From assembly GCF_027409185.1 (NCBI RefSeq), contig NC_084461.1, positions 189,926,501 through 189,990,500 on the forward strand: DNA of 64,000 nt, written 5' to 3'. Origin of the DNA: Cynocephalus volans. Its lineage: Eukaryota; Chordata; Mammalia; Dermoptera; Cynocephalidae. Under the pieces are notes generated by a model, which was given only the letters and a program-made list of their open reading frames with translations, was not told the origin of the DNA and did not search any database. This document shows positions 1 through 64,000 of the stretch, in pieces. The number at the start of each line of letters is the position of its first letter. Positions within the stretch are counted from its first letter, which is position 1. A program made the translations under genes and the position numbers.

Positions 1-590
1 TTTGAAAGCCTGATGGATGAATCAGGTTTCCATTTGAGAATCCATCTGTGCCAGTTCAGTTCCTCCAAGAAGGAGGTGTCAGGAGAGAATTATCGGGTGG
101 GTTTCTGTGAAGGATGAAGCTCTTCCCTTCAGGAATAGAGTGAGATGTAGGTTGGGCACCTGTGAAAAAGGAGGGGAAGGAGGAGGTTGGGTTGGAAGAG
201 CCTCAGACCCCAGTAGGGCTGTGAGAAAGTCTGGGCCAGGCTGACGGGGAGCTCCAGAGCAAGGGCTGCCCTTCAGGGAGTTTCGTGTCCATCAGGAATG
301 GCCGGACTCTCCTCCCAGGCCGCGCTCAGCCATTGGCTGTGAGCAGCCTGGGGAAAGTGGCTCTTCAGAGGCTCAGCTGGAGGCTGTCAGCCAATCACCC
401 TCCTCCCAGCAGGGAGATCTGAGCTGTGCCTTCCCCTGGCCACCATGTCACCAAACAGGTTTAGGAAGCTTCCCTTTTCTCTATCTTAAAATCATGATGT
501 GTACAGTGAGGTTGAACAGTCTGAATTATTCTTTCCTGGCAGGAGTAACAATACTCCCTGGAGAGTTGAAGCATCTAAGGAACCAGCCAT
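1..590. other. No gene seen; unassigned sequence
   Basis: No exon-like open frame, RNA gene or clear repeat boundary is visible. The sequence is of mixed composition (moderately GC-rich up to about 430, more AT-rich after). It could be unique intergenic or intronic sequence, or decayed repeat. Confidence 0.5.
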
Positions 591-655
591 CTACGAGCTG
601 TGTGACGTTGGAAAAGTAGCCTCCCCCCTCTGAGCCTTCATTTCCTCATCCTTAA
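590..655 (+). mobile_element. MIR-like SINE fragment
   Basis: The stretch reading 'agctgtgtgacgttgg' followed by 'tctgagccttcatttcctcatc' without the last bases matches the core of the ancient mammalian MIR SINE (gtgtgaccttgggcaag...cctcagtttcctcatctg). It is short and decayed. Confidence 0.6.
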
Positions 656-659
656 AATT

Positions 660-905
660 CATTCCACTGCTCATACATTGTTTGCTGAGTGTCTGCCAGA
701 TGCCACTTGAGGAGCCCAAGACTCAGCAGTGAGCAAGACAGACACGGTCCCTGTCCTCATGTGGCTGATGCCTGGCTAGTCCCCAACTCACAGTTATTTG
801 ATGACGAATGTGGAGATCACTTTGTGAATGGGCTGGTCCTGACTGCATGGACCCTTTTGCCAACACTGGAGGGTATACATCTCATAATTGGAGGGACTGT
901 GTTAA
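660..905 (+). mobile_element. Old interspersed repeat fragment (family not named)
   Basis: The words 'gctgagtgtctgccagatgcc' (shortened) and 'gtccctgtcctcatg' follow the pattern of a very common old mammalian repeat (roughly 'gagcacctactatgtgccaggcactg...ggtccctgccctcatg'). Related copies lie at about 1360-1790, 6400-7100, 13800-14110 and 29940-30660. I cannot assign the family name with certainty. Confidence 0.45.
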
Positions 906-1179
906 TCTTTTAGACCATGGGGTGCTCTGAAGTATGAATTTAGCCACAGATTAGCTTAGTTTTTTCCAGAGCCCAGATTATGACAAGAGTCAAAGGAGTC
1001 TAGCTTCACTACACTTGCACAAACCAGGTTTTCTTTTCTGGCTTCATGACCCAAAATTTTAGCTTCCTGGATGGAAGTTATGCTTCCCTTGGCCTGTCTT
1101 TTCTGAGAATTTTTTTTAAAAAAATCTGTCCATCTTCATCAATACTGTGATTATTAACAAGCCCAGCTCAAGCCATTTG

Positions 1180-1360
1180 TTGGTTAAGAATGTGGGATCT
1201 GGAGTCAGACTATATATTTGAACCCTTGCTCTGCCACTTACTGGCCATGTGACCCTGAGCACGTCTCTCTGTGCCTCAGTTTCTTAAACTCATGACATGT
1301 ACAGTGAGGCAATCTGTACAATGGGGATAATAAAAGTAGCTACCTCATGGGATTGTCTTA
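1180..1360 (+). mobile_element. MIR SINE
   Basis: A good match to MIR in order: 'aatgtgggatctggagtcagac', 'tgccacttactggccatgtgac', 'gcctcagtttctt', then 'caatggggataataaaagtagctacctc' (shortened here). This is the tRNA-derived ancient mammalian SINE. Confidence 0.85.
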
Positions 1361-1790
1361 TTTATTCACCTTTTACTGGACACCTATGGTATGATAGGTA
1401 TGTTATTCTTGATGCTGGACATAGCAGTGAATAAAACAGAGAGATGTTCTAATGAAAGTGATAGGCAATAAACAAGTAAACCACATGGTATGACAGATAG
1501 GGTGTCATGAAGAAAAATAAACCAGAGTAATGGGGCAGTAGAGGGACAGGGACAGTTTCTCTAAAGAGGTGACATTTGAGCAGAGATCTGTAGAAAGTAA
1601 ATCATGGGGCTGTTTATCTGGGGAAAGAGCATTCCAGGCAGAGAGAACTGCAAGTGCAAAGGTCCTGGGGCAGCAAAGAGTTTGAAGAGCAGAGACAGTG
1701 AGTGAAAGTTTAAGTGAGTTAACAAAAGTCGAGTGCTTAGGACAGAGCCTGGCATATTGTAAACGCTAGAAACATTCCTGGTTGCCACGG
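1361..1790 (+). mobile_element. Old interspersed repeat (family not named)
   Basis: It carries the marker phrases 'gaggtgacatttgagcagag', 'gagcattccaggcagaga' and 'caagtgcaaaggtcctg', repeated in diverged form at 6710-6815 and partly at 13800-13880 and 30360-30410. The shared order of phrases shows a common repeat family. Open frames here are incidental. Confidence 0.6.
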
Positions 1791-1859
1791 CTGGGGTTAT
1801 TGCTTAGTCTTCACAATAGGACTCATTTTGAGGGGAGAATTCAGGTGATATAGTTTCCT

Positions 1860-2330
1860 GCTGTTATAAAATATATTAAAATCAATTTAGTTTTCTTCTA
1901 CGTCAAAAGGACTATATCTATGGTCATTGTAGGTAACTTGGAGACAGTTGAGGAGACAGATGGAGACAATCACTGTTAACGTTTTAGTGCATTTCCCACC
2001 GGTATTTTTATATGCTTAGTTTTTAATTTATCACAACTGTGATCACTATAAATACTGTATGCAATTCTATATTCTATTATTTTTTACTTGACCTGATGAC
2101 ATAAATATTTCCCCTAAATGTATCATAAACATGATTTGTTATGGCTGAATAATGTTCTACTGAGTGCAACATATTCCCCAGTTAATGAACATTTAAGTTG
2201 CTTTCGATTTTTCTCTGTATGTATAATTTGTACAATGCTTTTGTTCTCCTTCTACTTAAGGTTGTTTCCTTAGGTGACATTCTCAGATATGAAAGTACTG
2301 ATTCAAAATTCAAGGTGGATGGTTTTTCAC
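1860..2330 (-). mobile_element. Ancient L1 (L1M-type) fragment
   Basis: The text 'ttatggctgaataatgttc', 'cccagttaatgaacattt' and 'gcttttgttctcc' is the reverse complement of the 3' part of an old L1 (the 'gtccatcaactgatgaatgg' region). It is strongly decayed and may have been the target into which the CDK1 retrocopy inserted. Confidence 0.6.
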
Positions 2331-2399
2331 TTACAGAAATTTATCTATTTACTTAGCATACTTTCCTAAATTTTAATAGTTCCAACTACAGGAAAATAG

Positions 2400-3650
2400 A
2401 ACTACTGTAAGGATTTAAATGGTTTAAGCTAACTCAAATTTTGCCCAATTCCTGACATCAATATTAGATTTATAGTTTCCTTTTTTTCCTGAGAAAATAA
2501 ATGTTCGGAGACTTATAGTTTAATTATAGTAACAAATAGTTGTTACAGTGAGATCTGCACACACATACAGAATTATTATATTTAAATTCATACAGAATAT
2601 TTACATTTTAAAGTTATACTTTTGAAATGAGAAGTTGAAAAACAGCTTAAGTTTTACAACAAAGAAAAGAAAAATATACAAGACAGGAATAGTCAACAGT
2701 AAAAACACAGCTATCTATTCGTGATATAACATGGAGACTCTTCATCAGAAAGCTTCATCTTCTTGATCTGATTGTCCAAATCATTAAAATATGGAGGATC
2801 AGTGCTATTTTGCCTGAAATTGTTTGGCGGGACCATAGACTAACGTTTTCGAGAGCAAATCCAAGCCATTTGAATCCACGTTTTTGACATGGGATGCGAG
2901 GCTTCCTGGTTTCCACTTGGGAAATGTATTCTTATAGTCCTATAAAGATTCCACTTCTGGCCACACTTCATTATTAGGACTGCCCAAAGCTCTGAAAATC
3001 CTGAAGAGTTGATGAAATTCTGAATCCTCATGAAAAAGTGGTTTCTTTGTTGCTAATTCTGCAAATATGGTTCCTATACTCCAGATGTCAACTAGGGTTG
3101 TGTAACCAGCTGACCCTCTTTTGGCAAGGCCAAAAGCAGCCAGTTTAATTGTTCCTTTGTCATCAATCAATAAATTTTGAGGTTTCAGGTCTCTGTGAAG
3201 AACCCTTCTAGAGTGACAAAACACAATCCCCTGTAGAATTTGGTACAAATAACTCCTAATGAGTGAAGAATCCATGAACTGACCAGAAGGTATACAGTCC
3301 AAGTATTTCTTGAGATCCATGAAAAGAAATTCAAAGATGAGATACAACCTGGAATCTTGCATAAGCACATCTTGAAGACTGACTGTATTTAGATGATGAA
3401 GTTCTTTTAACAGAGAAATCTCCCAAATTGCAGTACTAGGAACCTCTTCCTCTCCACTTTCTAATCTGATTTTCTTCATGGCTACCACGTGACCTGTAGT
3501 TTTGTGTCTATCCTTATATACAACTCCATAGTACCTTCCCCAGTTTTCTCTATTTTGGTATAATCTTCCACAGTTAATCAATAGGTATAGTAGATCCTGC
3601 TTATTATCTTGCGGTGGCCACTGCGACAGTTACCAGGTCCGTGTCACTCC
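2400..3650 (-). pseudogene. Processed pseudogene of CDK1 (cyclin-dependent kinase 1)
   Basis: On the minus strand this reads as an intronless copy of CDK1 mRNA: 5' UTR (about 3590-3650), coding region (3580 down to about 2745) and a 3' UTR with the run 'ctcactgtaacaactattt' near 2555. Kinase landmarks survive: VAMKKIR with the ATP-binding lysine, PSTAIWE (the PSTAIRE helix with R changed to W), [20 protein letters not shown], and [13 protein letters not shown]. It cannot encode a kinase. The start ATG is GTG. A 1-base loss in the glycine loop shifts the first 15 codons. DFG is AFG. About 25 codons of the activation segment, including the T-loop threonine and the WYRSPE region, are deleted. 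A CAG codon after VWPEVESL is TAG, and the C-terminal region is partly deleted. No tail or target duplication could be defined, so the 3' limit near 2400 is approximate. It is an L1-mediated retrocopy by inference. Confidence 0.93.
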
Positions 3651-4215
3651 TTTCTTCAACTCCAAGAGCCCACTTGCAGAAATTTAAAACCAATGGTATT
3701 TATTTGTGTGGTTCTTTGATGTGGAATGTATCAGATGTCTTGGTAGACTTCAGATAGTGTTACGTTCCATTTTATTCCCTTTTAGAGTTGGAAAAGTTCA
3801 ATTCCATTCATCTCTAAGACTAATAAGATTTGCTATTTTGTGCCCCTGGCATGTTTTTATTTTAAATTATTAAGAAAAAGTCTCCATTCAATGCCAAGTG
3901 TGTCCATTCAATGACACTTGGTACTACTGGAACTAAGATGATGAAAGCAGTAAATGTGATGAGTTTTGCATGGGTCATTATTGGAGAAAAAGATGGAACT
4001 ACTAACCAGTAGTTTGGACCTCAGTTTCCTTATATGTATTAAAGACTGCAGGACTCTTGTGTCCTGAGCACTTGCTATGTATCAGGCTCAGTGCGAAGCA
4101 TTATTTGCTGTCACTGGGTAAGTTCTTATAGTAACAGGGCACCCACTTTGAGGAGTACTCTATTTAGACTATAAGCTCTGTGAGGGCAGATATTTTGTTT
4201 GTTTTATTCACCAAC
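3651..4215. other. No gene seen
   Basis: AT-rich sequence without coding potential. Around 4030-4200 it has weak resemblance to old LINE/SINE ends ('gagcacttgctatgtatcaggctcag' type words), but no firm boundary. Confidence 0.4.
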
Positions 4216-4604
4216 TGTGTTAGCCTGCTGGGGCTGCCATAAGAAAACACCACAGATTAGGGGCTTAAACAATGGACATTTATTTCTCACAGTTCTGGAG
4301 GCTGGTAGTCCAAGACCCAGGTGTCGGCAGGGTTGGTTTCTCCTGAGACCTCTCTCCTTGCCTTGCAGATGGCCACCTTCTCACTGTGTCCTCACGTGGC
4401 TTTCCTCTCTGTGTGTGCGTCCCTGGTGTCTCTTCCTCTTCTTATAAGGACACGAAGCATATTGGACTAAGGTCCCATCCTACTGGCCTCATTTTAACTT
4501 AATCACCTTTTTAAAAGACCTTATCTCCAAATACAGTTACATTCTGAGGTTCTGGGGTTGGGACTTTAACATATGAATTTTGGGGGTATGTAATTCAGCC
4601 AACA
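4216..4604 (+). mobile_element. MLT1-like solitary LTR (ERVL-MaLR)
   Basis: It starts TGTGTTAGCCTGCTGGGGCT and ends 'aattcagccaaca', with the internal order 'cacagttctggaggctgg', 'tgtcggcagggttggtttc', 'cttcttataaggacac', 'atctccaaatacagt'. This is the typical order of an MLT1-type MaLR LTR. It is a solo LTR with no internal region. I could not find a clean target duplication. Confidence 0.8.
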
Positions 4605-4799
4605 TACATCCAGCTTTTAGCAACAACATCATCACATATAGAACACCAAATACAGATCCACATCACCTTAGTTCCTGGCGTGCAGACTCTCAAAAAACAC
4701 CTGTTGAATAAATGAATGAAGCATCTTAGAAGTCCAGGAAAGCTGACATTTCCAGTTTGGTCCAGGCAGCCAAAGCAATAGCATTCTGCATAACCTCAT

Positions 4800-4945
4800 C
4801 TCTAACATTCTCACTGTTTTACAGGTGAGGACCTGAGGTGTAGATGTGTTAAATGACTTGCTGAAGGTCACACAGCCACTTGCTGGAGGAGCTGGGACTC
4901 AAGTCCAGGCCCCCCTGATGTCAGGGCCAGAACTTTTAACTTTCC
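4800..4945 (+). mobile_element. MIR SINE fragment
   Basis: 'acaggtgaggacctgaggt', 'aggtcacacagccacttg' and 'gctgggactcaagtccagg' match the 3' half of MIR. Confidence 0.75.
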
Positions 4946-5574
4946 TGCCACACTGAGAAGACTCGCTTGATCATTACCAGGCTCCCTTAATCCAATTTTA
5001 GAATTTTCTAGAAACCTTCCCTTCTTCATAGGACCAAGGTTTCCTTATCAGATTGGATAAGAGGAAGGCAAGAAGAAATTCTTGCTTAATGAGGAATGAT
5101 TTGGGGGTCTAAAAATAGAATCTTTCTCATTCCCTTTTATGTATCTTTTTACAAAAAGTAGCTTTTAAACTAGAATAGTAACACATTCTCATGGAAAAAA
5201 TTCCAAACAGTACAGAGAGGCAAAAAAGAAAAAGGTAAACCCTCCCTCCTCATCCCCAGGCCCACGTATCCGAGGGAACACGATGGACAACAATGCAGCT
5301 TTGTGAGAGCAGGGAGTTCTGACTTTGTTTCCCGTTTCTGCATTCGAGTGCCTAGAACAGTGTCTGGCACACAGAAGGCACTCAATACATATTTTTGAAT
5401 GAATTAATGGATATGTGTGCTCTTTCAGTTTTTTGATACTAATGTGTTCATATCATAAATACTATTCAACAGTTTCCTACTTAATTATATCTTAGTTGCA
5501 TATTAGTGCTAAAGATCTACCTCACTCTTGTTACAAGAGACATCAAATGCCATGGAATACACGAACTGCCATTT
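4946..5574. other. No gene seen; one L2-type end
   Basis: Mostly unassigned. At 5340-5400 the text 'agtgtctggcacacagaag' then 'ctcaatacatatttttgaatg' resembles the 3' end of an ancient L2 LINE. No coding signal. Confidence 0.45.
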
Positions 5575-6205
5575 CTTTTTGTTGTGGGAAAATATATACA
5601 TAACACAAAATTTACCATTTTAGCCATTTTAAAGTATGTAATTGAGTAGCATTAAGGATATTCACAGTGCTGTACAACCTCACCATTATCCATTTCCAGA
5701 ACTTTTTCATCATTTGAAACAGAAGCTCTGTACCCATTAAACAATAACTCCGCATCCCCATTCCCTTCTTCCCAGCCCCTGGTAACTATTCTGCTTTCTG
5801 CCCCTCTCAACTTGCCTATTCTAGGAACCTCGTATAAGTAGAATTATGCCACGTTTGTCCTGCTGTGTCTGGCTTCTTTCACTTAGTGTGATGTTTTCGA
5901 GGTTCAGCCATGTTGTAGCATGTGTCAGTACTTCATTCCTTTTTAAAGAAAGGAATAATAAAGGCTGAATAATATTTTATTGTATGAATGATAGGTCACA
6001 TTTTATTTATCCACTCACTTGTTGATGGACATTTGGGTTGCTTCCACCTTTTGGCTATTATAAATAATGCTGCTATGGACATTTGTGTACAACCATCTGT
6101 TTGAGTCCCTGCTTTCAATTCTTTTGGGTAGATACCCAGGAGTGGAATTACTGGATCACATGGTAATACTTTTTGAGGAACCACCAAATGGAAACCTTCA
6201 TTTAA
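5575..6205 (-). mobile_element. Ancient L1 3' end (reverse orientation)
   Basis: Words such as 'cataacacaaaatttaccat', 'tggctattataaataatgc', 'tgatggacatttgggttgc' and 'gggtagatacccaggagtgg' are the reverse complement of ORF2-end/3' UTR sequence of L1M-type elements. Small open frames on both strands are remnants of this element. Confidence 0.85.
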
Positions 6206-6399
6206 AAAGCCAGTCACTCCCTGTATTTGTGCTAATAACCCACAGGGCCAGAGTGGGTGGGTGAGTGGGGGGCTTGTGAGGAAACATGAGGGAGGGAATA
6301 TGAGGGTCTGTTCTTGGAGAGCCCTGTCACCTGGTGTGGTTCCTGCACACATTTTTTCTCCTCCTCCTTTTTTTCCTCAGCCCCCTGCAAAAAACCACT

Positions 6400-7100
6400 C
6401 ATTCATTCTTTTTCAACACTTATTTATTGATTGCTTTTGCCATGTTTCAGGCACAGTTTTAGGTGAGGATATTTTGATGAATATAAGCAGCCAAAAGCTT
6501 TGCCCTCAAGGAGCAAATATTATAATTATCAACAGTCTAACCAACCAACCCAGCAACAAACAAAATGAATGAATGAATAAATAATAGAAAGGTTTTAGAA
6601 GTGAAGATTGCTATGGAAAAAGTGAAAAAGAAAAGCGGGGGGGGGGGGCGAGTGCTGGGAAGACAGGTGTTGTGATTTTAAATCAGGGATCAGAGAAAGC
6701 CTCACTGAGAAGGTGACATTTGAGCAAAGGCCTGAAGGAGGGAGGGAGCTGGCTGTGTGGGTGAGAGGAAGAGCCATCCAGGCAGAGGGAACAGCCAGTG
6801 CAGAGGCCCCAAGGAGGGAGCCTCCCTGCTGTGTGCTAGGGACAGAGTGAGCAAGAGAGTGTGGGAGGAGGTGAGTTGGTGAGATCATGGGGGCAGCCTG
6901 CATAGCGCCTTGTAGACCACTCTAAAGTCATTAGCTTCTTTTCTAAGCAAAGTAGAGTGACAGCAGGAGTAACAGGATCTGATTTTTAAATTTTGTTTTA
7001 TTTTTAGCAGGATCACTTCACCTGCTGTGTTGAGGATAGATTGCAGGGAGTCAAGGGCAAAGGCAGAGAGACCAGTTAGGAAGCAGTTACAGTGATCCTG
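6400..7100 (+). mobile_element. Old interspersed repeat (family not named), with poly-G tract
   Basis: It shares phrases with the copy at 1361-1790: 'gagaaggtgacatttgagc', 'ccaggcagagggaacagcca', then 'cactctaaagtcattagctt'. A run of about ten G lies near 6637-6648. A GAAT/AAAT short tandem tract is at 6563-6585. Confidence 0.55.
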
Positions 7101-7518
7101 GGGAGAGAAGATGTGGGCTTGTCTGGGGTGCTAGCTGTAGAGGTGAGAAGAAGTGTTTGGATTCCGGATGTATTTTGGAGGCTGAGCCAACAGGATTTGA
7201 TGGATTGTGTGGTTTGTCAGTAAAATGCTCTAAGGAAAACAAATGTTTTGCTGCCTCTGTAGGAATGGCTGCTAAGTGTTTGACATATTGGGACAAGATC
7301 AATTTGTTCATAGGTAATGGCTGCTGTTGGGCTGGTACCCAGATTGTCAGATGAATTGACCTTCACCTGCTGGTGCCTCATGGTCCATCATCTCAGGCTT
7401 GGAAGAGGAAGAAGATGCTGATAATGATAACAGTTAACATTGACTGAGAACGTCATGCCAGAACTGTCCTTACCACTCATATTTCGTTTAGTAGACTGAT
7501 AATCTTTGTTACATATTT
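7101..7518. other. No gene seen; 5' flank of the VNTR element
   Basis: Unassigned sequence ending in 'acatattt', directly followed by the 5' copy of the target duplication of the VNTR retroelement. Confidence 0.5.
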
Positions 7519-7532
7519 AAAAACTTTTTTTG
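7519..7532 (+). repeat. 5' target-site duplication of the VNTR element
   Basis: 'aaaaactttttttg' matches 'aaaaacctttttttg' at 9640-9654 except for one extra C. It sits directly after 'attt', giving a canonical L1-endonuclease insertion site. Confidence 0.75.
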
Positions 7533-9117
7533 TGCACACTGAGCCAGTGCTTCAGGGCCCGCCCGGGGACCCGAGGCAAGGAGAAGGGAAATGGACCTCT
7601 CTCCCACAACCAGGCATACTGAGCCAGCACTTCAGGGCCCACCCGGGGACCTGAGGCATGGAGAAGGGGACTGGACCTGTCTCCCACAACCAGGCACACT
7701 GAGCCAATGCTTCAAGGCCCACCCGGGAACCTGAGGTATGGAGAAGGGGACTGGACCTCTCTCCTACAACCAGGCACACCACGCCAACACCTTGGGCCCC
7801 ACCCAGGGACCCAGGCCATGGAGAAGGGGACCGGACCACCCTCACACAACCAGGCACAACATGCTAGCACCTCGGAGCCCACCCAGGGACCAGGGGTATG
7901 GAGAAGGGGACCGGACCTCTCTCCCACAACCAGGTACACCATACCAGAGCTTCAGGGCCCTCCCAGGGACCCGAGGCATGGATAAGGGGAACAGACCCCC
8001 CTCCCACAACCAGGCATACTGAGCCAGCGCCTTTGGGCCCACCCAGGGACCCGGGGTATGGAAAAGGGGACCGGACCACCCTCCCACAACCAGGCACAAC
8101 ATGCCAGCAACTTGGAGCCCACCCAGGGACCTGGGGCAAGGAGAAGCAGAATGTTCCTCTCTCCCACAACCAGGCACACTGTGCCAGTGCTTCAGGGCCC
8201 ACCTGGGGACTAAGGCATGGAGAAGGGGACTGGATCTCTCTCCCACAACCAGGCACATGATGCCAGCACCTCAGAACCCACCCGGGGACCTGAGGCATGG
8301 AGAAGGGGACCGGACCTCTTTCCCACAACCAGGCACACCAAGCCAGTGCCTCGGGGCCTGTCCACGGTCCTGGGGCATGGAGAAGGGGATCAGACCACCC
8401 TCCCACAACCAGGCACACCATGCCATCACCTCAGAGCCCACCCAGGGACCCAGGATGTGGAGAAGGGGACCAGACCTCTCTCCCACAACCAGGCACACCA
8501 AGCCAGCACCTTGGGTCCCACCCAGTGACCTGAGGCATGGAACCAGGAACCGGGCCCTACTCCCACAAGGCACACCATGCCAGTACCTCGGGGCCCACCC
8601 AGGGACCCAAGGCAAGGAGAAGGGGACTGGACCTCTCTCCCACAACCAGGGACACTGTGCCAGCACCTCGGGGACCACCCGGCCCAGAGGCATGCAGAAG
8701 GGGACGGGCCCTCTCTCCCACAATCAGGTACACCAAACCAGTGCCTCAGGTGCCACCTAGTGACCTGAGGTATGGAGCTAGGGACTGGACCCTCTTCCCA
8801 CACCAGGTACAAAACGCCAGCACCTTGGGGCCCACCTGGGTACCGGAGGTATGGAGGAGGGGACCGGACCCTCCTCCCACAACCAGGCACATGGCGCCAG
8901 TGCCTTGGGGCTCACCCAGAGACCTGGGGCATGGAGAAGGGGGCCAGACCACCTTCCCTCAACCAGGCACACTGTGCCCGCACCTCCCGCCCAGGGATCC
9001 AGGACATGGAGAAGGGGACTGGACCCCTCTCCCATAACTAGGCACATGGCGCCAGCACCTTGGGGCCTGCCCAGGGACCAGAGGCATGGAGAAGGGGACC
9101 AAACCTACCCCACAACT
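7533..9117 (+). repeat. Minisatellite/VNTR, about 20 copies of an ~80-bp unit
   Basis: The unit can be followed by its recurring word 'ctcccacaaccaggcac' at about 7603, 7681, 7761, 7841, 7921, 8001, 8081, 8161, 8240, 8320, 8400, 8480, 8559, 8638, 8717, 8798, 8875, 8955, 9030 and 9109. Spacing is close to 80 bp, with small indels in the last third. Each unit also holds 'gcccacccagggacc' and 'atggagaaggggac'. The unit is GC-rich and has few stop codons in any frame. Because 80 is not a multiple of 3, the reading frame rotates from unit to unit, so the long overlapping open frames on both strands are a compositional artefact. Confidence 0.95.
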
Positions 9118-9360
9118 AGGCATACCACCAGCACCAAGGAGCACACCAAAAACAGCACCTCCATGTGGGTGGTCCACCACAGCTACCACAATAACCATGG
9201 CTGCTGCAAAAGTGGCTAGACGCCACAACCACCGTGTAGATGGTCCGCCAACCACTGGAGTGCATTGACACAAGGAGAGTCACCAGCGGAGACAAAGAAA
9301 AGAAGAGATGTCTCTTTCCACAAAACCCATTTCAGAGTGACAGAAGAAACATCTGCTCTA

Positions 9361-9432
9361 TGATAATATTGGGGGACCTGATCACATCTCTCAGCATTGT
9401 CAGATCATCTAGGCAACAAATTAACAGAGTAA
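9361..9432 (+). mobile_element. L1 ORF2 (endonuclease-region) fragment inside the composite element
   Basis: 'gggacctgatcac', 'cagatcatctaggcaa' and 'acagag.aac' align with the endonuclease region of the full-length L1 in this window (about 58345-58412). The 16-mer 'cagatcatctaggcaa' and the 10-mer 'ggggacctga' are identical in both. The orientation is the same as the host element. Confidence 0.8.
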
Positions 9433-9654
9433 CCATTATTCTTTCAGAAGGAGAGACGTCGTCTAGGGCAATTAAAGGGGGGAGGGGGAGAGAATGAGGG
9501 AAGGGGACAAGCGGCATCAAGAATAGTTACAATTTGTAACAATATATATGCTAGTAATATTGATTTAATCAACGTATCACAGTGTTCAACCCCAAAATAT
9601 GTATAATCGATTTTGATTCAATAAATAAAATAAATTAAAAAAAACCTTTTTTTG
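9433..9654 (+). mobile_element. 3' end, A tail and 3' target duplication of the composite element
   Basis: A G-rich stretch ('aaaggggggagggggagaga') is followed by A/T-rich sequence ending 'attcaataaataaaataaat', then eight A and the target duplication. The end resembles the 3' terminus of the young L1 at 61950 ('gacaaaataaaattaaaa'), as expected if the L1 reverse transcriptase recognises it. 'AATAAA' words near 9620 could act as polyadenylation signals. Confidence 0.65.
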
Positions 9655-10310
9655 AAATAGTCACAGATTTATAGAAAAGTTGTGAGTACAGCACCAAAGT
9701 ATTCCCCCCAAATCATTTGAGAGTAAGTTGCTACCTAATGTCCCACCACCTAGGAATACTATAATATTTCTTCCTTACAAACAAGGATATTCTCTGGCTT
9801 AACCACAATATAACCAGCAAAATCAAGAAATGAACATTAATACATTACTACCATCTAGTCCCCAGAAATGTTCTTTAGAGCACAAGGGTCTAGGTCAGAA
9901 TCAGGCATAGCATTTACTTGCCATGTGTCTGTAATCTCCTTCAGTCTGGAATAGATTCTCAGGCTTTCTTTGGTTTTCATGACCATGACACATTTGTAGA
10001 CTACAGGCCAGTTTTCTATAGAATGTCCCTCAGTTTGGGTTTGTCTGATGGTTTCTGATCATTAGATTCAGATTGTGTATCTTTAGCAGGAGTATCACCG
10101 CAGAAGGGATGCTGTGTTCTACTTGCATGCTATCGGGTGGCACATGATATTTGACCTGTCTCATTACTGATGATCTTCACCTTGGTCACTTGACCAAAGC
10201 AGTTTCTGCCAGGCTTCTCAACATAAACCTACCCCTTTCCCTTTTGTAATTGCATCTATTTTGTGGGAGGTATTTGAGCCTATATAAATATCCCATTTTC
10301 CATCTAACTT
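9655..10310 (-). mobile_element. Ancient L1 3' UTR (reverse orientation)
   Basis: Words such as 'gtgagtacagcaccaaagt', 'ccaggaatactataatat'-like text, 'cttcagtctggaatagatt', 'tgtccctcagtttgggtttg' and 'ggtggcacatgatatttgac' follow the order of an old L1M 3' end on the minus strand. The VNTR element inserted at its edge. The 126-aa open frame beginning at 10250 lies in its decayed continuation and the simple repeat. Confidence 0.7.
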
Positions 10311-10383
10311 CATCTATCTCTCTGTCTTTCTATCTGTCTGTCTGTCTGTCTGTCTACCTACCTATCTATCTATTCATCTATCT
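10311..10383 (+). repeat. Tetranucleotide simple repeat (TCTG/TCTA)n
   Basis: Runs of 'tctgtctgtctgtctg' flanked by 'ctatctatc' words. A compound microsatellite. Confidence 0.95.
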
Positions 10384-10724
10384 TCTCTTGCTGTATGGAC
10401 TCATTGTTGCCTATTTCATTCAATGTGGTTACAATCCCTTACTATCTTTGGCCCAAGACTGGCCAACAAGAGTTCCTTTATTCTGGCTCCTTGGTCCTTT
10501 GGACATATCTCCAACATTGTTTGAACACCTTTTTGCTTTCTGGTATAAGATACTCCAGGTTCATTTTGTACTTTTCTTGCTCCAGCCCTGGAATCAGTCA
10601 TTTCTCCAAAAAGCAATGTATATTTTTTAGTGAAGAACAGTTTTTAGAAGCCAGGATCTAGGTATTAGGTATGCTCATTGCTCTCAAGGTATTGCTGTTC
10701 TTAGGTCCTCTAAAAGACAGAAGT

Positions 10725-10845
10725 AGGGAATATATATATATATACCATATATGAATATATATAAACATACATACACATTATATATAGATATGCATGCATT
10801 TGTATATATATGCATACATGTGGATATATTTATTTCTCTCTATAT
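10725..10845 (+). repeat. AT-rich low-complexity tract
   Basis: Repeated 'atatatat', 'acatacata' and 'gcatgcat' words. No function inferred. Confidence 0.85.
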
Positions 10846-11129
10846 TGAAAACCATAGAACTCTAATTCTAATCCAATACAGCAGGATTTATTCTACTTTT
10901 CTCTGTTTCTATATTTGTTTTTCCCTTACAATATTGACTAACCTGGATCCCATTATTCTTAATCTAGTTACTTATTTCATTAATCTTCCTATGTTACCAG
11001 TTTGCCATCTTGGCCTACTCCCCTCCCCCCACCAGTCCCTTCTTCATCCTACTCTGGACCAGTCCCCACCTCCTGTCAGTGTGGACACCTGCCTTGTCCT
11101 GTACCACCTAATGGCTGGGGAAAGGAAGA

Positions 11130-11305
11130 AAAAAGGAAGAGCTACAAAGTCTGTTTTTAATCCCTATTTTACAAATGGGAAAACTGAGGTCCAGGAAAGA
11201 TTAAGCAACATGCCCAGGTTCCTCCAATGTGTAAGCAGTGGAGGAGGGGTGTGAATCCAGGCAGTCTAGTTTCAACCCATGCTCTAAACCCTTAGGCTAC
11301 ACTGA
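11130..11305 (+). mobile_element. MIR SINE fragment
   Basis: 'ttttacaaatgggaaaactgaggtc', cut short here, then 'aacatgcccaggttcc', 'gtgaatccaggcagtct' and 'accctt.ggctacactg' follow the MIR 3' half in order. Confidence 0.8.
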
Positions 11306-11439
11306 TTCATGTAATAGATTCCCATGGGATCTGACCACTGGCCAGCAAAGCCACAGAAGAATAGACAGACTTTGACAATCTACTAGTCTATCTGGTACCA
11401 TCTTTAGAATAGGTAAAGGAATCTGCATTCATTCTAAAA

Positions 11440-11775
11440 CTGGCTCATTCCTGACCTCACAGAGCCTCAGTTTCCTCATCTGAAAAATGGGGATAATAAT
11501 AGTGCCTACTTCAGAGGGTTCCTGTGAAGAGGCAATGTGATGCTGTCTGGAATCTAGAAAGGTGGCATTTAAAGTCAGACAGGGCTAAGTTTAAATCTTG
11601 GATTTACCACTGACTTGATGGATGGCCTTAGGAAAGGCAGAACAACTCTCTTCATCTGTTTCTCCATCTGAAGAAGGGGATAACTATAGCACCCGCTTTC
11701 TTGGTGGGGGGGCGGTGTGGATTCTGTGGGGGCAGTGTGTGTACAGCTCTAGCAGAGAGCCTGGCCTGTGGTAAG
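11440..11775 (+). mobile_element. Two adjacent MIR SINEs
   Basis: The first copy: 'gagcctcagtttcctcatct' then 'aaaatggggataataatag' (11460-11545). The second: 'ggcatttaaagtcagacag', 'accactgacttgatgg', 'ccatctgaagaaggggataa' (11555-11700). Both are in + orientation. Confidence 0.8.
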
Positions 11776-12794
11776 TGGTTGGTAAACATGCACCTTGGAT
11801 TGGTTTCAGAAAACAGTGTGTTTCATTCAAAAGGGGGAAATAGTAAGAAGAAACACAGTTTGGTCTGCACCCATGGAAGGGATCTTCATGGAAGTGAAGA
11901 GTTGTCCTCCCATCTTACAGGTGAGGCAGTTGAGTCTCAGAAAGAGTAAGAGGCTCTTGACAGGATACTGCTGTGGGGTTAAGAGTTTTGTTTCTTGTTT
12001 TGTCTGCAGAATGCTCCATTAAAAGTGGGTGTGCTACCTTCTGTGAGCAATTAAGGAAGAGTTACTTTGGAAGCACTTTGGATTAACATGAAAACACTTT
12101 GTTTCCACAGTAGCTCTGAGCAAACTTTCTTCCCACCCTGCCCCCCCCACACCAAAACAGGTGACCCAGTGCATTCTGGGTCAGTAGCCACCCGCAGCTG
12201 TACCTGGACATCATGAGGTATTTGCACATCCAAGCAGGGACCATCCTCTCCTCTGTACACAATGGAGACAAAATGCTTTCTTCTGACCAAGACATGATTG
12301 TGTCAGTATCTCAATGGGGAGGGGAAGGGGAAAATGCTGCAAGTCATTCTGTAGCTCTGCAGAGTTATTTACTCTGCTTTCATTCAGTGGGGCAGCTTTG
12401 CTTTCTTTGGGTTTCAATTGACTTTTGTTTTGTTTTTTGGTCTACCTTGTGTTAAGTGCTTACTGTGTGGGTGACTCTGTATTAAGCTCTTTATTTATTG
12501 TAGGGGAGTGTTTCCCTGGCATGTCTGCCATTCAACTTATTCCAGATTAATCATTTCCCCAATTAAATCTAACTCCAAAGGAACACAAGGCTGGACAAAC
12601 AATTTTTAGTATGAGATATCTCTAAGTATGCATCTGTCTACCCATCCATCCCTCCTGATAAGAAGATATTGTTATTTCCATTTATAAGTAAGGAACCCAA
12701 AGCTCAGAGAGGTTGTGTTATGCCTAAGGTTATGCAATAAGAAGCAGTGCTGGCTTTTGCTGTAAGCAAAAGTGAACTCAGTTCTCCCCATTGT
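11776..12794. other. No gene seen
   Basis: Unassigned sequence. A short MIR-like remnant ('ttataagtaaggaacccaaag', 'tcagagaggttgtg') is around 12680-12770. The overlapping short open frames at 12050-12455 show no known domain. Confidence 0.45.
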
Positions 12795-13015
12795 CTATGA
12801 TAGGGGTCAGCAAATACTTTTCTTAAAGGGCTAGATCATAAAATTTTAGGCTTTGCAGGCCACACAGATTGTCTTACAACTACTGAACTCTGCCACTGTA
12901 GTGTGAAAACATCCATAGGCAATATGCAAATGAATAGGTGTGATTATATTTTAATAAAACATTGTTTACAAAAGCAGGTGGCAGGCCAGGTTTGACCCAT
13001 GAGCAAACTTCTTCT
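12795..13015 (+). mobile_element. hAT-Charlie-type non-autonomous DNA transposon
   Basis: 'aggggtcagcaaatac', 'ttaaagggctagatcataa', 'ttttaggctttgcaggccac', 'actgaactctgccactgtag', 'acaaaagcaggtggcaggcc' follow the order of a common mammalian Charlie-group MITE (ggggtcagcaaactttttctgtaaagggcc...). I do not assign the exact subfamily. Confidence 0.75.
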
Positions 13016-13799
13016 CTGTGGTCCTGGTGGTTGCCAGTCATGGTGCCCCAGTTTCCTGAACCTCTAGCTATAGAGGTGGGCACATGAGCAGGCTGGACCA
13101 ATCAGAGATTTCTCTGGGATAGATAAATTGATGATGAAAGAGACAAGTGTTCTTTCCACTAGGTTTCTGAGCTAGAAGAATGGGAATGTGGAGCTGGAGG
13201 TGGCTATCATGTAGAGTAAAGCCAAGCAGAGACAAGAATGGCTAAATGATTGGGGGGACGGGGGGTGGTACTGAGAGAAAATTGGTTAAGCTTCTGGATC
13301 AGCCAGGCCTGATCTGAGTTGAACATTTACCTCTAGATTTCCCAATGCTGTGAGCCCATACATATTTATTTATTCATTTATTTGCTTAAACAGGTTTGCA
13401 TTGGGTTTCTGTCACTTGAAACCAAAACTCTAGACTAATATACCCCAGTGTATTGACTTTGTCTTTTCCTACGACAGGGTCATTTTTTTCCATGTGATGA
13501 GAAACATGGCTTCCAAAAGCTGCTGAGTCTCATCTATCCAGCATCATAACCCAGAGACAGAGGTTGTCTTCCTCACTAGTTTTAATAGAAAATCTCAAGG
13601 AAGGACTCTGATTGCTAAATTTGGGTCACATGTCCATTCCTAAAAACGCATTTTATTCAGAAGGATGGCAGTCTCTGGTTGACTGCATGGCTGGGCCTGG
13701 GTCAGAGGCCCACCCCATGGTTGGGAGTGGAATGGGGAAAGAAATGTGGGGGCGTGTTCTGAGCAGCCAAGCCAGCAATTTCCAAAGGCAATAATTCTT
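13016..13799. other. No gene seen; possibly an old LTR remnant
   Basis: The stretch 13016-13440 ends 'gaaaccaaaactctagactaata', which resembles the end of an ancient LTR, but I could not fix a start. The rest to 13799 is unassigned, with no coding signal. Confidence 0.35.
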
Positions 13800-14115
13800 G
13801 AGCTGAGTCTTGAAGAACATTCATGGCGAGGTCAGAATATTCCAGGAAGTGGTGACAGCATATGCGAAGGCAGAGAGGTATAAGAGACATGTTGGGAGTT
13901 TAAGTGGCTTAAGCCCAGAGTACATGTGGAGAGTTTGGGAGGAAGTGGAATGGGAAGTAAGAAAGGGCAGAGGTCACAACCAGGGATGGGGGCGGAAAGA
14001 CATTATAAGCCATGGTGAGGAGTGTGGATTATGTCATGAAGGCAGTGGGGATATATCTGGGGGATTTAAGCAGGAAGTAGTGGATCAGATTCTCTTTTCA
14101 GAAAGTAGCCTTTGG
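13800..14115 (+). mobile_element. Old interspersed repeat (family not named)
   Basis: 'gctgagtcttgaagaacat', 'atattccaggaagtggtgac', 'gcgaaggcagagaggtat', 'gggggatttaagcaggaag' match the family seen at 1361-1790 and 29940-30660. Confidence 0.5.
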
Positions 14116-14499
14116 TTGTAGGTTGAAGAATGGTCAAGACTGGATCTGGGGAGACCAATAAATAATATTTGTAGTTACCCAGGTGGGTGGAAGTGGATGT
14201 GAGATGTGGGAACATGTCTTCTGGATGAAATAGTTGGGAGAAAAAAAAAACCCAACTGCTTTATATAGTTAACTAGCAGCCTGGAGTTTACCAGGTAGTG
14301 CTGCTGAATTGGCTGACTGGGTGTTTTGGTTCCAGTGAATTGTTCTTGTCTTCATCACAAGGAAAAGAGAGAGGGTGAGCCTAGAGCAGGGGGAGGAGAG
14401 CAACTTTAAGTTTTGAGTTGAAGATAGCAAAACAGGTTGCCCCCCGGGTCTTTTTGTAGGAGATCTTTTTGTGTCTATGCCATATCCCCTTAGCGCACT

Positions 14500-14945
14500 C
14501 GATTTCAGCACCGCGCTGACGGACAGCTCCACGCCTGTGGAAGGACACCCGCTGTACTGTCTCTGTGCTCTTCTGCCTCAGAGATCTCTCTCTTCCATAC
14601 CTCAGAGGGCCACTTAGGCCATGGCTCGAAGGATTGGGGAGTTAGAACTCTTAGGAACAACCCTCAATCAGCAGGGGACAAGAGTTGGTGGACAAATACC
14701 CTAGAATGTCCCTTCTGAGGGACATTGTGAGGCACATTCCACATGGTTTCTTGGAGGCTCCCTAGCAAGGTTGAACCCTAGGTACCCACAGAAGTAACCA
14801 TCTCAGTAACACACCTATAATAGCTCATTTTCCTTCCCTGTCTCACTCTCCTACTGACTCATCCCTGTTCCCAAGGTCGTCTCCCAAATAAACCCAAGTC
14901 CGCCTCTCAGGCTTTGCTTTTGAGAGAGTCCAAGCTAAGACGGCC
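14500..14945 (+). mobile_element. ERV-type LTR remnant
   Basis: The 3' part 'tctcactctcctactgactc', 'tcccaaataaacccaagtcc', 'ctcaggctttgctttt', 'gtccaagctaagacgg' has the layout of an LTR end with its AATAAA polyadenylation signal. The same ending, diverged, occurs at 23840-23975 and 51930-52080. The 5' limit is uncertain. Confidence 0.5.
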
Positions 14946-15129
14946 TCCAACTTGTAATTAGGGGCCAGTGCCTATGCACATATGAGATAGGCATATGACT
15001 CTGTACGACTTGTATACATAGGGAATGTCAGCAATGAAAGGCGGCTTAGAAACTGTCTAATCCTATCTGATTCTTGAATCTCATCTGTCAAAAAGGCCGT
15101 ATTTTCCTATTGGCTTACAGGACTTGGAA

Positions 15130-15345
15130 CAACGAGGCTTGAATACTGGCTGTTCTGTTTACTAGAAGAAAATGAATCACTTAACCTCCCCATGCCTCAG
15201 TTTCTTCATCTGTAAAATAGGGATAATAATTGCCCCTATCTCAGAGGGTGGCTGTTGTAAAGATTAAATCAGTGAATATAGGGAAAGGGCTTAGGACAGT
15301 GTCCAGCACAAGGTTAGGTAATCTATAAGTTTTAGTTGTTGTTAT
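15130..15345 (+). mobile_element. MIR SINE
   Basis: 'cttgaatactggctgttct', 'atcacttaacctccccatgc', 'ctcagtttcttcatctgtaa', 'atagggataataattgcccc', 'gggcttaggacagtgtccag' are a full-length-like MIR in + orientation. Confidence 0.88.
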
Positions 15346-16970
15346 TACTATTATTGTTGTTCAAACTTGAATGTTTGCCTGATTTTGGCTATTAGCAGTC
15401 TTCAAATTTATTTTGCCCTTTCTTTCCCAATGTCAGCCTCTCTGATCAGAGTTTTGGTTCATAAACAAAAGTCTAATTGCATAAGATCAGACTTTTTTTG
15501 ATTAGATTGTTTTGGAACCCAGTTGTGAATTCCTTTGATAAAGAGGCAGCATCACCTTGTGATGCAAATTACCACTGTTAACTGTTTTATAAATTCAGAT
15601 TTTGAAAACATCAGATTTCCTGAAAGCTACCTTGCTCCTGCAAACTCTTCCTGAGCCACGTATGGGCTCTGAAGCTGGGGGTGGGGGGCTGCAGTTACTG
15701 CAAAGGCACAAAGCCACTTGCTGGTCAGGCAAATCTAGACAAATATAGGGTCAAAAGCATCAGGTTCAAGACTAGCAGGCCAGCCCCCTTGCTACTTACT
15801 CAACACATGCATCGACATATCGGATGACTCCAATTTCTTGCCTTTACCTGAGTTGGGAGTCAGGTTCTGCATACTCAGCTGTGGCTGCAGTCATAATGTA
15901 GGTCACTAACAGGAAATTACCCTGCTGCTGTTTCAGATGGAAACAGAATTCAATAGCTGATGTCTTTTTTTCTCTGCTGTGTGGTGCCAGGGGCATTTTA
16001 ATGGTTCCAGGAAGGTGGGAAGTATGTCTGAAAGCCTTGCCTTTTAGGGTCCTGCTTCATCGATTAGATTAGTGGCTATCTGCTGAATTTTCTTCCTTGG
16101 CCAGTGTTCAACCCTCATTGCCATCAATTCTCTCTGCCTTTGGAACCCACCTGTGCCTCCCATCTCTGACACCTCCAGCTGGAGTGGACATCACCTGAAA
16201 CCTCTCATGTTTCACTGCTACAATCTAGCCTGGCAGTCGAGGATGTGAAAATCAGGCTGCTTTGGTTTCCCCCTTCACTCTGGGAAAAAAAGAGACAGGA
16301 GGACTTTTTTCCTTTTCTTTTTTTTTTCAGATGCAAAATTCTTTCTGGTCACAGCAAGCTGAATGGGAAAGCAGTAGCTCAAGTGGCAAAGGGATGACTG
16401 AGTCAGAGAGCTTGGGAGGAAGAAACGCCTTCACCTGCGTGATAGATTCTGGAAGGTATATGGGGGAGGGGAAGAGTCTGCTTCTAAATGTTTTCGGTGC
16501 TTTCCCTGCACTCAGCTCATCTTTCCCAAAAGCAAACATCCTGAAAAACTGTAAACTACATTTCTGGAACCCAAGTCTTAGAGTCATTGTACAATACATT
16601 CAATGGGCTTTATCTTTATTATGGTTTATTTCTAGTCCATAGGGATTTAGCTTTAATCTATTCTCCACACCTTAACTGGCACCACCATTTAGAAATGCTG
16701 ATCTGATCCTGTCTACCTAATGCCTTCCAAGACTCTTATGATGAAGACCTGAACCCTTACTATGGCCCTCTACAGCCTCATCCCAAGCCATTCTAGCCAC
16801 ATGGGCTTTTTCCAAGTTCCTTAAAAGCAGAGTGCCTCACTTTCTTCTGTTGCAGGGCCTTTGCACATTTTATTTCTACTCTGCTTTATCTCTTGTCCTT
16901 TCTGGGTAATCTCATTGGTCTTCAGGTTTTAAATATTACTGTTGTGCTGGCAACTTTCAGATGTGAACAA
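15346..16970. other. No gene seen
   Basis: No recognised gene or clear transposon. The 126-aa frame starting at 16262 and the 90-aa reverse frame overlap each other, have no known domain, and look incidental. A T-rich run is at 16311-16328. Confidence 0.45.
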
Positions 16971-17036
16971 GGGGCCTTCAAAAAGTTCATGGAAAGATTG
17001 GTATTATCTTTTAATACTACTTCTTGAAGTACCCTT
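16971..17036. mobile_element. Tiny palindromic MITE (mariner-like)
   Basis: It starts 'gggccttcaaaaagttcatg' and ends 'cttcttgaagtaccc', an inverted repeat of about 16 bp, with the core 'attggtattatcttttaat'. A second diverged copy is at 32710-32788. Probably an internally deleted mariner-type element; the family is inferred. Confidence 0.6.
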
Positions 17037-17224
17037 GTATCTCTAGCCCCAACCTCTACTCTGCAGTGCAGAATGGTATATATACTCACATCTTCACATG
17101 TATGTCTATTGGGAAGCTCAAATAATAGGTCAAAAAATAGTCTTTGATCTCCCCTTCCACCCTGGACTCTCTTCTCCAAGTATTTGTCTCTGTTAATGGT
17201 ACTATCCTCAGGCAGAAAATTCAG

Positions 17225-17630
17225 GAGTCATTTGCAAGTTTTTGTATAAGTGAGGTTCCCAACAGGAAACCTGGAACATTTAAATCAGGATAATTTAAGG
17301 AGGAGTTATATATAAAGGGACCAATTAAAAAGATGTGAATGAAGGGAACTGCTAGGGATAGTGCAGGAACCCAGGGCTAGAGGCAGAAGAGCTGCCATCA
17401 TTCCTGGTCTGAGATGAATGAAGCATGTGTGTATGGGGTACTAGAACTCAGGAGAGAGAATTGTTTGGAGCATGCCACCTTGGAGGGTCACTGTGTTCAG
17501 GGGACCCACCTGCCCTGAGGCAACCTTGCAAGGAGGCATTGGAGATAGTTTGATCTTATCCTCCTGCTTCAACTGATCTCTTGCTCCTGATTGGAACAGT
17601 GGACAACCTGAATAGAAGCTAAAAAAATGC
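17225..17630. mobile_element. Old LTR-like repeat
   Basis: 'aagtgaggttcccaacagga', 'gctgccatcattcctgg', 'gcatgccaccttggaggg' and 'gcctccctg'-like words resemble a decayed ERVL-type LTR of the same class as 26390-26711 and 33075-33550. No exact name assigned. Confidence 0.4.
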
Positions 17631-17944
17631 TGTTGAATAAATGGATGGCAAGTCTTCTCCTCCCTTTACATAGTTAAGCTCTATATGTTCTTCAGACCTC
17701 AAATCAAATGTCGTCCTCCAGGAAGGCTCCCCTGACTCCCATAGACTAGATCATCACCCCATTGTACACATCCATGGCTTGCTTCATGGTCCCATTACAT
17801 GTTGTCATTAGATATTCGTGTGATTATTTCATTTGTATGTCTTCACAGACCAGCCATAAGATATGTGCTGGCAGTGGCCCTGTCTGTTTTGCCCATCATT
17901 CATCCTCTGCACCCAGCACAGTGCCTGACACACAGGTGGCCCAC

Positions 17945-19018
17945 AAAAAAATGGTTGTGGGAATGAGATATCATATCACTCCAGTTAGAATGGCTATTAA
18001 CAAAAACAGAAAACGAATTTGGTGAGGATGGGGAGAAAAGAACATTGTTGGTGGGAATGTAAATTAGTGCAGCCATTACAGAAAATAGTATGGAGGTTTT
18101 TCAGAAAACTACAGATAGAACTACCATATGATTCAGCAATCCCACTATTGGGTATATATCCAAAGGATAGGAAATAGACAAGTTGAAGGGATACCTGCAC
18201 TCCCATGTTTATCATGGCTCTATCCACAATAGCCAAGATTTGGGATCAACCTAAATGTCCATCAATGTATGACTGAATAAAGGAAATGTGGTATATATAC
18301 ACAGTGGACTACTACTCAGCCACAAAAAAGAATTTGCAGCAACATGAATGAACTTGGAATAAATTATGTTAATTGAAATAAGCCAGGCACAGAAAGAGAA
18401 ATACTGCATGTTCTTACTCATATTTAGAAGCTAAAAACGTTGATCTTATAGAAGTAGAGAGTAGGATAGTGGTTACTAGAGACTTGTAAGGGGGGGGTAG
18501 ATAGGGAGAGGGTGGTCAATGTAGTGAGCTAGGAAGAATAAGTCTAGGGTTCTATAGCATGGTAGGGAGACTACAGTCAACAACAAATTACTATATAACT
18601 TCAAGTAACTAGGAGAGGGGATTTTGAATGTTCCCAACACAAAGATGTAACAAATGTTGGAGGTGCTGGATATGCCAATTACCCTGATATGATCATTGCA
18701 CACTGTATAGATGCACTCACATTGTGCTACATAAATATGTACAATTATCATGGGTCAATTAAGAAAAAAGAAAAAAATTCAGAGACGGAAGTAGATTAGA
18801 GGTTACTAGAAAGTGAGGAAGGAATAATGGGAGGTTATTGCTTAATGGGTACAGAGTTTATGTTTAGGATGATGAAAAAGTTTTTGAAATAGATAGAGGT
18901 GATGGCCATACAACATTGTGAATGTTATTAATTCCAAGGCATTGTATGTTTAAAAATGGTTAAAATAGCAGACCTTGTGTTGTATATATTTTACCACAAT
19001 AAAAAAATGTTTGTGGGA
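17945..19018 (+). mobile_element. Old L1 insertion(s) with flanking duplication
   Basis: Two L1 3' ends lie in tandem. The first (17963-18776) runs from the ORF2 end ('gaatgagatatcatatcactcc' region, 'cccactattgggtatatatcc') to a 3' UTR ending 'acaattatcatgggtcaatt' plus an A-rich tail. The second (18777-19000) ends 'ttttaccacaataaaaaaa'. The pair is flanked by an 18-bp repeat with one mismatch: 'aaaaaaatggttgtggga' (17945-17962) and 'aaaaaaatgtttgtggga' (19001-19018). The likeliest reading is one L1 insertion that later received a younger L1 3' fragment. Confidence 0.8.
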
Positions 19019-19344
19019 TGAATAAGTGAACTTCTGTAAGACTGTTCCTCTTTAACGAGTAGATAATGGTCTATAAAAGGGCACTTAGGGTGACCAATGA
19101 TGCTTTTGGAAAAGTCCACAACCCCTCAATTTAATTTCTCTGTAAACTGAGTTTCCCACTGGTTCATTTTTTAAAGTATGTGCACTTGGGCAGAGAATGA
19201 ATTAATAGTGCAGCGTCCTTAAGGCTGCCCTGATTTCTCACCCTCTGAACTCCTTATGGCTTTTATTCTCTTGAGTTCAGAGCAGAATACCAACATGGAT
19301 TTGTATGCAGACATTTATCTTCCCTGTAGCCTCATGAGCAATGA

Positions 19345-19525
19345 AAAATAAATGGCTCCGGGCCGAGCCCGTGGCGCACTCGGTAGAGTGCTGCGCTGGG
19401 AGCGCGGCTACGCTCCCGCCGCGGGTTCGGATCCTATATAGGAATGACCGGCGCACTCACTGGCTGAGTGCCGGTCACGAAAAAATGACAAAATAAATAA
19501 ATAAATAAATAAAATAAATGGCTCC
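19345..19525 (+). mobile_element. tRNA-derived SINE (GC-rich hairpin subtype), with target duplications
   Basis: The body (19360-19510) has an A box-like 'gtggcgcactcggtag' and a B box 'gggttcggatcc', then a second half 'gaatgaccggcgcactcac' and an (AAAT)n tail. Perfect 15-bp duplications 'aaaataaatggctcc' lie at 19345-19359 and 19511-19525. Where the anticodon arm would be it holds 'gggagcgcggctacgctccc', a 7-bp-stem hairpin. A second copy on the minus strand is at 47439-47582. It is presumably transcribed by RNA polymerase III and moved by L1. It fits a colugo CYN-type SINE by inference. Confidence 0.9.
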
Positions 19526-19989
19526 TTCTCTTTCTTCTATTTCAAATCCCCTACTCTACCTAAATCCACCAAAGACAGACGTCGGTGATAGCCAGAGTTG
19601 CTGGGTATGGTTGTGCATGTCACTTACTGCTCAAGAGTGAGAAGAAAGTGGGATAAAGTCCAGCCCACACTCTGCTTACCACTTGGGGAAGAGCTAGAGG
19701 AAGGGCTCCTTTTCTCAATTTGCATGAAAAGCTAAGTGAACTGGCCCTGAAGATAACAGCTAAGAGCAAAGCTGGCTTGAGTTCAAAGAAAGCTTGGCCA
19801 AAAAGCCTGATAAATACATTGTTACCATGTTATTATGGCCATTGACACTTAAAAGTTTTCCCTGTAATTATTTTTTTTAGTTACAAAGATAATATCCATT
19901 TTTATAAATAAACCTCAAATCACAAAGAAATAGAGTAAAAAGCAAGCAAACTTTCTTACCCCCTTAAACTCCATAAACCAATCACTTTT
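19526..19989. other. No gene seen
   Basis: Unassigned sequence without coding signal. Confidence 0.5.
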
Positions 19990-20720
19990 AGAGTTTGCTT
20001 AGTCTACTTTCAGATTGCTTGAATGTTTCTATAAACATATTTTTCTAGAATATACACACATGTGTTCAAAATTCGTAATTTATGTAAATTATATACTATG
20101 TATATTGTTCTGCTACTTTTCTTTAATACAGCTTGTACACTTTTCTGTCAGCACATAAGAATCTCTCATTCTTTTTCATGGCCACATAGTATTCCATCAT
20201 ATTGCTACAGCATAATTTATTTAACCCGTCTCCAACTGATGGATATTTGGATTGTTTCCAATGTTTTGTTATTATAAACAATGTTGTAGTATTCATATTT
20301 GATATATATCTTTCAGTACATGCACAACTATTTATTTATTTATTTGTAAATTGCCATGTATCAATTATACATATTTATGAGACAGGGAGTCATATTTCAA
20401 TATATGTATAAATGTGTAATGATCAAATAGGGGTAATTAGTATATTCATCATTGCAAAACTTTATCATTTCTTTGTGATGAGAGCATTTGGGCTCCTCTC
20501 TTCTGGCCATTTAAGAGCATACAATAAATTATTGTTAATTATAGATGCCTAGAACTGCTGTAGACCACTAGAACTTAGTTTTCCTATCTAGCTGTGACCT
20601 TGTATCTGCATACACAACTATTTCTGTAGGATCTATTTCCAGAAATGGTATTTCTGGATTAAAGGATGTGTGTATTTAATTAAAATGTTGTTAGATATCA
20701 CCAAGAACCTTCTCAAGAGG
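19990..20720 (-). mobile_element. Old L1 interrupted by a second L1 3' fragment
   Basis: The outer element (19990-20333 and 20624-20720) reads 'ccacatagtattccatcata', 'actgatggatatttggattg', 'ttattataaacaatgttgta', then resumes 'aggatctatttccagaaatg'. It is interrupted by an L1 3' UTR in the same orientation ('caattatacatatttatgag', 'aactgctgtagaccactag'). The 11-bp word 'cacaactattt' occurs at 20323-20333 and again at 20613-20623, the target duplication of the inner insertion. Confidence 0.82.
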
Positions 20721-20814
20721 TGATATCTGTTTACTCATCCAGTTGCAGGAAACCAAAAGCGCTCAGCTCTTTGTTTCTGAGCTCTCGAACAGCACATAGA
20801 AAAATAGGGCACAT

Positions 20815-21190
20815 GTATTAGTTAGCTATTACGTTGTGGCAAACCACCCCAAATTTTAGTGGCTTAAAACAAACCATTTTTTAGCTCATTATTTCTCAAA
20901 TGGACAATTGAAGCTGGACTCAGCTGGGTTGTTCTTCAGGTCTGGGCTGGGCTCAGTTGATCATGGCTGGGTCTTATCTGTCTTGGTCATCTGAGGGCTG
21001 GGAGATTTAGGATGGTTTTGGCTGGGATGAGTTATATTTGCTTCAGGCTTAGGCTTGGAATTGGCACACCATCATTTTCACTACATTTTATTGACCAAAA
21101 CAAGTCATAAAGTAAGCCCAGATTTAAGGGGCAGGAGAGCAGACCCCACCTCCTGAAGTGAGGATCCACAAAGTCATGTTGCTAATGGCA
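20815..21190. mobile_element. Old LTR-like repeat (family not named)
   Basis: It starts 'tagttagctattacgttgtg' then 'aaccaccccaaattttagtgg' shortened, and resembles the copy at 38325-38870 ('tatctattgctgtatcataa', 'caccccaaaatttaagtgg'). The pair defines a shared ancient repeat. Confidence 0.5.
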
Positions 21191-21432
21191 TGGATATAGA
21201 AAGGACACTGACTGAGACCAAGAATGCAATTCATCAATCACAGGAGGAGATACACAAGTTTAGTTGTTAAAAAAATCTTGCCAGTAAGACAGTTTATATT
21301 TCTGAGCCACTAGCCATGAGTCATTTACTTTTATGATTAGATTAAAAAGGTAGTGAGTGGTTGTGTCTTACTTTCAGAATAGACACAGAAGCAATTAGCA
21401 GGGGCTAATTCCTACTCTAACTCTTTATATTA

Positions 21433-21845
21433 GTTAGTGTATTAGTCCGTTTCTGTTGCTTATAACAAAATACCTGGAACTGGGTAATTTAGAAAGAAAA
21501 TAAAATTTACTGCTTACAGTTTCAGAGGTTAGGAAGTCCAAAGTCCAGGGAAACACAGCTGGTGAAGGTCTCGGTGGTGGTGGCAGTGATGGCAGGTATC
21601 ACATTGTGCAAATGGTGAAGCAGAGAGCAGAGAGAGAGCAAGACTCTCCTCTCTTCTCTCTTAAAGCCCTCAGAACCATGCCTCTGACCACCATTTTTAA
21701 TCCATTCACTACTGCATGGTCCTACAATCCAATCACCCCTTCAAGGATCTACCTTTCAATTACCGTAATAGGATCTCCCACCCTCAATATTTACAGGGAG
21801 GATTAAGCTTCAGTGAGGTTGGGGGGCATCCAGTTGACAGCAGTT
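21433..21845. mobile_element. MaLR-type LTR (MST/MLT1-like)
   Basis: 'gtattagtccgtttctgttg', 'gaactgggtaatttagaaag', 'acagtttcagaggttagga' and 'ctttcaattaccgtaatagg' follow the order of a MaLR LTR. A sister copy is at 23273-23697. Probably in reverse orientation relative to the usual consensus. Confidence 0.65.
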
Positions 21846-21854
21846 AGAATACAG

Positions 21855-22300
21855 ATTTGGCTGCTCTAATAAAGAGATCTAAAATGAAATAAAAGTTTAT
21901 TTCTTTTTCAGCAAAAGTCTGGGAAGGTAGTCCAGGATTGGTGTGATCATTTCCCAATCATTAAGGTCCCAAGCACCTTCAATTTGGTTGCTCTGCCATC
22001 CTCAACTCATGGTTATCATCTCATGGTCTAAAATGGCTGCTCTAATTCCTGCCATCACATCTGTATTCCAATAGGAAGGAGGGAAGGGGAAACAGAGGCA
22101 TGCTCTTCCCTTTAAAAGAACTACTCAAAAGTTACACACGTCACCTCTACTCGTATCTCATTGGCCAGAATTTCTTCTTATGGCCACAGTTAGCTGCAAG
22201 GGAAAGATAGTCTTTAGTTTGGATGGCTATGTGCCCAGTGAAAATTCAAGGAATCTATTACCATAGGAAGAAGGAAAGAATGGATATTGAGGGACAAGGC
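21855..22300. mobile_element. Old interspersed repeat, one of four related copies
   Basis: 'aaagtttatttctttttcag', 'ctcattggccagaatttctt', 'tagctgcaagggaaagata' and 'aagaatggatattgaggga' are shared, diverged, with 31500-32330, 34640-35050 and 50560-50985. Family not named. Confidence 0.5.
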
Positions 22301-22477
22301 CTATGTTCCCTTCTTCGTTTTCCCCTGGCAGACCAGAGCTTTATGAAGAATTATCAGTGAACAAATTAAAGACCAGACCTGTAGCATGGGAGTTAGAGGC
22401 ACTTTATAGTTTATAAATGACAGAAGAGTAGAGAGTAAAAGAGCACAGTTTTTGGAAGCCAACAGACTGGGGCTTTG

Positions 22478-22790
22478 TATTATTGAGGGTTCTGCAGAAA
22501 AACAACCAATTCTTGAGTCTGAAGGCTGGAAACTTGGGCTGAATTTCTATGTCACAGTCTGGAAGAAGAATTTTTTCTTCTTTGGGGGACCTCAGTCTTA
22601 GCTCTTAAGGCCTTCAGATGATTGGATGAGGCCCACCCACATTGTGGAGGGTAATCTGCTTTACTCTAAATCTACTGATTTAAGTATTGATCACATCTAA
22701 AAAAAAAAGCTTTACAGCAACATCTAGATTGGTGGTAGACCAACAACTGGGCACCATAGCCTTGCCAAGTGGACAGATAAAATGAACCAT
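22478..22790 (-). mobile_element. ERVL-type LTR (MLT2-like)
   Basis: 'gtattattgagggttctgca', 'gattggatgaggcccaccca', 'gagggtaatctgctttactc', 'ctactgatttaagtattgat' match the reverse complement of an MLT2-type LTR. The copy at 31595-32105 is a closer match to that family. Confidence 0.6.
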
Positions 22791-23272
22791 GACAGGCTTT
22801 AATACCAATTTTGCTGGTGACTGTGATTCTCTGTGATACATAATCCCACAGGTTTCCAGTGAGATGACCTGAGATGCTGTGGACAGTGCCCAGCACAGTG
22901 GTTGCTCAGCAGGTTCTGTCACTGGTCTACCTGTAGCCTCCCAGCACTCACCTGTACACATTGAAGGCTGCTCTCTGCCTGGGGACTTCCATCTGCCTCT
23001 GGGGGCCAGAGTTAATGTCCCTGGAAGCAGCTTTCAGGTGGATTAGATCTAGGGTGACCAGCCCTCCTGGTGTGCCCAAGGCTGTCTGAGTTTCAAGGTT
23101 GAAACTCTTGCATCCCAAGAAGAGTTTCAGTTATAGGCATCCCAGCTCAGGTGTGCATTCTACTTTGGCTCCCAGAATTCCCATGGTTACCTGTACCTCA
23201 GGCCAGCCAGAGGTGTGATAGAATTGGTACCCCCCCAAATCAGCCCTCAACACTGATAGGGAGTTGGTTAGT

Positions 23273-23697
23273 GTATTAGTTCATTTCTGTTGCTTACAAC
23301 AGAAAACTTGAAACTGGGTAATGTATAAACAAATGAAATTTATTTCTTACAGTTTTGGAGGCTGGGATGTCTATGGTCCAGGGGGCGCATCTGGTGAGGA
23401 CCTTGTTGTTGGTGGTGACTCTCCACAGCAACACAGGGTAACAAATGGCAAGAATGGCCTGAGCAAGAGAGCTAACCTCCTCACTTGCCCTCCTTTGAAA
23501 GCCATCAGAACCACATCCATTACTCCATGAATGGATCAATCCACTCACAAGAGCACAGTCCTCACAGTCTAATCACCTCTCAAAGGCCACAGCTTTCAAA
23601 TACCATAATTGGATCTACACCCTCTTAACACTGTTACAGTGGGGATTACGTTTCCAATATATGAACTTTTGGGGGACACATTCAACCCATAGCAGTT
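23273..23697. mobile_element. MaLR-type LTR (MST/MLT1-like)
   Basis: 'gtattagttcatttctgttg', 'gaaactgggtaatgtataaa', 'ttacagttttggaggctgg', 'ccatgaatggatcaatccac', 'gaacttttgggggacacat' are a MaLR LTR in order. It resembles 21433-21845. Confidence 0.7.
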
Positions 23698-23839
23698 AGT
23701 AGATATCCAGCTTACTTGCCCTTAGTTGGGATTTCTTTGAGACACCCAAAATGTGGTGCCTTTGAGGAGTATTATCATTTTTATGTAGCAACTGAGCAAA
23801 CCAAAGCGCAGGTGCCCGAGATGCCCTCAGTCATTACAC

Positions 23840-23980
23840 ACACCATTTCCTGGCTTCCTTCCTGCTCTGTCTCACTTCCTATCCCCTGCAGGTGCTTTCT
23901 GGGACCTCCCAAATAAACCACTTGCACTCGGGGCCTTACATCAATACCTGCTCCTGGAGGAACCAACCTCAGATAATACA
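23840..23980 (+). mobile_element. ERV-type LTR 3' fragment
   Basis: 'tttctgggacctcccaaata', 'aaccacttgcactcggggcc', 'ctgctcctggaggaacc' form the same LTR ending as at 14860-14945, with AATAAA inside 'caaataaacc'. Confidence 0.5.
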
Positions 23981-23994
23981 TTTGAACAATCATT

Positions 23995-24825
23995 ACGGTA
24001 GTCTGCCTTTATCCGTGGTTTCACTTTCCATGGTTTCAATTACCTGAGGTCAAATGTCCGAAATTATTAAAAAGAAAATTTCAGAAATAAATCATTCATA
24101 AGTTTTAAATTGCTCATCATTCTGAGTAGTGTGATGAACTCTTGTGCCATCCTGTTCCTCTCTACCGGGGACGTGAATCATCTCTTTGCCCAGTGTACCC
24201 ATGCTGTGCGGTCATCAACGTCACTTGCTCCTGACATCCAACCATCAGCATCACTGTGGCTTGATGATCCAGGGTCACCTGAAGCAGAGGATCCTCCTGA
24301 CATGTGGTGAGAAGGTCAATAGCAGCCTAACGCTATGTCACAACGCCTACGTCATTCACCTCTCATCACGTAGACATTGTGTCATCTAACACCATCACAA
24401 GAAGGGTGAGGACAGTACAGGAGGATATTGAGTGAGACTTGTCCAGTCAATATTGTTGCACAATATTCTACTTGGACTTGGACATTTGCCTCTTTTGAAT
24501 AAATAGTTTTTATATATAAATAATATTAAAATTTTGTAAAAAAAAAAAGGATATTGTGTGTGTGTGAGAAACAGAGAGAGACCACATTCACATAACTTTT
24601 ATTACAGTATATTATTATAATTGTTCTACTTTATTATTAGTGATTGTTTTTAATTTCTTGCTGTGCCTAATTTAGAAATTAAACTTTGTATACGTACATA
24701 GATATGTATGTATAGGAAGAAACAGTATGGATATTGTTCAGCACTATCCACAGTTTCAGGCATCCAATGGGGGTCTTGGAATGTGTCCCCTGCAGATGAG
24801 GGGGACCTGCTCTCTCTGTTCTCCA
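23995..24825. mobile_element. Tigger-type (pogo) DNA transposon, non-autonomous
   Basis: The left end 'gtctgcctttatccgtggtt' and 'tttccatggtttcaattacc' and the right end 'ctatccacagtttcaggcat' and 'gggggtcttggaatgtgtcc' are the inverted termini of a Tigger element. The interior ('ataaatcattcataagtttt', 'acattcacataacttttatt') follows Tigger sequence. An A run at 24539-24548 and TG repeats at 24555-24568 lie inside. The transposase is not intact. Confidence 0.75.
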
Positions 24826-26389
24826 CTTTTCTCTCCATTCCCTCCTTTGATCCCCACAGTAGTGCTGTGAGGGAGGTAAGCCATGGCTTATTATTGTTGG
24901 AAGGTGTGTTATCATTTTTATATAGCAACTGAGAAAACCAAAACTCTCAGACTCAGAGAGGCAAGAGGCTTCTACCAATTGAATAGGGAAAAAGGAGCAG
25001 CTGAGATTTGTGCCAAGGACTTCTAGCTCCATGTGTCACCCCCCACCCTCGTGTCATTACTAGACTCTTGCACAGTTAGCGGATTCTATTCATGTGGGCA
25101 TCACATGGTGCACTTAGGTGTCTGATAATGCTGAACCTCTCTTGTTGGATTTGCAACCGCTCTGAGTGGTGGTGGTTTGGGCTTTGCCACCTTATGACTT
25201 TATTTGTATCTGTACTTCCCCGTGAGCCGAGACACTGGAGGTAGAAAGTGTATAGATTGTTATCTCTCACCCCATCCCAGGAATCCATCAAGATATCAGG
25301 ATAAGAGTTTTCATCCCACACTGCTGAGAATCAGATATCTGAGTTTTCAAATAAGAAGCGCCTGCAAACGAGGCACAAAAGCCACAGGATAATCCCTTTT
25401 CTGATGGGCAATAAACAGTTATAAGCAGGGGTTTATTCAGAAATGAATAAAGCCCCAATCCACATTCTTGCTTAGGGGCTTTACTTCCTTGGTTTATTTT
25501 AAACATCACAAGAGGAAATCAGGACTGGCTTTTTAGTTTTGTCACAGCAGTCACAGACTAAAGAATTCTGAGCAGCAAGGTCCCCCGGGGCAGCTTCCAA
25601 ACCTGTAAAACAGTAGCAATCTCTCCCCAGCTCCAAAGGGATGACATTTGCAGAAGTGTCTTAGCCAAATCCCTCTTTCTTTCATCTCTGTCAAAGCTAA
25701 AACCACACTGGGCAGGTTTCCTGCATGGAAAGTTTGATTATTTGGTACCAGAACTTGCTACTTTCCTGCTAAAGGAAATAATTTTTTTTCCTGATTACTT
25801 ACCTCTAGAATTTTCTTATGAGGCACTGTGTTTTTTTTTTTTTTTTTTCCTGAGGGGCTGAGGTGACATTTTTATGTTTCTTAAATGTTCATAAAAGACC
25901 AAAAATGTTAGAGCAAGTGTTAGGGTCTGACTTGCCCGTGCTCAGAATGTGTTTGTGGTCAGGAACCACCATTAGTGGATCAGTTAGCACCAGAAGCTTT
26001 GCTTTCTATCGAGACAACATGTAGAATACAGGTATTATTGTCTCCATCTTGCATATGAGAAAAGTGAGGCTTAAGAGGCTTAAATGCCCTGTTCAATGTC
26101 CTTCAGCTGGTAAAAGGCAGAGCTGGGGTTTGAGCCCAGGTCAGCTTGATTCAAAATCCATTCTTTTTATTTTTGCTTTATTACTGTGAAGTGGGTGAAA
26201 ATTTCATTGGAAAGGTTTTTGGGGGAATCCTTGGCCCGTGGGAGCCCTTGGTTTTCAGATATATAAGCTCTGCTTATATCTGAAGAGTTAAGCTGTTGGT
26301 GCAGATATACATTGCTGTCTGCAAAATTGCATTCTTGAAAATCTTATATCTTCAGGATTGTATTAATCAGTGTTGGTGGTTGTATCAAT
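24826..26389. other. No gene seen; contains a MIR remnant and a poly-T run
   Basis: 18 T occur at about 25831-25848. A MIR-like segment ('gagaaaagtgaggcttaag', 'tggggtttgagcccaggtc') is at about 26050-26150. The remainder is unassigned. Confidence 0.5.
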
Positions 26390-27350
26390 CAGGATCCTAT
26401 CATGAAAATAGAAATGACACTGAGTTTTTAAAACAGAGAGAATTAAATGCAGGAAATGGTTAAACATATGATGATGAGAAAATCAGAGATCAGCAATAGC
26501 AGGAAGCTGCCACCATCCCTAGGTTGGTGGGACAAAGGAGGGGGTGTTGGTAGAATCCAGGAGCTGAGACCTCCTGGTGGAAGCTGGAGCCAGGGAAGGC
26601 CTGCCCAGCAGGTGCTGCAGCCATGGAGGAGATGCAACTCGGGCCAGCAAAGCTGCCTGTGGCTGAGAGAGAGGGAGAAATAGCCCCCTGTCTCCCTTCC
26701 TTGCACCCTCTGGTGTCTTTTTAAAAAAATTAAATTGATTTTTTCTTAATTGACACATGATAATTGTACATATTTATGGGGTACATTGTGATACTTGGGT
26801 ACATGTATACAGTGTGCAATGATCAGGGTAATTAACATACCCATCACCTCAAACGTTTGTCATTTCTTTGTGTCTGGAACATTCAAAATCCTCTTTATTA
26901 GCTATTTGAAATTATACTATAAATTGGTGTTAACAGTAGTCTCCCTACAGTGCTATAGAACACTGGAACTTATTCTTCCTATCTGGTGACAATTTTGTAG
27001 CCATTGACCACACTCTCCCTATTCCCCCTCCTCCTTATCCTTCCCAGATTCTAGTAACCGTGATTCTACTCTCTACTTCTGAGATCAACTTTTTTAGCCT
27101 CCACATACAAGTGAGGACATGTAGTATTTCTCTTTCTGTGCCTGGCTTATTTCACTCAATAAGTTCACTCATGTTGCTGCAAATGGCAAGATTTCGTCCG
27201 TCATTCTGGCTGAGTAGTATTCCATTGTCTCTACCAGAGCCTCCCACTGGCTGAACCAGCCTGAAGCCAGTTAGTAAGGGAGTCTGGGTAACCCGAGCAG
27301 AAGGGGAAGGATGGCTCTGAGGGCAAACGGGTCCAAGGCTGGCACAGATG
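26390..27350. mobile_element. Old LTR-like repeat split by a reverse L1 3' UTR
   Basis: The LTR-like outer repeat (26390-26715 and about 27231-27350) breaks at 'ccctctggtgtcttt' and resumes 'ctctaccagagcctcccac'. The inserted piece (26712-27230) reads 'gacacatgataattgtacat', 'ttatggggtacattgtgata', 'catgttgctgcaaatggcaa', the reverse complement of an L1MA/MB 3' UTR, with its A tail as T on the left. Only a short 'tgtct' is shared at the two junctions. Confidence 0.7.
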
Positions 27351-28459
27351 TCAATCGAACGTGCACGCATTACGTTCACTTTCCCACCCACTTGCCTTAC
27401 AACTTCAGCCAGGCTGTGTGTTCATTTCTTTTTTTCCCTTAATTACCATCAACACTTGAACACAAAGATTCTTGGCTGAGTCTACTCGTCAAAGCTGCCT
27501 TGGGCTTTCTCCCCAAGTCTCTTCTCTGCTTCTCTTCCCAGCAGGGTTAAACTCACAAATTAAACTGCAATTTTGGTGTGACTTTATTTGATTTTAAAAT
27601 TGGATTCTGGCCCCAGATAATAACTTTAGATGCCAATAAGAGTGGGACTGAGCCTTCATTTCAAATGCTACTTTATTTCCTTCTGTCGGCTGACAGGCGC
27701 TCTTTGGAGGAAACCTGAAGATGTGGGAGGAAATTGTGCAGGAGAAGGGCCCTTTTTCTGGGAGTAGTGAATTATTCAGGTGCTGTAATGGCTTGGAGAA
27801 TGCCAGGCCTGTCTCCCTCTTCGGACTCACTGTTGGCAACGCTAATGATGGCTGGAAAAAAGCCCTGCTCTGTGCTTATGTCGGGAGGGACAGCTTCGTG
27901 TTGCTGTGAGCTGTTCTTAGAGGCTGGGGTGGACAGAGAGAGGGCAGCTGGAAATAAAATGGCAATTTTAGGGAGGGAAGAAGAGGAGGAATGAAGGGAA
28001 AGGTAACTTTTCTGCCCCATTGGTGGTGGAACGCCCTCCGGCTAGCCTGGATTTTTTGGATTCCTCCTACATGGGATTCTCTAGTTCAGTAATGACTGCT
28101 ACCTGCAGTGAGATCTAGTTTTCTTTGATAGAACGTCTTAATGGGTTTATAAAAAGGTGTTTCCACTCTGGTGAAGAGCCCAGGAAGTTGAGCAACTGGA
28201 AAAAGAATTATGCCCAGCAAAGTAACCCCAGGGTTTTTAAAGGCTGATCTACCAAAGCCCTCTTGTGGAACAGGCCTTGCTTACAAGCGAGGAAAGGATA
28301 GGATCCAGCTCCTGTCCAGGGTAACAGTGAAAACAAAAACAAAACAAGCACACTGGGACTTCGTGCTGAGGGCGTGGTGATAACCGAAAGAATCTATTCT
28401 GACCACGTCAGTTAAATTATAGTGCCTTGGGAGATCTGGGATAAGTCAGTAGTCACGTC
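27351..28459. other. No gene seen
   Basis: Unassigned. Overlapping frames at 27594-28020 on both strands have no recognised domain. It could hold conserved non-coding sequence, which cannot be judged from one genome. Confidence 0.45.
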
Positions 28460-28842
28460 CACCTGTCCCAGAAAATGTTATCAGAAGACCATTTTACTTA
28501 GAAGCAGCCATAATGGCGCCAGAAAGCCATATAATAACCGAGAATACTTCTCATTACCCTTACCCTAGATCCCTGCATGTAGCATATAACCTAGTAACAA
28601 TCCCAAATCTATGTGTCATGTACAACCAATAGAAAGCTGATGAAGTAATTTGGCAGGGCTCCTCCTCTCTCCTTTGACCCTTACCTCTTCTGTGATTATA
28701 AAATGTTAAGCTCAGCTGGCCCTCGTTGGAGCACGTTTTCAGGGCAACTTGATCTACGTGTCTCCCCAGTTGCAATTCATATTGGCTCAGTTAATCCTTG
28801 CTATATGTATTTGGCCTCAGTTTCCTTTTTAGGTCAGCAATG
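28460..28842 (+). mobile_element. Possible solitary ERV1-type LTR
   Basis: It starts 'tgtcccagaaaatgttatc' and ends 'ttaggtcagca' (TG...CA). It contains an A/T-rich box 'tgattataaaatgttaag' followed by 'agctggccctcgttggagca', a layout typical of gammaretroviral-type LTR U3/R regions. No coding sequence, primer site or second LTR. No target duplication found; low confidence. Confidence 0.35.
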
Positions 28843-28879
28843 GGCTTTAGCATTACATAGGTGTGAAACTTATCATTTT

Positions 28880-29050
28880 CTCCCTGAAGGACCTTGCCCA
28901 GGTTGTTTGATCCCTGAGCCTCAGTTTCCTCTTCTGTGAAGTGGGAATGGAAACAATCCCCACCTCACAGAGTCCTGGTTTAAATGGTATATAGTTCAGG
29001 GCCTGGCACACAGCAAAGGAGTCATATTCAGCAGCCATTATTATTGTGAT
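28880..29050 (+). mobile_element. MIR SINE fragment
   Basis: 'gatccctgagcctcagtttc', 'ctgtgaagtgggaatgga', 'cagggcctggcacacagca' match MIR in + orientation. Confidence 0.75.
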
Positions 29051-29133
29051 TAAGTAAACAAGCCCTAGAACAAGTTTTTCTCTCCCGGTCACAAAGTCTG
29101 TACTTGGGTTTTCCCTAAGTCCAGAAGCCAGAA

Positions 29134-29200
29134 CCAGAAATCAGAAATACGCATGGGTGGTTCAATGGTAGAATTCTCGCCTGCCAGAAATCAGAAATAC
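29134..29200 (+). pseudogene. Retrotransposed 5' half of tRNA-Gly(GCC), tailless
   Basis: 29151-29185 reads as the first 35 nt of mammalian tRNA-Gly-GCC: 'gcatgggtggttc' then 'atggtagaattctcgcctgcc' without its last base, one mismatch by my alignment (A for G in the D loop). It stops exactly at the anticodon GCC; the 3' half, B box and CCA are missing and there is no A tail. The word 'ccagaaatcagaaatac' flanks it on both sides (29134-29150 and 29184-29200, the CC overlapping the tRNA end). Mammalian tailless retropseudogenes of this form are known, and the end point coincides with the anticodon-loop cut that makes 5' tRNA halves. Not a functional tRNA gene. Confidence 0.9.
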
Positions 29201-29204
29201 ACGA

Positions 29205-29939
29205 GCAGTTATGAGGGCAAGAGGAAATGATATTTGAAATTTGATCTCCTTGGAAATCTAGGGTTTTCGTTCTCTCTGTGCTTAATGCAGAGATAAAATA
29301 AATGCAACCATCATCAATAAAAGCAAAAAAAAATCAATGCTGTGGAGGGGTTTCTATCAGAAAAAACACCTTTATTCCTTTCTGTTTGGACTTTGCTGTT
29401 AAAATCTATAATGGTCTGGACGTAACCAGTTGTTTTCACCTGTTTTGCAGAAGAGGCTGGAAGTAGTGAAAAAACCTAGTGCAGGATTTAACAGCTTTTC
29501 AAAAAATAATAACTGGGTGCTGAGTGTGTCAGGCATTGTGCTCAGACTGAGGAGATGGAGGTGGGACACAGCATCGTCATGTCTCCTCCTCTATAACTCA
29601 TGGTCTACTTGGGAAAGCAGACCAGATAACAAAGAGTCACAATTCTGCAGACAGATTAGACAGGGTTCCCTAGCCCATGGTAAGGGGTCTGCATTCTGGG
29701 TGCTCTAATCTTCTTTTTGTCTTTGTCCTTTCTGTCTCCACCCTTGAGCTGCAAGCCATGCCACTTCTAGTTTTTTCCTTTTGCAAACATCAGAATGCCA
29801 ACTTAATCTCCATGGAGCAGCCTGGCTCCCCTGCAGCCTGGAACACACTCATCCTGGTGTCCCAACCTCTCCTAGATGACAGAGCTTTGCAAGAAGCTTT
29901 GCACATTAAGGCAAGAAGGTCCCTTGATGTGCCTGGCAT
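29205..29939. other. No gene seen
   Basis: Unassigned sequence. It includes a fragment of the old repeat family near 29520-29640 ('tcaggcattgtgctcagact', 'gtctacttgggaaagcagac'). No coding signal. Confidence 0.45.
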
Positions 29940-30660
29940 TCCTTCATTTACCACACTGTTAATGAGACCCTGCTGTGCCAGGGGCTTGGCATGCAAGGAC
30001 AAGGGAAAAACAGACATGGTCCTGCCCTCATGAAACTCACGGTCCCTTGGTGATGGAGAGATGGACAAAACCCAGTGTGGACAAACAAATATGTGGTGAT
30101 GAATGTGCTGAGTGTTGTGAAAGAAATAAGAAGAATAATACAGATGGATGGTGGGCAGGCCAGCTTTGGATGGGACTGTCAGGGAAGCCTGGCATAGGAC
30201 ATTCCATTTTTTTTTTCTGGCTGGTATAGGAATCGAACCCAGGACCTTGGTGTTAATCAGCATCACACTCTAACCAGCTGAGCTCACCAGCCAGCCCTTG
30301 GGATGGGACATTTCTGCCAAGATGAGCAGGACAATGGGAAACCAGGCATAGGAAGAGCAGGGGGAAGGGTGTTCCAGGTGGAGGGTATAGTATGTGCAAA
30401 GACCTGAGGTGGGAAATCAAGGAATAGGGAAAAAAGTGCTGTGGGGCTTTAGCGACATGGACAAGGGGAAGAGTGTGCAGGTTGCGTCTGGAGAGGGGGG
30501 CAGGGACAGATCATGTGGGGCCTCAAAGGTTTGGATATGATTTTTATGGCAAAGTTTTAGGTGCTTGAATAAAATGATCAGCTTTCGTTCCTGAAAGATC
30601 ACTGTGACTACAGGGTGAAAACATCGTCCTGCAGAGTTTAGGTGATTGGACAAAAGTGCT
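29940..30660 (+). mobile_element. Old interspersed repeat interrupted by a young SINE
   Basis: 'gagaccctgctgtgccaggg', 'tggtcctgccctcatgaaac', then after the SINE 'gtgttccaggtggagggta', 'gtgcaaagacctgaggtgg', 'tcatgtggggcctcaaagg' follow the family of 1361-1790. The SINE lies at 30207-30298. Confidence 0.6.
30207..30298 (-). mobile_element. tRNA-Ile-derived SINE (CYN-type), minus strand
   Basis: Read on the minus strand: 'agctcagctggttagagtg' (A box), 'gctgattaacaccaaggtcc' (anticodon arm of tRNA-Ile type), 'gggttcgattcc' (B box), then 'agccag' and an A tail. It is a short monomeric form. Possible diverged duplication: 'ggcataggacatt' (30191-30203) and 'gggatgggacatt' downstream (30300-30312). 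Confidence 0.88.
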
Positions 30661-30779
30661 TCTTTGTGATTAACAGCAGTGGCAGCAGCAATTCATTGGT
30701 TCACTCTGTGGATATTTGTTGAGCACTTACCATGTATGCGCCAGGCACTTACATGTTTCATTCACTTAGAATGTTTCAG

Positions 30780-30885
30780 TCATTTAGCAATTAGGGATAT
30801 TAGTACCACTTCCATTTTACAAACGAAGAAATTGAGTCCCAGAGAGGTCAAGTCAGCTGCCCAAGGTCACACAGCTTGCAGGTAG
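30780..30885 (+). mobile_element. MIR SINE fragment
   Basis: 'ccattttacaaacgaagaaa', 'ttgagtcccagagaggtcaa', 'ctgcccaaggtcacacagct' are a MIR 3' half. Confidence 0.8.
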
Positions 30886-31499
30886 CTTGGCCCTGTCATC
30901 TCTTCCTACCATTCCCATTTCTCTCCAGATGCTCTACAGTCCCCACCCTTCCCATCACATCTCTCCCCTTCCCCCAAGGATTTCATTTAAATGTTTCTTC
31001 TGATTACCCAAAGAAGACATCAGTCTTGTTAAGCCCCAATCACAAGACTCAGGATACACACAGCCTTCTTTTTGTTCTTAATGACTTTTACCTCTCACCC
31101 AGTTCAGTCCTGCACCATCACTTGCAGACAAAATGAAGATGAAGTGTGTTTCTTTTTTCCTTTCTTTCTTTCTTTCTTTTTTTTATGCTGAGTGTTTCCC
31201 TTTTTGCTTCAGAAAGTTTCAAAGAGGAAGGTAAAAATAAAATCATCTGACATCCTACCAACTAGAAACAACCAAAGCTAACATTAGGTAATCAGATAAA
31301 AGCAACTCTTTAAAAATGCAAACCTGATTATGCTTCTCTCCTAATTAAAACTTTTAAAGAATGGCTCCCATTACCCTTAGGATAAATACTGACATTCTCA
31401 GTATGGCTAGCAAAGCTTTAGGAACTTTAGACCTTGATACTTTGTAACACTCTGTCTCATTCATTCTGCCCTTTGGTTCCACAAAGCCTGTTTGGATTA
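30886..31499. other. No gene seen; pyrimidine-rich tract
   Basis: A CTTT-type microsatellite ('ttcctttctttctttctttc') lies at about 31158-31190. The rest is unassigned. Confidence 0.55.
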
Positions 31500-32330
31500 G
31501 TTAGGACAAGGCCAGCTGCTATAACAAATAAACCAGTAAGTTTCAGTGACTTAAGACATTAGTTTATTTCTCTCTTGTTCAGGCAAATGCAGGTTGTATT
31601 AGTGAGGGTTCTTCATAGAAACAGAACTGATGGGATATATAGAGAGATATATAAGAGAGAAATTTATTATGGCAATTGGTTCACATGCTTATGGAGGCTG
31701 AGAAGTTCCACAGTATACAATTTGCAAGCTGGAAAACCAGGGAAGCTGGTGGTTTTAATCCGAATATGAAGGCCTGAGAACGTAGGGTGCTGCTGGTATA
31801 AGTCCTGGAGTATAGAGTCCTGAGTACCTGGAGTTTTGATGTTTGAGGGCAGGAGAAGATGGATATCCCCGTTCCAGAAGAGAGGGTGAATTTGCCTTTC
31901 CTCCTCTTTTTTTTTTAGCTCTCAACGGATTGGATGGTGCCTACCCACCGTAGTGAGGGCAATCTTCTTTACTCAGTCTACTGATTGAAATGCTAATCTT
32001 TTTTGAAAACACCCTTACAGACAGACACATCCAGAAATCATGTTTTACCAGCTCTCTGGCTATCCCTTGGCCCAGTCAAGTTGACACATAAAATTAAGTA
32101 CCTGGTCAATGGGCACCTTTCTTCCATGGGAAGATTCAGGGACCCAGGCTCCTTCTGTCTTGTGACTCCACCATCCCTTAGAACCTTGGAGAGCTTCCAG
32201 CCAGCAGCAGAGATTATGGGGGAAACACACATGCGTTCACTGCCTTGACCTGGAAGTGACATAGCACTTCTACACACATGCATTGGCAAGAATTAGTCAC
32301 ATGGACATGCCTTCCCAGGGCAACAGAACA
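31500..32330. mobile_element. Old repeat interrupted by an MLT2-type LTR
   Basis: The outer repeat begins 'aaggccagctgctataacaa' and 'gtttcagtgacttaagacat' (31507-31560) and resumes after 32105 with 'agggacccaggctccttctg' and 'agtcacatggacatgcc' (32138-32310), matching the family of 21855, 34640 and 50560. The insert is the LTR at 31595-32105. Confidence 0.6.
31595..32105 (-). mobile_element. MLT2-type LTR (ERVL), reverse orientation
   Basis: On + it reads 'gtattagtgagggttcttca', 'atggaggctgagaagttcca', 'gcctgagaacgtagggtgct', 'ctcaacggattggatggtgc', 'caagttgacacataaaatta', the exact reverse order of an MLT2 LTR. Solo LTR with no gag/pol sequence. Confidence 0.85.
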
Positions 32331-32709
32331 CTTTGGAAGGGGGGAGCACGGATTTTGGTGAATAGTAACTGCCTCTGCTATGTGTTCTTTTCTGTCCAAG
32401 AGTCTTTTCACATGCTACACCACCTGTCTGAATTGCTGGTCTCCCGTCCTTACCTGGCTAGCTCCTATTTGTCCTTCAAGTCTCGTCTTAAGCCTTATTC
32501 CTTCTAAGTAGGTTCAGACTCCATAGAAACCTGCAAATCTCGTTGGTAACACTTTGCATGTATGTAATTAATTTTTTGGTAGAATTATTTACTTCTGTCT
32601 TCCTTGCTAGTCTGTAATTACCATGAGAGATATTTTATCTGTCTTATTCAGTTCTGTATCCTCAGAGCCCAGCCACATGCCCTGGATATAGTAGATGCTC
32701 AGTAAATAT
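32331..32709. other. No gene seen; L2-like end
   Basis: 'cttgctagtctgtaattacc', 'gtatcctcagagcccagcca' and 'agatgctcagtaaatatg' at 32600-32710 resemble the 3' end of an L2 LINE in + orientation. Confidence 0.55.
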
Positions 32710-32788
32710 GAGAAATCTTAAAAAAGGTCATGGAAAGATTTGTATTATCTTTCAATTCAATTTTTCCACAATTTTTTGAAATACTCTT
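32710..32788. mobile_element. Palindromic MITE (mariner-like), second copy
   Basis: 'ggtcatggaaagatttgtat', 'tatctttcaattcaattttt' and 'aattttttgaaatactctta' form an imperfect palindrome and match the element at 16971-17036 through 'catggaaagatt.gtattatcttt'. Confidence 0.55.
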
Positions 32789-33760
32789 ATATTTGTTGAC
32801 TCAGGGGGGTACCTGAACTGGGATTTGGGGGTAAGGAGAATTTTTAATGACCTTGATAATTAAGACCATTCTGTATCAAGTTGAAAAAAAAAAAAAAAGA
32901 TCACGTGTGTTCTTGACTATAATTTAGTTAATGGAAATATTTGTCCTCTACTCTGATTTTTAGCACAAGCTCCACAGCCACATGCATATACATTGAGTGA
33001 TTGAACCACAGGCTAGTTGAGGCTTCTACCCAACAGATGTCTCATGGTTTAGGAAAGAAGTTGGTATTAACTGAATTTGGGTTACCCTGAAAGAAGACCC
33101 TGAGATAAGGACTTGGGTACAAGGAGTTTATCTGGGAGATGATTCCAGGGAGCAGGAGCAAGGGAGAGAGAGTGAACCAGGGAAGCAAGAACCCAATACA
33201 GGTTGTGTGCAAGAGAGAGTTTCTGCTGTGGGCAACTGGGGCTCAGTCCTGCTGGGGACCCTCTGAGTGACTGCAGAACACGCTTCAAAATTGTCTCACT
33301 GTGGATGGAAAATATGAGCACTTAATTCACTGACTCCCACCCCTCATTTGTTGATGGTTGCCCTGTGGATGTTAAAGCATCAGCTCTTCAGGATTGGGGC
33401 CAATCTTGCCAAACTGGAGAATGCACCCAGGCAGAGAGAGCAGGAACTTAAGGAGGGAGGTGGTTAGTCTACATGGGAGCTGTCCATTATGGCTGCCCAG
33501 GGGACATGAGACAGGGCATCAATGGTGTCTGCTATAAGTGCTTTATTAACAGCAGTTCTCAAGTGTTTAACATCTCAGAACTGTTTAAAAGGCTGTTTCT
33601 TTTCTGACTACAAAATTATTATTTTGTGTAAGCTAAAAAAACTAATTACTTTCTGATTATTAAAAAATATGTGTGATTTTATGTATGTCTATTTATCTAT
33701 CTCTATAGATTGATATCTATCTGTATCTATTCATAGACATAGATATTGATATGATCACAC
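32789..33760. other. No gene seen; a 16-A run and an LTR-like stretch
   Basis: A run of 16 A lies near 32884-32899. 33075-33550 ('gagtttatctgggagatgat', 'ctgactcccacccctcattt') resembles a decayed LTR of the 17225/26390 class. A short GATA-type microsatellite occurs around 33685-33750. Confidence 0.4.
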
Positions 33761-33990
33761 TTGATCGGTTATTTCCATTAGATTTATTCCTAGAAGTACA
33801 GTTATGTCAAAGGTGTATATGTTAAAATTTCAGGGGACATTCCAAATTGCTGTCCCAAAACATTATACTAATTTAGACTCCTGCCAACCATACATGAGAA
33901 TGTTCATTTCTAATTATTCCTCATCAATTCTGTGAAAAATTAATCTTTTGCTAATCTGAATAAAAATTAATTTAAATTTAAATTTATTTG
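33761..33990 (-). mobile_element. Ancient L1 fragment
   Basis: 'attcctagaagtacagttat', 'caaattgctgtcccaaaaca', 'tttagactcctgccaaccat' follow the reverse complement of an L1ME-type ORF2/3' region. Confidence 0.6.
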
Positions 33991-34194
33991 GTTATTAGGG
34001 AGGCTGAGTATTCTTAAAGTCCTTTCTCCACTTTCCATTGTCTTGTTCATTTTTTTCTTATTGGTTTGTAGTTATTTATATATTTGGGTACTAAACCATT
34101 TTCTGTCATTTACATTGCAAACATTTTCTTCTAATCTATCATTTGTGTTTTAATTTTGTTTTTTAGTGTCTAAGCTGTACATAAAAAATGATGT

Positions 34195-34612
34195 GTTCAA
34201 GTCTAGACCCATTTTTCTTCATGTGAATCAAGGTTGCCCATGTGACTTGCTTTGGCCAATGTAGTCTTAGCAGACATAATGCAAGCTGAGGCTTGAATGA
34301 AGCTGTGTATCAGGGCTTGACATCTTTTGTTGCTTTTGGAATGCTGCCACTGCCACATGAATCAGCCTGGCTAGCCTACTGGAGGATGACAGGCACATGG
34401 CACAGTCATTTCCCCAGCTGACATTCAGTTGAGTGAGGCCATCCAGGACCAATCAGCCCCCAGCAAACCCTCCAACCTACTATGGATGTGTGAGAGAGCC
34501 TAGCTGAGGTCATTCAAGCTTGCTCCTGCAGAATCATGAGCTAGATTAATGATGGTTGTTTTAAGCCACCGAGTTTTGGGGGTAATTCACTATATAGCAA
34601 TAGATAATGAAT
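34195..34612 (+). mobile_element. MaLR/ERVL-type LTR
   Basis: 'cttgctttggccaatgtagt', 'aagctgaggcttgaatgaag', 'gcctggctagcctactggag', 'ttttaagccaccgagttttg', 'agcaatagataatgaatac' keep the order of a common old LTR. A related ending is at 49680-49725. Confidence 0.65.
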
Positions 34613-34639
34613 ACACTATGGCTCTATACATTTTCAGTC

Positions 34640-35050
34640 CTTTTACTGAATTATAAAGGGATGCATTTGGCTGCAAGTAACAGAAAACCTAACAGTGGCT
34701 GAAACAAATGGGACTTATTTTTTCTCACTCAGCAGGATGTCTGGAGATAGTTGCTGGTGTTGATTCAGCTTTTTGATGGGGATACCAAGGACCCAGGATC
34801 TTTCTATGTCTTTTCTCTGGCCTCCTCAGCATATCTATTTTCTACCTTCCTGCTTGTCACTTCATGTTGCCAAGATGATTTCCACAACTCTAGGGGCAAT
34901 ATCCACATTCAAAGCTGGAAAGAGGGAAGGGCTGTACTGGTTAGTCAGGAAGTCAGAGATTTTTCCAAAGTCTCTCATTGGCCAGAACTGAATCATGTGA
35001 TTATCCCTGCTGAAAAGGAGGCTGGGAAAGTGAGGCCGTGGCTCAGGTGG
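34640..35050. mobile_element. Old interspersed repeat, related copy
   Basis: 'catttggctgcaagtaacag', 'ctctcattggccagaactga', 'aaggaggctgggaaagtg' link it to 21855-22300, 31500-32330 and 50560-50985. Confidence 0.5.
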
Positions 35051-36040
35051 CCAGGGAGAAGGAGATTTGAAATGGCAATTGGGCCAACCTGTGAACATGT
35101 TTGCCACTTATGCTGTCAATGGAGGGGGAAATGAATAAACATCTGTAATTAATTTTCTATCCTCAACTCATAGGCAATGACCTGCCTCCTTTCACTGCTC
35201 TTGCTGCCGCAATGAGGATGCCACTGCTTCTGAAGCAAATATGTGGGGTGCTCTTTGCTCCCAGCCCAACTTCCTCAAATCTGAGCGATGCCAGGTGACA
35301 CTGGGCTTTTTCATGTGTTGGCATCTGGGCCAATGTCCCCTAGACGAGAGATAGAAAGAAGTTCCTTCCTTTCCTAGTCCAAATGCCCACCTCATTCCTT
35401 TGCCCATCCAAAACTTTTTTTCAGGAAAATTGACAGTGGGAATATTCACTTCCTTTGGATGAACATTCTAGCTTCAATAATCATGCTGTGGTCTAGCCCC
35501 AAGGCCCAAGAGGGCAGACACAAAATAGTTTAACATTTCCCAAAGTCTCGTTCAGTGTTGTGTATGATCACCTTGATACAAAATATTTAGCAGAATGTAA
35601 ATGTATAGTTATACCCTCATATCATTTACATTAAAAATATTGTGAACCTGATGTGTTATTGAAAGTCCACAAAATCCTTTCTAGAAATGAAGGACACTTC
35701 CACGTAAGACTAATGATTTCTGACTTCAGGTCTGTCTGCCATTAGTTCATGCGATTTTGGAGGAATAGAATCTCCCAATATGCCAGAATTAAAAGAGGTT
35801 AGAATCACTGACTTAGAGGAACTCTCAGAGGCCTGATTGTCAGAAGTGGTTTGGAATCTAAATCATGGATGTGAACCTCAGATATTATGGTTTTTAATGA
35901 TTATCCACTTTTCAAAGAATATTCCATCACATTCTTGTTCTTCAGCATCTGTTTCTGGATAATTGACTGGTGAACACATATACCTGATAAAGCCTTTAGG
36001 TTTACAATCATATCCCCTGTTTAAAAATATGAGTACTAAT
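35051..36040. other. No gene seen
   Basis: Unassigned, AT-leaning sequence. The short open frame at 35192-35449 has no recognised domain. Confidence 0.5.
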
Positions 36041-36177
36041 AAAAACCAATAACAACATTCAGTTGGTCAGAGTGTAGTGTTGTAACACCAAGGTCAAGAG
36101 TTTGGATCCCCGTATCAACCAGCCACAAAACGAACAAAACAAAACAAAACAAAACAAAACAAAAACCCAATAGCAAC
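36041..36177 (+). mobile_element. 5'-truncated tRNA-Ile-type SINE with flanking duplications
   Basis: 'agttggtcagagtgtagtg', 'gtaacaccaaggtcaagag', 'tttggatccccgtatcaacc' is the tRNA-Ile-like body, followed by an (AAAAC)n tail. Duplications: 'aaaaaccaataacaac' (36041-36056) and 'aaaaacccaatagcaac' (36161-36177). It is older than the copy at 41941, as the duplications have diverged. Confidence 0.82.
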
Positions 36178-36194
36178 AAACTTTTACTCAGCGC

Positions 36195-36400
36195 CTACTA
36201 AGTTCTTGGCCCTGTGCTAAGGGTTTTATCTGCATGAACCCATTTATTTTGTCCCGCAGTAAGATAGGTTTTATTACTCCTCTTTGATCAATGAAGAAAT
36301 GGAAGCTCAGATAGTTGAAGCAGCTTGTTCAAATTCAGAGTCGGTAGGTGGCTAGGTAGAATGCAAACCCAGGTCTGTCTGAGTCCAAAGTCTTCTCTCT
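36195..36400 (+). mobile_element. MIR SINE fragment
   Basis: 'tactaagttcttggccctgt', 'gatcaatgaagaaatggaag', 'tggctaggtagaatgcaaac' follow a decayed MIR. Confidence 0.6.
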
Positions 36401-37239
36401 TATAGCTAAAATATGATCTTGCTGATGACAATGATAGTCTAGGTTGTGATGCTTGTATGAGCATGATTCTGCTTACTAGTAGGACATTTGTATTTGATTT
36501 TTCCCCCCTAAAAGCAGGGATAGATTTATGGACAATGACAGCCCCATGCTATGCAGCACTCTGGTTGGTGCCACCAGAGATACCACTAGCCCCTGTGACT
36601 TGATCATGGGGATTAGACAAAGTTGCCCCTTCCTCTGGGTGGATATAGCCCATGCCAGAGTGCCCAGCTTTGCAGCCCTGGATTGCAGCCCCCACTTGCC
36701 ATCTTGGTGGGTGCCCTTGTGCAGTGGGCAACCTATACCACCATATGTGGCAGTCCTGTGTGCCACTGGCTGTGCATGTTCTTCCCTGGCTCCTTGATTT
36801 CCCATCCAAGTCCTGATTATTCCTTTGTGCCCCAAACTGCCTGGGAGCAGAATTCTGACAAAACTAAGGAACCATGATCCCAGTTTTCTGTAGTGTACCC
36901 TAACTCATGGACCCAAGACTGTATTAGAGCCACGCAGACTTTGCACCCTTTATAACAGCCTTGCTTACTGTGGCTCTGCTTGTTTTTCATCTCATATGGC
37001 TCAGCCACAGCTTTTATCAAACAACAGGATCTCAGGTAGTAGGTGAGGTGGCAGAATAGGAGCAACATAATTTGTTTTTCCTTTGACATTATTAATATAA
37101 TACTTTGAGTTATTTCCACGGGACTTTATATTTCCCAAACTCTGTTTCCATCCAGCATCAATTTGATCGTGTCCACAGTCCTGGGAGGTAATAATGGTAG
37201 AGACCATTTAACAAGCAGCTACAGTGCAAATCTACGTCT
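36401..37239. other. No gene seen; moderately GC-rich segment
   Basis: 36480-36850 has open frames of 80-119 aa on both strands, overlapping each other and with no known domain. They look like a compositional effect or an old repeat. The remainder is unassigned. Confidence 0.45.
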
Positions 37240-37440
37240 TTTAGATATGTCATCTCTATCCAGTCCTCATTATAGCCCTGTAAGGTTGGTTCTACGTGAT
37301 CCCCATTTTACAGATGAGAAACTGGAGGCTCAGAGATGTTTAGTCACTTGTCCAGAGTCACACAGTGAGTTGGTGACAGAGCTGGGATTAGATTCCAGTT
37401 GTTCAGACCCTGGAACCCCGTGGTTTTAGCCACTGGGCAG
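37240..37440 (+). mobile_element. MIR SINE
   Basis: 'ccattttacagatgagaaac', 'tggaggctcagagatgttta', 'gtccagagtcacacagtgag', 'agctgggattagattccag' are a well-preserved MIR 3' half. Confidence 0.88.
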
Positions 37441-38044
37441 CACTGCTCTGTGATAGGGTAAAGCCTCTTACCTTCTCCTTCTCACCTTGAGTTCATTCTT
37501 CCACACCCATCCTGGCCACTCTTTCATATTCACGAACTCACATGGATGTTCATGCCCCTGGGCATAGGTTATGTTTTTTCAGATGATCGTTGTTCACCTG
37601 TTGAAATCCCACTTCACCTCTGAGGCATAGCATGCCACCTTCGTCACCTTTCCCATTTGGAATTAATTGCCCCTCCTTCTTTGCTCATGGGCTCATTGCC
37701 TGCTCTTCTACCACCTAATTCAGCCCTCCTGATGTTGCAGAGAGCTGCTACAGTCTGGTCCCGTATTACTCAAACTGGTGTCCATAGACTCATGGGGCAG
37801 CATGGTATAGAGCTTGGAGGTAACTGAAGCCACAGGCTAAACATGGAGCATATTTGAGATCCTTAATTTTATCTGACGGCAAGCAATTGTTTTAGTAGGA
37901 CACAAAATGCAAAGTTTGCAAGGATTTTTAAGACACAACATGCAACTTAAAAAAGCATTTATGCTTGTGGTTGGCCATTACAGGATCCCCAGTGATACAA
38001 GATATGTATTTGTGCCATTTGTGGCAATTCAGTAGATGGATAAT
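37441..38044. other. No gene seen
   Basis: Pyrimidine-rich text at 37500-37760 has the look of old L2 LINE sequence ('cttcacctctgaggcatagc', 'tttgctcatgggctcattgc') but is too decayed to call firmly. Confidence 0.4.
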
Positions 38045-38300
38045 GAGGGGGTCAGGTGAATGGGCACTGGATTTGAAGTGCTTGGGTGCAATTTCTGGTT
38101 TTGCCACTCAGAACTTTTGTGACCTTAGGCAAGTTCCTTAACCTTTTTTACTTCAATTTGATCATCAGAAGAATGAGGAAGATAATAGAAGCTATGTTCT
38201 AGGATTGCTGTGAGAATTATGTGTGTGTAATAGATGCTTTTAAAAACCATATCAAAGTGTCTGGCACTTAGTTAGTGCCCAATAAATATTTAGCTATGGT
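38045..38300 (+). mobile_element. MIR SINE
   Basis: 'atgggcactggatttgaagt', 'gttttgccactcagaacttt', 'gtgaccttaggcaagttcct', 'aaagtgtctggcacttagtt' are a MIR. Confidence 0.85.
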
Positions 38301-38324
38301 AATTATGCTCCATAAACTTATAAT

Positions 38325-38870
38325 TTCCTGTTTGGGTTATCTATTGCTGTATCATAAATCACCCCAAAATTTAAGTGGCATATTGCAATAATCATTTTAT
38401 TATGCTCACAGTTTTTACAGGTCAGGAACTGGGCACAGAAGGGCTTGTTTCTACTACATGGTGTTTGAGGGCTCAGCTGGGAAGATTCTAATGACTGGGG
38501 TGACTTGAATGGCTATGGCTGGAGGCATCTGGAGGTTTTTTTCATTCACATGTCTGGTGTCTGGGCTAGAATGACTCAAAGGCTGGGCTCAGCTGTTGAT
38601 CAGAGGACCTGCAAGTAGCCTTTCCATGTGGCTTGGGCTTCTGCACAGCATGGAAGCCACAGAGTAGTATGATATTATATGACAGCTCTGGGCTCCAAAC
38701 CATTCCAATGAACAAGGTAAAAACTGTCTGGCCTTTTATGACCTAACATTGGAGGTCACATAGCTTCACTTTAGCCATTGGTCAAAGCCATCATAAGCCA
38801 ACCCAAATTCAAGTGCAGGGGACATAAGCCCTACCTCTCATTAGGAGGTATGCAAAAGAATTTTCAGCCA
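38325..38870. mobile_element. Old LTR-like repeat (family not named)
   Basis: 'ggttatctattgctgtatca', 'attttattatgctcacagtt', 'acaggtcaggaactgggcac', 'agggctcagctgggaagatt', 'gccattggtcaaagccatca' follow a widespread old mammalian repeat with LTR-like layout. A shorter relative is at 20815-21190. Confidence 0.5.
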
Positions 38871-39294
38871 TGCTTGAAGGTCAGTACAACTCCTATCTGT
38901 AATCCGTTTTCCATCCTTTTCTAGCACAGTGCCTTGAATACAGGGAATACTCAATAAATATTTGCTAAATGAAAATTTATAAGTGGAGAAGCTGAGTCCT
39001 GGAGAGAGGATGTATCTTCTTCAGAGGCCCCCATCTAGTACATGGTTGAACGAAGACTAAAATTTAGGTCTTTTTATACCTGGTCTGGTTCTCTGTCATC
39101 CACTCCACACAGCTTTCTTTTCCTCATGCAATTTGAAGCACAGATACAAAGTAAGAGCAAATGAATTTGAATTTGCTGAATTTGCTCTATTTGACTCAGA
39201 TGAGAAGTTGCAAACTCAGATGTCTACAGAGACTGGCAAGTAACCTAACTGATCCAGGTGTAAGAAGGTAAATGGAAATCAACATTTGTCCATG

Positions 39295-39730
39295 GGACAA
39301 ATAAAAATTTACAATTAGATAGGAGGAGTAAGTTCTGATGTTCATTGCACAGTAGGGTGACTACAGTTAACAGGTAAGTTTTGTATATTACCTAACAGCT
39401 AGAGGAGAGGCTTTCGAATGTTTTTGCCACTAAGAAATGATAAATATATGAGATAATTGATACATTAACTATGCTAACCTGATTATTATACAACTATCTA
39501 TGTATCAAAACATCAGATCATACCCCATAAGTATTTATAATTACAATATGTCAATTAAAATTTAAAAAAGAAAACTGTAATGAAATGTGTTTGATCTAAT
39601 GATATCAATACTCTTGGTAAGTTAAAAAAGTCTCCACAATGTATACATATATAAATATTCATGGAACTGTACCCTTAAGATTTGTACAATTTATTGTAAG
39701 TTATACCTTAATAAAAGTTTTTAAAAAATC
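39295..39730 (+). mobile_element. Two tandem L1 3' ends
   Basis: 39300-39570 ends 'acaatatgtcaattaaaatt' (L1MA/MB type 3' UTR, with 'gggtgactacagttaacag'). 39600-39730 ends 'gttataccttaataaaagtt' (older L1M end). The same order of two 3' ends is seen at 17963-19000. Confidence 0.8.
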
Positions 39731-41366
39731 TTCAGCAACAACAACAATAAAACACCCCATGGCCATGGAATTGGGAGACAATAGGGAGTGGTGGGGACCG
39801 TGGTGAACAGGAGAGCCCATGTCCTGTTACTTAGCTCCAAGCTGAGTTGCCTAGTGTCTCTGTGTGACCAGGGCTGCCATAGCTTCAGATTTTTTCAAAA
39901 AAAAGTTGGGAATCTGAATTGTGGAGTAAAATCTCCTGATTTGTAGATATTGGCAAATAATTTCAATTTAAAGCACTATGCAGTCCATATATACTACAAG
40001 CTAAACAAAACACACCTGAGAGTCAAATTCAGCCACCCGGACTGTTGATTTGTAAGCTCTGATTTGGAGTTTTTGCTCTCCATAGGGACATTTGATATTT
40101 GATGGTTTCCAGTTGCAAGATGGAAATTTGCATTAATTTGGGTGAGATAATTGTCAACATTTTGCTGCAGTTTAAAATTAGTCAGAACAAAGATAAAAAA
40201 CAAAGTGGTATTGGAAGGCAGACACAGACAATACAACAGGGAGTCATGTCCACCTCTAGTGAATGCTGATTTTTATCCTGGGACTTTCAAAGGCACTTTG
40301 GGACAGGGACAGAGCAGGAGCAGGGAGAAGGGGGAGAAAATCGATCACTCGTGTTGCTGAAAATAAACAGCTTTACAACAGAGCTGTGAAAGCAAATAAG
40401 GTAATAAAACCTGAAGCTCAAAGGTCAGGTTTTTTGGGGGATAAAATTATGTTCTGTGAATATTATACTGTGCAGAAGCCCAAATCTTAAATTGTGGGTT
40501 CCATGCATTTTGTGAAAGAGGAGACTTATGTCTTTCTGAAAAGTGAGAAGGGAATGTTTTCCATTAGAATATTTTAATTTTCTTCCAAAAATTTGAGAAG
40601 TACTAATAATTTAGGGGATTTTTTCATTTAACATTGTAAACTACTTTACTATCCTTCCTATTTTTTCCCTTGACATTCAAGTAATAAATACTATTTGTAG
40701 AAAAGTTAAAAAATATGGTTAAGCATAAAAAGAACCCATTATAATCTTACCTACAAAAGACAACCATTTAAAAAAATCTGTTTGAAATATATCCTTCCAA
40801 TTTTCCTCTAGGTATGTTAGGGGCCATTGTGAGCTTTGGGAAGCTTTATGTGATATCTGGTTGTGGGACCCAGGAATGCCTGAATCTAGCCTTGGCTCAG
40901 CCACTCCTTTATACCCAAGCTTCCCAATGGAGATAATTGCACACGAGACGATGGGGAAGTAGGTGCCATTTTATTAATGGCTGGGGTTGTGCTGAAACCC
41001 CAACGTGGCTCTCTTTGGTAAACTGGAGCACATAGCTTATTACCAAGGTGTATTAAGGGATCTTTGTCCTCCCCCAAGCCCTGTATGATCCCTGGAGTCT
41101 TATACCCCTCTGACACCATGGGTGTAAGAGGATCATGTAAAAAGAACACACTTATTATAGCTCCTTTGCCCACTGGTAAACATAGGCTAATCAATGCCCC
41201 AGAATTGGACCCAACTAGATCAGCATTCCTGCCTCTTGGGAGTGAGGCTAAGGACAGGGAGAGAGAAGAGAAAATGGATTTCCTCCTGTCACATGTATAC
41301 AAATATATCCTCTTACAAAATGGGATCATATTATGGTTTCAGATTTTAGAATATTTGCTTTATACT
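39731..41366. other. No gene seen
   Basis: Unassigned. The 147-aa reverse frame at 40886-41329 and the opposite 111-aa frame overlap and carry no known domain. Confidence 0.45.
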
Positions 41367-41473
41367 TACTGGTTCAGCATCCCTAATCCCAAAATCTGAA
41401 ATCTGAAATGCTCTGATAAATATTTCCTATGAGCATCATTTCTGATTTTTGGATTAGGGATACTCAGCCTGTA
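41367..41473. mobile_element. Tigger-type MITE with intact TA flanks
   Basis: A 103-bp palindromic element (41369-41471) with ~21-bp terminal inverted repeats: left 'ctggttcagcatccctaatc', right (reverse complement) 'caggctgagtatccctaatc'. It is bounded by TA on both sides (41367-41368 and 41472-41473), the target of pogo/Tigger and mariner transposases. Confidence 0.85.
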
Positions 41474-41639
41474 TAACTTGCTTTTCTTTTTACTTAAAAA
41501 CATTGTGAACATCTTTCTGTGTCCACAAGTGTAGTTCACCCTTCTGGTGAATGCTGCATCCATTAGTGATATTTAATTCTGTTATTTTTAATGTCTTTAT
41601 TTTCTTATGAATCCTGGCTGAGTCAGACACTATGTAACT

Positions 41640-41922
41640 TTGGCTAAATTATTTATATTCCCTTAGCCTTAATGTCTTCACTTGTAAAATGGGAATAAGT
41701 CGACTTGCCTTAGAAGGGCTGTTTTGAGGATATCTCATTAGATGTGATAATTCCTGGTAACAAAAAGTAGTAATAGGATAGATTCCATTTTTACCTGCCT
41801 ACCGAGTTCCAGACATGCTACTTTAAGTGCGTTATCTCATTGAATTCTCAAAATAATTTAATTGGTGGGCACCATCATTCCATTTTACAGATGAGAGTAA
41901 GTGAGGGTAAGACAGAGCTGTC
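41640..41922 (+). mobile_element. MIR SINE fragments
   Basis: 'tggctaaattatttatattc', 'tcttcacttgtaaaatggga', then 'attccattttacagatgaga' (41870-41895) are MIR pieces. Confidence 0.65.
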
Positions 41923-42069
41923 CAAAACAAACAGAATGTGTGGGCCGGCCCGTGGCTCACTCGGGAGAGTGCGGTGCTGTTAACACCAAGGCCCCGGGTT
42001 CGGATCCCATATAGGGATGGCCGGTTGCTCACTGGGTGAGCGTGGTGCTGACAAAACAAACAGAATGTG
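41923..42069 (+). mobile_element. Young tRNA-Ile-derived SINE with perfect 18-bp target duplication
   Basis: The body (41941-42051) starts 'tgggccggcccgtggctcac', with A box 'gtggctcactcgggag', anticodon arm 'ggtgctgttaacaccaagg', B box 'gggttcggatccc', a second part 'gatggccggttgctcactgg' and a very short tail. The repeats 'caaaacaaacagaatgtg' at 41923-41940 and 42052-42069 are identical over 18 bp, so the insertion is recent. The tRNA-Ile-like head fits CYN SINEs of colugos, the best taxonomic marker in the window. Confidence 0.93.
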
Positions 42070-42899
42070 ACTCAGTTCTGACCAGCCACATGTCAAGTGC
42101 TCAACAGCCACATGTGTTGAGTGGCTACCATATTGGACAGTTCAGATTTTAGAGACTTGTTCTAGATCATGCAGCAAGAAAGTGATAGAGCCTGGGTGTA
42201 AATACCAATTTGTCTGACTTAAAGCCACTTTCTACATCACACTAATGTCCGCTAGTGGGTAGAGGAAATGCTGGATGAATCTGCATTGGAAAGAAATGGA
42301 AAGGTTTGACATTCCCAGGTCATTCTTGAATGGGTCCTTTTAATGGAAACCTCTTTGCCACAGTTTTTCTATTGCACTGTTTCTTCAGTCTGTGCCACCA
42401 CGGTATCACTAACCATAACCATTGGCCACTGGGTGCATTTTGTGGAGTATGAAGACAAGTTGATGTCCTGAGTGTTAATACCATTCAGGTATTGTCTTAC
42501 CTCCTCTTGTCCCTATGGTTGATGTGGAATCATTTGGGTTGACCAGCTGAGAGCACATAGGAAAACACAAATGAATAAAAAGAGTTTGATAATGACAAGA
42601 GCAGGGAACTTTGGATGCCATTTTGCTTGGCTTCCATTCATGAGTCTAATGCAAGACAACCCTTTGCTCATTTATAAAAAATAGAGCAGTGTGGTTTTTG
42701 ACTCCTGCCCAGAGTTTAAAAATAAGTGCTAAATATCATTCTGTCCAGGGATCAACTTTTGAACCTGCCATTGACATCTCCTTCAGCAGCTTCTTGGTTT
42801 TTACTTACTGCCTACAGTGATTCTGTGACCTATTAGATGGTATTAACCTTGGCTTTATATTGGTTTAGACATCAGAAGCAGAGAGTATGAGCATGACAC
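42070..42899. other. No gene seen
   Basis: Unassigned. A MIR-like remnant ('gatcatgcagcaagaaagtg', 'gagcctgggtgtaaatacca') is at about 42165-42215. Confidence 0.5.
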
Positions 42900-43580
42900 A
42901 GCTGTCACTCTGGCTGGATGACATGGGGTCACCTTTGACTCATACTTCTCTTGGGTCCTGCACATCCATCCTGTCCTAAAGCTCCATCTTGTCCACTTCT
43001 GGAGTAACCTTTGGAAACTTTCCTGTCTGCTGCCGTCACTTATGTCTGCATTCAAAGGCTCTGCCTTGCACTTGGGATGGGGTCCCACTTTTTACCTTTG
43101 GCCTACAAGGCCCTACAGGATTTGGCCTTTTCCTACCTCTGTGACCACATCTGCTTCCTCTCTTCCCCTCACTTACACTGCTCCTGCCACGTGGCCCATC
43201 TGTTCTCTCTTCAAGGCCCTTTTATTTACTGTTTCTTCTGCCTTGAATACTCTCCCCCCAGATCTCCACAGGGCTGACTCCTTCTGAGCTTTAAAGTTGT
43301 GACTCAAACCAGAGATTCCTTCCCTGGCCATCTTTTCTAATGATACTCCCAGCTCCCCACCATCCTATTATCTAGTTTTATATTTTCAAAACACGTACTG
43401 CCATCTGAAATAATCATGCCTATTTATTCACTTGCTTATCTGCTAGAATGTAAGCTCCAGGAGGGCAGAGACCATGCCCTTCTTGCCCTCCTCTGTGCCC
43501 CTAACATCAAGAACAGTAATACCTTGCACTGGAGCTCAATAGTTAGGAGGTGCCCAATAAACATGTGTTCCTAACTGGCA
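42900..43580 (+). mobile_element. L2 LINE 3' end
   Basis: 'ccttggaaactttcctgtct'-like ORF end text, 'caaggccctacaggatttgg', 'cgtggcccatctgttctctc', 'tgctagaatgtaagctccag', 'gagggcagagaccatgccct', 'gtgcccaataaacatg' match an L2 LINE in + orientation. Open frames of 77-88 aa here are its decayed ORF2. Confidence 0.85.
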
Positions 43581-44419
43581 TCTAATCCTCTCTGCACACT
43601 CTTATTGGAAAACTCCTCTTGAAGCTGCGAGTGTTTCATTAGCCAGTCAACAGCTTTTGTTAGCACTTCGGCCTCTTAACACTGTCCCCGCCTTATTCAG
43701 ACACCTTAAGTGGCTCTTCTTTGCCTGCAGTGCTCTCTGTGGCTCTCTGTCATCTTACTCTCCAACACTCCCCAACTCTCATCTCCAACTAGACCAGACT
43801 CATTATGTGAGGCATTGTTTTGCGTGTTGGGTAGAATTTGGTGGGTGGACCCAGAGAGTGTCTGAATCCTACTTGGCCCAGCCACTCCGTCTCCTAGCTA
43901 CAGTTTTATACACACCAGGGTAGTGGTGGATGGGAAAGCAAGGTTCCATTTGGTCATTAGCTGGCAAGTGACTTAGTCTCAAGGCCTAAGCAGGATCTCT
44001 TCTTTCTTCCAAGTGACACTCTTACCACTGGCTGACCACCAAGATGAGATGACAGTGCAGCAGCAGCATGGGAAAAGATGAGATGGGAGAGAGGGAAAGA
44101 GAGAGAGAGAATTTCTTTTTGCTCGAAATGGTCTTTCTGTGAAGCTCTCCTAGATACCTACTTTAGATTTAAGATAAGCTACTTGATTTTTCTCAGCCTC
44201 AGTGGCCTCATTGATAAAATGGGTGATAATGCCAACTCACAGGTCTTTTGTTACAAGTGTGAGTGAAGAGCAAATGAAGAAAAGTATCTAAAGTATCTAG
44301 CACCATTTGTGAAATTCAGAAGTCACTCTGTCCATGCTGTTCCCTTCTCCTAGCTGATTTGTCACTCCTTCTAGCAGTTTGTTGGAAGTTTCATATGCAG
44401 TTAGGGAATGAAATGCACA
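43581..44419. other. No gene seen
   Basis: Unassigned. 44180-44290 has a MIR-like remnant ('ctcagcctcagtggcctcat', 'gataaaatgggtgataatgc'). Confidence 0.5.
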
Positions 44420-44617
44420 GTAGAGTTGTCAGATAAAATATAAGGCTTCCAGTTACATTTGAATTTCATATGAGCAATGAATAATTTCCAGTGTAAGTAT
44501 GTCCCAAATATTGTATGGGGTATACTGATACACAATTACTCATTGTTTATCTGAAATTCAAATTTAACTGGGTGTTTTTTGCTTTTATTTGCTAAATTTG
44601 GCATTCCTAATCTATTG
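44420..44617. mobile_element. Large palindromic MITE
   Basis: The left arm 'ttgtcagataaaatataagg', 'cagttacatttgaatttcat' is mirrored by the right arm 'tttatctgaaattcaaattt', 'aactgggtgtt', 'tgctaaatttggcattcc'. The centre is 'gtatgtcccaaatattgtat'. A non-autonomous DNA transposon able to form a long hairpin; the family (hAT-like) is inferred. Confidence 0.7.
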
Positions 44618-45639
44618 ACAAGGATTGGAGATATATGTTCTTATGTTGACTGATGTTGCTTCTTGTGTATATTCTAATCAAAATCCATGGGACTGGGTGG
44701 CTTGTCAAGCACTCTTCTATTTTGGGACTTTGTTTGAAAAGGGTAACAGTTTTGGAAGGGAAAAAATGGAGTTTGTTCATTACAGAGCCAACAAATAAAC
44801 CCTTCTTTAAAGATTGAAGATATTGCCTATCCAAAATAATATAGGCACAACTCAGAAGTTGATTAATAAAGGAACAAGTTCTGTAGCTCTCAGGGAAATT
44901 GATTTTGAGTAAAAATGAATATAGAACTTAAATGAAGTTATGACTCCTACCTCCTGTCACCAGTCTGACTTTGTTATGTGGCTCTGTTTTTGATGTTTGT
45001 TCTCTCAGTTTATTTCCATGTAATCTTGAGAGGCAAGTCAGAGCATCCCCATTTTATGAAGTCTTAGAGGTTAAGAGATTGGCCCAAAGATGCCCAGTAA
45101 CTGCTCACATTTGTGGTGGATTTGCTATGTACAGGCAAAGTGCTAACATATTACATCCATGCAGTGCATTTCATGTGTTGCATCTCAACCCCGTGAGACC
45201 TATACTGTTATCATCCTCTTCTTACAGGTGTGTAAGTGGGAGCTCAGAGAGGCCCCACATTGGTAAAATTTCAGTGAAGATGTAACCTCTGGTGGATCTG
45301 ACTCTGAAGCTGACTGTAAATTGCTAGTATATGTCTTCTCATCTCAACTCTTCAGACTCCAGGAACAGTGCTCCTTTTCCTCTGCATGCAGAGATACAAC
45401 TGAGTTAGATGGGAGTCTCAAGTAGGACTCCAGGAGAAGTGGAGAATTTCCCCATTGAAAAGATTTGTAGCTCTAGATAACTGAGTTTATTTTTTCTTTT
45501 AAATAAACATATGTTCTCTCTTTGCCCCTGCCCCCCATCTCTCTCTGTCTCCGTTTCTATCTTTTTCAGGATCTAAATAATTACAGTAGTTATCTTTGGG
45601 GAGGAGATTGGTGGGATTGGATCAGAAGACTTTAGCATT
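44618..45639. other. No gene seen
   Basis: Unassigned. A MIR-like remnant ('catccccattttatgaagtc', 'gttaagagattggcccaaag') is at 45045-45100. Confidence 0.5.
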
Positions 45640-46345
45640 TTATGTCATACCCTTTGGTCTTGAAACATTTCTCTTCTTTTCAGAATTGTTTTGGTTATTA
45701 TGGATCCTCTACACTTCCACATAATTTTTAGAATTAGTTTGTCCATTTCTAAAAAAAAAATGTCTGCTTGAATTTTGAGTGGGATTACTTTAAGATCATA
45801 GATCAATTTGGGAAGGCTTGTCTTATAAAGTAATAAATACACACACCCAGCAGTCACACACCAAACATATAATTAGACCTGTTTGGAAATGTCTACAGCA
45901 GCTTTACTCATAATTACTCAAAACTGGAAACAACACAAATGTCTGTCAACAGGTGAGTGGATAAACAAATTGGGGTATATTCATTCATACAATGGAATAC
46001 TATTGAGTAAGAAAAAGGAATAAATTGCTAATGCACACAACCCCATAGATGAATCTCAAAAAGATGTTGAGCAATAGTAGTGAGACAGAAAAGAGTAAAA
46101 ATCCGTTCATATGAAACTATAGAAAAGGCAAACTAATCTATGGTGACAGAGAGCAGACCAGTGGTTGCCCAAGGGTGGGTCTGATTACAAAGAGACACGA
46201 AAAAACTTTTAGGGGTAATGGACGTGTTCTCTTTCTTGATTGGGGCAGCGGTTATGCTTGTCAAAAATCATCAAACTGTACACTTGAAATCTGTTCATTA
46301 TATTGCATGCAAATTATACCTCAATAAGGTTGACATAAAAAGTGA
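45640..46345 (+). mobile_element. Twin-primed (5'-inverted) old L1
   Basis: The first part (45645-45840) is L1 ORF2 on the minus strand; its translation includes LIYDLKVIPLKIQADIFFLE. The second (45850-46345) is L1 3' sequence on + ('gcagctttactcataattac', 'gtggataaacaaattggggt', 'cagaccagtggttgcccaag', 'tatacctcaataaggttga'). The opposite orientation of two parts of one copy is the signature of twin priming. Confidence 0.8.
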
Positions 46346-46789
46346 AAAATAAAAAGTCATACATGCATTATAGAAAGTGCACATACACTTCTGGGAGCTG
46401 ATGGGTTTTCTGGCTTTTTTTAAAATTAAAAATTCTAAAAATTAATTTAACAATAATTTTTACTTTTATACCTTATTTATTTAATTACTCCCAGTGCTTA
46501 GCAATATGCCTGGCATATAGGAAAAGTTCAATAAATGTTGAATGAATATTAGCCCTGTTGAAGCTTTTTACATTTACAAGGAGAGCAAGCCATATACCTA
46601 AAAGAATAAATCTTTCATGAGTTATTAATACCATAACTTCTTTTTTAGGCACTACAGATTGGTGAGAGAGGAGAGTGTTTTCACCAGAGCATCTTTACTA
46701 GCCACTCACCACACCTTCACCCCTAAATCAGATACTCCTATTAGAAACTCCTCCTATTCTCGTACAAACATCCCCACAAAGGAAAATCT

Positions 46790-47424
46790 ATTTTTTGCAA
46801 GCTTCCCTCCCACTTCATTCAACCTTCTCTCAACCACCGCTGTTTGGTTTCTGTCCCCATCCCTCTATAGGAATTACTATCTCCAAGCTCACCCCTGGTC
46901 TTCTAATAGCCAACTTTGCTGGGCATTTTCCATGTGCTCTTTTGCTAGGCCTTGCTGTTGCATTTAATGTGGCCGGTCACCCTCTTTCTCTACACTTTAC
47001 TCCTTTGGATTTCTTTTCACTAAATTCTCTTAGCTTTTCTTGGACCTTTCCAATCTCTGTCTTATCCTCCACCTAACTCTTAAAAGTTGAGGTTCTCCAA
47101 AATACTATCTCTGGCTCTCTGATATTCTCATTCTCTATACTATACAGTCTCGCTGGGCAATCTTATCCCTTCTCATGTCCCAGTCACCTTCTCTATGCTG
47201 ATGATTCCCTAATCTCCATCCCCAGTGCAGCCCTCTCTCCCAAGCTTTGGAATCTTGCGTCTAGCCACCAGCTAGGCATCTCCACTTGGATGTCCCTGGA
47301 CGCCTCAAACTCAACATGGCTGTGCTCTGAGCTCCCTCCCAATCCTGCCCCTCTCTTTCCCCTGTTGTGTTGTCGATGGCTTCACCGTTCACTCGGTCTA
47401 CCAAGCTGTAAATTTGAGTGCAAA
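46790..47424 (+). mobile_element. L2 LINE fragment
   Basis: 'tctttgctgggcattttcca'-like text, 'gatgattccctaatctccat', 'aggcatctccacttggatgt', 'gcctcaaactcaacatggct' follow L2 ORF2-end sequence. It is cut by the SINE at 47439. Confidence 0.7.
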
Positions 47425-47596
47425 CCTTTTCTCTTCTTCTTTTTTTTTTTTTTTTGTCTTTTTCGTGACCGGCACTCAGCCAGTGAGCACACCGGCCATT
47501 CCAATATAGGATCTGAACCTGAGGCGGGAGCATCGCTGCGCTCCCAGTGCCGCACTCTCCCGAGTGCGCCAGGGGCTCGGCCCCTTTTCTCCTCTT
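47425..47596 (-). mobile_element. tRNA-derived SINE (GC-rich hairpin subtype), minus strand
   Basis: The reverse complement reads 'gcgcactcgggagagtgcgg', 'gggagcgcagcgatgctccc', 'aggttcagatcctatattgg', 'ggtgtgctcactggctgagt', 'gccggtcacgaaaaag', then an A tail (T run 47440-47455). Duplications 'ccttttctcttctt' (47425-47438) and 'ccttttctcctctt' (47583-47596) differ at one base. Same subtype as 19360-19510. Confidence 0.9.
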
Positions 47597-49349
47597 AAAA
47601 AAAAAAAAAAAAAAAAATTGATTCCCAAGTCCATTTCAATTACTGAGGTCACAGAAAGGGCCAGAGGAGATGAAGTCAAGAGTAAAAGTACAAAGGTGAG
47701 TCTGAACAGAGGCGAGGTCATCGTACTCTTTACATGTAAGGAAAGTGCATAATGATGGATGGGGGTGTGGATCAGGTATAAGGTGAGAAGTTGAACAAGA
47801 TGAAACCAGATGGCTTAAAATTGCTCAGAGGGAGGATGAGATAGTTTACTTCACATATGCAAAGGGCAACCAGAGGAGAGGGAATAAAGTTTGTGGGACC
47901 TCAGTGAGCAGAGTCAGGGCTAAGGGAGCTATGGGAAGGTGGGCTGTGGTATAACCGAAGGTCAGGTCTGAAGCTATCCTACAGCAGAAGGTGCTGCCTT
48001 GATATTTAGTGAGATTTCTGTCACTGGAGGTATTTTAGCAGAGCTTGGGAGGAGGCTTGCCAAAAATGCAGTGGGTTATTTCAATTTTGGATTGGGGAGT
48101 GATAGAGAGGGCAAGAAGTTGTGGTTTAGTGGAATGATTTCTAATGTCCTTTCTAATCCCGAGGACTGACTGGCCTGTGGCTCGAGGCCATGAGAGAGAC
48201 AATAATGAAATACAGCAAAGAAGAGAGGTGGTGTCAGGAGAAAGAAAAATCAAGATGCAAATGCTATTATTCACATTTCCTATTTTGACAGTGTCCACCC
48301 AGAAACTTACAACAGAGCCAACATTTCTGCAATTATAATTTCAACTAATTTGGGCTATGAGTTCATTAGCTGCAAAAGGTACTGTATGCTGTTAATCAGA
48401 AGCGAGCTTTCCTCTCCCCCTCCTCCCTATTTTTAGGATTAAGAGCAAAGCAGAAGGGAGTTAGGGGACTCTACTTGGGATAAATACTGGATGGCTTTAG
48501 TAAGCCCAGCCACCACCCGAATACCAACTAAGCTGCTTGTACGTTTGGAAGAGTTTGAAGGACAAAAGTTGCTATTGGATGCAGATGAGCTGGCTCTGTT
48601 TCAGGGTCGTTTTGTGTTTGTTTCCCTTTCCACTTTACAGACAGAATCTACACCATAACTCTCTTAGGTTTCAGAATATTCCAGCTTCTATCCTCACTCC
48701 TCTTCCCACTCCCCACTTCTTTGACCAAACAATGAGAGAAACAACACCCTATGTCAAGGTTAAAGAAAATGACCAGACTTTTAGACTTGCAACAATTTCT
48801 CTGTGAATTAACTATGGGCAGAGCTTGGTATTAGAAGCTGGGATGAGAGACACACCTTGAGAGATTTCCTCAGGGGCTCAGGAGTTACCATAGCATTCAC
48901 AAAGCACTTTTGCCTAAACGGTCTAATTTGATCATCACCAGGGAGGTTCAGGCAGGTACAATTGTCTGTGTTTCATAGATGCCGACTTTGACGCTCAAGG
49001 AGATTAAATGTCTTGCCTGAAATCACGTAGCTGACAGGGGACATGTCTTCACCCTTCATACTATTTCTCTTGTGCTGTTCAGAAATGGACTGGATTATGG
49101 GAATGGCTCTAACTGTTGAGAAAAAGAGAGGGGCTGAAGAGAGGGGAGAAAAGCTGAACCAAGAATGTCTGTACCACTCACGGGGGCCTTGGCCAAACTC
49201 TTTGTGAGGAGACTGAACAAAACATTCTGCCAGTCAGGTGGAACACATGCTGCCCACTGGGGATTCAGGGTGCTTCTTGGCATATTGCCTTCCTCAGGCA
49301 AGGAAACTGGTCAAACTTTTGTAGCAGGTTAATTAAACAGTGTCAAGTT
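47597..49349. other. No gene seen; A-run and MIR remnant
   Basis: 21 A follow the SINE at about 47597-47617. A MIR remnant ('atgccgactttgacgctcaa', 'gaaatcacgtagctgacag') is at 48970-49045. The rest is unassigned. Confidence 0.5.
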
Positions 49350-49725
49350 AGTAGGGTATGGTAGATTGAATCACTGCTGCAACTCTTCCTCCTTCCCTAA
49401 GTTCCTTCCTAATTTTGCAGCGCTCATCCACTCTGATGCTGAAGTTGGCAATGACACTTGACCAGTAGAATAAGGAGGAAGCAACAATGTGTCAGTCCTG
49501 AGCCTCTGCCTCCAGAGACCTTCTGTGTTTCTGCATGTTCTTTTGTGTCTTTGCCCTCACCTTGAGGAATGCATGGGGTACTACTGGTCCATGAAAGATG
49601 AGAGACAGATGGAATTGAGCCCACCCTAGATCAGCCAACTCTCAGTGGAGGTGAACAATAAATGCTTATTATTTGTGGTGGTTTGTTACACAGCATTATT
49701 GTGGCAATAGATAACTGATACATAA
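49350..49725 (+). mobile_element. MaLR/ERVL-type LTR remnant
   Basis: 'ttggcaatgacacttgacca', 'aacaataaatgcttattatt', 'gtttgttacacagcattatt', 'ggcaatagataactgatac' are the polyadenylation-signal end of an old LTR related to 34195-34612. Confidence 0.6.
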
Positions 49726-50559
49726 GATGCAATAATGAAGGTTTTATTTATTCCCTTTCACTGCTTCCAGCTGAGCATTATAAAATACTCTTTCCAATCC
49801 TCAGGCGGATTCTACAATTTTGGGGCTACTTTAAGTTATTAAAAATTGAGTCTGGATTAAAACTGTAATCTCAAATTTAATTTAAATCTCATTTTTCTTT
49901 CTTCCCGGCTCAGTTATGGCCCCAACTGTTTGCAGAGGCATAGTCTGCAGTGAGACACCCATCTCCTCACTCTATTCCCTCCTGTCTTTTCAAGGCCTAG
50001 CTCTATGGTGTTGGGGGATGGGGAGACAGAGGGAAGGTGACCCTTTGCTCAACTATGCAGTCTTGTGCTGATGGCTACTGCTGACAGTGTGGTCTCTGAG
50101 TAGATGGTATAAGGGGTTTCTTTGGGGGTGTGATTCTACTTCTCCCTGGACCATATATCTAAGGAACTGAGAATGCAGTGGGGCTACTCTCATCCCCTTC
50201 TTCCTAGAGATACTACTCCATGGGGCCTTCCAGTTCTACTGCTATGGGATACTCACCTCCTACAATTCTGGGCCAACAGGAACATAGCTAGTCAACATCC
50301 TGTTATTACACTTTATTTCACCCAACATTTCAAAAATTCACTCTATTATGAAACTCTTTAGTGTTCTGACTTTGGGGTGGTCTACTCCTAATGGATACCT
50401 GGGGAGCTTAGGCTTGGTGGAATTTCAATAATCACCACATTTGGTAGATTGTTACACAAATTTTACAATAATTATATCTTTTTAAAGGGTCATCCTAAAA
50501 ATCTGGACATAAGGTACCATAAAAATGAGAATACCTTGTGTTAGTTGAGTGGAATGTGA
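49726..50559. other. No gene seen
   Basis: Unassigned sequence without coding signal. Confidence 0.5.
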
Positions 50560-50985
50560 TAGAGACCCAAAGTAAAAGCACCTTAAATTAGATAGTTCAT
50601 TTTTTTTCTCAAACAAAAGCTCAAACTGGTATGGAGGCTCTGTTTGGTGAAATTGTCAGAAACAAGCTCCTTCTTTCTTTGTGTTTCTTTTGTCTTATCT
50701 GGTGTTGTTCCTGATCTCAGGGTCCAACTTGGCTCACTACCATGTCCATATGCCAGCCAGATAGAAGGGGGGAAAAGGGGAAGTTAAAAACCTGCCATTT
50801 CCCTTTAAGAGTATGACTCAGAGGTTGCACGCATCACTTGTGCTCACATCCCACTGGCCTAACGTAGTCACCTGACCATACCTAGCCTCAAGAGAGTCTG
50901 ATAAATGTAGCCTTTATCCAAGAATGCCACGTGTCCAGCTAAAACTTCTATTACTATGGAAAAAAGAGGAACAGATATTGGGGAA
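50560..50985. mobile_element. Old interspersed repeat, related copy
   Basis: 'accttaaattagatagttca', 'tcacatcccactggcctaac', 'ggaacagatattggggaaca' correspond to positions in 21855-22300. Fourth copy of that family. Confidence 0.45.
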
Positions 50986-51834
50986 CAGAGAAGTGGAAAT
51001 TTCTGCCACTTATTCTGAGAGAATTATTCTACTCCTGTGATATAGTCTAGGAAATTTGAAAGAGGAAAAAATAATTTGTACAAGGATGTTTATAGTTTGA
51101 TGATACAATAAACACTAGTCTGTTGACATAATAAAATTTCGTTTGTGGCCACTACAGTAATAAATATGAAGGTAATTTAGAAAATTATATGGAAAATTGT
51201 ATGAAAAAAAATAGCATCCAATTTTATGCCCATGGAAATTAAGACCTGTTAAAAAATCATGGGTGCTCATAGATAGAGAAGAAGCTCAGAGAACTTGACT
51301 CAAAGATGCACTTTCTTTTCACATTTTAATTGAAATTAAGATTGGGTCTTACAACTCAAGCTCATATTTTAGGAGGTAATATTTTTTCCTTAACTACTCT
51401 TTCAAAATTTTTAGTGCACCAAAAGCATTTTAGAACTTAAAAAGTAGGTAGTTGTGTCCATCAACCATCCATCCATCCATCCATCCACTAGTTCAATTAT
51501 TTAATAAATATTAATTGAGAATGAAAAATAGACATTGAAGAAATAAATTCATGAATTTCCTGACAGTTGCTATAAGTGTTATAAAAGAAACGTATAGAAT
51601 AAAATGACAGAACATGCCATGGAGACTAGAGCAGACACTTTTGGTGCCTCTCTCATGGCCCCTTGCACTAACCATTTTATTGTATGCCAATAGTGTCCAA
51701 CTGCAAAGAGCTTTCCCTTTACCTTCATATGGTTTAGGCAGAAATGCTATGGAGTTAATGCCCCCAGGAAGGGCCCTCAACCGATGACGAGTGAGAATGG
51801 GAGTATAAATACCCCAGCTTCCTCTCCCTTCAGG
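50986..51834. other. No gene seen; (CATC)n microsatellite
   Basis: A short CATC repeat at 51464-51487. The rest is unassigned. 51485-51600 may be the start of an old repeat of the 1361-1790 type. Confidence 0.5.
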
Positions 51835-52080
51835 TGGGATAACTCTGAGATATATTCTCTACCTTGCCCCCGAGCTCCTCAGTGGAATTGAGCCCAAGTT
51901 GCCTATAGAGGTAGCCTGTAAAATAATACACCCTTCATTGAATTCCTTGTCTTCGTTTCTCACTTCTTCACTCTCCTACTGATGCTTTCTGGGATTACCT
52001 CCCAAATAAGCTGCTTGCACTCACATCTTAGTCTCCTGGTCTGCTTCTGGGGAAACCCTACCCAAACCAGGGAGTTTGAC
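51835..52080 (+). mobile_element. ERV-type LTR 3' fragment
   Basis: 'tcactcaattgaattcc'-like text then 'cttcactctcctactgatgc', 'gggattacctcccaaataag', 'ctgcttgcactcacatctta', 'gcttctggggaaaccctacc' match the LTR endings at 14860 and 23880. Confidence 0.55.
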
Positions 52081-53094
52081 CACTCTAATGAGAAAGGCTT
52101 TAGAAAGTGGCATTTACACAGTGGCCCTGAATGATGAGTAGAGGTTTGGCTAGGTGAAGAGGGTGGTTGAGTGGTCTGGACAGAGTGTCTCACTCAAGCT
52201 TCTTGTTTGCAAGCAACAGAAAACAAATCTGGCTTTCTTAAGCCATGGTGGGGAGAGCTGAATAGCCCCAAATAATACAGGCAGGCAGACTTCGGATGGG
52301 GAGGAGTGTGGTTTGTGTTAGGATTAGAAACCCGGTCATTATGGCTGGAGCAAAGTGGTTCATGGATTGGGATGAAGTTGGAGGGGTGAGTTGGGGCCAT
52401 AGAACTCATTAGCTTGTTGGTTTACATTGCATTTTTAGAGAAAGAACATTTTCATAACTAACTTTGATGTGCTCAGTTTTATGGAGACAGTGTTTGGAGT
52501 CTGGAAGATGTCCTCTCATTCTGAAATCTGAGCAGAACCAGGCCTAGGCTTGTTCCTAAACAGGTTTGGAGGCCTTCAGCAAGTACACAGTTTATGGAGG
52601 ATAAACATAGGCAGAGGAGCTCACTGGAGGGGAGAAGCTGCGGCACCTGGCTTCTCTTGAGATGCCAGAGGATCTCCACAAGGCACGTCCTGTACTGTTA
52701 TTGCTCTGCAAGGACTTCGTATTCCCCAGAGGCAATGGAGTGAGCAGCGGTTCTCAAATGGTGCTCCTTGGCACCCTAGGGGTTCCTTTGATCCTCCCCA
52801 GAGTGGGCTGTATAGGAGGTACAAATGCTCAGAGTCGTGAGATGTTTGAAGAGAGTCTTCTGGTGCTAAAAAAAATCATATGAAAATGAGCTAACCTGGC
52901 TTTGAATCCCATTTTTGTCACTCCTTAGCTGTGTGACCTAAGGTAAGTTAGTTAGCTTCTCTGAATGGCTTTATGATTCTCCTGTTCCTTCTCCTCCTCC
53001 TGATCGTCACCATCAATACCATTACCTACACACTGACTATGATAATTGATTTAGATGCATTCTGCCATTGACTTCCCACCTGAAGCTTTTTAGG
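52081..53094. other. No gene seen; MIR remnant
   Basis: 'tttgaatcccatttttgtca', 'tagctgtgtgacctaaggta', 'agcttctctgaatggcttta' (52900-52975) are a MIR core. The rest is unassigned. Confidence 0.55.
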
Positions 53095-53235
53095 TATGTA
53101 GATTTACCCCCACTTTATAGGTGAGCAAATTGGGGTCTAGGAAGATTGCATCACTTGTCCAAGGTCACCCAAGAGGTGACACAGCTGGGATTTAAATTCA
53201 GATCTGTCTGACTCAAATCCTGTGGTTTTAACCAC
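53095..53235 (+). mobile_element. MIR SINE fragment
   Basis: 'cccactttataggtgagcaa', 'cacttgtccaaggtcaccca', 'cagctgggatttaaattcag' are a MIR 3' half. Confidence 0.85.
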
Positions 53236-53903
53236 CAATAGATGGTTGTCAGTATAAATGAGGATATATGTGTAATGCTTAGCTCTGTGCTTGGCATGGA
53301 ATTGGCACTTAATAAATTGTATCTATTAAGATATTCACCTTAGTTACATCATTGAGTATTTGCAGAGTATTTCCAGAATGTGACCAGGTGTTTGGGGACA
53401 TTTGCATAGCTGGGAGAGATTTGATATTTCCAAGGAGAAGTGTATCTAATCCTAATTCCATTTACTTTTCTCTCCCAAGGGCAGTCAAGGTGTTAATAGT
53501 ACAGTTTTCTAGGGCCAGGAGGAAGAAAGGGGCACGTAACCTCACTGGGCTGTCCAGGTGCATGGCTGCATCTTCAAGGCTGTTGGGAAGAGAAATGGGG
53601 CCAGCAATGGAACTGGCCTCAAAGGTAGCAGCTGGTCATTTGTGAGATGCCAAAGAGGAACATACAAAGGATCAATAATCAAGTGTCTGTGGAGAGCCCA
53701 CTGCATGCTCAGCACACTGTTAGGCACAGTGTGTGTGGGAGGGATGGGGGGGTAGTTGGAGGGAAGCAGAGCAATGGGGTTGTGGGCCCATCTGCTTGTT
53801 CAAGCTGACACCAACTGACAACCAGCGCCTTCTGCAGTGATAAGCAGGGGCAGTGCCTCTGTGCTCAGGGAGGCAGTTTTATTTGTGCCTAAAAGACCTT
53901 GTA
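53236..53903. other. No gene seen
   Basis: Unassigned. 53690-53740 has words of the old repeat family ('gcatgctcagcacactgtta'). No coding signal. Confidence 0.5.
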
Positions 53904-53993
53904 GGGCTGGCTGGTGGCTCCGTGGTTAGAGTGCGGCCTTGTACCACCAAGGTCAAGGGCTCGGTTCCTTGTGCAGGCTAGCTGCCAAAAAAA
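53904..53993 (+). mobile_element. tRNA-derived SINE, short monomer
   Basis: 'gggctggctggtggctccgt', 'ggttagagtgcggccttgta', 'ccaccaaggtcaagggctcg', 'gttccttgtgcaggctagct' then A7. tRNA-Ile-like head as in 30207-30298. Duplications are unclear. Confidence 0.8.
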
Positions 53994-54450
53994 GTTGAAA
54001 GGCTTTGTTGTTAGTGGATGAGCTCCTGTCTATTTAATCTTCACTATTTTGAGGCATTATCAAGCAGTTCAGCCAGGTAACAGGAGAGTCAGGAAGTTCC
54101 ACAAGCAAGTTTCATTTTTTGTTCTGTGTTTTCTTTTCCTCCCAAACCTGGACCCTATGAAGAAATATATAGGTAGGAAAATAAATAAAAACTCTATCAC
54201 AGCAATTAGATGAAGTTTCTGCGAAACATTTCCTTTAATTTTATGGCAAAATGACCCACCAAAACCCCAAAACTACTGCTCTTTAAACCTGCAGCACCCA
54301 TTATAGGTGTGGATGGCAATGGTGACATCGGAGATTTTAATTTTTAAAAACAGACCTAGCAGAACATCTGCCAATCTATGTGCTTAAGAAGTGAGCTGTT
54401 TAGGTACTTGACCATTATTAGTTCCAAAACTATACTAATGATTGCTATTT
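53994..54450. other. No gene seen; flank of the L1 nest
   Basis: Unassigned AT-leaning sequence before the 5' duplication of the older L1. Confidence 0.5.
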
Positions 54451-55202
54451 TAAAATATTTACTCTTAGCCATCCTCACTGGGGTTAGGTGGTATCTCAGT
54501 GTGGTTTTGATTTGCATTTCCCAGATGCTGAGTGATGTTGAGCATTTTTTCATATGTCTGTTGGCCATTTGTATATCTTCCTTAGAGAAATGCCTACTTT
54601 GCTCTTTTGCCCATTTTTTAATTGGGGTGCTTGTTTTTTTCTTGTAAAGTTGTTTGAGTTCCTTGTATATTCTGGATATTAATCCTTTGTCAGATGTATA
54701 TTTTGCAAATATTTTCTCCCACTCTGTTGGTTGTCTTTTAACTCTGTTAATTGTTTCTTTTGCTGTGCAGAAGCTTTTTAGTTTGATATAATCCCATTTG
54801 TTTATTTTTCCTTTGGTTGCCTGTGCTTTGGGGGTCGTATTCATGAAGTCTGTGTCCAGTCCCATTTCCTGAAGTGTTTCTCCTATGTTTTCTTTAAGAA
54901 GTTTTATTGTTTCCTCAAACAATTGCAGATAGATCTACCATATGACCCAGCTATCCCACTGCTGGGAATATACCCAGAGGAATGGAAATCATCAAGTCGA
55001 AGGTATAGCTGTTCCCCAATGTTCATCGCAGCACTCTTTACAATAGCCAAGAGTTGGAACCAGCCCGAATGTCCATCATTGGATGAGTAGATACGGAAAA
55101 TGTGGTATATCTACACAATGGAATACTACTCAGCTCTAAAAACGAATGAAATACTGCCATTTGCACCAACATGGAATGGACCTTGAGAGAATTATATTAA
55201 GT

Positions 55203-55214
55203 GAAACAAGTCAG
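55203..55214 (+). repeat. 5' target-site duplication of the full-length L1
   Basis: 'gaaacaagtcag' here is repeated at 61992-62003 directly after the A tail. Confidence 0.9.
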
Positions 55215-55220
55215 GGAGAG

Positions 55221-55236
55221 TTTCAAGATGGCGGCG
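55221..55236 (+). promoter_or_regulatory. YY1-like site at L1 start
   Basis: 'tttcaagatggcggcg' contains the YY1 core 'AAGATGGCGGC' a few bases from the 5' end, the position where human L1 has its YY1 site that sets the transcription start. Confidence 0.7.
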
Positions 55237-55578
55237 GCTGCGGCGGCTGGCGCGGAGTAGCTGAGGTGGAAAAGGTGGCCACTGGGCCTCAGGCAGCCGG
55301 GGAAACTTGTGGACCTTTCTCTGGCCATCTCTTAAGGGAGGACTGCTGCTGCTGGCCGGTCGTGGGGGCTCAACGCCACTTTGCCCCCGGCAGGAGAGGC
55401 TGCCTCATTTACAGGCAACAGCTTTGAAGTGTGGAGCAGGAAAAGAACTGATTCTTAGCTGCAAAAGTGAGTCTTGAAACAGGGAACACGGCGCCAGGGC
55501 TCCTGTGGATGCAGCCAGGATCCCGGAGGCTGGGGCCGCACTGAAGGCGGCCAGCTGCCCTATCCAGGATTCGAGGTT

Positions 55579-55857
55579 TCAGGCCGGCATTAAAGAAGAC
55601 TCCTGGGAGCGCCCGAGCGGCGCCGCGACTGAACAGCCCGAGGCGGCAGCGCCGAGAACACGGAAGGCAACAAACCAGAGACAGAGCGAGCGCCCGACCT
55701 GGCACAGCACTGTGAGTGATCCCTGGCAAAGCTCTGTTCGGGGGGTGGATGCCCACGCGGCTCCCGCCTGCACCACCAGGCCACTCACTGCCCCGGTGCT
55801 GCCTCCATTTTCCCAGGTGCGGGCAGCTCCGCCCTGCTCGGCCATCACTGAGCCCAT
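55579..55857 (-). other. Antisense ORF in L1 5' UTR (ORF0-like position)
   Basis: A 92-aa frame starting with a true ATG (reverse of 'cat' at 55855-55857), beginning MGSVMAEQGG. It lies antisense in the 5' UTR, where primate L1 carries ORF0, but I see no sequence resemblance to ORF0. It may be only a product of GC-rich composition. Confidence 0.3.
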
Positions 55858-56752
55858 TTGCTTGGCTTGGCGCGGGGCTTTCCGGACCCTGCGGGCCGAC
55901 CTCCTCTCCCACTCCCTCCACGGTTCTCTGGCAGGGCTGGGGGTGTGGGGCGTCCCGACCAGTTTTGGGAGGGCTAGGAAGTACGGGCGGGCCGACTGTC
56001 ACTCCACCACACCCTGGACTCCGGCCCCGGTAAACTTCCTGTTACTGGGAGGCAGATACCATCTCTGCGACCACCAGTTTGGAAAAAAGCCTAACGAATT
56101 TCTGGTTGGGAATAGTGTGGTAGGAGAGTTCCCAGGTCTGCTTGAACCTGCCGGAGAGCAGGCTGCAGGCGGGCACTAGACTTGGTTTATACCGGGGGGA
56201 TACAAAGGTGAACAAGACCCGAGAAAGATCTACACAGTGCTACAAAGGCACCCAGAGAGACTGGTCGTCTGTGCCTAGCAGAAACCTGGTAGACTTCCTG
56301 GGCGAGGCGGTGCTGAGCAGGGTCTTGAAGGCCCAGCTGATAGACGAGGGGTGCAGAAGACACGCCCCAACCCAGCACAGTGTGCACAGAGGGGGGAGAC
56401 GTGCGGCCAGGGAGGCGGAGACTCGATAGAAACCACACACCCGGTGGGGTCGCCACTGCACGATCTAACAGCCTGGGCCAGAGCACACTGAACGGGGAGA
56501 AGTCCTGTACAGAAAGTGAAAGCTCAACAGAGATCACACACCCTGTGGTACGTGATCCACCAGCCCAGCAGAGTACAAGCTGACCAGAAAGGTGGATCCC
56601 CGGAGAAGCCCAAGACCCGAGGCAACCACACACACAAGACACTAGAGGCCAACTGAGCAGTCACAGCGGGAGCCATACCAAATTGGCAACCACAGCAACA
56701 TCCTAGTTAGTCATTAGTCTTAAACCGGTGGACTGTGAAACCCCCTGCCACA

Positions 56753-57733
56753 ATGAATAAACACCAAAAAAAAGACACCAGAAATACAAAAAATCAAGAA
56801 AGTACACCACCAAAAGTTAATAAATCTCATACTCTAGATCCTATAGAACAAGAAGCCCTTGAAATAACTGATAAGGAATTTCGAGTGATAATTCTAAGGA
56901 AACTGAATGAGATACAAGAAAACTCAGCTAGACATCATGATGAAATGAGGAAAAGTATACAGGATCTGAAAGAGGAAATATACAAGGAAATCAATGTCCT
57001 GAAAAAAAATGTAGCAGAACTTGCTGAACTGAAGAAGTTATTCAGCGAAATAAAAAACACAACGGAGAGTTTAACCAGCAGGCTTGTCGAAGTTGAAGAG
57101 AGAACCTCTGAACTTGAAGATGGGCTGTTTGAAATAACACAAGCAGACAAAAAGAAAGAAAAAAGAATCAAGGACATGGAAGAAAATCTGAGAGAGATAT
57201 CAGACAACCTCAAGCGCTCAAATATCCGAGTCATGGGTATTCCAGAAGGGGAGGAAAATGGAGATTCCATTGAAAACATATTCAACAAAATAGAGGCAGA
57301 AAACTTCCCAGGTATAGGAAAAATCACAGATCTTCAGATCCAGGAAGCTCAACGATCTCCAAACGTATTCAACCCAAAAAGGCCTTCTCCAAGACATGTC
57401 ATAGTCAAATTGGCAAAACTCAGAGACAAAGAGAGAATCTTAAAAGCTGCAAGAGAGAAGCGTCAAATCACCTATAAGGGAGCCCCAATCAGGTTAACAT
57501 CAGACTTTTCATCACAAACCCTAAAAGCTAGAAAGGAATGGGATGATATTTTCAAAATACTAAAAGACAAAGATTGCCAGCCAAGAATACTCTACCCTGC
57601 AAGGCTATCCTTCCGAAATGAGGGGCAAATAGTATATTTCTCAGACAAACAAAAACTGCGGGAGTTCACTACCACAAGACCACCCTTACAAGAAATCCTC
57701 AAGGGAGTACTGGGTTTGGTTCCTGAAAAATAA
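56753..57733 (+). CDS. L1 ORF1p, RNA-binding chaperone
   Basis: 326 aa from the first ATG (the open frame extends six codons upstream to a GTG, but ATG at 56753 is preferred). It forms the ribonucleoprotein with L1 RNA in the cytoplasm. The N-terminus is basic and lysine-rich (MNKHQKKDTRNTKN). A long coiled coil follows, about residues 48-150, with heptad-like Leu/Ile spacing (trimerisation). The RRM begins at about 155 with SNIRVMGIPEGEENGD, and the C-terminal domain carries REKRQITYKGAPIRL, PARLSF and FTTTRPPLQEIL. Length is close to human ORF1p (338 aa). It precedes ORF2 by 187 bp. No frameshift or stop seen. Confidence 0.95.
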   Translation: MNKHQKKDTRNTKNQESTPPKVNKSHTLDPIEQEALEITDKEFRVIILRKLNEIQENSARHHDEMRKSIQDLKEEIYKEINVLKKNVAELAELKKLFSEIKNTTESLTSRLVEVEERTSELEDGLFEITQADKKKEKRIKDMEENLREISDNLKRSNIRVMGIPEGEENGDSIENIFNKIEAENFPGIGKITDLQIQEAQRSPNVFNPKRPSPRHVIVKLAKLRDKERILKAAREKRQITYKGAPIRLTSDFSSQTLKARKEWDDIFKILKDKDCQPRILYPARLSFRNEGQIVYFSDKQKLREFTTTRPPLQEILKGVLGLVPEK

Positions 57734-57920
57734 CTACCACTGCCATAAAAACCTAAGAAAAATCTAAACCCGCTAGTACAATAAAAATGGCATTCATGAA
57801 GAGAAAACAAGCTAACAAAAACACTATCTACAACCTAAGGAACCAACAAACAAAGAAACCAAACAGTAAATCAGAAAGCAAGGAACAAAAGACACCTAAG
57901 ACAACCAAACAACCAATAAA
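57734..57920 (+). other. L1 inter-ORF spacer
   Basis: 187 A-rich bases between ORF1 stop and ORF2 start, longer than the ~63-bp human spacer. ORF2 would be translated by reinitiation or an internal entry, as in other L1s. Confidence 0.8.
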
Positions 57921-60900
57921 ATGCTAAGAATAAATCAACACCTTTCAATAACAACTCTTAATGTTAAAGGCTTAAATTCCCCAATTAAAAGACACAGACT
58001 GGCTGACTGGATCAAAAAGCAGGACCCAACTATATGCTGCCTACAAGAGACCCACCTCACCCATAAAGATTCACACAGACTAAGAGTAAAAGGATGGAAA
58101 AAGATTTACCATGCAAACAGAAAAGAAAAACGAGCTGGAGTGGCTATTCTTATATCTGACAAAATAGACTTTAAACTAAAAACCATAAAAAGAGACAATG
58201 AGGGACACTACTTAATGATAAAAGGACTGATCCATCAAGAAGACATAACAATCATAAATATGTACGCACCCAATGTTGGAGCAGCCAGATTTATAAAACA
58301 AACTCTATTAGACCTAAAGAAGGAAATAGACACTAATACCATAATAGCAGGGGACCTGAACACTCCACTGTCAATATTAGACAGATCATCTAGGCAAAGA
58401 ATCAGTAGAGAAACACAAGATCTAAACAAGACTCTAGACCAATTGGAATTGGCAGATATCTACAGAACATTCCACCCAACAACCTCAGAATATTCATTCT
58501 TCTCATCAGCACATGGATCATTCTCCAAGATAGATCACATATTAGGTCACAAATCAAGTCTCAATAAATTCAAAAAAATTGGAATTATCCCATGTATCTT
58601 CTCAGACCACAATGGATTAAAACTAGAAATTAATAACAAACAAAACTCTGGAAACTATACAAACACATGGAAATTAAACAGCATTCTACTTAATGACATA
58701 TGGGTCCAAGAAGAAATCAAGCAGGAAATCAAAAAGTTTATTGAAACTAATGAAAACAATGATACATCATACCAAAACCTGTGGGATACTGCAAAAGCAG
58801 TATTGAGGGGAAAATTTATTGCATTAAATGCTCACTTCAGAAGAATGGAAAGATGGCAAGTGAACAACCTAACACTTCACCTTAAAGAACTAGAAAAACA
58901 AGAACAATCCAATCCTAAAGTTAGCAGACGGAAAGAAATCATTAAGATCAGAGCAGAACTGAATGAAACTGAAAACCAAAAAACAATTCAAAAGATCAAC
59001 GAATCAAAAAGTTGGTTTTTTGAAAAGATAAATAAAATTGACAAACCATTAGCATGGCTAACAAAAAAAAGAAGAGAGAAGACTCAAATAACAAAAATTA
59101 GAAATGAAAAAGGCGATATTACAACTGATTCATCTGAAATACAAGGAATCATTCGAGACTACTATAAACAACTATACGCCAACAAATTTGAAAATCTGGA
59201 GGAAATGGATAAATTTCTGGACACACACAAGCTCCCAAAACTGAACCGTGAAGACGTAGAAAATTTGAACAGACCAATAACAATAAAGGAGATTGAAGCT
59301 GTTATCAGAAGGCTCCCAACAAAGAAAAGCCCAGGACCAGATGGATTCACAGCAGAATTTTACCAAACATTCAAAGAGGAATTGACACCGATTCTTTACA
59401 AACTATTCCAAAAGATTGAAACGGACGCAAATCTCCCAAACTCATTCTATGAAGCAAACATCATCCTGATACCAAAACCAGGTAAAGATATAACCAAAAA
59501 AGAAAACTACAGGCCGATATCCTTGATGAATATAGATGCAAAAATCCTCACTAAAATACTAGCAAACAGAATACAGCAACACATACGAAAAATTATTCAT
59601 CACGATCAAGTGGGATTCATCCCAGGGATGCAAGGTTGGTTCAACATACGCAAATCAATAAATGTGATACACCATATTAATAAACTCAAACACAAGGACC
59701 ATATGATCATCTCTATAGATGCTGAAAAAGCATTTGATAAAGTTCAGCACTCATTCATGACAAAGACCCTCTATAAGTTAGGTATAGAGGGAAAGTATCT
59801 CAACATAATTAAAGCCATATATGCCAAACCCACTGCCAATATCATCCTGAATGGGGAAAAGCTGAAAGCTTTTCCTTTAAGAACAGGCACTAGACAAGGA
59901 TGTCCACTCCCACCACTCCTATTCAACATAGTGTTGGAAGTACTAGCCAGAGCAATCAGAGAAGAGAAGGAAATAAAGGGCATCCAGATTGGAAAAGATG
60001 AAGTCAAACTGTCCCTGTTTGCAGATGACATGATCCTATATATCGAACAGCCTAAAACCTCTACAAAAAAACTGTTGGAATTGATAAATGATTTCAGCAC
60101 AGTAGCAGGATACAAAATCAACACACAAAAATCAGTAGCATTTCTTTTCTCCAATAGTGAACATGCAGAAGGAGAAATCAAGAAAGCCTGCCCATTTACA
60201 ATAGCCACCAAAAAAATAAAATACTTAGGAATTGAGTTAACCAAGGAGGTGAAAAATCTCTATAATGAGAACTGCAAACCACTGCTGAGAGAAATTAGAG
60301 AGGATACAAGAAGATGGAAAGATATCCCATGCTCTTGGATTGGAAGAATCAACATAGTGAAAATGTCCATACTACCCAAAGTGATATACAAATTCAATGC
60401 AATCCCCATCAAAATTCCAAAGACATTTTTCTCAGAAATGGAAAAAACTATTCAGACATTTATATGGAACAATAAAAGACCACGAATAGCCAAAGCAATG
60501 CTCAGCAAAAAAAATAAAGCTGGAGGCATAACACTACCTGACTTTAAGCTATACTACAAAGCTATAATAACCAAAACAGTATGGTACTGGCATAAAAACA
60601 GACACACTGACCAATGGAATAGAATAGAGAATCCAGAAATCAACCCTCACACTTACTGCCATCTGATCTTTGACAAAGGCACCAAGCCTATTCACTGGGG
60701 AAGGGACTGCCTCTTCAGCAAGTGGTGCTGGGATAACTGGATATCGTTATGCAGGAGAATGAAACTAGATCCATACCTCTCACCATATACTAAAATCAAC
60801 TCAAAATGGATTAAGGATTTAAATATACACCCTGAGACAATAAAACTTCTTAAAGAAAACATAGGGGAAACACTTCAGGAAATAGGACTGGGCACAGACT

Positions 60901-61748
60901 TCATGAATACGACCCCAAAAGCACGGGCAACCAAAGGAAAAATAAACAAATGGGATTATATCAAACTAAAAAGCTTCTGCACAGCAAAAGAAACAATTAA
61001 AAGAGTTAAAAGACAACCAACAGAGTGGGAGAAAATATTTGCAAAATATACATCTGACAAAGGATTAATATCCAGAATATATAAGGAACTCAAACAACTT
61101 TACAAGAAGAAAACAAGCAACCCAATTAAAAAATGGGCAAAAGAGCTAAGTAGGCATTTCTCTAAGGAAGATATCCAAATGGCCAACAGACATATGAAAA
61201 AATGCTCAACATCACTCAGCATCCGGGAAATGCAAATCAAAACCACACTGAGATACCATCTAACCCCAGTTAGGATGGCTAAAATCCAAAAGACTATGAA
61301 CGATAAATGCTGGCGAGGCTGCGGAGAAAAAGGAACTCTCATACATTGTTGGTGGGACTGCAAAATGGTGCAGCCTCTATGGAAAATGGTATGGAGGTTC
61401 CTTAAACAATTGCAAATAGATCTACCATACGACCCAGCCATCCCACTGTTGGGAATATACCCAGAGGAATGGAAATCATCAAGTCGAAGGTATACCTGTT
61501 CCCCAATGTTCATCGCCGCACTCTTTACAATAGCCAAGAGTTGGAACCAGCCCAAATGCCCATCATCAGATGAGTGGATACGGAAAATGTGGTACATCTA
61601 CACAATGGAATACTACTCAGCTATAAAAACGAATGAAATACTGCCATTTGCAACAACATGGATGGACCTCGAGAGAATTATATTAAGTGAAACAAGTCAG
61701 GCACAGAAAGAGAAATACCACATGTTCTCACTTATTGGTGGGAGCTAA
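57921..61748 (+). CDS. L1 ORF2p, endonuclease/reverse transcriptase
   Basis: 1275 aa, the same length as human ORF2p, uninterrupted. It nicks target DNA and reverse transcribes L1 RNA at the nick. The apurinic-type endonuclease (1-239) keeps Asn14, Glu43 (LQETHL), the GDLNTP motif near 145, KIDHI near 205 and SDHN near 230. The reverse transcriptase (about 500-770) shows [22 protein letters not shown] and the catalytic FADD at 700-703. The C-terminal Cys motif is [18 protein letters not shown] from 1130 (C-x3-C-x8-H-x3-C). Odd point: residues 661-666 read CPLPPL where most L1s have CPLSPL, so proline replaces the conserved serine at 664 (TCA to CCA). Whether that lowers activity cannot be told from sequence. 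Confidence 0.96.
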
Positions 61749-61960
61749 AAATTAATATATAAATTCACACACACACATACACACATACACACACAAACCG
61801 GGGGGGGGGGGGGGAAGAAGATATAACAACCACAATTATTTGAAGTTGATACAACAAACAAACAGAAAGGACATGGTTGGGGGGGAGGGGGGGAGGGAGA
61901 AGGGAGGGAGGTTTTGGTGATGGGGAGCATTAATCAGCTACAATGTATATCGACAAAATA

Positions 61961-61991
<31 letters not shown>
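61749..61991 (+). other. L1 3' UTR with G-rich tracts and A26 tail
   Basis: A CA-type microsatellite (61765-61795), a run of about 16 G (61799-61814) and a polypurine tract with several G3-G7 runs (61877-61912), a candidate G-quadruplex typical of L1 3' UTRs. It ends 'atcgacaaaataaaattaaa' followed by the A tail. Confidence 0.85.
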
Positions 61992-62065
61992 GAAACAAGT
62001 CAGTCACAGAAAGAGAAATACCACATTTTCTCACTTATTGGTGGGAACTAAAAATAAATAAATAA

Positions 62066-62114
<49 letters not shown>

Positions 62115-62300
62115 AAAAAAAAAACTGGGGGGGGGGGAGAAGACATAACAACTCCAATTCCTTGAAGTTGATACGACAAGCAAACAGAAAGGACATTGTT
62201 GGGTGGGAGGGAGGAGAGGGAGGAGGGAGGGAGGTTTCGGTAATGGGCCACAATAATCACCACATTGTATATCGACAAAATAAAATTAAAAATAAATAAA
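61992..62300 (+). mobile_element. 3' remainder of the older L1
   Basis: It resumes 'gaaacaagtcagtcacagaa' and runs through its own 3' UTR: a (CA)n tract (about 62069-62110), G9 (62127-62136), G-rich purine tract (62200-62235) and 'atcgacaaaataaaattaaa' plus (AAAT)n tail. Close in sequence to the inner element's 3' UTR, so both belong to the same or sister subfamilies. Confidence 0.9.
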
Positions 62301-62316
62301 TAAAATATTTACTCTT

Positions 62317-63394
62317 GTGTCAGGTGCGGTGTGTGTTATGCACTGTTCATTCATTCCACAAATGTTTACTGAGCACCTATTAGGTGCCAGTCACTGTGCA
62401 AAATGCTTGTGATTTGAATGTGGGACCTGGGACATCTTTCAAAAAGTGCTGTTTAAACAGAGCTTGTAGGTTGCAGGTGGGTCATCCAGACCAAGGACCG
62501 GGGGTAGGAGAGAATATTCCCAGCAGAGAATACAGCAAGGACAAAGGTTCATTTCAACCTCACGATGCCACTGTGGGGGGCTTGTTAGTCTCCCCACTCT
62601 TCTCAGGAGGAAACTGAGGCCCAGACATGTTCAATCATTTGCCCAAAAGCACACATCGCAACCCAGATCTGATGAATGGAGTTGCCGGGGAGCTTCCCCA
62701 GGCCTCGTGCTCATGGCTGGTTGTCTTTCTCATCCTTTAGTTAGCATCTTGGGAGTGGGGATTAGGGACGGGGACCAACTTGTCCTGGGTTTCCTGGGAC
62801 TTCCCTGGTTTTAGCACTGAAAGTGCTGTGTCCCCAGAACCCTGTCACTGCTGGACAAACTGGGATCATTGGTCATCATTCATTCATCCTAGAATGAAGT
62901 GTTTGGTTTAAATCAAGCAAAAGGGATTGGGAAGGATGGTCTGAAGCTCACAGGAGAAGAGGCATCAGGAGGCTGTTCTCAGTGCTCCATCAAGCCTCAG
63001 GCAGTCATTACATGATCCAAGGCTACAGTGACCTGGCCTCTGCTAGTTCTCTTTCAGTCCCAATCATATTTGAGGTGCTATGACATATCCTTAAGGGCTC
63101 AAAGGCTAGAAGTAAGAGCTTTCCTAGTGTGCATAGTCTCCAGCTGTAGATAACAAATGAGATCGTTCTGCCTGGAGCTTACCATCTGGAAGAGAAAATA
63201 GAGAATCCAGGTACACTCTGAAGAAAGATACGTAAAACAGTCATTATAAATTATGTACTATATCTCCACAGTGGGCTGCCGGGTGATATTAAAAAATTCT
63301 TTGAAAATCTTCCCCTTTCTGTTTATATTTTTCCTTTTACCCTTTCTTTCTGCCTCCCTCCCTTCTTTTTATCTTAAATATGAATCTCTTATTG
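62317..63394. other. No gene seen; old repeats
   Basis: 62345-62550 has old repeat words ('gagcacctattaggtgccag', 'cattccacaaatgtttact'). 62590-62680 is a MIR piece ('ggaggaaactgaggcccaga'). The rest is unassigned. Confidence 0.5.
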
Positions 63395-63455
63395 TAACAG
63401 CATCTAGCACGTAGTAGGTGCTCAATAAATATTTTTTTGAATGAATAAGTGAATG
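63395..63455 (+). mobile_element. L2 LINE 3' terminus
   Basis: 'catctagcacgtagtaggtg', 'ctcaataaatatttttttga', 'atgaataagtgaatg' match the end of L2. Confidence 0.7.
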
Positions 63456-63609
63456 AAACAATTCTGTAGCTGGCAAGAGCAATAAATTAGCTTTGAATGC
63501 TTTCTCAAGTTCAGAATGAACTACAAGCAGGCAACAACTACTTCCCTTTCTTTGATCAAGAATTGTGTTTGGGAGAATTCAGATCAGTTTTAGGGTGGCC
63601 AGATGCTCC

Positions 63610-63805
63610 TGTCACAACATTTCTCTCCTGATGAGGTCTGTAGACACCGTGCTTCTAAATCACCCAAGATGCTTGTTAAAAACTCATACTTCTTGGTCTT
63701 ATGCCTGGATCTACTGAATCAGAACCTAGGCAGGGGCAGGAATTTGCATTTCTAATAAGCTCCTGGAGTGCTTCTTATGCACACCCTATTTAAGCATTGT
63801 TTGCT
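63610..63805. mobile_element. hAT-Charlie MITE (MER20/MER5-like)
   Basis: 'agatgcttgttaaaaactca', 'tctactgaatcagaacctag', 'ggaatttgcatttctaataa', 'gctcctggagtgcttcttat' match the common Charlie-group MITE pattern (cttgttaaaa...gattcagtaggtctgg...aatttgcatttctaacaag). Confidence 0.75.
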
Positions 63806-64000
63806 TTGATCATTTGTGCTGCAATTTTGGGGCTTCCTCCCCTTCTCTGCTAAAAGTTTGTTTTTTCCTTAAAGGCTTGAGAAGAAAAAAACAAACAAAC
63901 AAAAAAACACACCAAAAACGGAACACATCTCTTTGGGGACAACTCTCAGTTAAAAAGAATTGAGAAGAGATTAAAATGATAGCAATGCAGCATTAATTTT
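63806..64000. other. No gene seen
   Basis: Unassigned, ending in A-rich sequence ('aaaacaaacaaacaaaaaaac'). Confidence 0.5.

Follow-up and report, generated by a model that had tools for sequence, protein, structure and literature searches.

SVA, LAVA, PVA and FVA of hominoids are non-autonomous and are mobilised by L1 in trans. The SVA2 repeats carry SVA-type repeat units, and the HAL1-type partial L1 families, likewise non-autonomous, consist of L1 parts amplified by L1 and retain ORF1. PMC4432496 and PMC7353768 describe VNTR composites as specific to hominoid primates; according to PMC4432496, a 5' CT-hexamer repeat and an Alu-like region are common to SVA, LAVA, PVA and FVA, and the LAVA VNTR is conserved at its ends (at most five units) and not in its interior. 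A dataset heading in the same paper lists SVA2MMU and SVA2NLE (the SVA2 of macaque and gibbon), a VNTR-bearing repeat outside the great apes. Tandem repeats are also present in the L1 5'UTRs of horse, mouse and rat, and L1 5'UTRs have been turned over repeatedly, according to PMC5872511. Among the literature matches listed (Dfam, Repbase and most subscription papers being outside their scope), there was no VNTR composite of a colugo or of any other non-primate mammal.

The locus to be compared with these systems is a 2.1-kb insertion at 7519-9654 of the window, i.e. the whole 64-kb stretch of colugo DNA that was analysed. With a probability of about 75%, we read it as belonging to a non-autonomous VNTR composite retrotransposon moved by L1, of which it is a copy cut short at its 5' end. 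It is built of twenty 80-bp repeats, a unique part, a scrap of L1 ORF2 and an L1-type 3' end, framed by a 14/15-bp duplication, all on the + strand. The 5' target-site duplication AAAAACTTTTTTTG (7519-7532) is preceded by ...CATATTT, by eye a TT|AAAA-type site with the cut at ATTT|AAAA. It is followed by an 80-bp VNTR of about 20 units (7533-9134, from TRF and unit parsing) that breaks off at its 5' end inside a unit. TRF places the tandem array at 7534-9135 (period 80, 20.2 copies, 76% matches) and gives it a score of 1463, the highest among its 10 rows in the window; GC content is 0.62-0.65 in bins within the array and 0.26-0.57 in bins of the flanks. The next module (9135-9362) is the end of an L1 5'UTR: an L1 in locus L048 that continues into ORF1 is 76% identical to it across 240 columns, and, judged from that L1, the module stops about 4 nt short of the ORF1 start codon. 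The ORF2 scrap (9363-9434; ca. 72 bp) was assigned to the endonuclease region by tblastn and aligned to five L1 copies; the open-ORF2 L1 of the window and other L1 copies align to it there. An L1 3'UTR with a G-rich tract, AATAAA and an A-rich end (9435-9639) was recognized by alignment to the sequence after the ORF2 C-terminus of an L1 in L045. The 3' target-site duplication AAAAACCTTTTTTTG (9640-9654) is one C longer than the 5' copy, and its leading A's are indistinguishable from the A tail. The layout described in an earlier note on this DNA (tandem array, duplications, unique stretch, L1 ORF2 piece, A/T-rich 3' end) is thereby confirmed, as are its some 20 GC-rich repeats of ca. 80 bp and its ORF2 piece. 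The order of the modules also stands as the note gave it, and their limits required correction: the repeats end near 9134, and about 9135 is where the unique middle begins.

The genome (2.81 Gb in 130 contigs) was searched with 9118-9640, a check that the earlier note had proposed. This query gave 5,964 first-look candidates; all of the best 40, which were scored, were matches, scattered over many contigs and including the window copy, and the 39 others were 89-91% identical to the query. Four 60-base patterns were then counted genome-wide with up to 3 mismatches, each count being a lower bound and each reversed-pattern control giving 0: the internal fusion junction was present at 2,741 places, the 3' end at 1,098, a pattern near the 5' start at 347, and the border of 5' module and VNTR at 378, numbers whose ratio does not give the full-length fraction because the patterns differ in conservation. 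Since one 60-base fusion recurs at all of these 2,741 places, with up to 3 mismatches, the copies share a single deletion junction. The 3' consensus that served as query and template for the L1 comparisons and for the junction and 3'-end patterns was a first version, in which the loci were not all oriented; it agrees with the rebuilt 3' consensus in 695 of 715 alignment columns.

A high GC content and a variable length are typical of minisatellite arrays, and a minisatellite lying next to L1 debris might have reached many places through segmental duplication, or as a satellite, instead of by retrotransposition. We tested for target-site duplications by comparing the paired flanks of 21 copies with 420 mismatched flank pairs at the 99% level. 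Fourteen copies had a duplication above this level, each with a different sequence; the window copy is one of them (aligned core CTTTTTTTG), in keeping with the duplication of 14-15 bp claimed for it. In the other seven copies, L047 among them, no duplication exceeded the 99% level in this test, as a minisatellite origin would allow. The 14 different duplications and the fixed 5' and 3' ends with A-rich tails and differing flanks, found at many chromosomal places, speak against it; since flanks and duplications differ between copies, we reject a satellite or segmental duplication as the means of spread and regard this explanation as extremely improbable. In 5 of the 14 copies, the duplication starts at most 2 nt from a TT|AA motif, against a background of 0.045; the window copy does not count among these five because its scored match begins at CTTTTTTTG. 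The insertion is thus not single copy, and dispersed copies with different duplications (14 of 21) exist, which the earlier note had named as support for an active family. That term holds in part: what is present is a VNTR retrotransposon with A tails, whose many copies are dispersed and have separate duplications, and present-day activity is not borne out by the 30 copies compared, which lie 1-6% from their consensus.

To define the complete element, 20 further loci of ca. 9.5 kb, picked by their similarity to the window copy, were read. All 20 have the 3' module and tandem repeats of 79-80 bp, and 16 share a common 5' start and an extra module of ca. 835 bp. The remaining four (L035, L038, L047, L050) are truncated inside the VNTR, as is the window copy. 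A consensus, which the earlier note had proposed for finding the full 5' end, was built of this ca. 835-bp module; the layout given in the note is right for the window copy and falls short as a description of the whole element, the first ca. 835 bp of which were lost here by 5' truncation. The 5' module begins with TCAAGATGGCGGAATAG..., which resembles the start of an L1 5'UTR. The full element reads, in order: an L1-5'UTR-like start; a VNTR of ca. 6-29 units; the end of an L1 5'UTR; ca. 72 bp of ORF2; an L1 3'UTR; and an A-rich tail. Its 5' module, variable-length VNTR and 3' module keep this fixed order across separate insertions in 16 of the 20 further loci. The 16 full copies measure 1,894-3,698 bp, and their longest sense ATG frames span 157-328 aa; ORF1 and nearly all of ORF2 are lost. 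The same arrangement appears when the pattern matches on contigs C1-C4 are listed: 44, 43, 40 and 51 places were typed there, from lists holding about 100 of the 1,098, 2,741, 347 and 378 matches. Among the close pairs of listed places, 38 of 40 were in order and on one strand (some pairs coming from one element). Distances over the 5' module were 733-762, with a single value of 950; those over the 3' part were 212-231, but those over the VNTR 564-1,298.

Divergence from the consensus, with CpG sites excluded, averaged 0.029 (0.012-0.055) for 30 3' modules, the window copy standing at 0.055, and 0.047 (0.037-0.074) for 16 5' modules; these figures do not represent the age of the family because the copies were selected by similarity. 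At L039:4501-4908, a composite 5' end of ca. 90 bp lies about 400 bp upstream of the start of a complete copy, with other repeat sequence in between, and looks as if it had been split or duplicated.

The behaviour of the VNTR could be followed by position in 13 of the 16 full copies, with whole-unit counts of 9-29 (L045, outside this set, has about 6). Identity at the same position was 0.898 in the first unit, 0.828 in the second and 0.808 in the third; the last unit had 0.883 and the one before it 0.821, and interior units showed 0.77 identity both between and within copies. Conserved ends and a variable interior are likewise a property of the LAVA VNTR (PMC4432496), and the general order is also alike (5' domain, GC-rich VNTR, variable 3' part, A tail, duplications), which could suggest descent from the hominoid composites SVA, LAVA, PVA and FVA. 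Against such descent, two or more tandem CT hexamers were found in 0 of the 16 full copies, no 7SL/Alu match up to E 0.1 was obtained in any of the 7 loci scanned, and the unit of the GC-rich VNTR is 80 bp instead of 30-50 bp (a comparison by unit length, without alignment to hominoid sequences). On these tested features, we reject hominoid SVA descent, and we hold descent to be most improbable for the hominoid composites as a whole. The element does not belong to the hominoid SVA/LAVA group because neither the CT hexamers nor the Alu domain was found; this fits the view of the earlier note that its modules differ from those of SVA, LAVA, PVA and FVA and that it arose independently.

The composite therefore stands beside several known systems. 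With SVA, LAVA, PVA and FVA it shares non-autonomy, an A tail, target duplications and a GC-rich VNTR that separates a 5' domain from a 3' part open to exchange; unlike them, it is without a CT-hexamer and Alu-like 5' region, its 5' and 3' parts are L1-like, and its unit is longer. LAVA is further similar in having L1 pieces in its 3' part. HAL1 has kept ORF1, whereas the composite is without an ORF and carries a long VNTR. The L1 subfamilies of mouse, rat and horse resemble it in the tandem repeats of their 5' region (PMC5872511); they are autonomous, whereas the composite has no ORF1 and an ORF2 cut to ca. 72 bp. It has converged on the SVA/LAVA architecture, apparently after arising separately. 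We prefer the name "L1-derived VNTR composite", because L1 is the source of its middle, ORF2 scrap and 3' end, and its 5' start is like that of an L1 5'UTR.

The derivation from L1 rests on several comparisons. The composite 3' part scored 83 against the sequence that follows the C-terminus of ORF2 in the L045 L1 (shuffle maximum 33), and 53, 46 and 40 against the L1 ends of L031, L041_957 and win27100 (shuffle maxima 30 each); the ends of L042, L037, L041_4804 and win61742 exceeded shuffles mainly through G-rich or A-rich tracts, and those of L026 and L040 showed no excess (2 of the 10 L1 3' ends tested against the composite 3' part). The first 59 bp of the 5' module scored 39 against the ORF1-bearing L1 in L043 (shuffle maximum 28). 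No L1 that was read has both the 5' module and ORF1, so an L1 origin of most of the 5' module, which we infer, rests on the first ca. 60 bases and on position. Among candidates for direct parentage, the young L1s read in the window and in L039, and that of L052, were rejected: their 5'UTRs are unrelated to the composite, with a start match of 12 bp and nothing above shuffles. Splicing was likewise dismissed as the source of the ORF loss, as no GT-AG signature could be seen by eye in the alignments of the ORF2 scrap.

The modules stand in L1 order, and the element could simply have arisen through internal deletion from an autonomous L1 that had the 80-bp VNTR in its 5'UTR beforehand, nothing having been assembled. 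We give this possibility somewhat less than an even chance. L1 5'UTRs with tandem repeats are known from horse, mouse and rat (PMC5872511), and the ORF1-bearing L1 of L043 (oriented 3201-3740), with its similar 5' start, has a short 5'UTR with its own repeats of ca. 93 bp (about 2.2 copies) immediately before ORF1. The arrays of L043 and L035 are, however, unlike the 80-bp unit, to which neither they nor the sequence upstream in L048 showed similarity above shuffles; compared with each other, the two arrays gave a score tied with the shuffle maximum. A query joining the composite middle to the ORF1 start of L048 returned 7,244 candidates, and the best 40 were scored. Fifteen matches span query 1-252 only and are composites; the other 25, L048 included, reach ORF1, and all of these begin at query 22-37, i.e. 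at the border of VNTR and middle. The VNTR border is hence absent from the L1s having the middle, and no L1 with an 80-bp VNTR was seen, among these 25 ORF1-bearing matches (best 40 of 7,244).

A second family also speaks against simple deletion, since in its members the 5' module of the composite is followed by a different array and a different 3' end. It was recognized in an older element in L035 (+ strand, 6570-8310, the start being approximate), here called type B: a 5' module 82% identical to that of the composite is followed by a linker, six or seven repeats of ca. 100 bp, a pyrimidine-rich end and an A tail. The periodicity of this array is based on self-alignment (167 versus a shuffle maximum of 27), and TRF gave no row for it; the repeats are unlike the 80-bp unit. 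The duplication of this element was not significant (5.8 versus a shuffled 99% level of 6.8). A query made of the 5' module end and linker gave 3,757 candidates, and all 40 that were scored span both parts; with a 221-long query from the 3' end, the 39 others among the best 40 of 1,802 begin at 1-25 and stop at 180-219. Besides L035, places on C12 near 88.13 Mb and on C4 near 131.09 Mb are in both match lists, in order and on one strand. The colugo families thus have a common 5' module with different VNTRs and 3' ends, whereas the hominoid families have a common 5' region and VNTR with different 3' ends.

For the preferred reading, a non-autonomous composite mobilised by L1, the following course can be proposed. 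A single founder without ORF1 and nearly all of ORF2 would have been amplified to at least 2,741 copies. Its ca. 835-bp 5' module presumably holds the promoter, and RNA made from it would be taken up in trans by L1 proteins, via the A tail and perhaps the L1 3' end. The target would be nicked at TT|AAAA-type sites, and target-primed reverse transcription would insert the copy, which would sometimes lose its 5' end. The A tails and the duplications in 14 of 21 copies are the footprint of such mobilisation that was seen. Since one L1-like 5' module has been joined to no fewer than two unrelated arrays and to two 3' ends, with amplification of either product, the GC-rich array itself may aid uptake by L1 or escape from silencing; with some hesitation, we suggest that L1 biology might give rise to VNTR composites repeatedly, and not in hominoids alone. 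If it was separately built, the colugo family, whose copies number in the thousands, would be to the hominoid VNTR composites what a replicate is to an experiment: traits common to both systems (conserved VNTR ends, scrambled interior, exchanged modules) could indicate what the L1 machinery or host silencing selects, and a second system would allow a test of whether the repeat array favours mobilisation.

Several other features of the window and of the L1 searches were recorded. A young L1 at 55215-61991 has an open ORF1 frame (56735-57733), an open ORF2 of 1,275 aa (57921-61748) and an A tail; it carries the 12 bp GAAACAAGTCAG on both flanks and sits within an older L1. Its presence in the window is in favour of the reading that the composite is mobilised by L1. 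The first 56 residues of its ORF1 are identical to those of the L1 in L052. On contig C30, near 69.95-70.44 Mb and near 167.96-167.98 Mb, several ORF1 matches of one region have the same frame length and scores that are identical or nearly so, and three matches are spaced by exactly 5,812 bp, which suggests locally duplicated L1 copies. On the - strand of the window, 30218-30292 gave its one tRNA-like match in Rfam, probably a tRNA-derived SINE; ARAGORN found no tRNA in the 64 kb, this place included. Also on the - strand, 2940-3581 holds an open frame of 213 aa, which by eye we take to be a fragment of a CDK1-type kinase, perhaps a processed pseudogene.
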